35,568 bases of DNA, from assembly GCA_004214065.1 (NCBI GenBank), contig SGZM01000009.1, forward strand, positions 1 through 35,568. Direction: 5' to 3'. Positions within the stretch are counted from its first letter, which is position 1; each line of letters opens with the position of its first letter. Origin of the DNA: Gammaproteobacteria bacterium. Lineage in GTDB: Bacteria; Pseudomonadota; Gammaproteobacteria; Magnimaribacterales; Magnimaribacteraceae. Below, piece by piece: positions 1 to 35,568 of this stretch. A program made the position numbers and the translations under genes. The notes beneath the pieces are model-generated. The model was not told the DNA's origin and did not search any database. It saw nothing but the letters and a program-made list of their open reading frames with translations.

Positions 1-1833
1 TGGCTGCAAAACATCAAAGTCGAATGTGGAAGCATTTGAAAACCCATATTCGCTAACAAAATTTACATTGGTTGCAGGTGCTATTGGGGTCTCTACAGCA
101 TCATATCTTATTCCAAACATGACTGTTAAGTCGTTATTAACAAACCACTTATCTTGGATATACATTGAAGTTTTTTCAACTTCAAAATCAGCAGCCATAG
201 TTCCAACTGCTTCATGACCCGCATAAGGTTCATGTATTCTCAATCTACTCCATACTCCATTTTTATAGTCTTCAAAACTTCTAAATCTAACTTCTGCGTT
301 ATACCTAGCTATGAAAAGATTAACAACATCAGAGTCATCTCTCTCAAAACCCACTGTATATATATGATCATCATTATCATAATCAGCTTTGAATGTTAGG
401 AACTCACTTTCAACATTGATTAAATTTGCAGCTCTGTATCGATCTCCTCCTAAGAACACTACATCTTCATTGCTAGAGTTATTAGGATCAGTCATGGTGA
501 TTGCCATCTCAGGAAAGAAGTCGTCTCCATAAGAGGCATCATCTTCTTCCATCTCATAACTTGTATATTTAAATTTAGTCGAAAGACGATCTGACCAGTC
601 ACTATATAAAGTAAAAGAAGCTCTATCTATTTCGGGTGGCTTGTAATACCAGTTATTACTAAACACAGTCCTTGACCAATTGTTATATCTTTGTGGCGTC
701 AAATCTTCTGAATGAGAAACGTTAAGAGTTGCCCTGTGATCGTCATTTATAACTGCATCTAATTTTACAGTCCATTCCTCATGAGTTTCGTCAAATGTTA
801 CAAGATTGATATAACCTGCATCATATCCACCGTAATTATCTATTGTGTATTGCCTTATTTCATTGGCTATAGCAGTGGTAACATACTCAGCTGGATTTTG
901 AGCACCACTATCAATCGTTCCGTAAAGACCAGGAAGAGATTTAGTGTTTTCTTCATAGCCAGCAAAGAAAAAGAGTCTATCTTTAATAATCGGGCCAGAG
1001 AATGTGAAAGCCATTACTTCATCTTCAAACTCAGGAAAGTCTTGGCCATCATAGTCTCCTACATTGCCTTCATCTCGATTTTGGTAGAAAGCAGATCCAT
1101 GGAATTCATTACTTCCTGATTTAGTGACTGCCGCAATAGAACCCCCAGTGGTGTTACCTCTTGAAACATCAAAAGGCGTAATATCTACTGAAATTTGATC
1201 AACAAAATCCATACTTACCGGGTTTCGCATGGTTCCAAAACCATTATCATTTAAACCGAAAGGATCATTGAAACTTACTCCATCTATAGTAAAGTCATTG
1301 AATCTTGCGTTTGCTCCCATAACACTTATTTGTGCATCACGACCCACTCCACCGTTTACTGAGACTCTAGGATCCATTTTTGCAAAATCTGCAACAGATC
1401 GATTAATAGTAGGAACTGCATTCATATCATCTCTTGTTAATAGAGTGCTTGTACCCATTTTAAATGCAGAAGCTGGTTTCGCAGTGACCACAATTTCGTC
1501 AGCTACTGAGGAGCTAGTTAAAGTAACTCCAAAATTTAGAGGATCACCTAGAGAAAGATACAAACCTTGTATAGACTCTGAGTTATATCCTGGTGCTGAA
1601 ACTTTTACAGTATAAGGACCACCGATAGGTAAAAAGGAAAACGAAAAGCTTCCCGATGAACCTGCGCTTGTTGTTTTAGTTATACCTGTTGGAGTATGTT
1701 CGGCAACTACAGTTGCTCCAGAAACATTTACCGTACCTCGCATCCCAGAAGTTGTGTCAACGTCAGAAAATACAGGTAAGCTTAAACAGATAACGGAAGA
1801 GAAAAGAAGTAAACTTTTTAAGATTGGCTTCAT
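1..1833 (-). CDS. TonB-dependent receptor, Oar-like, 3' end cut by window
   Basis: Outer-membrane TonB-dependent receptor; 611 codons are present and the reading frame runs off the window start, so most of the C-terminal barrel is missing. A signal peptide (MKPILKSLLLFSSVICLSLP) is followed by a carboxypeptidase-regulatory-like beta domain (about residues 25-105, with RGTV and PYTVKVSAPGY), a short DEIVVTA stretch resembling a TonB box, and a plug domain with FNDFTIDGVSFNDPFG, DISPF-like DITPFDVSRGNTTGG and AVTKSGSNEFHGS. This order is that of the Oar/CarboxypepD_reg receptor group. The ATG is preceded by a TTGGGG stretch. The substrate cannot be read from sequence; Oar-like receptors are often linked to peptide or protein uptake. 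The gene follows serS on the same strand but has its own AT-rich 118-base upstream region. Confidence 0.9.
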   Translation of the reverse strand, partial: MKPILKSLLLFSSVICLSLPVFSDVDTTSGMRGTVNVSGATVVAEHTPTGITKTTSAGSSGSFSFSFLPIGGPYTVKVSAPGYNSESIQGLYLSLGDPLNFGVTLTSSSVADEIVVTAKPASAFKMGTSTLLTRDDMNAVPTINRSVADFAKMDPRVSVNGGVGRDAQISVMGANARFNDFTIDGVSFNDPFGLNDNGFGTMRNPVSMDFVDQISVDITPFDVSRGNTTGGSIAAVTKSGSNEFHGSAFYQNRDEGNVGDYDGQDFPEFEDEVMAFTFSGPIIKDRLFFFAGYEENTKSLPGLYGTIDSGAQNPAEYVTTAIANEIRQYTIDNYGGYDAGYINLVTFDETHEEWTVKLDAVINDDHRATLNVSHSEDLTPQRYNNWSRTVFSNNWYYKPPEIDRASFTLYSDWSDRLSTKFKYTSYEMEEDDASYGDDFFPEMAITMTDPNNSSNEDVVFLGGDRYRAANLINVESEFLTFKADYDNDDHIYTVGFERDDSDVVNLFIARYNAEVRFRSFEDYKNGVWSRLRIHEPYAGHEAVGTMAADFEVEKTSMYIQDKWFVNNDLTVMFGIRYDAVETPIAPATNVNFVSEYGFSNASTFDFDVLQP

Positions 1834-1874
1834 AATTAACCCCAATATTAATTAGACATAATGTTACAAAATAT

Positions 1875-1903
1875 TTTATACCTTTTATTAATAAAAGGGA
1901 TAA
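1875..1903 (-). promoter_or_regulatory. Candidate promoter with palindrome in the spacer, for the TonB receptor
   Basis: On the minus strand a TATAAA -10-like hexamer (1875-1880) lies 35-40 bases before the receptor start. The 17-base spacer upstream of it is almost wholly a perfect 18-base palindrome, CCTTTTATTAATAAAAGG (1881-1898). The -35-like TTATCC (1898-1903) is weak. A palindrome in that position would suit an operator; it could also be chance in AT-rich DNA or a weak hairpin at the end of serS. Confidence 0.3.
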
Positions 1904-1951
1904 AAATAAATATAAAATTACTAAGTTTTACAGAAACGACACAATGAAGAA

Positions 1952-3226
1952 TTAAGTAGATAAAATTCTATCTTTTCCTAGATAATCTCTCAGTGCATCC
2001 GGAACCGTTATTGAACCATCAGCTTCTTGAAAATTCTCTAAAATGGCTAATACGGTTCTGCTCAAAGCTAGACCGGAACCGTTTAAAGTATTTATTAATT
2101 CTGTTCGTTTGTCTTGTTTACTTCTCCATCGAGCCTTCATTCTTCTAGCTTGGAAATCTCTAAAGTTAGAGCAAGAAGAAATTTCCCTATAGCTTGACTG
2201 GGAAGGAACCCATACTTCTAAGTCGTAAGTTTTAGCAGAGCTAAATCCAATATCGCCTGAACATAAAGAAACTACTCTATATGGTAAGTCTAATTTTCTT
2301 AAAATGGCTTCAGCATGGCCAGTTAGTTCTTCCAAAGCATCATCTGAGTCAGACGATTCAACTGCCTGTACAAGTTCAACTTTCTCGAATTGATGCAGTC
2401 TCATAATGCCTCTAGTGTCCTTCCCATAGCTGCCTGCTTCACTTCTGAAACATGGAGTATGGCATACATACTTTACCGGCAATATCTCTGAATCAAGTAT
2501 TTCATCTCGAAATAAATTAGTAACAGGCACTTCTGCAGTGGAAGTAAGATAAAAGTTATTTTTGCCTTCCAACTTAAATAGGTCTTCTTCAAATTTAGGA
2601 AGTTGCCCTGTTCCTAATAAAGAATCTTCATTCACTATATAAGGAACATACACCTCTTCATATCCATGTTCTGAAACATGAGTATCTATCATTAAGTTGA
2701 GTAGTGCTCTTTGTAAATGAGCTATGTCATTTCTTAAAACTTTAAAACGAGAACCAGTAATTTTGACACCAGCCTCCATATCAATACCTCTATTCTCACC
2801 AAGTTCCAGATGATCTTTGGGAGTAAAGTCAAATTCTTTAGGTGATCCGCACTTTCTAATTTCTAAATTTTCTGTTTCATCTTTTCCATCCGGAACATCT
2901 GTATCTATCAAATTGGGTAAAGACATTACAAACTCATTAATCTGCATCAGTAATTGATCAAGTTGTTTTGTTTGATTTTTGATCTCCGCTGTCAGCATAG
3001 AGGCTTCTTTTTGTAACTTAGAAGTATCATTTGATTCTTTTTTTGCAAGGCCTATTTCTTTAGAAATATCATTCAATTTAGATTGTTGATTTTCATTAAA
3101 AGCTTGCAGCTCTTTTCTCTGTAATTCTAGGTTTTCCCATTTTTTAAAATCAAAATTAAAACCTCTTCTACTTAGATTCTGAATTACTAATTCAGTTTCT
3201 TTTCTAAGTTTTTTTGAATCTAACAT
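1952..3226 (-). CDS. serS: Serine--tRNA ligase
   Basis: Class II seryl-tRNA synthetase, 424 residues, the usual bacterial length; it charges tRNA-Ser and tRNA-Sec in the cytoplasm. An N-terminal coiled-coil arm (about residues 30-105, rich in K, E, Q and L) binds the tRNA long variable arm. The catalytic core shows TSTAEVPVTN, motif 2 (CFRSEAGSYGKDTRGIMRLH) and motif 3 near the C-terminus (LNGSGLALSRTVLAILEN). The gene starts at an ATG 19 bases after the lolA stop, and lolA-serS adjacency is common in gammaproteobacteria. No intact terminator is seen in the 118 bases before the TonB receptor. Confidence 0.98.
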   Translation of the reverse strand: MLDSKKLRKETELVIQNLSRRGFNFDFKKWENLELQRKELQAFNENQQSKLNDISKEIGLAKKESNDTSKLQKEASMLTAEIKNQTKQLDQLLMQINEFVMSLPNLIDTDVPDGKDETENLEIRKCGSPKEFDFTPKDHLELGENRGIDMEAGVKITGSRFKVLRNDIAHLQRALLNLMIDTHVSEHGYEEVYVPYIVNEDSLLGTGQLPKFEEDLFKLEGKNNFYLTSTAEVPVTNLFRDEILDSEILPVKYVCHTPCFRSEAGSYGKDTRGIMRLHQFEKVELVQAVESSDSDDALEELTGHAEAILRKLDLPYRVVSLCSGDIGFSSAKTYDLEVWVPSQSSYREISSCSNFRDFQARRMKARWRSKQDKRTELINTLNGSGLALSRTVLAILENFQEADGSITVPDALRDYLGKDRILST

Positions 3227-3245
3227 ATGGTTATTCTAAAGATTT

Positions 3246-3857
3246 CTAGTGATAAACAACATCTATTCCTTCAGGTACTGAAATAAGTAATTCAGAATCT
3301 TCAAAGGGTAGCCAAATAACTCTATCGAAATTTAACTGAACAGTCTGATCAAATGAGTCAAGGTACTTCAAAGAATGTAAGCTACTATCTTTGAAATTGA
3401 TATAAAGCTTTTCAAGGAAGCTGTCTTCACTTTTAGGTAAAATTTCACACATCAGGATATCTTCTTGCTCAACGCAAGGTTTTACAGTGTAAAGGTCATT
3501 TAGGTCTTGGATGGTAGATGTGAACAAACTAATTGGGGTGCCTTCAAAAACATCCTCCTGTGGAACTACATCTAACTGTTCAAGCTCCAGATCAAGCTTG
3601 TACAAGAAAGTTCCGTCAGCGGATATTACTTCTAGAATGGGTTCATAGTACTCAATTTTAAATTTTCCCATTCTATTTGCCCTTATTCTTCCCTGCACTT
3701 CTCTCTCTTTAAAATCTTGAATAGTTAATTGAGAAAAATTAGAAGAAAAAAACTGCTTACTATTTAAAAACTCTAATAAATTCATATGATTAATCTCTTC
3801 ACTGTAGAGACAGGCATTTATAGACAATAATAGAAAAAATGAAAGAACCTTTTTCAT
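3246..3857 (-). CDS. lolA: Outer-membrane lipoprotein carrier protein LolA
   Basis: Periplasmic chaperone that takes lipoproteins from LolCDE at the inner membrane to LolB at the outer membrane. It is 203 residues, normal for LolA, with an N-terminal signal peptide ([20 protein letters not shown]). The early NFSQLTIQDFKEREVQGRIR segment and the FKIEYYEPILEVISADGTFL strand pair match the LolA pattern, with the W residues usual there partly replaced. Its ATG overlaps the stop of the upstream phosphodiesterase by one base (TAATG), implying translational coupling. Position between ftsK and serS supports the call independently. Confidence 0.92.
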   Translation of the reverse strand: MKKVLSFFLLLSINACLYSEEINHMNLLEFLNSKQFFSSNFSQLTIQDFKEREVQGRIRANRMGKFKIEYYEPILEVISADGTFLYKLDLELEQLDVVPQEDVFEGTPISLFTSTIQDLNDLYTVKPCVEQEDILMCEILPKSEDSFLEKLYINFKDSSLHSLKYLDSFDQTVQLNFDRVIWLPFEDSELLISVPEGIDVVYH

Positions 3858-5065
3858 TAATCTAATGCAATACTCTGACCAGTCATATAACTAGGAGCTT
3901 CAATCTCTAATAAATTTAATATTGTTGGAGCTAAGTCAAGTTGACTGACTTTATTAATTTGATTTATGGATACTTTATTACCATAAGCATAAAATATTCC
4001 TTCCATTTCTTTATTTCTTGATGGATCGTATCCGTGCATGCCTTTAGGGGGATTGGAATTTTTTCTTGTCACCAACATGTTAGGAGCATGAGTCTCCACA
4101 ACTATGTCACCAGTCCTTGTTGGATGAAACATATTATAGTTTTCGGGAAGTTCACCTCCATCCCAAACAATTAAATCACTATCTTGTTTTAAAGCGGAAA
4201 TAGCTGAATCTTTATCAGATAAATCATCTAAAAAGACATGGCCTATGGCGGGACCTATGGACAGTGTTGAATCTATAGAATTATTTTTTAAAATCTCTTT
4301 TATATTAATGAAGTTATCAACATCTGACATACCATGATCACTTACTACAATTAATGTTATATTTTCCCAATAACCTCTTTTTTCAATTTCTGTTATCAAG
4401 TTAAGTAATTCTTTATCTTGTTTTCTTAATTGATTTAAAACTTTGCCATTAATAGATCCTGATTGATGGGCTATGCTGTCAGAACCATGCCACCATGTCA
4501 TGATTAACCTTGGACGTTCTTTTGGCTCCAAATCTAACCAATCTAAAATTTGCTTTGTTTTATCTTTTTCAGAAATTCTCCCATTGAAAGGAGCTTTACT
4601 GTATGTAATTTTTGTCCCTTCCCAGTCAGACTCTGAGCCGACCCAAAAGTACGTTGCAGTTTTAATACCTTGACGCTCTAAAAGAGACCATATTGGTTCT
4701 GATTCTATCCAGCTTGCATCTGGACTGTAGCTATAAAATCCCCTATTTCTATCAAAAAAACCATTGTGCAGTATGCCGTGTTTATCTGGGGTTACGCCTG
4801 TAGCCATAGTTACATGAGTAGGAAATGTTGATGACTGATACATGGGAACCAAAGAAGTGGCAACTAAACCTTTTTCTGAAATAAAGTTAAACCCTCCTCC
4901 GGATAAAAGGTTGGGATAATCATGTCTAACTCCATCCATAGAAATGACAACAACTATATTTTCTTCTGTATAGGTCAGAAAAGAAAAAAAAAGGAAAAAG
5001 ATAATATATAGGATCTTCAAACTAATCTTCAGGAGGTGGCGGGATGAGAACTTCTCTATTTCCAT
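3857..5065 (-). CDS. Secreted ENPP-type nucleotide pyrophosphatase/phosphodiesterase
   Basis: Alkaline phosphatase superfamily, type I phosphodiesterase/nucleotide pyrophosphatase branch, 402 residues. A hydrophobic export segment (about residues 15-32) precedes the catalytic domain. Metal-site Asp44 sits in [10 protein letters not shown], the presumed nucleophile Thr80 in [13 protein letters not shown], and later ligands in [13 protein letters not shown] and PKGMHGYD. Family members cleave phosphodiester or pyrophosphate bonds of nucleotides or lipid headgroups; the substrate is not predictable here. The ATG used lies inside ftsK (44-base overlap). A TTG at 5018-5020, just past the ftsK stop, would give a shorter classic signal peptide; neither start has a clear ribosome site. 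The gene sits unusually between ftsK and lolA. Confidence 0.88.
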
Positions 5066-7394
5066 TTGAGGCCATGGGACTTAAAACACCAGTTTCCTCC
5101 ATAGTTTCTATCATCCTTGCTGCTCTGTTGTATCCTATTCTTAACTTCCTTTGTACTGCAGATATAGAGGCTCGTCGAGATTGAGCAACAAATGCAACGG
5201 CTTCATCGTAAAGCTCATCTTTCTCAGCATCATCATCTTCTTCTGAAGCTATGCCAGGCATACCAGCAACAGCACCTTCTTCCTTAGTAACTTCATCTAA
5301 ATATTCTGCTTTTCCTCGCTGTCTCCAATCATCAGCGACCCTCTGTACTTCATCATCGCCCACAAAAGCACCATGAACCCTTTGAGGTATCGATGTGCCA
5401 GGTGCCAGGTAAAGCATATCTCCCTTTCCAAGAAGTTGCTCAGCCCCACCTTGATCCAGTATGACTCTAGAGTCCATCTTAGAAGCAACCTGGAATGCCA
5501 CTCTAGAAGAAATATTTGCTTTTATTAACCCTGTAATTACATCCACAGATGGTCTTTGAGTTGCCAAGAGCATATGAATACCAGCAGCTCTCGCTTTTTG
5601 GGCTATTCTTGCTATCAATTGTTCTGCAGTTTTTCCAACCACCATCATTAAATCAGCCAATTCGTCTACTGCGAGAACTATTAAAGGCAATTCCTCAAGA
5701 TCAGGCGCTTCTTCCCCTTCTTCTGCTTCATTAATTTTCCAAGTAGGGTCTTTTATAGGCTCTCCAGAAGCAACTGCATCGCTAACTTTTTTGTTATAAC
5801 CATTTAAATTTCTTACACCTAGATGTGCCATTAACTTATAGCGTCTTTCCATCTCGTTAACACACCATCTAAGACCGCTTGATGCTTCTTTCATATCCGT
5901 TATCACAGGTGCTAAAAGATGCGGAATATCTTCGTAAACTGAGAGCTCAAGCATTTTTGGATCAATAAGTATCATTCTGACCTGTTCGGGACTGGCTTTA
6001 TATAGAATACTGATGAGCATGGCATTGATAGCCACTGATTTACCAGAGCCAGTTGTACCCGCAACTAATAAATGAGGCATAGAAGCCAGATCAGCAACAA
6101 CAGCAGATCCACTTATATCTTTTCCAAGAGCTACAGTTATTGGGCTCTTAGATTCATCGTAGGTTTTACTTGATAAAACTTCGCTCAACAGTACAGGTTG
6201 TCTATCTTCCCGCGGTACCTCTATTCCAATAGTGTCTTTACCTTCTATAACTTCGACAATTCTGACGCTTGTTTTTGCTAAAGATCTAGCTAAATCTTTA
6301 CTGATGTTAGATATCTGATTAACTTTTAATCCGCTAGGTAATTTGAGCTCTAATCTTATAACAACTGGGCCGGGCTGAATTGATTCGACCTCTATATCGT
6401 TAATGTTGTATTCGGCTAGTTTAGAAACCACCAGCTCTCCTAAACGACGCAAAGAATCTTCGGAGGTTTCATCAGAAAATTCTTGTTTCTTTTCATCTAG
6501 TAAAGAAAGTTTAGGCGGTGAAGAAGGTTCTTTGTATTCAAAAAGCTCAGTCTGTTTTTCTTCTTCTACTCGTTTACTAGTTTCTATAGCTGGCTTTGGT
6601 TGGATTACTTCAGCAGGTTTAATTTGTTCTTTTACCTTCGCAGTAACAATCACTTTCTCTTGTCTTTCAATTTTTTCTTTTCTGAGTTTCTGCTTCTCTT
6701 TAAGCTTAGAAAGGAAATCAGAGAGACGATCTCCAAAGGTTGATCCTGACGAAAGAAGTAGTTCTTGTATTTTGCTTATTAGCGCCACCCATGACACTTC
6801 AAGAGACAGAGTTAAGCCCAATAGGAGTGTGGAAGTAAATAGCAATAGGCTACCTATAAAACTTAAAGGGACTATAAATACAGATGACACTTTTGACCCA
6901 ATCAAACCTCCACCCTCTTGTGGCAGAAAGCTTGCGCCTGGTTCCATAATTAAGGCAAGTAAAGTTGATCCTGATATGACCACTAATAACCAACCTAATA
7001 TTTTTATACCTAAGAGTCCTGTATAGATATCTGAAAATGGAACTTTATTTCTAGATAAGAAAAAATGCCTAATTAATGGCCATAAAAGCCAATAGACAAG
7101 TATGTAAGACATATAACCAAAAACAGTTAAAAGAAAATCACTTAAATAAGCGCCCCAACTACCCACGGCATTGGAAACTTGACTTGTATCTATTGAATCA
7201 CTCGTAAAAACCTGAGTGTTCCAACCTGAATCTCTTGGAGAGAATGTTGAAAGCGCTAGCAAGACAAATACTCCTAAAAATCCTTGGATAATCAACCAAG
7301 AATCTAATATGAGTTTATTGAGCCGTATGCGAGACACCGATACAGCTTGGTTCGATGATTTCTTTGTTGCTTGAGACTTTTTAACCACTAACAA
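5022..7394 (-). CDS. ftsK: DNA translocase FtsK
   Basis: Septal DNA pump that moves chromosome termini and activates XerCD at dif during division. Four or so membrane segments (about residues 30-205) are followed by a short charged linker (about 225-310), the alpha/beta RecA-like motor with Walker A GTTGSGKS (Lys452) and Walker [17 protein letters not shown], and a C-terminal gamma winged helix ([20 protein letters not shown]...) that reads KOPS sites. At 790 residues it is compact because the linker is short compared with the enterobacterial protein. No ATG exists near the N-terminus: translation must begin at TTG 7394 or the nearby GTG 7388, so the exact start is uncertain. Head-to-head with trxB. 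Confidence 0.97.
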
Positions 7395-7444
7395 ATCTAA
7401 GTTTTACCTATTGTATAGTTTATTAAGAAGATGTTCTAATCCGA

Positions 7445-8429
<985 letters not shown>

Positions 8430-9203
8430 ATGAAATACCTTCGCATTAAAAAAGATGGGCCTATCGCAACAGTTAGTATAGATAGACCTAATTCAATGAA
8501 TGCTCTTAGCATAGCGGTGTTAAAAGAATTTTGCACTCTACAAGAATATTTTAGAGAAGATTTAGAAACGCGAGTTGTAATTTTTACTGGCCAAGGTGAG
8601 AACTTTTCTGCTGGTGCTGATTTAAAAGAAAAAGCCCAGCTTTCAACTAAGCTAGAATCGTGGAGAAATAATTTTGGTAAGCCCGCAATTAAATCTATTC
8701 TAGAAATAGATCAGATAACAATTGCTGCTGTAAATGGTTATTGCTTAGGAGGAGCAGCATGTATAGCTTCAGCATGCGATTTTCGCATAGCGTCAGATAA
8801 ATCTCTTCTTGGCTATCCTGAAATAAACTTAGGAATAAACTTGAACTGGTTGGGGTTACCATTAGCTGTTCGCTTAATTGGACCTGCCAAAGCTAAAAAA
8901 ATGGTAATAGGAGGGGAGAACGAAAATGCTGAGACACTCCTTTCTTGGGGTTTTTATGATGAAATTTGTGATGCTGATTCACTTATGGATCAAGCGATCT
9001 CCATGGCTAATTTGTATGCCTCTAAATCTCCTATTGCCGCTCAAATGATAAAAAGAAGTGTAAATAATCTTGTCTATAAGAATGATGAATCAATAATGCA
9101 CATGGATTACGACCAAACATTATTAACTCACGAAACACAAGATCGAAAAGAGGCAGTAACAGCCTTCTTTGAAAAAAGAGATCCCAGTTTTAAAGGAGAT
9201 TAA
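8430..9203 (+). CDS. Enoyl-CoA hydratase/isomerase family protein
   Basis: Crotonase-fold enzyme of 257 residues. The CoA oxyanion-hole region is clear (GENFSAGADLKEKAQ, residues 56-70, and NGYCLGGAACIASACDF, 102-118). One catalytic acid is kept as Glu131 in LGYPEINLGI (equivalent to Glu164 of rat hydratase), but the first catalytic Glu (Glu144 equivalent, normally in GGGCELA) is Cys111 here. Loss of that residue argues against a simple syn-hydratase and leaves isomerase, decarboxylase or thioesterase chemistry open. It starts immediately after the trxB stop with no intergenic base, though no metabolic link to TrxB is known. Its stop abuts that of the opposing flavoprotein gene. Confidence 0.88.
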   Translation: MKYLRIKKDGPIATVSIDRPNSMNALSIAVLKEFCTLQEYFREDLETRVVIFTGQGENFSAGADLKEKAQLSTKLESWRNNFGKPAIKSILEIDQITIAAVNGYCLGGAACIASACDFRIASDKSLLGYPEINLGINLNWLGLPLAVRLIGPAKAKKMVIGGENENAETLLSWGFYDEICDADSLMDQAISMANLYASKSPIAAQMIKRSVNNLVYKNDESIMHMDYDQTLLTHETQDRKEAVTAFFEKRDPSFKGD

Positions 9204-10184
9204 TTAAGCAGACTTACCTGCTAAAGCTTGCTTTGCTTCCTCATATTCATTAACTAAACCATCAACTGCATCTTTAACAGTTGGAACATCATGAAGATTT
9301 CCTATACCTTGACCTGAACCCCAGATATCTTTCCAGGCTTTCTTTTGATTATCTCCTCCAGCACCAGAACTTCCAAAATTCATATCGTTCTTATCAGCGT
9401 AAGGTAAATTATCTGGATCTAGGCCGGCATTAACAACGCTTGGTTTTAGATAGTTTCCATGAACTCCAGTAAAAGTAGGAGAATACATTATGTCGTTAGC
9501 AGCGCTATCAACAATCATGTCTTTATAACCCTGAGACGCATTCGCCTCTTCAGTTGCAATAAATCTAGTTCCTATATATGCAAAATCAGCTCCCATAGCC
9601 TGAGCGGAAAGAATAGATGCTCCATGAGAGATACTTCCTGAAAGAGCGACCGGCCCATCAAAAAATTCTCTTACTTCACGAACTAAAGCAAATGGACTCA
9701 AGGCACCGGCGTGGCCGCCAGCTCCAGCACAGACCAAGATAAGGCCATCTGCACCTTCATCAATAGCCTTTTTAGCATGTCTTATGTTGATAACATCATG
9801 CATTACAGCACCGCCGTAACTATGAACCGCATCAACAACAAACTTAGGTGCCCTTAGACTAGTAATTATTATCGGTACTTCATGCTCTACACAGACTTCC
9901 ATATCATGTTCAAGTCTATTGTTTGAATGATGGCAAATTTGATTAACAGCAAAAGGTGCAACAACAGCATCAGGATTTTGCTCTTTGTAATCGGCTAACT
10001 CTTGTTTCATCATAGAGATCCACTCTGTTAACTTCTCTTCTGGTCTGGCGTTAAGAGCTGGAAAAGATCCAACTACTCCAGCCTTACATTGAGCTAAAAC
10101 AAGTTCTGGGTAAGAAACTGTGAATAAAGGAGCTCCGATAACAGGAATCCTAGTTTTATCTTTTAAAAAATTTACAACGTCCAT
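9204..10184 (-). CDS. Nitronate monooxygenase-like flavoprotein (first copy)
   Basis: NMO/2-nitropropane dioxygenase family, FMN-binding TIM barrel, 326 residues. Supporting segments are TRIPVIGAPLFTVSYPELV at the N-terminus, the phosphate-loop GADGLILVCAGAGGHAG, GPVALSGSISHGASILSAQ and MGADFAYIGTRFIATEEA, which place FMN. Family members oxidise nitronates such as propionate-3-nitronate, but many uncharacterised relatives act on other substrates, so function is inferred only at family level. The ATG has a good ribosome site (AAGGAT). It is the last gene of the minus-strand unit beginning at 13128. Its stop directly adjoins the stop of the opposing crotonase-family gene (TAATTA). Confidence 0.87.
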   Translation of the reverse strand: MDVVNFLKDKTRIPVIGAPLFTVSYPELVLAQCKAGVVGSFPALNARPEEKLTEWISMMKQELADYKEQNPDAVVAPFAVNQICHHSNNRLEHDMEVCVEHEVPIIITSLRAPKFVVDAVHSYGGAVMHDVINIRHAKKAIDEGADGLILVCAGAGGHAGALSPFALVREVREFFDGPVALSGSISHGASILSAQAMGADFAYIGTRFIATEEANASQGYKDMIVDSAANDIMYSPTFTGVHGNYLKPSVVNAGLDPDNLPYADKNDMNFGSSGAGGDNQKKAWKDIWGSGQGIGNLHDVPTVKDAVDGLVNEYEEAKQALAGKSA

Positions 10185-10207
10185 ATTTATCCTTGATTAA
10201 TAATTAA

Positions 10208-10339
10208 TTATTGATTTGAAACCCAAAAAACTGCTGCTGCTACAAGACTGAGAATAATCACTACTGCAGCGATAGCATCTAATTTACTATCCTCTTGACG
10301 CATGATTTCCTTTTCTTGATCGGTATGCTCATTTGACAT
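10208..10339 (-). CDS. 43-residue single-pass membrane protein
   Basis: A small gene: a charged N-terminal half (MSNEHTDQEKEIMRQEDSK) and one C-terminal membrane helix (DAIAAVVIILSLVAAAVFWV, ending SNQ). The ATG is preceded by a strong ribosome site, AAGGAGA, five bases away, 12 bases after the acuI-like stop and 23 bases before the next start, so it looks like a genuine member of the operon rather than a chance frame. The expected topology is N-in with a short periplasmic tail. I do not recognise the family and assign no function. Confidence 0.7.
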   Translation of the reverse strand: MSNEHTDQEKEIMRQEDSKLDAIAAVVIILSLVAAAVFWVSNQ

Positions 10340-10351
10340 CTATATCTCCTT

Positions 10352-11344
10352 TTAATTCAGATCCACTAAGACCCGCCCAACTTGTCCACCGTCTAGGATG
10401 GTAGAAATTTCTTTCTCTAATTCTTCTAGTTTTACCTCTCTAACTAATGCTGAAAGATCTAACTTCCAATCAGAAGCAAATCTTTCCCAAACTTGTAATT
10501 TCTTATGGAGGGGAATCTCAACTGAATCTATACCCAAAAGTGCATTACCCCTTAGAATAAAAGGGAAAATTGAACTCTCAAATGATGGGCCACCCACTAA
10601 TCCGCTGCAAGCAACCGCTCCACCCGGCTTAAGCGAGGCAAGTAATAAAGTTAAAATGTTGCCACTAACCACATCTACACCGAAATCCCATATTGTTTTG
10701 CCAATGGGTGTTCTTGAAATCTCTGCTAATTCCTCTCTAGAAATAACTTCTGAAGCTCCGAGACTTTGCAGTAAAGCCTTTTCTGATTCTTTTCCGGTAA
10801 CAGCGGTTACAGAAGAGCTAAGCTTAGAAAGCAGCATAACTGCTATCGAACCCACTCCACCAGTAGAACCAGTAACTATTGAACTAGAAGACTCGAATCC
10901 TTGATTTCCATTAAAGTCATCAAGAGCTTGTATGGAAAGACCGGCAGTTAAACCAGCAGTTCCCAAACACATAGAGTCTCTGTCACTTAAGCCTGAAGGC
11001 AACATTACGGCCCAAGATGATGGAACCCTTATATATTGTCCGAAACCCCCTGATGTATTCATACCAAGATCGTAACCAGTGACAATCACACAATCTCCTT
11101 CTTTAAAATTTGCGTCAGTTGATTCTTCAATAAATCCAACTGCATCTATACCAGGAGTATGTGGATAAGTTCTGGTGACTCCTGGAGAACCAGAAGCAGA
11201 CAAAGCATCCTTATAATTTAGTGAAGAATAATTTACTTTAATCAGCAATTCACCTTCCGGAAGATCGTCTATATTTTTTTCAATAATAGAAATTTTATTG
11301 CCTTGCTCGGTTTTAGCAGACTCTAATGCTTTAAATGTTTTCAT
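10352..11344 (-). CDS. acuI: YhdH/AcuI-type NADPH quinone/acrylyl-CoA reductase
   Basis: Medium-chain dehydrogenase/reductase without the structural or catalytic zinc ligands, 330 residues. The N-terminal GroES-like part has VNYSSLNYKDALSASG and YPHTPGIDAVG; the Rossmann part has VTGSTGGVGSIAVMLLSKL. This pattern is that of the YhdH/YhfP group, which includes AcuI, the acrylyl-CoA to propionyl-CoA reductase used in DMSP and acrylate metabolism. Substrate cannot be fixed from sequence, so the symbol is a family-level call. The ATG overlaps the sohB stop by four bases (ATGA), showing tight coupling with that gene. Confidence 0.83.
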   Translation of the reverse strand: MKTFKALESAKTEQGNKISIIEKNIDDLPEGELLIKVNYSSLNYKDALSASGSPGVTRTYPHTPGIDAVGFIEESTDANFKEGDCVIVTGYDLGMNTSGGFGQYIRVPSSWAVMLPSGLSDRDSMCLGTAGLTAGLSIQALDDFNGNQGFESSSSIVTGSTGGVGSIAVMLLSKLSSSVTAVTGKESEKALLQSLGASEVISREELAEISRTPIGKTIWDFGVDVVSGNILTLLLASLKPGGAVACSGLVGGPSFESSIFPFILRGNALLGIDSVEIPLHKKLQVWERFASDWKLDLSALVREVKLEELEKEISTILDGGQVGRVLVDLN

Positions 11345-12360
11345 GATGTAAACCTGTCCCTGTTTATTAAATCATAGAATTTGAAAAGAGTTTTTTCTAT
11401 GATTAGTTGCATCGAGAATGCGAACCTTTCAGTGAGATTTTTCTTTTCAACAAATTCTATTTCAAGTAGTTTTGCTTCTTTCGATAAGTTAACAAGGTAA
11501 TTATCTGATGTTTCCAAAGAATCTACCAATCCCACCTTGACAGCTTCTTCTCCTTGCCAAACTTCACCAGTAGCGACAACTTCTGTATCAACTTGAGGTC
11601 TTTGTTCTTTAACAAAGTTTTTAAAAATGAGGTGTAAGTCTTCTAATTCAGATTTAAATTTTTCTCTGCCTTCTTCAGTATTTTCGCCCAAGGTTGTTAA
11701 TGTTCTCTTGAATGCTCCGGCTGTATGCATTTCGAAATCTATAGAATTCTTTTTCAATAATCTATGAAAATTGGGGAGTTGAGCAATTACACCTATAGAA
11801 CCAACAATAGCCCAAGGTGCGGCAATGATTTTAGTAGCAACACAAGACATTAAATATCCTCCACTAGCCGCAACCTTATCTATACAAACTGTTAAGCTGA
11901 TTTCATTATCAACCAATCTTTTTAGTTCAGCGGCACATAATCCGTAAGCATAAGCTGAACCTCCCCCACTCTCTACCCTAAGCACAACTTCTTTACATTC
12001 ACTTTCAGACAACAGAATTGAATTTACTTCCTGTTTAAGTTTTTCAACCTCTGAGGCCTGTATGTCGCCATTAAAATTTAAAACGAATACAGCTTCTTCC
12101 TTTTCAGTCTTATTTTTTTTCTTTTTATCTTTAGATAAGTCTTTGTTAAATTTTTTAAGCTCCTTAGGGTTCATTAAAGAGCCCTTTAGGGCATTACCCA
12201 TATCCTCAAACTTATCCGAAAGATTAGTAATTGCAAGTTTACCTTTTGGCTGACTCTTATTCTTTGAAGAACCAATAATAATTAAAAGAGGTAAAGTTAT
12301 AGCCAAAGCTATTGTAAATACCTTGAGAAGGAAAATTAGATAATCAACCAGGATTTCCAT
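11341..12360 (-). CDS. sohB: SohB-type inner-membrane serine protease (S49)
   Basis: Membrane-anchored S49 peptidase, 339 residues. An N-terminal membrane segment (about residues 8-30) is followed by a Lys-rich linker (KDLSKDKKKKNKTEKEE, 73-89) and the protease domain: VLRVESGGGSAYAYG, the nucleophile Ser166 in DKVAASGGYLMS, and the general-base Lys218 in TAGAFKRTLT, forming the Ser-Lys dyad of SppA/SohB. The length and N-terminal extension fit SohB rather than the 67-kDa SppA. It starts on the base after the SDR gene's stop and overlaps the acuI-like gene by four bases. Its placement between two metabolic dehydrogenases has no obvious functional reason. Confidence 0.92.
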   Translation of the reverse strand: MEILVDYLIFLLKVFTIALAITLPLLIIIGSSKNKSQPKGKLAITNLSDKFEDMGNALKGSLMNPKELKKFNKDLSKDKKKKNKTEKEEAVFVLNFNGDIQASEVEKLKQEVNSILLSESECKEVVLRVESGGGSAYAYGLCAAELKRLVDNEISLTVCIDKVAASGGYLMSCVATKIIAAPWAIVGSIGVIAQLPNFHRLLKKNSIDFEMHTAGAFKRTLTTLGENTEEGREKFKSELEDLHLIFKNFVKEQRPQVDTEVVATGEVWQGEEAVKVGLVDSLETSDNYLVNLSKEAKLLEIEFVEKKNLTERFAFSMQLIIEKTLFKFYDLINRDRFTS

Positions 12361-13128
12361 TTATTTTGGTTGCATCCTGATACCACCATCAAGTCTTATT
12401 GTCTCTCCATTTAGAAAAGGATTTTCAACTATATGCTTTGTTAAAGCTGCATATTCTGACGGAAAACCTAGACGTTTAGGAAATTGAGTCATTTCGATAA
12501 GCGGGTTTCTGACAGCATCTGGAGCCATGGCCATAAGAGGTGTATCAAAAATTCCTGGGGCAATTGTATTTATCCTAATTCCCATTCTTGCCAAATCACG
12601 TGCAATTGGAAGAGTCATACCTACCACGCCACCTTTACTAGCGCTGTAAGCAGCTTGACCTATCTGACCATCAAAAGCTGCTACTGAAGCTGTATTTATG
12701 ATTACTCCACATTCTCCATCGGAATTGGGTTCATTATTACCCATTACTACTGCAGCCAGCCTCAATACGTTAAAAGTACCATTGAGATTTATATCAACTA
12801 CTGTCTTGAAGTAATCTAAAGGATGCGCACCATCTCTACCTACTGTTTTGCTGGCGCTTCCAATGCCCGCACAATTTACAACAATATGTAGCCCCTCAAA
12901 TTCTTCAACAGTTTTATCTATAGCTGTTTGAACAGAAGATTCATCAGTGACATTGGCAATTACATAACTTGAATTTGAGCCTAATTTTTCTACAGCGCTT
13001 TTTGCATTATCCTCGTTTAAGTCAAGTAGCATAACCTTTGAACCTGATTCAACCAAAACCTCTGCAGTCGCTAAACCTAAACCTGAAGCCCCACCAGTTA
13101 TTAGGGCCACTTTATTTGAAATTTCCAT
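12361..13128 (-). CDS. SDR dehydrogenase, 3-hydroxyacyl-CoA dehydrogenase type II-like
   Basis: Short-chain dehydrogenase/reductase, 255 residues. The cofactor motif TGGASGLGLATAE with a following acidic LLDLNED suggests NAD(H). The NNAG equivalent is VNCAGIG, and the catalytic set is Asn114, Ser in NTASVAAFDGQ, and Tyr-x3-Lys in QAAYSASKGG. Overall sequence (QIGQAAYSASKGGVVGMTLP, GIFDTPLMAMAP) resembles the HSD17B10 group that oxidises short-chain 3-hydroxyacyl-CoAs. The ATG has a strong ribosome site (AAGGAG). It heads the five-gene minus-strand unit and is divergent from the TorF porin gene. Confidence 0.88.
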   Translation of the reverse strand: MEISNKVALITGGASGLGLATAEVLVESGSKVMLLDLNEDNAKSAVEKLGSNSSYVIANVTDESSVQTAIDKTVEEFEGLHIVVNCAGIGSASKTVGRDGAHPLDYFKTVVDINLNGTFNVLRLAAVVMGNNEPNSDGECGVIINTASVAAFDGQIGQAAYSASKGGVVGMTLPIARDLARMGIRINTIAPGIFDTPLMAMAPDAVRNPLIEMTQFPKRLGFPSEYAALTKHIVENPFLNGETIRLDGGIRMQPK

Positions 13129-13145
13129 TTTTTCTCCTTATGCGT

Positions 13146-13161
13146 CGCAATTTAAGATGCG
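13146..13161. repeat. Imperfect dyad in the SDR operon leader
   Basis: CGCA-N8-TGCG (13146-13161) lies just before the SDR ribosome site; the hexamer ATGCGT/ACGCAT also occurs twice here. It could be an operator or leader hairpin for the SDR operon. The short half-sites make this weak. Confidence 0.2.
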
Positions 13162-13228
13162 TGATATTACACGATAAGTAAAAAAAATTCATGAATAGTA
13201 TCCCCTATAGACCTAAAAAAACCCTCTT

Positions 13229-13245
13229 TGCACGATAAAGGTGCA
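13229..13245. promoter_or_regulatory. Candidate NtrC (GlnG) binding site upstream of TorF porin
   Basis: TGCAC-N7-GTGCA (spacer GATAAAG) is a perfect dyad with the half-sites and spacing of the enterobacterial NtrC consensus. Its centre lies about 50 bases upstream of the candidate sigma-54 -12 element, close for an enhancer but workable. A partial copy of the left half (ACACGATAAG) lies about 60 bases further upstream. Confidence 0.55.
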
Positions 13246-13273
13246 TTTAAGTAAGATTTAATGATATTTAATA

Positions 13274-13290
13274 TGGCATATAAATTGCAT
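13274..13290 (+). promoter_or_regulatory. Candidate sigma-54 promoter of TorF porin
   Basis: TGGCAT-N5-TTGCAT: GG at 13275-13276 and GC at 13287-13288 are separated by exactly ten bases, the defining -24/-12 geometry. The -24 element differs from consensus TGGCAC only in its last base. Transcription would start near 13300, giving a leader of about 30 bases that contains AAGGAG before the ATG at 13331. Confidence 0.6.
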
Positions 13291-13330
13291 ATATAACCGT
13301 GTATTAATTAAAAACTTACAAGGAGTTAGG

Positions 13331-13951
13331 ATGAAAAATCTTATAAAAATTGGGGCCATAGCTATCTTCTCAAGTGCTATGACCTTGCAAGCAGCTGAAT
13401 TCGAAAGCAATGTTGCTCTATCAAATGATTACATTTGGAGAGGAATGACTCAAACAGCTGAAGAGCCAGCAATTTCAGGCGGTTTTGATATCGCAGGTGA
13501 GAATGGACTTTACTTTGGAACATGGGCTTCTAATGTTGAGTTCGGCGATGGCGCTGCACTCGAACTAGACTGGTACGCAGGCTATGCTAATGAACTAGAG
13601 AATGGATTAAGTTACGACTTTGGTTACCTAGCCTATACTTATCCTGGCGAAGATTCTTTAGACTTTGAAGAAATTTATCTCGGACTAGGATACAGTTATT
13701 TTGGATTCACTTTTTCTTCAGGCCAAGATAGCGCACCTGATAATTCTGAGTTGTCAGTAGCACTTGGCGAAACAGGTATCGGTGTAACTTTTGGTGATTA
13801 CGAAGACTATGGAGAATACACATTAATAAGTTATGACCTTCCTGTCGCTATTGCTGGTCTTGGCGTATCTATTGCTTGGTCAGATTTCAGTGCTGAGGGT
13901 TCAAGTGGATTAGCGGATGAAGATACATTCCTAATTACCTTTTCTATGTAA
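13331..13951 (+). CDS. TorF-family putative porin
   Basis: Secreted outer-membrane beta-barrel protein of the TorF/Gcw_chp family (TIGR02001-like), 206 residues. A signal peptide ending ...MTLQAA is followed by the family hallmark ALSNDYIWRGMTQTAEEPAISGG, then alternating aromatic-rich strands (GLYFGTWASNVEF, LELDWYAGYANEL, SYDFGYLAYTYPGE) and a C-terminal strand ending in TFLITFSM. Family members are proposed porins; their substrates are mostly undefined. In many proteobacteria relatives lie beside glnK-amtB, which fits the nitrogen-type promoter elements upstream. The ATG has AAGGAG at good spacing. A strong terminator follows. Confidence 0.88.
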   Translation: MKNLIKIGAIAIFSSAMTLQAAEFESNVALSNDYIWRGMTQTAEEPAISGGFDIAGENGLYFGTWASNVEFGDGAALELDWYAGYANELENGLSYDFGYLAYTYPGEDSLDFEEIYLGLGYSYFGFTFSSGQDSAPDNSELSVALGETGIGVTFGDYEDYGEYTLISYDLPVAIAGLGVSIAWSDFSAEGSSGLADEDTFLITFSM

Positions 13952-14034
13952 TTCTTAACTCCCCGTTAAGTAAGTGATCTAAATCTCCCCATTTAGACAC
14001 ATTAAGGGCCAGACGAAAGTCTGGCCTTTTCTTT
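13952..14034 (+). ncRNA. Structured TorF 3' region, possible 3'-derived small RNA
   Basis: Three consecutive hairpins follow the porin stop: CTTAAC-TCCCC-GTTAAG (13954-13970), TCTAAAT-CTCCCC-ATTTAGA (13978-13997) and the terminator stem (14007-14026). The first two have AT-rich stems and near-identical pyrimidine loops with four C's, complementary to Shine-Dalgarno-like GGGGAG. Tandem C-rich loops plus a terminator is the arrangement of the alphaproteobacterial 'cuckoo' RNAs such as CcsR. There is no expression evidence, so this is a proposal from structure only. Confidence 0.3.
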
Positions 14035-15138
14035 ATTGAGCAAAGGACGAGCATACATCATCAAACATTCCTCAAGAATCTTATCGTGTAAGTGTTCGAA
14101 TCTTTTTTTAAACTTGATAAGTTCTTCATTAGTAAATTTTTGATTACCTTCAAAAGAATTATTTAATTCCGGAAGTAAACTCAAGGCTGCTTCTGAGGAA
14201 GGCCAAATATGGTAATTGGAAATAATTTGTTGTTCTATTTTGTCTGAAAGTTCTTTAATAGAATCTCCATCAAATACAATTGGTTCGCATATATGCAAAT
14301 GGACCCTTCCTTTGTAACCAAATATACCCGAAGCCATTTCTTCTAAATCGCTTTTATTTATTTCTTCATCACTTAAGGCATCTTGATAATCCCAACCCTT
14401 TGCTTTAACTATATCTAATGGATCATATTCATATGATATAGAGATTGGAGTTAAGTTAACCTTTCTTACCCAATCGACGAGGGAAACCTTCTTTCTCTGA
14501 TCAAGGTATAACATCTTTAAGACAGCTTCATCAGAAAAATCATTACCATCATTGGCTCTACCCTCTTTTTGGGCTATCCATATACTTTCATCATCTTTTG
14601 ATAAAGAGGTATTTATGTATGCAGATAACCTTGTAAGTTTTTTTAAAGTTTCTTTTATCCCCTTAATTTCTCTATGAACAATAAAACTTTTATTGAGTCT
14701 CATTAAAGTCTCAGCAAAGCCGCCATCTAAAAGATTATCTCCAATAGCTATTCTGACTGTTTTTCTATCTTTCAAATACAAAAGATAATTTAGGAAGGCA
14801 GGATCTAAGGAAATATCTCTGTGATTGCCCATAAAGAGAGTGGGCTTATCAGATAAATTATCTTCTCCTGAGAAAGAAAATCCATCAGTAGTCTTGATTA
14901 TCATTTGGCTTACTAAGGGTGCCATGCATTTTTGAAATTCTTCTATCGAACCGCAGGTTGAAAAAGTATCTAAGAACTTTCGTTTAATGTATAAATTTAA
15001 AAGTGCTGAAAAGTATTTACTTAGTTCAGGAAAAAGTAGATTAGCTAAGTAGTTATGAAAGTCCTTATCGACAGCTAATTCCTTAATTTTGGAAGATACT
15101 TGATCATCCGAATAAGAACTTATCTCACTAAAATCCAT
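14002..15138 (-). CDS. PlsC/GPAT-like acyltransferase
   Basis: Glycerolipid-type acyltransferase, 378 residues. The acceptor motif is FMGNHRDISLDPAF: His106 and Asp112 are separated by five residues, one more than the usual HX4D. Other blocks follow the family order: VRIAIGDNLL, FIVHREIKG and IWIAQKEGRANDGND (the EGxR-like motif), then TPISISYEYDP. The N-terminal 95 residues have no clear membrane helix, so it may be peripheral. The expected role is acylation of glycerol-3-phosphate or a lysophospholipid. It starts four bases after the alpha/beta hydrolase stop. Its last codons (...KARLSSGP) are formed by the opposing TorF terminator stem. Confidence 0.8.
   Translation of the reverse strand: MDFSEISSYSDDQVSSKIKELAVDKDFHNYLANLLFPELSKYFSALLNLYIKRKFLDTFSTCGSIEEFQKCMAPLVSQMIIKTTDGFSFSGEDNLSDKPTLFMGNHRDISLDPAFLNYLLYLKDRKTVRIAIGDNLLDGGFAETLMRLNKSFIVHREIKGIKETLKKLTRLSAYINTSLSKDDESIWIAQKEGRANDGNDFSDEAVLKMLYLDQRKKVSLVDWVRKVNLTPISISYEYDPLDIVKAKGWDYQDALSDEEINKSDLEEMASGIFGYKGRVHLHICEPIVFDGDSIKELSDKIEQQIISNYHIWPSSEAALSLLPELNNSFEGNQKFTNEELIKFKKRFEHLHDKILEECLMMYARPLLNKEKARLSSGP
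14007..14034 (+). terminator. Rho-independent terminator of TorF porin
   Basis: GGCCAGAC-GAAA-GTCTGGCC is a perfect eight-pair stem with a GNRA tetraloop, followed by TTTTCTTT. It acts on the plus strand; the minus strand has no T-tract after the stem. It lies entirely within the last codons of the opposing acyltransferase gene. Confidence 0.92.
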
Positions 15139-15142
15139 TTAG

Positions 15143-16096
15143 CTAAATTGAATTAATAAAATGAAGAATTTCTTCGCCGACAATTGTAGGTTGTCTATAA
15201 GTTATATCATGCGTCCCCTTTTCAAGGGAAACCAGTTTTCCTTTGTTAAATATTCTTTCAAATTCTTGAGAGCCACTGAAAGGTACGACTCCGTCTTTCT
15301 TACCCCAAAGTGCGAGTATAGGTATTTCTTTGGAATTTAAACTTTCGTACATATTTCTAACATCAAAAAGATTAAAATTTCTTATTGTAGAAAGCAGCGA
15401 CTCATTAAAGCCTCTGAAACGCAATTGATCTTGAAATAAAGGCAAGAATTCATCTTCATTAATAGACAAAGGATCATCACTGTATTGAGTCTCAGACATA
15501 TTCCCTATTCCATATAATCGATCACTAAAAACCCTCCAAAACCAATCACCTATTATCGGCATAGTTCTCCAAGACTTAGTTGCCGAAGATACTTTACTAA
15601 AGCCAGCAGGTGCAATTAAGGAGACGCTCTTTGTATCTTCAGGATATGTATCTGCATAATAACCCGCGATCGGTCCACCCATTGAATAACCTACTAGATG
15701 AACACTCTCTTCAATATTCTGAGAACTAATTAATTCTCGAAGTGTCTCAAGATAGAGACTCTTATCATATGCAACTCTAGGTCTTTCTGAAAAGCCTCTA
15801 CCAAAATGGTCATAAACTAGTACTTTGTAACCCGCATTCACAAAATTGTTAACTAACCCGCCCCAAACAAAACTAGGAGTTGAAAACCCGTGAACAAGCA
15901 CCATGGTCCCTTTTGGATTTATTGAGCTACTTGGAAGGAACCACTCAAAATAAATATGACCTCTTGAGAGTTTTACCCAGTCACCAGTTTCAGGAATGTC
16001 AGATTTATTTATTTTCTTAAGCCCATATAACTTAGAAAAATAAGGTAAAGCCAATAAAATGAAAACTATTAATAGTCCTAAAAAAAATTTCTCCAT
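15143..16096 (-). CDS. Membrane-anchored alpha/beta hydrolase
   Basis: Alpha/beta-hydrolase fold serine hydrolase, 317 residues. An N-terminal membrane segment (residues 4-20) precedes the catalytic domain. The oxyanion HGFSTPSFVWGG, nucleophile Ser138 in LVGYSMGGP, the acid in LALWGKKDGVVP and the His in KGTHDITYRQP form a complete triad. It may act on ester lipids given the following acyltransferase, but substrate is unknown. The ATG has AGAGGTG as ribosome site. It is divergent from the glycerophosphodiesterase across only 49 bases. Confidence 0.85.
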   Translation of the reverse strand: MEKFFLGLLIVFILLALPYFSKLYGLKKINKSDIPETGDWVKLSRGHIYFEWFLPSSSINPKGTMVLVHGFSTPSFVWGGLVNNFVNAGYKVLVYDHFGRGFSERPRVAYDKSLYLETLRELISSQNIEESVHLVGYSMGGPIAGYYADTYPEDTKSVSLIAPAGFSKVSSATKSWRTMPIIGDWFWRVFSDRLYGIGNMSETQYSDDPLSINEDEFLPLFQDQLRFRGFNESLLSTIRNFNLFDVRNMYESLNSKEIPILALWGKKDGVVPFSGSQEFERIFNKGKLVSLEKGTHDITYRQPTIVGEEILHFINSI

Positions 16097-16110
16097 AGTT
16101 ACACCTCTTC

Positions 16111-16123
16111 TCTATAGTATAGT
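16111..16123. promoter_or_regulatory. Possible shared bidirectional -10 region
   Basis: TCTATAGTATAGT between two divergent genes contains TATAGT twice on the plus strand and TATACT on the minus strand, so overlapping -10 elements could serve both the hydrolase and the glycerophosphodiesterase gene. No convincing -35 hexamers are visible. Confidence 0.3.
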
Positions 16124-16145
16124 TTAATAAAAAAAAATAAGATTT

Positions 16146-16892
16146 ATGCATCCTTTCTTTCAAGATTTTAAGTTCTATGGATTTATCCATAGAGGTGGAG
16201 ATGAAACTAAAACAGAAAACACCTTAGACGCGTTCGAGTATTCATCTGAATTAGGATTTGTTTTTATGGAAACAGATGTCCAGGCAACCAAAGATGGTCA
16301 TGTAGTTATCTTTCATGACGCATCACTAAAAAGAATGGCCGGCATAAATAAAACAATCAAAGAGTTAAGCTTAAATGAAGTCAGATCGGTAGATTTGATA
16401 AATGGAGGAAAAATACCTTTATTGAGCGAAGCATTAGAAAGTTTTCCTGAACTACGTTTTAACATAGACATTAAGACTGAAGAAGCTTTAGAGGATTCAG
16501 TTCGAATTATAAAAGAAATGAATAGTCTCAACAGAACCTGTCTTGCCTCCTTCTCTTCTTCTAGACTCATGAGAATTAGAAAACTAGCCGGACCTGAAGC
16601 TTGTACTTCATCAGGTCAGATGGATATTTTTAAACTTATGTGCAGATCTGTGGGGATTAAATTTAAAAAAACTAACGGTCATTGTGCTCAGATACCATTA
16701 ACACAATGGGGAGTGCCAGTTCTAACTAAGAGGTTCATTAATGCAGCCAAAAGAGAGGGAAAACTTGTACATGTCTGGACTATAGATAAAAAAGAGCAGA
16801 TGTTTAACCTAATGGATTTAGGTGTTGATGGAATCATGACTGATAAGCCTAGCGTCTTAAAAGAGGCTATGACTGAGAGAGGTTTTTTTTAA
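16146..16892 (+). CDS. Glycerophosphodiester phosphodiesterase
   Basis: GDPD-family TIM barrel, 248 residues, without a signal peptide, so probably cytoplasmic like UgpQ. It hydrolyses glycerophosphodiesters to glycerol-3-phosphate and an alcohol. Catalytic features are IHRGGDETKTENTLDAF (His and Glu/Asn), METDVQATKDGHVVIFHDAS (metal acids and second catalytic His) and FNIDIKTEE; the C-terminal VHVWTIDKKEQMFNLMDLG and VDGIMTDKPS complete the family pattern. It is divergent from a hydrolase-acyltransferase pair, suggesting a small lipid-turnover group. Its stop adjoins the stop of the opposing transporter gene. Confidence 0.92.
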   Translation: MHPFFQDFKFYGFIHRGGDETKTENTLDAFEYSSELGFVFMETDVQATKDGHVVIFHDASLKRMAGINKTIKELSLNEVRSVDLINGGKIPLLSEALESFPELRFNIDIKTEEALEDSVRIIKEMNSLNRTCLASFSSSRLMRIRKLAGPEACTSSGQMDIFKLMCRSVGIKFKKTNGHCAQIPLTQWGVPVLTKRFINAAKREGKLVHVWTIDKKEQMFNLMDLGVDGIMTDKPSVLKEAMTERGFF

Positions 16893-18140
16893 TTAAGGCA
16901 CTCTTCGAAGAAGTATTAATCCAGGAATAAATAATAAAAGTAAACTTAGTATACCTAGACTCGGACTATTAGTGACAAGCGCTATCCCGGACACCATAAA
17001 TGGACCAATAAAGACAGAAGACTTCCCTATAAAATTATAAAACCCAAAAAATTCGGCTGCTTTGTTGGCGGGAATAAGACTACTAAAGTAAGAACGACTT
17101 ATAGCCTGCACCCCTCCCTGCACAAGTCCGATAATAGATGCCATTATAAAGAATTCAATTGCACTATCCATTTGGGAACTAAATAAAACAACTCCGATGT
17201 ATATCAAAATAGCAAAGGATAATGTTTGTTTATGACCAAACTTATCAGAATATCTGCCAAAAACTAAAGTCGCAGGAAAGCCAATAAACTGAGTTAAAAG
17301 CAATGCTCCAATCATAGATTGAGCTGAGAGACCAATATCAGAACCATATGAAGTGGCCATTCTGATAATCGTATCCACTCCATCCATATATAAAAAATAT
17401 GCTAAGAGGAAAATTACGGCGCTTTTGTACTGTTTAATAGTTCTAGCAGTTTGATATAGACTCTTAAATGCGTCTGTTGAGATTTCTAGAAAACCTTTGC
17501 CTTCTCTAGAAACTTGCGGCTCTTTAACTCCTGTAAGCAGTGGAATAGTAAAAATACTCCACCAAATTGCGACACTTAAAAAAGACCATAAAACAGCCTC
17601 TATTTGAGAATTAAGTCCAAAAAAGCTCGGGAAGGAAAACATTAATACGTTCAAAAGAAATAGCAGACCTCCTCCGAGGTAACCTAACGAAAAACCAAGA
17701 GAAGATACCCTGTTTCTTTCATTGTCATTTGCAACAGAAACTAGCAAAGCATCATAAAAAATATTACCTCCAGAAAATCCTATAACTCCTATTGCATAAA
17801 AAGTTATTGCAAATTTCCATGAACTTTCTGGAATAAAAAAAAGATAGCCTGTCGAGACTATTCCTAACAGAGCAAAGGTTACTAATAGTTTCTTTTTTGT
17901 GTTCCCGGCGTCAGCAAAAGCTCCCATGATTGGAGCGCTAATAGCTATCAATAAACCAACTATAGAGTTAGCTGATCCAATCACAAAAGTGCTTTCAGCG
18001 TCTGTAAGATCAGCCGCCCAATAAGATTTAAAAAATATTGGAAAGAACCCAGCCATGACAGTTGTAGCAAATGCTGAATTAGCCCAATCATAAAATGCCC
18101 ATCTCCAAGCTTCTTTTGATAATTTTCTTTGACGTTTCAT
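16893..18140 (-). CDS. UMF1-type major facilitator transporter
   Basis: MFS permease of the UMF1 (Atg22/BtlA-like) family with about 12 membrane helices over 415 residues. The N-terminal EAWRWAFYDWANSAFATTVM is the family signature; LLIAISAPIMGAFADAGNTKKK is the loop 2-3 MFS motif, and FGRYSDKFGHK the matching motif in the second half. The substrate is unknown. The frame remains open 39 codons upstream, but that extension lies over the promoter and leader of the divergent small gene and has no transporter-like sequence, so the ATG at 18140 is preferred. Confidence 0.88.
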   Translation of the reverse strand: MKRQRKLSKEAWRWAFYDWANSAFATTVMAGFFPIFFKSYWAADLTDAESTFVIGSANSIVGLLIAISAPIMGAFADAGNTKKKLLVTFALLGIVSTGYLFFIPESSWKFAITFYAIGVIGFSGGNIFYDALLVSVANDNERNRVSSLGFSLGYLGGGLLFLLNVLMFSFPSFFGLNSQIEAVLWSFLSVAIWWSIFTIPLLTGVKEPQVSREGKGFLEISTDAFKSLYQTARTIKQYKSAVIFLLAYFLYMDGVDTIIRMATSYGSDIGLSAQSMIGALLLTQFIGFPATLVFGRYSDKFGHKQTLSFAILIYIGVVLFSSQMDSAIEFFIMASIIGLVQGGVQAISRSYFSSLIPANKAAEFFGFYNFIGKSSVFIGPFMVSGIALVTNSPSLGILSLLLLFIPGLILLRRVP

Positions 18141-18158
18141 ATGATTTATGGGAATAAT
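18129..18158 (+). promoter_or_regulatory. Candidate sigma-70 promoter for the 36-residue protein and NMO gene
   Basis: TTGACG (18129-18134), an 18-base spacer and AATAAT (18153-18158), each hexamer five of six to consensus. The -35 lies inside the first codons of the divergent transporter gene. Transcription would start near 18165, just before the ribosome site of the small gene. Confidence 0.55.
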
Positions 18159-18160
18159 AA

Positions 18161-18173
18161 CCCTTTTAAAGGG
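18161..18173 (+). promoter_or_regulatory. Inverted repeat overlapping a ribosome binding site
   Basis: CCCTTT-T-AAAGGG directly precedes and partly includes the GGGAGG ribosome site of the small gene. In RNA a five-pair stem would cover the first three G's, so it could dampen translation. It could also be a DNA operator at the transcription start. Confidence 0.35.
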
Positions 18174-18182
18174 AGGAAAAAA

Positions 18183-18293
18183 ATGGAAGAGGACAAAAAA
18201 ACTTATAAATATATGACTTTGTTTAGTGTAATTATTGGAATAGTAGTTATTGCACAACTTATTCTTGCGAACTACTTACAGGCAATTTATTAA
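18183..18293 (+). CDS. 36-residue single-pass membrane protein
   Basis: A small gene starting MEEDKKTYKYMTLFSVIIG: a short charged N-terminus and one membrane helix (about residues 11-30), ending YLQAIY. The ribosome site GGGAGG is among the strongest in the window and correctly spaced, and a good promoter lies upstream, so I regard it as real. It is followed 29 bases later by the second nitronate monooxygenase-like gene on the same strand. The other nitronate monooxygenase gene in this window is also preceded by a tiny membrane protein gene, though the two peptides are not obviously alike. Function unknown. Confidence 0.65.
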   Translation: MEEDKKTYKYMTLFSVIIGIVVIAQLILANYLQAIY

Positions 18294-18322
18294 AATTACT
18301 CAACATAAGAAAAGGATAGATT

Positions 18323-19459
18323 ATGAATTCAAAAATATGTGAACTTCTGGATATAGAGTTTCCTTTAGTAGCCTTTACACACTGCAGAGATGTTGTTGTG
18401 GCTGTCTCAAAGGCTGGAGGATGTGGTGTTCTTGGTGCTGTAGGTATGTCCCCCGAACAACTAGAACAAGAACTTAAATGGATTGATGATCATATTGATG
18501 GTAAGCCATATGGAGTTGATGTATTAATTCCAAATAAAATGGTAGATCAAAGTGAAAAATTTGATGCTGAAAAACTGAAAGGTATGATCCCACAAGAATA
18601 CGCTGACTTCAGAGCAGATCTTTTAGAAAAACATGATATTGAAGCAAGTGAACTTAGAACAATTGACACCGCTGGTTCAAGTTTTGCTGCAAACACAAAA
18701 TCTGATGGGGCAAAAGCTTTATTAGACGTGGCGTTCAATCATCCTATTAAACTAATAGCTAATGCCTTAGGAGTCCCACCAGATTGGATGCTCCAAATGG
18801 GTAAAGATAATGATGTTAAAGTTGCAGCACTTTTGGGTACAGCCCAACATGCAATTAATCAAGTTAAAGCGGGCGTGGATATACTCGTTGTTTCAGGAAC
18901 AGAAGCTGGAGGTCACTGTGGAAGTGTCTCTACTATGGTTCTCATACCTGAAGTTTATCAAGCTATACAACCTTATGGCGATACTCCAATACTTGCTGCA
19001 GGAGGAATTGTTACAGGTAAACAAATGGCAGGTGCAATGGCAATGGGAGCTTCAGGTGCCTGGTGTGGTTCTGTATGGTTAACAACAGTTGAATCTGAAG
19101 TACCTCCAGTTATAAAAGAAAAAATGGTAGCAGCAAACTCAAGTCAGACTGTTAGATCGAGGAGTAGAACTGGAAAGCACTCAAGACAGCTGGTGTCGCC
19201 TTGGACAGATGCATGGGAGTCAGAACAAGCTCCAGACCCTTTACCAATGCCGCTGCAACCTATGGTTGCTGAACCAGCTTTACAAAAAGTAAATAAATTA
19301 GCTGAAGGCGGCCATGATGGCGCCAAAGATCTAGCTACTTATTGGGTTGGTCAGGGAGTTGGTTTAATGAACCAGAGTATTTCTGCCAGTGATGTTGTAC
19401 AAGAATTCAAAGAAGATTTTGCAGAAGCCTACGAAAGGCTTACTGGGTTTGTATCTTAA
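18323..19459 (+). CDS. Nitronate monooxygenase-like flavoprotein (second copy)
   Basis: NMO-family FMN TIM barrel, 378 residues. FMN-site segments are KAGGCGVLGAVGMSPEQLE, the loop VSGTEAGGHCGSVSTM, PILAAGGIVTGKQMAGAMA and MGASGAWCGSVWLTT. It is longer than the copy at 9204-10184 through an insert near residues 65-140 and a C-terminal tail; the two are distant relatives, not recent duplicates. An oxidising role on nitronates or another carbon acid is inferred from family only. The ATG has AAAAGGAT as ribosome site. The stop overlaps that of the opposing PhyH gene (shared TTAA). Confidence 0.85.
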   Translation: MNSKICELLDIEFPLVAFTHCRDVVVAVSKAGGCGVLGAVGMSPEQLEQELKWIDDHIDGKPYGVDVLIPNKMVDQSEKFDAEKLKGMIPQEYADFRADLLEKHDIEASELRTIDTAGSSFAANTKSDGAKALLDVAFNHPIKLIANALGVPPDWMLQMGKDNDVKVAALLGTAQHAINQVKAGVDILVVSGTEAGGHCGSVSTMVLIPEVYQAIQPYGDTPILAAGGIVTGKQMAGAMAMGASGAWCGSVWLTTVESEVPPVIKEKMVAANSSQTVRSRSRTGKHSRQLVSPWTDAWESEQAPDPLPMPLQPMVAEPALQKVNKLAEGGHDGAKDLATYWVGQGVGLMNQSISASDVVQEFKEDFAEAYERLTGFVS

Positions 19460-20271
19460 TTTACTGCTTCGCCGTCTTTAAGTATTAGAAACTGCCTAGT
19501 TTCATCATTTAGATCTTCAGTCAATGACTGAGATATAACACGTTTTGCACCGTCTGGTGCATATTGCAGAATATATGACTTCCTTATACCTTCTGATAGA
19601 TTTGGGCCTGTCCGATGAGGAGTTAAGGAAGAAAAAATAGCTATACTTCCGGCTTTAAGTGGTAAGCAAATTGAGTCAGAAGAATCTAAAGGTATCTCAT
19701 GACCTAAGTCTGTAGCCTCATGAAATAAAGTTCCTTTTTGATGTAAACCAGGCATAACCCATGGGCATCCATTTGTTTCATCGGTATCTGTTAATGCAAT
19801 CCAACAAGTAAGATATGCTTGTGGCTCTATGAAGGTATATCCATTGTCTTGGTGCCAGGGAAATTCATCTTTTGTTCCAGGTTTCTTGTATACGGCTTGA
19901 TCCCAATAGAGTCTTACATCTGGGCCTATTAAGTCTCTACAAATATTTGAAAATACCTTATGTCGACTAAAATCTTTAAGTTGTTCAGATTGAGTAACTA
20001 AATGGGTAGTGAAAGTTATTTCTTCAGCTCTAGATATAAAAAACTTTCCACCATCCAGTCCCTTTAATGCTTCGGTAACATTAAACTCATAAGGATCTAT
20101 TTGCTCTATAACTTCAGTTACTTCAGAAGGCGAAAAAGCATCTTCCACGACTACAAAGCCGCTTTCGTTGAAGGATGTAATCTCCTCTTCAGAAAAAAAT
20201 TTATAAGGACCTTCTGGAATATTCCATGAGAAGGTTGAATTATTGGCGTGTAATTTAATTTCTTGATCCAT
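19456..20271 (-). CDS. Phytanoyl-CoA dioxygenase (PhyH) family protein
   Basis: Fe(II)/2-oxoglutarate dioxygenase, 271 residues. The metal triad is complete: His140 and Asp142 in FPWHQDNGYTF and distal His219 in LTPHRTGPN, with Arg230 likely holding 2-oxoglutarate. WVMPGLHQKGTLFH is another family block. Bacterial PhyH proteins hydroxylate diverse small molecules, so phytanoyl-CoA itself should not be assumed. It is the last gene of a five-gene operon, starting two bases after the dihydroorotase-like gene, and its stop overlaps the opposing flavoprotein stop by four bases. Confidence 0.9.
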   Translation of the reverse strand: MDQEIKLHANNSTFSWNIPEGPYKFFSEEEITSFNESGFVVVEDAFSPSEVTEVIEQIDPYEFNVTEALKGLDGGKFFISRAEEITFTTHLVTQSEQLKDFSRHKVFSNICRDLIGPDVRLYWDQAVYKKPGTKDEFPWHQDNGYTFIEPQAYLTCWIALTDTDETNGCPWVMPGLHQKGTLFHEATDLGHEIPLDSSDSICLPLKAGSIAIFSSLTPHRTGPNLSEGIRKSYILQYAPDGAKRVISQSLTEDLNDETRQFLILKDGEAVN

Positions 20272-20273
20272 AT

Positions 20274-21605
20274 TTATCTATCAAATTCTAACTGCATACC
20301 CAAATTTGTCTCCAAAATTTTTCCTTCGTTGTAAGCATGTCTTCCGTTAACAAAAGTACTGATAATTTTTGAGTTGAAAGTATCACCTTCAAAAGGTGAC
20401 CATCCACAAAAATAAGATGTATTTTCCTTGGTAATCTTATGCTCATGCTCTAGATCCACAAGCACACAATCGGCCCAATACCCTTCTCTAACATAACCTC
20501 TATCTATAATTTTAAATCTATCTGCTACCTTGTGCGAAAGATAATAAGGAAGGTCATTCAAAGAATAAACACCTTCCCGAACAAGCTCCAATAAAACAAG
20601 CAGTGTGTGTTGAACACTAGGAATTCCAGAAGGACAATCCATATAGTTATTCGATTTACCTTCTAATTGATGGGGAGCATGATCAGTCGCGACATAGTCT
20701 ATATAGCCTTCTAACAACCCTTTTCTCAGGGCATCACGATCAGCAGTCTCTTTTATTGATGGGTTGCACTTGATTAAAGTGCCTTTGGTGGCGTAATCAT
20801 CTTTTGAAAAGTATAAATGAGGTATGCAGACTTCGGCTGTGATTCTCTTCTCGCTTAAAGGTTTATTAGAAAATAATTCTATTTCTTCTTTGGTAGTTAA
20901 ATGAAGAATATGTAAGTTAGCATTATGCTTCTCAGCTAGCCCAATTGCTTTTTTAGAAGATTTCAAACACGCCTCTCTTGCTCTTATTTCTGCGTGCATT
21001 TCTACAGGAATATTTTCACCGTATTTAGCTAAAAATTCCTGCTCTTTAGCCTTAATTATTGGATCATCTTCACAATGAGTAGTTATTATTACTGGTGACT
21101 CTTTAAATAAATCATTTAATGCATCATCACTATCGACATGAAGGTTGCCTGTTGAAGAGCCCATAAAAATCTTAATTCCACAAACTTCTTTAGGATCAAT
21201 TGCTTTGATTTCATCAATATTAGTATTTGAAGTCCCCATATAAAAAGAGAAGTTTGCTGATGCAGTTTGCTCTGCAATAGATATCTTTTCTCTCCATAAA
21301 CCTAAATCAAGGGTTGGAGGGATGACATTCGGCATATCCATAAAAGAAGTAGTCCCTCCAGCAATAGCTGATAAAGACTCAGTTTTAATACTTCCTCTTT
21401 CTGTTAAACCCGGCTCTCTAAAATGACACTGATCATCAATAACACCAGGGAATAAAAATAAGCCAGCAGCATCAATAACCTCGCCCTCAGATAGTAAGTC
21501 ATTCCCAATCTTTTCAAATCTGCCGTTCTTAATTACCAAATCTTTTTCTTCAATTTGGCCTTCGTTGACGACTTTGCAATTCTTGATTGTTACTGTGTTA
21601 TTCAA
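20274..21605 (-). CDS. pyrC: Dihydroorotase-like amidohydrolase
   Basis: Metal-dependent amidohydrolase of the dihydroorotase/allantoinase/hydantoinase group, 443 residues. REPGLTERGSIKTESLSAIAGGTTSFMDMPN is split here as HFREPG (61-66) and GGTTSFMDMPN (83-93); the likely carboxylated Lys145 is in GIKIFMGSS; THCEDD, LHILHLTT and YVATDHAPH supply other metal ligands. The first His of the usual DxHxH is Gln59 (DDQCHF). The start is TTG, not ATG: an upstream stop in frame leaves no other choice, and GGGAG lies nine to ten bases before it; TTGA overlaps the TauD stop. Pyrimidine synthesis is the default role, but the operon suggests possible catabolic use. Confidence 0.8.
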   Translation of the reverse strand: MNNTVTIKNCKVVNEGQIEEKDLVIKNGRFEKIGNDLLSEGEVIDAAGLFLFPGVIDDQCHFREPGLTERGSIKTESLSAIAGGTTSFMDMPNVIPPTLDLGLWREKISIAEQTASANFSFYMGTSNTNIDEIKAIDPKEVCGIKIFMGSSTGNLHVDSDDALNDLFKESPVIITTHCEDDPIIKAKEQEFLAKYGENIPVEMHAEIRAREACLKSSKKAIGLAEKHNANLHILHLTTKEEIELFSNKPLSEKRITAEVCIPHLYFSKDDYATKGTLIKCNPSIKETADRDALRKGLLEGYIDYVATDHAPHQLEGKSNNYMDCPSGIPSVQHTLLVLLELVREGVYSLNDLPYYLSHKVADRFKIIDRGYVREGYWADCVLVDLEHEHKITKENTSYFCGWSPFEGDTFNSKIISTFVNGRHAYNEGKILETNLGMQLEFDR

Positions 21606-22387
21606 AATGGTTTACTCCCTGACGTAGTTAATCTATGCATAGTTCTTGTTTGGTCTCCATAACCATGTTCGGCATAATGTTGAACACTTCTATTATCCCA
21701 TACAACAAGATCTCCATTAGACCATTTGTGTCTATAAATATATTCTTTCTTAGATGCATGTTTATAGAGAATCTCCAATATTCTTTGAGACTCTCTGGAG
21801 TCTATATCTTTAATCGATTTAACAAAAGCTTCTGTAACATATAAAGCCTTTTTTCCAGTTTCAGGGTGTTCTCTAAATATTGGATGTTCAACCGTCTTGG
21901 CATTATTAGGATCTCCTCCAGACAGCAGCAAAACACCAATATTACTGTGGATAGCTAGTTTTTCAGAAAGCAAAGATTTCAGATCTGTGTCTAATTCATC
22001 ATACGCAAGGTGCTGACAGGAGAACAAAGTGTCCCCGCCTTTTTCTGGTACCTCCAAAGAATATAAAAGTGTGGCATCTGGTGGACACTCTTCGAAAGTT
22101 ACATCAGAGTGCCAATGGGCATTGGTATGATATTTTTCTCCTAGATTTTTTATTTCAAGAATCTCAGGATGTCCCTCTATGCCCTTGAAAACTGGATGTA
22201 CCAATGCTTCGCCCCAAAGTTTAGAGATATTTTTTAAATCTTGTGGGTTTAAATTCTGATTTTTAAAAACGATTACAGAATGATCAAGAAAATAAATTTT
22301 AATACGAGCCATATCCTCATTGCTAAGACTTTTAAGATCTATATCTGTTAGCTCAGCTCCTATAGGACCTAATTCTTTAATATCCAT
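21602..22387 (-). CDS. TauD/TfdA-family 2-oxoglutarate dioxygenase
   Basis: Fe(II)/2-oxoglutarate dioxygenase, 261 residues. The iron triad is His93 and Asp95 (HWHSDVTFEE) and His237 (WDNRSVQHYAEHGYG), with 2-oxoglutarate-binding Arg252 in RTMHRLT; GGDTLFSCQHLAYDEL and HPIFREHPETGKKALYV match the TauD/TfdA pattern. Relatives cleave taurine, alkylsulfates, aryloxyacetates or carnitine-like compounds by hydroxylation; the true substrate is unknown. One base separates it from the upstream Smr-like gene, and its stop overlaps the next start by four bases. Confidence 0.92.
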   Translation of the reverse strand: MDIKELGPIGAELTDIDLKSLSNEDMARIKIYFLDHSVIVFKNQNLNPQDLKNISKLWGEALVHPVFKGIEGHPEILEIKNLGEKYHTNAHWHSDVTFEECPPDATLLYSLEVPEKGGDTLFSCQHLAYDELDTDLKSLLSEKLAIHSNIGVLLLSGGDPNNAKTVEHPIFREHPETGKKALYVTEAFVKSIKDIDSRESQRILEILYKHASKKEYIYRHKWSNGDLVVWDNRSVQHYAEHGYGDQTRTMHRLTTSGSKPF

Positions 22388-22388
22388 A

Positions 22389-22616
22389 TTATTTAAGTCT
22401 ATGGACTTTTATCTGTCCATATTCATGTCCAGACCCATTATAGTATTCGGCATTTGATCTTTCTAATACAATCCTTACTAGTGAAAGCATTTTTTCACTA
22501 TTCCCACATATTATAGTCAAAGGCATTTCATCTTGATTTAAATAAACGAAGTTCTCAACTGCTAAATCAACTTCATGATGTCTGAAACCATGTAAATCTA
22601 AAATATGACTAGGCAT
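22389..22616 (-). CDS. Small Smr-domain-like protein
   Basis: A 75-residue protein that is essentially one Smr domain: ILDLHGFRHHEVDLAVENFV gives the LDxHG motif, and LTIICGNSEKMLSLVRIVL aligns with the segment that normally carries HGKGxGxLR. That second motif is altered to CGNS, so nuclease activity, where known to depend on it, may be lost. Smr domains occur alone or on MutS2 and act on branched DNA or RNA. The gene lies with one- and two-base gaps between a deacylase-like and a dioxygenase gene, an odd setting for a nucleic-acid enzyme. The domain call is moderately sure; the role is open. Confidence 0.7.
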   Translation of the reverse strand: MPSHILDLHGFRHHEVDLAVENFVYLNQDEMPLTIICGNSEKMLSLVRIVLERSNAEYYNGSGHEYGQIKVHRLK

Positions 22617-22618
22617 AT

Positions 22619-24322
22619 TTAATGAGAGTTTCGAATAAGTCTTCCGTTTAATGCACCCGTGGCCTCTCCTTTAACAAAGGCTACTTCTCCTGAAACAATT
22701 GTGTAGTCATAACCTGAAGCTTTTTGCACTAATCTCCTGCCGCCTGCAGGTAAATCATTAATAATTTCAGGTTCATGTAAAGTTAACCCTTCATAATCAA
22801 TAATATTAATATCTGCTTTATAACCCTCTTGAATTATTCCTCGATCTTTTATTCCAAGTAAATTTGCTGTTTCTGATGTTTGCATCTTAATAACTGTCTC
22901 TAAAGGTAATTTGTCACCTCTATCTCTATCTCTTGACCAGTGCTGAACAAGAGTAGTAGGAAAACTTGCATCACTAATTGCGCCACAATGTGCACCTGCA
23001 TCACCTAGCCCAGAGATTGTATAAGGATGTTTAAGCATTTTCTCAACAAGACTTAGATCCCCTGTTTGATAGTTAAATAGAGGATGATAAATCAAGGCCT
23101 TTCCGTCTTTCTCTAACATGGCATCGTATGCAATCTCTTGGGCCGTCATATTAGAACGTTCGGCTAAAGACAAAAAAGAGTCTTTGGGATCAGGTTCATA
23201 ATTAGCAGGTTCACCTAATTTGAACATCTTTCTGTAAGAACTAACAATTTCGTCTACTAAGGGATTTATCGAAACGGACTCTTCAGAAAGTAATTTATTC
23301 TTAAAATCAAGAGTATTCATAATCTCTACCCTTTTTTCTAATGGATGGTCAGCAATTTCCATATAAGAAGGATGGAATCTAAATGGATTTAGTGTTGCTG
23401 TAAGGCCCATCAAAATACCAGTTGCTCTGGGAGGTACTTGACCATACATATCTATGCCTTCTGATTGAGCCTCTTCAATACCATCGAGTAATTGCATCCA
23501 CCACTCAGGTCTAGCATCCTGTTGTTCTACTGTTATAGATATAGGCCTTCCTGACTCTTGAGACATAGATCTAAAAATATCAAATTCGGAATCAAAATCA
23601 TAAAAGTCAGATATACCCTGTAAAACTCCTTGGTTAATTTCTCCTAGAGACTTGGCTATCTCTACAAGTTCTTTTTTGTGTGCAGTAATGCTTGGAGTCA
23701 AATTACCATTAACATCATTATGTTTTTCTGTTCTAGAAGTGCTGAAACCATAAGCTCCAGCTTGGACTGCTTCTTGAACTATTTGTTTCATTTTCTCTAT
23801 CTCCTCTTGAGATGCTTCTTCATGATTGATACCCCTTTCTCCCATAACATAAGCCCGAACAGCTCCATGAGGAATTTGTGTCCCAACATCAATGGCAAGG
23901 GGTTTTTTTTCTAATGCATCTAGATATTCTGGAAAACTCTCCCATTCCCAATCAATACCTTCATGTAATGCTGTTCCTGGTATATCCTCTACCCCTTCCA
24001 TTAGACCTATAAGCCAATTTCTTTGATCAGGTTTACATGGTGAGAAACCTACTCCGCAATTACCCATAACTACCGTAGTGACACCATGATAAGTTGAAGG
24101 TCTAAGATAAGGGTCCCAAGTAACTTGACCATCATAATGTGTATGTATATCTACAAAACCTGGTGTAACGATTTTTCCTTTAGCATCGATTACCTTTTTA
24201 CTTTCGCCATTTATATGGCCTACCTCGACTATTTTTTCATTGAGAACTGCCACGTCACCTTCAAAGGGATCGCTTCCGGTTCCGTCATAAATCAAGCCAT
24301 TTTTAATAATTAAGTCATACAT
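22619..24322 (-). CDS. D-aminoacylase-like N-acyl amidohydrolase
   Basis: Amidohydrolase of the D-aminoacylase/N-acyl-D-glutamate deacylase type, 567 residues. GKIVTPGFVDIHTHYDGQ carries the HxH metal pair, GVTTVVMGNCGVGFSPC the family Cys region, and SGLGDAGAHCGAISDAS the late catalytic Asp; a second beta-sandwich part comes from both termini (IIKNGLIYDGTGSD, GYKADINIIDYE). It is longer than biochemically studied D-aminoacylases near 480 residues. A TTG five codons upstream is in frame, but the ATG at 24322 has GAAGG eight bases ahead and is preferred. It is first in the five-gene operon, so it probably defines the pathway's initial hydrolysis or regulation point. Confidence 0.87.
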   Translation of the reverse strand: MYDLIIKNGLIYDGTGSDPFEGDVAVLNEKIVEVGHINGESKKVIDAKGKIVTPGFVDIHTHYDGQVTWDPYLRPSTYHGVTTVVMGNCGVGFSPCKPDQRNWLIGLMEGVEDIPGTALHEGIDWEWESFPEYLDALEKKPLAIDVGTQIPHGAVRAYVMGERGINHEEASQEEIEKMKQIVQEAVQAGAYGFSTSRTEKHNDVNGNLTPSITAHKKELVEIAKSLGEINQGVLQGISDFYDFDSEFDIFRSMSQESGRPISITVEQQDARPEWWMQLLDGIEEAQSEGIDMYGQVPPRATGILMGLTATLNPFRFHPSYMEIADHPLEKRVEIMNTLDFKNKLLSEESVSINPLVDEIVSSYRKMFKLGEPANYEPDPKDSFLSLAERSNMTAQEIAYDAMLEKDGKALIYHPLFNYQTGDLSLVEKMLKHPYTISGLGDAGAHCGAISDASFPTTLVQHWSRDRDRGDKLPLETVIKMQTSETANLLGIKDRGIIQEGYKADINIIDYEGLTLHEPEIINDLPAGGRRLVQKASGYDYTIVSGEVAFVKGEATGALNGRLIRNSH

Positions 24323-24406
24323 ATCAAAAACCTTCAAAAATTATAAACTTCTTTCTGATATAGTATCGCACCTTAAATTTAACTGCATATATATTTATAA
24401 AAGCTA
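24323..24406. promoter_or_regulatory. Divergent promoter region, amidohydrolase operon / metalloprotease
   Basis: Eighty-four bases separate two divergent starts, so both promoters must be here or inside the genes. TATA-rich hexamers occur on both strands (TATAGT near 24358 on plus, its mirror on minus), but none has a convincing -35 partner and I cannot name exact elements. Confidence 0.35.
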
Positions 24407-26902
24407 ATGACAAATTATATTAAAAGATTTTCTATACTCTTTTTTATAGTCTCAAGTGGACTGTTTGCTAATGAAGGTGAAAATCTCAAAGACGACATTG
24501 AAAATGAAGAATCTAAAGACAAGGAAGTTTTTATTGAGGAGTTGGTTGAAGATTATGAAGAAATACCTGGGTTTTTTATAACTTATAGAGATCCTAAAAC
24601 AAATAAAATTTTTCTAAAAATAAATCAAAATCAATTAGGAAAGGAATTTATATATTTTGCCCATGTACTGGATAGTGTTGTAACTACAGGTAATGTAAGA
24701 GGTTCTTATACTGATAAAGGAATCTTTAAAATAGAAAAAGATTTTGAAAACTTAAGATTTACTCGAGTATTAACTAATTATGTATTTGATGAAGAAAGCC
24801 CTCTTAAAAGATCAAAGGGAGCTAATACTTCTGATTCAACATTTAAAGTTATTCCTATCAAAGGGAAAAATAAAGAGAAAAATAATTTCTTGATTGATAT
24901 TACAAGCTTACTTCTTTCTGAATCACTTACCCCAATTCTTCCAATTTTTTCGCCTGAAGATTTTTCACCATCCCGTTTTGCTTGGGGACAAGTAAGTCCA
25001 ACTAAATCAAGGGTTCTGGATGTTCATAACTATGAAGAAAATACTGATTTTGAAGTTGAATATGTTATAGAAAGTGCTCCCTCTTATGAATATGACGGAG
25101 AAGATGCCGCAGATCCTAGAAATGTGAGTGTACACATGAGATATAGCTTTATAGATATGCCAAATAATGATTTTGAACCTAGAATTGAAAATCAATCTAT
25201 AGGATATTTTTCTGACAGAATAACTAATCTTACGTCAAAAGAAATTACACCTTATGAGGATCTCATTTCTAAATGGCATCTGAAGAAACAAGATCCAGAA
25301 GCAAAATTTTCTAAACCAGTTAAACCTATAGTTTTTTGGATAGAAAATACTACACCATTAGAACTCAGAGACTATATCAAAGAAGGTGTCTTGGCCTGGA
25401 ATATTGCTTTTAAAGAAGCTGGATTTATTGATGCGATAGAAGTAAAAATCCAACCTGATGATGCTGAATGGGATGCAGGTGACATCAGATACAACGTTCT
25501 GAGATGGACTTCTTCTCCAGATCCACTGTTTGGTGGTTATGGTCCTAGACTGTCCAACCCTAGAACAGGAGAAATACTAGGAGCAGACATAATGCTCGAA
25601 TGGATATATCTGACAAATCGTATAAATTATGACTCTATTTTTAATGCGGAGAGCTCTCCAGCAAGCTGTCATTCGTCCAACTTAATACAAGATGGAATCA
25701 TTCTAGCTGAGAATATTCAATTAAACGATCCAAAGATAATAGAACAATCCATCAAACGCCTAGCCCTTCACGAAGTAGGACATACACTTGGCTTGAATCA
25801 TAACTTTAAAGGAAGCTATCTACATAATAATGAAGATGTTCATAACCCAGATATAACAAGCAAGGTTGGTGTGACAGCATCAGTCATGGAATACCCCGCG
25901 ATTAATCTAGCTCCCTTGGGGGTTGAACAGGGGGATTATTATGATACGACACCTGGGCCTTATGATATTTGGGCAATTAAATATGGTTATACTCCTAACT
26001 TAACAGCCTCTGATCTAGATGAAATTATTGCCGAACAAAATAGACCTGAGCATATGTTTTCTAATGATTCAGAAGATATGAGATCGCCGGGAAGAGGAGT
26101 AGACCCGAGGGCAATGATCAATGATTTAACCAATGATCCAATCACTTATGCAGCTCAAAGAATCGAATTAATAAATTACAACCAAGCAAATGTTGTTTCT
26201 AAGTTATCAGGAAACGTAAAAACATTTGAAGAGTATAGGCTTGCTCTTTCAATTTTTATGAGGGAATACTCAAGGTCTCTAGAGGTAGTATCAAGACATA
26301 TAGGTGGGGTCTATGTTGAAAGGTATGACCCAAAAAACCTAAATGATAAAATGCCCTATAGCCCTGCTCCACCTGAGGAGCAAAGAAGAGCTATGGGAAT
26401 TCTTCATAAACATGCATTTTCAATAGAAGCCTTCCCTGTCAATCCAGACCTTCTCATGAGAGCACAAGTTGAAAGAAGAATGTTTGATCTTTATGGAGAA
26501 CATGAAGATCCTCAAATTCATAAGACTATTCTAAGCATACAAAACAGGGTCTTAGATCACGTCCTCAGTCCATGGACTTTATATAGAATCTCTGACACTG
26601 AATTGTACGGAAATGATTACTCCGTAAACGAAGTAATGAATGACTTAACAAAATCTATATTTACCGGCGACAAGGATAATAAGGTCAGTTCGATAAGAAG
26701 AAATCTTCAGACTGCATACGTTAGAAGGTTAATTGATATTCTTGCACAAGATTACTACGATGAATTGGCTACGGCTGCAGCGTATAACTCATTAAGAGAG
26801 ATACAAAAAATAGTTAGAAGGTCTTCAAGCGATGTATCAACTAAATCCCATCGTAAATTAGTCTCTTGGATAATCGAATCAGGCTTAGATAGGGCTAACT
26901 AA
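24407..26902 (+). CDS. Secreted zinc metalloprotease, DUF5117/DUF4953 type
   Basis: Large exported metalloprotease-like protein, 831 residues. A signal peptide (IKRFSILFFIVSSGLFA, cut near residue 22) leads to an acidic stretch, a DUF5117-like beta domain (about 55-270), and the catalytic part with HEVGHTLGLNHNFKG; His455, Glu456, His459 and His465 form the metzincin-type HExxHxxGxxH site. A Met-turn candidate is SVMEYPAINL. The C-terminal helical half (about 600-830) fits the extended DUF4953 family. Such proteins are common in Bacteroidetes and marine gammaproteobacteria and have no firm substrate. The ribosome site before the ATG is weak. It stands alone on the plus strand. Confidence 0.87.
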   Translation: MTNYIKRFSILFFIVSSGLFANEGENLKDDIENEESKDKEVFIEELVEDYEEIPGFFITYRDPKTNKIFLKINQNQLGKEFIYFAHVLDSVVTTGNVRGSYTDKGIFKIEKDFENLRFTRVLTNYVFDEESPLKRSKGANTSDSTFKVIPIKGKNKEKNNFLIDITSLLLSESLTPILPIFSPEDFSPSRFAWGQVSPTKSRVLDVHNYEENTDFEVEYVIESAPSYEYDGEDAADPRNVSVHMRYSFIDMPNNDFEPRIENQSIGYFSDRITNLTSKEITPYEDLISKWHLKKQDPEAKFSKPVKPIVFWIENTTPLELRDYIKEGVLAWNIAFKEAGFIDAIEVKIQPDDAEWDAGDIRYNVLRWTSSPDPLFGGYGPRLSNPRTGEILGADIMLEWIYLTNRINYDSIFNAESSPASCHSSNLIQDGIILAENIQLNDPKIIEQSIKRLALHEVGHTLGLNHNFKGSYLHNNEDVHNPDITSKVGVTASVMEYPAINLAPLGVEQGDYYDTTPGPYDIWAIKYGYTPNLTASDLDEIIAEQNRPEHMFSNDSEDMRSPGRGVDPRAMINDLTNDPITYAAQRIELINYNQANVVSKLSGNVKTFEEYRLALSIFMREYSRSLEVVSRHIGGVYVERYDPKNLNDKMPYSPAPPEEQRRAMGILHKHAFSIEAFPVNPDLLMRAQVERRMFDLYGEHEDPQIHKTILSIQNRVLDHVLSPWTLYRISDTELYGNDYSVNEVMNDLTKSIFTGDKDNKVSSIRRNLQTAYVRRLIDILAQDYYDELATAAAYNSLREIQKIVRRSSSDVSTKSHRKLVSWIIESGLDRAN

Positions 26903-26927
26903 GATACTGCCTTGTAAGACCTTATGC

Positions 26928-27500
26928 TTACTTGGCATCTCTATACATAGTATGCATCGGAGGTCCTTCTCCAAACTGAATTTTTGATACTGCCTCAAAT
27001 CCATGTCTTTCATACAAAGACATATTTCTAGGGTTGGAGGATTCAAGGTAAGCTGGCTGATGAAGTTCATCTATCTTATCAAGAGAGTTTTTTAATAATA
27101 GAGAGCCTAGCCCTAAAGAATGCTTACTAGGATCAACCCCTAAATACTCTAAATACCAAGCATCTTTGGGTTTGTGCTTTTCAAACGCATCAAAGTATTG
27201 AAATATATCTTTTTGGGAATAACTTGGAAGATCTTTAAGTGTCTGGCTGATTGCATCAAATTGAACATCAAAATTAGGGGGGAACCAAAGAGCAATACCA
27301 GAATTATCATCAGTTCCGAATAATGACTCTGTTGATATTGATTGGCTCGCTGCATTGTTAAACCATATAGATGAATTTTTAAAGAATATTGTTGGGTCAG
27401 GCATTAAATACCTTTGAAAAGGGTCACTAGAAAAGGCAAGTAAAAGAACATTTACAGCAATGTTCTGGTTTTCTTTAGTAATTTTTCTTACAGCATTCAT
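26928..27500 (-). CDS. GNAT-family N-acetyltransferase
   Basis: GCN5-related acetyltransferase, 190 residues. The acetyl-CoA core is WYLEYLGVDPSKHSLGLGSLLL, where the usual R/QxxGxG/A appears as HSLGLG, then AYLESSNPRNMSLYERHGFE as motif B. The N-terminal half (WFNNAASQSI, IALWFPPNF) resembles bacterial GNATs of unknown acceptor. It is the last gene of the long minus-strand run that starts beyond the window, 26 bases after the epoxide hydrolase-like gene. It converges on the metalloprotease gene with a 25-base gap that contains only a weak imperfect stem. Confidence 0.85.
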   Translation of the reverse strand: MNAVRKITKENQNIAVNVLLLAFSSDPFQRYLMPDPTIFFKNSSIWFNNAASQSISTESLFGTDDNSGIALWFPPNFDVQFDAISQTLKDLPSYSQKDIFQYFDAFEKHKPKDAWYLEYLGVDPSKHSLGLGSLLLKNSLDKIDELHQPAYLESSNPRNMSLYERHGFEAVSKIQFGEGPPMHTMYRDAK

Positions 27501-27526
27501 TATAAGATTTAATCATAGTAACGAAA

Positions 27527-28516
27527 TTAAGATACTTGCTTTAAGAATTTTAAAATCAAGCTATTGACCTCATCGGGAGCCTCTTGTTGAGTCCAGTGAC
27601 CTATGCCCTCAAACTCTTCAGCAAATAGAAGTTCTTTATAGTTTGGAGATATTCTGTCGATTAAACTTTGTTCTGAAGGAATAAAAAAGTTTACAGGATC
27701 CAAGGTTCCAGTTATAAAAAAAGCAGGCTGCTGAAGAATGGCACCTTCCAATTCAGGTAATTCATGCCAGTCTATATTTTGAGCCCTATATCTATTGAAG
27801 GGACCTCTCAAGCCACTTATCTTAAATTGGCTAACAAAATAATCTAAGTCCTCTTTAGAGAACCAACCCGGAAAGTCTTCAAATACTTCCATGCCCTCTA
27901 AAAAGCTTGAATTTTTATCTTTTTGAGGAACTAAACCACTCTGGCCTTTTTCAAGGTTTCTTTGCATTCCTCTTCCGTCACTATTTGTATAAGTAATAAA
28001 TAGAGATCTGTTCAAATCAGATTCAAATTCTTCTTCGGCTACACCTTCTTTCTGAAAATAGAGTTGATAGAAGAATCTGTCTTTATAAATCTCTTTCCAT
28101 AAATCTAAGGTTGGCATAGGGCCTCGTCCTGTAAATGGAACAGACATTGTTCCTGTTGCGGTTATCCTATCTTCATTCAATGCCGCTGTATTAAGAGCTA
28201 TAGGCCCTCCCCAATCATGTCCAATAGTAATCGCAGTGTCATAACCAAGGGCATCAATAATTCCAATCACATCATCAGTCATATTCTTCATAGTATAGGC
28301 TTCAATTTCATGAGGCTTATCAGACTCTCCATATCCCCGGACATCGTAAGCAACTGCCTTGAATCCTGCTTTTGCCACTGCGGGCAGTTGATGTCTGTAG
28401 CTATACCAGCTTTCAGGCCAGCCATGACAGAAAATGACTAATGGTCCTTCGCCCATCATTGCTAGTCTTAAATTAATTCCATTACTTTCTATAAATTTAA
28501 ATTCTATCTCTTCCAT
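27527..28516 (-). CDS. Epoxide hydrolase-like alpha/beta hydrolase
   Basis: Alpha/beta hydrolase with the epoxide hydrolase signature, 329 residues. The oxyanion motif is CHGWPESWYSYRHQLP, the nucleophile is Asp101 in TIGHDWGGPIAL, an acid lies in FITGTLDPVNFF and the catalytic His in GIGHWTQQEAP. The cap domain contains FYQLYFQKEGVAE with Tyr residues suited to epoxide activation. An Asp nucleophile also occurs in haloalkane dehalogenases, but the HGWPES and cap sequence favour epoxide hydrolase. An in-frame ATG 15 codons upstream overlaps the HupE gene; the ATG at 28516 has AGAGGA directly ahead and aligns with the domain start, so it is chosen. Confidence 0.88.
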   Translation of the reverse strand: MEEIEFKFIESNGINLRLAMMGEGPLVIFCHGWPESWYSYRHQLPAVAKAGFKAVAYDVRGYGESDKPHEIEAYTMKNMTDDVIGIIDALGYDTAITIGHDWGGPIALNTAALNEDRITATGTMSVPFTGRGPMPTLDLWKEIYKDRFFYQLYFQKEGVAEEEFESDLNRSLFITYTNSDGRGMQRNLEKGQSGLVPQKDKNSSFLEGMEVFEDFPGWFSKEDLDYFVSQFKISGLRGPFNRYRAQNIDWHELPELEGAILQQPAFFITGTLDPVNFFIPSEQSLIDRISPNYKELLFAEEFEGIGHWTQQEAPDEVNSLILKFLKQVS

Positions 28517-28530
28517 ACTTTCCTCTTTTA

Positions 28531-29484
28531 TTAGATTGAAATCACTCTCTCGATCAACCAATACGTGCCTAATCCTCCTATAAAGTAACTTGCAAAGGCA
28601 GTTACCTCAATCTTTATTTTATTAGACTTAAGCAAGTAAATTATTAGACCAAAGAAAGGTAGAACCATCAATTGGCCAGCTTCAATTCCTAAATTAAAAA
28701 GCAGTAAAGACAAGATTAGATTTTCATTATTTATTCCAATTTCTGTGAGAGCTCCAGCAAACCCCAAACCATGCAAAAGTCCAAAACCGAAAGCTATAAG
28801 CCAAGGAGTTGAATCATACTTTTGTTTGTCTCCTACCTCTAAGGCAAGATAAATTATTGTTAAAGCAATAAAAGCTTCTGTTGAGGCTTGAGGAACACTA
28901 ACAACATCCAATACTGATAGAGCTAGAGTTATGCTGTGAGCTAATGTGAAAGCAGTAATAGTTTTAATTAGGTTTAAAGAACCAGAAACAAGGAAGAGTA
29001 GACCAAAAACAAATAACATATGATCTATACCGCTTAATAAATGCTCTATACCAAGCCAAAAATAACTGGTTGGATAAAGACTAACTTCTTCAGGAATATC
29101 AAATTTAGGAGTATTAATTGTCGCTAATCCTTCAAAAGTAGTTAGATCTAGAAAAGTTATGCTCACTAATGCATCGGTAAGTCTGGTCAGTCCTTTGAAT
29201 GCGATTTCCTTGCCTTTTATTGATTCATCGCAATTAATTGAAATATTTGAGACTAAGTATTTACCTTGAATTTCCGGTAAATTTCTTTGTCCTTCTTCAC
29301 AATCAGTAAAGCTAACTTCAGCAGGAAGTCCGACAGCATTTGCAGGAAACATCCATAAACCAAAATAAGATCCATCAGCTCCCTCTTCTAGAGATAATCT
29401 TGCCGGATTCATTTCATGAGTCTCTGCGAGTAAAGCTAGGCACAGACCTAGAAGAGTAAATATAGATTTAGTCAGATACTTCAT
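28531..29484 (-). CDS. HupE/UreJ family membrane protein
   Basis: Polytopic inner-membrane protein, 317 residues. A signal peptide ends near ALLAETHE; a periplasmic beta-rich domain (about 22-135) precedes six or so membrane helices. Conserved His-rich blocks are GIEHLLSGIDHMLFVFGLL, AFTLAHSITLALS and GFGLLHGLGFAGAL, with LLFNLGIEAGQL, the HupE/UreJ_2 pattern. HupE/UreJ proteins are linked to nickel or cobalt uptake, though no hydrogenase or urease genes are present here. The start overlaps the parvulin gene by 17 bases, so the two are coupled in translation. Confidence 0.88.
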   Translation of the reverse strand: MKYLTKSIFTLLGLCLALLAETHEMNPARLSLEEGADGSYFGLWMFPANAVGLPAEVSFTDCEEGQRNLPEIQGKYLVSNISINCDESIKGKEIAFKGLTRLTDALVSITFLDLTTFEGLATINTPKFDIPEEVSLYPTSYFWLGIEHLLSGIDHMLFVFGLLFLVSGSLNLIKTITAFTLAHSITLALSVLDVVSVPQASTEAFIALTIIYLALEVGDKQKYDSTPWLIAFGFGLLHGLGFAGALTEIGINNENLILSLLLFNLGIEAGQLMVLPFFGLIIYLLKSNKIKIEVTAFASYFIGGLGTYWLIERVISI

Positions 29485-30277
29485 TTAAATCTGCCAAGAT
29501 TTCTATTTGGTATTTATTTCTCAATTCTTTTAAATATTTCTTCGTTGAATTATTTTGTTTCTCAAGAACCACATCATTGATTACAACATTTTTAATATCT
29601 TCTAAAGTTGGAGTAAAAGAATTTGCTATAGAGTTCACGTAAACCAGATGAGATCCATATACAGAATTCAAAGGGCCAGACCATTTCTTGGGTGCTAGAT
29701 TTTGAATGTCTTCTGAAAATCTTTTACCAAAAGATCTCTCAATCTCTGTAATGGTTTTAGAGGAAAAGTTTTTACCTAGTAAGAAAGGTTCACCAAAACT
29801 AGTTTCTGAAGAGCCACTTTGTATAAGACTTAAAGCGTTACTAGCCTCATCCCTGTCAGTCTCGCTAGAACTAAAGTAAACATGAGAAAAAGTTATCCTT
29901 TTTCCTACAAAATATTTATCTAAATTCTGATTATAAAAATCACTAATCTCTTGTTCTGATGGTAATGTTGAATCTGCTTCTTGTCTTAAGAAACCTATTT
30001 TTTGAGCGAGTCTTCTTTTGATAATTATGTCATTTTTATCAAGGCCTAATTTTATTGCTTCTCTGTAAAGTATTTCTTCATCAAGTAATTGCTTAATTAT
30101 GCCGTCTACTTCTTGTATGGTCGGCTCTCTTCCAACCTGGTTAACCCAAGTACCAATAAGAGAATTAATCTCAGATTCGAATATGGTAATTTTGTCTTCA
30201 TTCTCATCATTGAATACCAAATCAGCTGTAAGAATTAGAATTCCAAGAATAAAGAATATAAAAAGTCTTTGTTTCAT
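29468..30277 (-). CDS. PpiC-type (parvulin) peptidyl-prolyl isomerase
   Basis: SurA/PpiD-like isomerase, 269 residues, with an N-terminal signal anchor (RLFIFFILGILILTADLVF). A helical chaperone part (GREPTIQEVDGIIKQLLDEE, about 50-95) precedes the parvulin domain (about 120-220), recognisable by FSHVYFSS and YGSHLVYVNSI but lacking several usual active-site residues, so isomerase activity is uncertain. It overlaps the HupE gene by 17 bases; PpiC-like and HupE-like genes are often paired in marine bacteria, suggesting a helper role for the membrane protein's periplasmic domain. No ribosome site is clear. Confidence 0.82.
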   Translation of the reverse strand: MKQRLFIFFILGILILTADLVFNDENEDKITIFESEINSLIGTWVNQVGREPTIQEVDGIIKQLLDEEILYREAIKLGLDKNDIIIKRRLAQKIGFLRQEADSTLPSEQEISDFYNQNLDKYFVGKRITFSHVYFSSSETDRDEASNALSLIQSGSSETSFGEPFLLGKNFSSKTITEIERSFGKRFSEDIQNLAPKKWSGPLNSVYGSHLVYVNSIANSFTPTLEDIKNVVINDVVLEKQNNSTKKYLKELRNKYQIEILADLNEVSD

Positions 30278-30332
30278 ATTTTTTTAAAAAAACTAATAAA
30301 ATTAATTGTTTATATAGATATATTGAAAATAT

Positions 30333-33300
30333 TTACCAAGTATCTATGTTGGGCCTTTTTTTACCAGATCTAGATTTAGGTGGTAAAGATTTTAGGGTGC
30401 TAGATACCCAGTTTCTAGTTTCCGCCGGATCTATCACATCATCAAGCTCAAAGTGAGATGCCATATTTACTGCTCGTCCTCGATGATAACTATCACCAAC
30501 CATCTTTTCATAAGCTTCTATTCTCTTCTTGGGATCTTTGATTGCTTCAAGTTCTTTTCTGTATCCAAGCTTAACTGCACCCTCTAGTCCCATGCCACCA
30601 AATTCTCCCGTGGGCCAAGTAACAGTAAATAAAGGTATTTTAAAACTACCTCCTGCCATAGCTTGCGCTCCTAAACCATACGCCTTTCTAATTACCACGG
30701 ACATGAGTGGCGTTTCAATATTTGCACCGACAACAAACATTCTGGCTGCATGTCTAATAAGTGCTGATTTTTCACTTTCAGGCCCCACCATAATTCCAGG
30801 GCAATCTATTAAAGAAAGTATAGGGATATCAAATGCATCGCAAAGCTGAATGAATCTTGACCCTTTATCAGCTCCAGGTGAATCAATGGCTCCTGAAAGG
30901 TGGCCTGGATTATTTGCAACGATCCCAACAGGCTTACCTTCAATTCTAATGAAAGAAGTTATTATTCCAGGTGCCCATTCTTTTCTAATTTCAAGTACAG
31001 AATCTATATCGGCTATTCCTTCAATGATATCTCTCATGTCGTAATATCTGAGTCTATTCTCAGGAACAGCAAATCTTAATTTTCTAGCATCAGGTTCTTT
31101 CCATTCTTTTATTGGTCCTTGAAAATAAGAAAGATATTTTTTTGCTACCTCAACTGCCTCTTCTTCGTCCTTAACCGCAATATCAACTACACCATTAGGC
31201 ACCTGAACATCCATTGGTCCAACTTCATCAGGAGTAAAAACCCCTAATCCTCCCCCTTCGATCATAGCCGGTCCACCCACACCAATATTAGAATCTTCAG
31301 TAGCGATAATTACATCACAGCAACCTAAGAGAACTGCATTTCCTGCAAAGCATCTTCCAGTTGTTATTCCTATTACTGGGACTAATCCAGATAATTGAGC
31401 GAAGTAAGTAAATGCCAGACAATCTAAGCCGGCCACACCTGAAGTATCTGTATCTCCAGGCCTGCCTCCTCCTCCTTCAGCAAATAGAATAGTAGGTAAT
31501 TCATTTTGTTCAGCTATTTCAAACATTCTATCTTTCTTAGCATGATTCATTTTTCCCTGGGTACCCGCTAAAACCATATAGTCATATGACATTGCCATAA
31601 CTCTTGAAGCACTTTCAGGAAATAAATGACCATTAACATGACCTAGGCCACAAACCATTCCATCACCTGTAGTATTTTTAATTAAGTCTTCTTCACTTCT
31701 TCTTCGCCTTTGAGCAGCCATTACAACAGAACCATATTCAAGAAAACTTCCCTCATCACAAAGATGTTCAATATTTTCTCTTGCAGTTCTGTGGCCTGTT
31801 CCATACCTTTTCTTAACAGCCTCAGGACGATTAATATCATGACTAGCTTCCTTTCTGTCCAGTGCTTCTCTTAAATCAGGCCTGATCCAGTCCAGATCAA
31901 CTTCTTCATCTTCACTAGAGGTTTGTTTTTCAACATCTGCAAGACGAATTAACATTAATGAGTGTCCTTCAAATACTGTATCTAAACTTGTGACTGATAT
32001 ATCTTCCACCACCCCACTGACTTGCGAAGTAATTTCATGTTCCATTTTCATGGCTTCCATAATTCCTAAAGTCTTACCTTCCCAGACATTGTCTCCTACC
32101 TTCACATCAAATTTTACGATCATACCTTGCATAGGGGCATTTACACTTTCGTAGCCTTCTTTTAAATCTTGTTGTTGAAGCTCTAAAATATTTTCCGATT
32201 GATCGACAAAAGCTCCTCCAGACTTACCATGATCAAGCACTGCCAATGGGTCAAGGTTCTCTATCTTTCCCCTCTTTATCTTCTCTTTAGGAATACTTCT
32301 GCTTATATCAGAAAGATCAGAATGTGTTTTTAGGTCTGTTAAGACTTTTATATTATCTTCAAAGAAATTTGTATGGACTTTATTATTTCTAAAATCTTGA
32401 TTCACTAAAATATTCTTTAGTAAGTCTAAATTAGTTGGAACACCTGTAATTTTAAACTCACAGAGGGATCTATAATTTCTCTTAATGGCTTGTTTAAAGT
32501 TATCTTCTGGAGAATAGGTGATTATTTTTGCTATCAATGAATCAAATAAAGGGTTTGTTTCATATCCTGCATAACCGTAACTGTCTGCCCTGACACCTGG
32601 GCCGGATGGTAGATCAAATTTTTCAAAAATTCCCCCTCCAGGATTAGCTATGCCCTGAGAATCAATAGTTTCCATATTGACTCTTGATTGAATTGCATAC
32701 CCTCTAGGTTCAGGAATATTTTTTTGTTCTAACTTTATTTGTCTTAGAGTTTTACCAGAAGCGACTTGAATTTGTGCCTTTACAAGATCTAAAGATAAAA
32801 CTGATTCAGTAACTGTATGTTCTACTTGCAATCTAGGATTACACTCAATAAATCTAAAATCATTTTTCTCAACATTGACCAAAAACTCTATAGTAGCCAG
32901 GCCTTCATATTTAACTGTTTGAGCAAGTACCAATGACGCTTCGATCATCTTAGTTTTTAATTCTGGGTTTAGACTTGGGCTAGGAGCTATTTCTATAAGT
33001 TTTTGATATCGTCTTTGGATGGAGCACTCTCTTTCATGTAAATGGCTAACTGCCCCTGTACCATCACCTATGATCTGAAATTCGATATGCCTATAGTTTT
33101 TTAGATACTCTTCCAGATACAGGTCAGGAGAATTAAAAGATGCTTTTGCTTCTGAGGCGGCTCTATCAAAAGACTCTCTCAATTCATCTGTCTTAGAGAC
33201 GACCCTCATACCTCTTCCACCTCCTCCTGAGATAGCCTTGATAACAACTGAAGAATTTTTTCTTAAAGACTTCATGAAGCTTTGAGCTTGTCTTATGGAT

Positions 33301-33707
33301 GTTTTTTCATTTGTTCCTGCAATTACCGGAATATTAAGACTTGAAGCAAGTTCTTTAGCAGAAGTTTTATCACCAAATATTTTTAAGGTCTTTTCATTAG
33401 GTCCTATGAATTTAATTTTGGCTCTTTTTACTGAGGAAGCAAAAAGAGCATTTTCGCTTAAAAAGCCATAGCCAGGGTGAATTGCGTCTGCTTTAGACTC
33501 TTTTGCTATTCTAACTATTTCTTTTATATCAAGGTAAGCTTGAGCCCCTTTTCCTTCTAATTTGTAGGCTTCATCTACTTTTGAAAGATGAAGAGAATTA
33601 GCATCATCTTCAGAATAAATACCAATGGTTCTAAGACCGAGATCACTGCAAGTCCTGGCAATACGAATTGCGATTTCACCTCTATTGGCTATTAAGACTT
33701 TCTTCAT
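30333..33707 (-). CDS. Single-chain biotin-dependent acyl-CoA carboxylase
   Basis: An 1124-residue fusion of all carboxylase parts. Biotin carboxylase occupies about residues 1-450 (KKVLIANRGEIAIRIARTC; ATP-grasp loop SGGGGRGMRVV; ECNPRLQVEHTVTE). A biotinyl domain follows, with Lys554 in GIMEAMKMEHE as biotin site. The carboxyltransferase is about 630-1124 (GTGHRTARENIEHL, IGITTGRCFAGNAVLLG, CPGIMVGPESEKS, MAGGSFKIPLFTVTWPTGEFGGMGLEG). Canonical acetyl- or propionyl-CoA carboxylases split these over two or more proteins; the single-chain order resembles the long-chain acyl-CoA carboxylases described from Mycobacterium avium and others. Chain-length preference is not predictable. It follows an acyl-CoA dehydrogenase gene by 31 bases. 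Confidence 0.93.
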   Translation of the reverse strand: MKKVLIANRGEIAIRIARTCSDLGLRTIGIYSEDDANSLHLSKVDEAYKLEGKGAQAYLDIKEIVRIAKESKADAIHPGYGFLSENALFASSVKRAKIKFIGPNEKTLKIFGDKTSAKELASSLNIPVIAGTNEKTSIRQAQSFMKSLRKNSSVVIKAISGGGGRGMRVVSKTDELRESFDRAASEAKASFNSPDLYLEEYLKNYRHIEFQIIGDGTGAVSHLHERECSIQRRYQKLIEIAPSPSLNPELKTKMIEASLVLAQTVKYEGLATIEFLVNVEKNDFRFIECNPRLQVEHTVTESVLSLDLVKAQIQVASGKTLRQIKLEQKNIPEPRGYAIQSRVNMETIDSQGIANPGGGIFEKFDLPSGPGVRADSYGYAGYETNPLFDSLIAKIITYSPEDNFKQAIKRNYRSLCEFKITGVPTNLDLLKNILVNQDFRNNKVHTNFFEDNIKVLTDLKTHSDLSDISRSIPKEKIKRGKIENLDPLAVLDHGKSGGAFVDQSENILELQQQDLKEGYESVNAPMQGMIVKFDVKVGDNVWEGKTLGIMEAMKMEHEITSQVSGVVEDISVTSLDTVFEGHSLMLIRLADVEKQTSSEDEEVDLDWIRPDLREALDRKEASHDINRPEAVKKRYGTGHRTARENIEHLCDEGSFLEYGSVVMAAQRRRRSEEDLIKNTTGDGMVCGLGHVNGHLFPESASRVMAMSYDYMVLAGTQGKMNHAKKDRMFEIAEQNELPTILFAEGGGGRPGDTDTSGVAGLDCLAFTYFAQLSGLVPVIGITTGRCFAGNAVLLGCCDVIIATEDSNIGVGGPAMIEGGGLGVFTPDEVGPMDVQVPNGVVDIAVKDEEEAVEVAKKYLSYFQGPIKEWKEPDARKLRFAVPENRLRYYDMRDIIEGIADIDSVLEIRKEWAPGIITSFIRIEGKPVGIVANNPGHLSGAIDSPGADKGSRFIQLCDAFDIPILSLIDCPGIMVGPESEKSALIRHAARMFVVGANIETPLMSVVIRKAYGLGAQAMAGGSFKIPLFTVTWPTGEFGGMGLEGAVKLGYRKELEAIKDPKKRIEAYEKMVGDSYHRGRAVNMASHFELDDVIDPAETRNWVSSTLKSLPPKSRSGKKRPNIDTW

Positions 33708-33715
33708 AAACTGAG

Positions 33716-33730
33716 TTCTAAAGTTTAGAA
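33716..33730. repeat. Inverted repeat between dehydrogenase and carboxylase genes
   Basis: TTCTAAA-G-TTTAGAA, seven-base perfect arms around one base, fills half of the 31-base gap upstream of the carboxylase start. It is a possible operator or processing hairpin; AT-rich composition makes chance plausible. Confidence 0.25.
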
Positions 33731-33738
33731 ACTAGTCT

Positions 33739-34992
33739 CTACCATAGATCATATTTTTGCATTTCGGCTCTACCAACAACCATGTGATGAACTTCATCAG
33801 GACCATCAGCAAACCTTAAATGTCTAATATCAGTGTAAAGTCCTGCTAATGGGGTCCATTGAGATATACCCGCTGCTCCGTGCATCTGAATAGCTTGATC
33901 AATAATCTTACAAGCTTTCTCAGGAACCATAGCTTTGATAGCACTAACGTAAACTCTTGCCTCTTTATTTCCAAGAACATCCATCGCTTTAGCTGCTTGA
34001 AGTACCGCAAGTCTCATTGCATTGATCTCAATTCTAGCTCTAGAAATTATTTCCAAATTACCACCAAGTTTAGCAATAGGCTTTCCAAAGGCTTCTCTTG
34101 TACCGGCTCTTTTTACCATCAGCTCAAGAGCTATTTCAGCTTTACCTATAGTTCTCATACAATGATGAATACGGCCCGGACCTAATCTAACTTGCGATAT
34201 CTCAAAACCCTTACCTTCGCCTAATAAAATATTTTCTTTAGGTACTCTTACATTATTAAACTTTATATGCATATGACCATGAGGGGCATGATCATGACCA
34301 AAGACTTGCATACCCTCTAGTATCTCAACACCAGGAGTATCTTTTGGAACAAGAATTTGTGATTGTTGCTTAGAAGGATGAGCATCAGGACTCGTCTTAA
34401 CCATTGTTATCATAATCTTGCATCTAGGATCACCAGCGCCTGATATATAAAACTTTTCACCATTGATTACCCATTCATCTCCATCTAGAACAGCACTGGT
34501 GCTTATGTTTTTGGCATCAGAGGAAGCTAAATTAGGTTCTGTCATGGCGTAAGCTGATCTAATCTCGCCATTAAGAAGGGGTTCTAGCCATTGTTTCTTC
34601 TGCTCTTCAGTTCCTACTCTTTCTAATACTTCCATATTTCCAGTATCTGGAGCTGAGCAGTTCATGCTCTCAGAAGCAAGTGGATATTTACCTATTTCAC
34701 TTGCTACATATGTGTAGTCAAGATTAGTTAGTCCATCTCCTATATTCCCATCTGGATCAGGCAGGAAGAAGTTCCATAAGCCAAGTTCTCTAGCCTTTTC
34801 TTTAGCTCCTTCCATAAGCTCAATTTGCCTAGGATGCCAAGACCATCTATCTTCCTTTTCATTTTGTAAAGCTGAATACTCTTGTTGTATTGGTTTAATG
34901 TTTTCTTCACAATGTTTTTTTACTAAATCCATTAATGGCTGAGTTTTCTCAGACATGGATAGTTCAAAAAGTTCAGGATCATTTTGTAGCAT
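33739..34992 (-). CDS. Acyl-CoA dehydrogenase, ACAD11-like
   Basis: FAD acyl-CoA dehydrogenase, 417 residues. The middle-domain FAD/substrate segment is YAMTEPNLASSDAKNIST, with WVINGEKFYISGAGDPRC; the C-terminal helical domain has RAGTREAFGKPIAKLGG, QMHGAAGISQWTPLAGLY and FADGPDEVHHMVVGR. This C-terminal pattern matches the ACAD10/ACAD11-type dehydrogenases, usually active on long or 4-hydroxy acyl-CoAs; the exact substrate is inferred only by family. The ATG has AAAGGAG as ribosome site. The gene precedes a carboxylase, which hints at a shared acyl-CoA route. Confidence 0.93.
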   Translation of the reverse strand: MLQNDPELFELSMSEKTQPLMDLVKKHCEENIKPIQQEYSALQNEKEDRWSWHPRQIELMEGAKEKARELGLWNFFLPDPDGNIGDGLTNLDYTYVASEIGKYPLASESMNCSAPDTGNMEVLERVGTEEQKKQWLEPLLNGEIRSAYAMTEPNLASSDAKNISTSAVLDGDEWVINGEKFYISGAGDPRCKIMITMVKTSPDAHPSKQQSQILVPKDTPGVEILEGMQVFGHDHAPHGHMHIKFNNVRVPKENILLGEGKGFEISQVRLGPGRIHHCMRTIGKAEIALELMVKRAGTREAFGKPIAKLGGNLEIISRARIEINAMRLAVLQAAKAMDVLGNKEARVYVSAIKAMVPEKACKIIDQAIQMHGAAGISQWTPLAGLYTDIRHLRFADGPDEVHHMVVGRAEMQKYDLW

Positions 34993-35012
34993 GTTATTTC
35001 TCCTTTAATAAC
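34993..35012 (-). promoter_or_regulatory. Small hairpin presenting the ribosome site of the dehydrogenase gene
   Basis: GTTATT and AATAAC flank AAAGGAGA just before the dehydrogenase ATG, so the ribosome site would sit in an eight-base loop of a weak six-pair AT-rich stem. It may merely be chance. Confidence 0.25.
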
Positions 35013-35015
35013 TAA

Positions 35016-35568
35016 TTAATACGAATACCAAATTGGAGAGGACCAAGCCCTCTCTTGTATTGTTGGTTGTAAATCTTCTCTAGGTTCAGTTCCATTTTTA
35101 ACTGCGTCCCAAGTTGACCATCTGCAACTAGGATTCTCTAATACTCTAACATAATAGAAAGACTTAACGGACGAGTCAAAAGAATCATCTGTCCAAACTG
35201 TCTTTATTTCATTGGCACCCCTATCAGAACTAATAGAACAATCAGAAATATCAACCAAGGCACCATTATCAGGACATCTGTTTGTTGTAGGATCAGGTGC
35301 AAGTCCGTCAGAACAAGCTACATCGATGACTTCTTCAAAAGGACGTCCAGTAGTCTTCTCAACCCAACCTTTTATGATCTGGACTCTTTGCAAGGGAGCA
35401 GCATTTTTATCTCGCATAGCCCATATTAAAAAAGAGGGTGCTTTGCCTTCAGAAGCCGCTAAATCCTGGCCCATTGGAACGCCTTTTTTATAAGCTTCTT
35501 TAACAAGGTCTTCTTTAGAAAGCATAGATTTATCTAAATCGTAACCTCCAAAAAATCTAAGTTTTATT
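35016..35568 (-). CDS. DUF3604 domain protein, 5' end beyond window
   Basis: C-terminal 183 residues of a DUF3604 protein. The frame is open to the window edge (IKLRFFGGYDL precedes the first internal Met), so the true start lies outside. Family signatures are strong: KGVPMGQDLAASEGKAPSF, QRVQIIKGWVEKTTGR, EEVIDVACSDG, DPTTNRCPDNGA, EIKTVWTDDSF, FYYVRVLENPSCRWSTWDA and IQERAWSSPIWY at the C-terminus. DUF3604 proteins are usually exported and distantly related to the PHP/metallohydrolase fold; their reactions are mostly unknown. It lies 23 bases upstream of the acyl-CoA dehydrogenase gene on the same strand. Confidence 0.9.
   Translation of the reverse strand, partial: IKLRFFGGYDLDKSMLSKEDLVKEAYKKGVPMGQDLAASEGKAPSFLIWAMRDKNAAPLQRVQIIKGWVEKTTGRPFEEVIDVACSDGLAPDPTTNRCPDNGALVDISDCSISSDRGANEIKTVWTDDSFDSSVKSFYYVRVLENPSCRWSTWDAVKNGTEPREDLQPTIQERAWSSPIWYSY

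Follow-up and report, generated by a model that had tools for sequence, protein, structure and literature searches.

A predicted NtrC/sigma-54 promoter in front of the single-gene torF porin unit of a SAR86 genome

The DNA analysed here, called the window, is a stretch of 35,568 nucleotides from a gammaproteobacterial genome whose closest named relatives are genomes of the SAR86 cluster. Its forward strand carries torF (13331..13951), which encodes a TorF/Gcw_chp putative porin of 206 aa with a signal peptide and starts with an ATG at 13331. Upstream of the gene and on the same strand, an NtrC-type enhancer dyad, the perfect TGCAC-N7-GTGCA TGCACGATAAAGGTGCA (13229..13245), is followed after 28 bp by the sigma-54 -24/-12 element TGGCATATAAATTGCA (13274..13289). 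The GG (13275-6) and the GC (13287-8) of this element are ten bases apart, and it matches the consensus TGGCAC-N5-TTGCW at 10 of 12 positions. Since the C of the -12 GC is base 13288, the sigma-54 geometry predicts a transcription start 12 bases further, at 13300 on the forward strand, with the dyad centred at about -63. Direct reading shows a ribosome-binding site, AAGGAG, at 13320..13325 (forward strand). The original prediction had placed the perfect dyad upstream of TGGCAT-N5-TTGCAT with GG and GC ten bases apart, which was correct to the base, and it had also rightly named a start near 13300 and a good ribosome site before the porin.

The neighbours of torF both lie on the minus strand, a short-chain dehydrogenase (SDR) gene divergent to it (12361-13128) and an acyltransferase gene convergent to it (14002-15138). 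A terminator-like hairpin is located 3' of torF on the forward strand (14004..14029). When a sigma-70-like promoter was sought at 13080-14060, none was found. We conclude from this, from the hairpin and from the orientation of the neighbours that torF is a single-gene unit. A block 5' of the dyad, at 13150-13222 (ATTACACGATAA ... TAGTATCC ... ACTAAAAAAA), is also conserved within the genus and may be part of the promoter of the divergent dehydrogenase gene.

The protein was assigned to its family with 93.6 bits against PF09694 (cut-off 24) and 126.2 bits against TIGR02001 (cut-off 47.15), where only roughly the first half of the profile is matched. The N-terminus resembles a signal peptide, and an AlphaFold2 model of moderate confidence, calculated from a shallow alignment of 14 sequences, is a barrel of 12 strands (pLDDT 73.6, pTM 0.66). 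Judged by these two features, TorF is predicted to reside in the outer membrane. KdgM, VhGalP and NanC (4fqe, 8xua and 2wjr) were among the closest solved small porins (Z 15-17.6, identity 8-11%), and VIA-align superimposed the model on KdgM with Z 17.6 and an rmsd of 2.4 over 155 residues. All three are small monomeric porins, and the twelve-stranded barrel of the TorF model is of similar size. They form basic pores for acidic sugars, whereas the rows of basic pore residues of the KdgM family are missing from the strongly acidic TorF. Mature TorF contains no lysine, no histidine, a single arginine and 33 aspartate and glutamate residues, corresponding to a net charge of -30 to -32 or -17.3 per 100 residues. 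Its side chains hold 0.086 nitrogen atoms per residue, compared with 0.177-0.387 for all other proteins of the window, and among 1736 sampled SAR86 ORF starts the 11 lowest places are all taken by TorFs. TorF proteins outside SAR86 are less poor in nitrogen, with a median of 0.162.

We then compared torF with its relatives in the class, where PF09694 is present in 142 of 274 sampled members. Many of the class loci read have torF near glnK, often together with amtB, behind a -24/-12 element of 10-11/12 and an NtrC-like dyad. The expectation that torF genes often neighbour glnK-amtB was thus borne out for many Gammaproteobacteria; there torF often heads a glnK-amtB operon, usually with a near-consensus sigma-54 promoter and an NtrC-like dyad as in SAR86, whereas the SAR86 torF is monocistronic. 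In these operons the dyad usually lies about 65-130 bp ahead of the -24 element, compared with 26-28 bp in f1, the family of the source genome. A published example is the nlmA-glnK-amtB operon of Herbaspirillum seropedicae, whose expression depends on NtrC and rises strongly when nitrogen is limiting; membrane extracts prepared under nitrogen limitation contained NlmA (PMC3023670). NlmA is probably a TorF. With its NtrC-type control and its membrane-protein product, nlmA resembles what is predicted for the SAR86 torF, but it is operonic with glnK-amtB whereas the SAR86 torF stands alone. The glnAp2 promoter of Escherichia coli has paired enhancers at distal positions, near -108 and -140. It has in common with the SAR86 torF the half-sites, the GG-N10-GC, a GAFTGA regulator and a very similar recognition helix, but torF has one proximal site near -63. 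The regulation is therefore not new in kind; the SAR86 variation consists of the separated single-gene arrangement and the proximal enhancer. A literature search for TorF as a porin, with NtrC or in SAR86 found nothing on TorF function.

Two readings of what the porin does were weighed. In one, TorF is a cation-selective pore for NH4+ or small amines, built like the KdgM/NanC barrels but with the charge inverted. The nearest solved structures, the strongly negative net charge with its one arginine and the linkage of torF to amtB across the class point to it, but acidic loops could also explain the charge and the model is only moderately confident; we hold this reading to be a little short of an even chance. 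In the other, the nitrogen link of TorF is mainly elemental sparing: TorF is a generic abundant porin that is cheap to make when nitrogen is short, and not a channel for nitrogen compounds. Sparing would account for the low side-chain nitrogen content and for the bottom ranks of the TorFs among the SAR86 ORFs. However, the class-wide torF/glnK-amtB linkage fits an uptake role, and outside SAR86 the composition is less extreme though the promoter type is the same, so that we regard sparing as possible but rather doubtful. Taken together, the acidic and nitrogen-poor character of the modelled barrel suggests a path for cations such as ammonium.

The promoter motifs are rare in their surroundings. 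Allowing up to one mismatch, the torF dyad is found in the window only at the site itself, with shuffled sequences giving 0.38 matches per window, and the pattern TGGCAYN{4,6}TTGCW has one further match besides torF, at 5484-5500 within ftsK. We searched 121 genomes of the order with a composite pattern of the inner half-sites, 18-48 bp and GGCAY-N6-TGC. The entire 1.13-Mb assembly of the source genome contains it a single time, at torF; the reversed control pattern gave no match there or in any of the 121 genomes. Four other strict -24/-12 matches in the assembly fall within ORFs. When the regions upstream of torF in f1 were resampled, 0.15% of them had a -24/-12 element of at least 10/12 and 1.8% had a dyad of at least 8/10.

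The assembly of the source genome, which is 73% complete, has torF as its only PF09694 gene. The genes rpoN, ntrB and ntrC, whose absence would have spoken against the original prediction, are all present. There is one copy of rpoN, and ntrC lies downstream of the genes for NtrB and a GlnII-like glutamine synthetase in a glnII-ntrB-ntrC cluster; the synthetase scores below the GlnII cut-off. NtrC was identified by the NCBIfam model TIGR01818 (697 bits, cut-off 558.6). It has the GAFTGA loop and the C-terminus LLGWGRNTLTRKIKELG, which we take to be very close to that of enteric NtrC, and its C-terminal region is matched by the structure 1ntc, the NtrC DNA-binding domain. The genome therefore combines NtrB and NtrC with the GAFTGA loop and a recognition helix of the NtrC type. 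No clear sigma-54 activator other than NtrC was found in the assembly, which has two weaker PF00158 matches in one 757-aa ORF, and the other RpoN-containing genomes examined also have one clear activator each. A perfect dyad TGCACTATAGTAGTGCA of the same type as at torF is located upstream of the glnII gene of this genome. Two glnK-amtB pairs, each with a sigma-54-like promoter, were found away from torF. The idea that the regulation was kept without the ammonium genes accordingly needs correction: torF does stand alone under its own promoter, but the ammonium genes are present elsewhere in the genome.

The conservation of the promoter was followed across four families of the order, which were numbered for this analysis as f1 (7 genera), f2, f3 and f173. 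In f1, the -24/-12 element ahead of torF reaches at least 10/12 at all 25 readable loci. GG-N10-GC, whose loss would likewise have spoken against the original prediction, is retained throughout the close orthologues. In 24 of them, a dyad of at least 7/10 precedes the -24 element by 26-28 bp, and in the remaining one by 49 bp; in several other f1 genera the dyad is degenerate (7-8/10). In f173, the -24/-12 element was present at 20 of 20 torF loci read, and most sampled genomes have a full-length RpoN. The families f2 and f3 have kept torF, but full-length RpoN is absent and so is the element (0/11 and 0/31, 0/42 together). The co-occurrence of RpoN and the element over the four families gives strong support, at the level of sequence, to the use of sigma-54 at torF. 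Since the association spans four clades only, it may reflect one or two independent losses. The TorFs of the RpoN-less SAR86 genomes are as acidic and nitrogen-poor as the others, which makes both traits independent of the sigma-54 promoter.

A recognisable dyad was sought in the short intergenic region 5' of torF in f173, and none was found. The prediction that both motifs precede torF in related genomes thus held for f1, whereas f173 has the element without the dyad. We conclude that NtrC need not be the torF activator in f173 and that the support for the NtrC part is best in f1. An altered recognition helix of the f173 NtrC (R to K) was considered as the cause of the missing dyad and dropped, since some f173 genomes have perfect dyads elsewhere; in two of them (G315 and G363) these precede a clear -24/-12 element.

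The f173 loci also bear on the alternative that another activator or signal drives the sigma-54 promoter, with the dyad bound by a different regulator or marking the divergent SDR gene. Besides the element without the dyad, this view can draw on the divergent arrangement of torF with the SDR gene in the window and with apparently the same kind of gene in f173. Against it, NtrC is the sole clear sigma-54 activator found. Moreover, the half-sites and the spacing of the dyad are those of NtrC sites, and the dyad recurs before glnII and keeps a fixed distance from the torF element. We therefore consider another activator improbable. Chance matches within AT-rich intergenic DNA can be set aside as practically negligible and already refuted, for although single sites of either type do arise by chance, as the four strict matches inside ORFs illustrate, the composite is unique in the genome with an empty reversed control, is conserved over 7 genera and is absent where RpoN is absent.

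Several observations were made beside the torF promoter. In two f3 genera (g9 and g236), all that matches rpoN is an open frame of 78-91 aa covering only the DNA-binding end with the RpoN box (L336:1856-2092, L337, L338 and L339); in one of these genomes (G210, L336) the frame has an lptB-like and an mgtE-like gene on either side. In the RpoN-less genome G310 (L356), NtrC reads GAFKGA instead of GAFTGA. Nine genomes of its genus g231 (L370-L378) share conserved NtrC-like dyads, which were located 5' of a glutamate-synthase-like gene in the three that were read. The GAFKGA loop together with the conserved dyads suggests that NtrC may act there independently of sigma-54. L376 (1560-1660) and L370 have tandem hairpin-like repeats (GGCATATCACATGCC and ACGCATTGTCCATGCGT) in the stretch that separates the dyad from the glutamate-synthase-like gene. 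TTAAAAG or TAAAAGG comes after each repeat, and an Rfam search of these repeats found no family at the gathering threshold.

A second class of intergenic sigma-54 sites was seen in about 15 f1 genomes, each site preceded by an NtrC-like half-site, in most cases at 27-29 bp (L122 from 1926 onward, which is G000:C1:18425 in the assembly of the source genome, L056, L124, L134, L137, L150, L157, L158, L163, L182, L185, L187, L191, L194 and L195). These sites precede two conserved tiny ORFs of about 39 and 44 codons with hydrophobic stretches, and a small RNA driven by orphan sigma-54 sites was dropped as an explanation because of these ORFs. The ATG of the first tiny ORF is 13 bases past the C of the -12, which implies a nearly leaderless mRNA. 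At L123, L132, L153, L160, L166, L178 and L058, a peptidase-like gene (MSYCLAIKV...) is preceded by a further conserved sigma-54 site, and a dyad is located about 100 bp 5' of that site. By eye the product of the gene resembles Anbu, a name given from the impression of the sequence.

For torF, we propose that the sigma-54 promoter and the single proximal NtrC enhancer switch on the monocistronic gene when SAR86 is short of nitrogen, and we put the probability of this reading at about 85%. At low glutamine, NtrB would phosphorylate NtrC, and the phosphorylated NtrC would bind the dyad near -63. Its GAFTGA loop, which is present in the protein, would contact the RNA polymerase-sigma-54 complex at the -24/-12 element and open the promoter. 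A short-leader mRNA would then run from about 13300 to the hairpin near 14004, and its product would be exported to the outer membrane. There, TorF would probably widen the route taken by ammonium or by other small nitrogen-containing cations and may feed the AmtB proteins, whose genes have sigma-54-like promoters in the same genome. In SAR86, torF and glnK-amtB lie apart, but the control would have been kept. Both the induction of torF by nitrogen starvation and the cargo of the porin are what we infer from the DNA and protein sequences. One point against this reading is that the fixed spacing of 26-28 bp at torF is short for an activator that acts by looping. The original prediction is supported with two corrections, that glnK-amtB lies elsewhere in the genome and that the dyad is not universal in SAR86. 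A broader proposal holds TorF to be the outer-membrane counterpart of AmtB, namely a KdgM-like pore that is acidic, selects for cations and admits ammonium or amines. It would be under NtrC/sigma-54 control whether linked to glnK-amtB or alone, with the enhancer fixed near -63 in SAR86. This proposal is speculative, and we think it unlikely to hold in full.

SAR86 is an abundant uncultured lineage of the surface ocean with small genomes and little known regulation. Our results point to a compact NtrC/sigma-54 regulon in one SAR86 family, with a predicted outer-membrane pore among its members, and metatranscriptomes that already exist can be searched for it. Where SAR86 families have no full-length RpoN, the torF promoter has been lost, and this gives a clean natural test of how a promoter functions in bacteria that are uncultured. 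With the class-wide linkage of torF to glnK-amtB and the NtrC-type promoters, a role of this uncharacterised porin family in the path of ammonium becomes directly testable.
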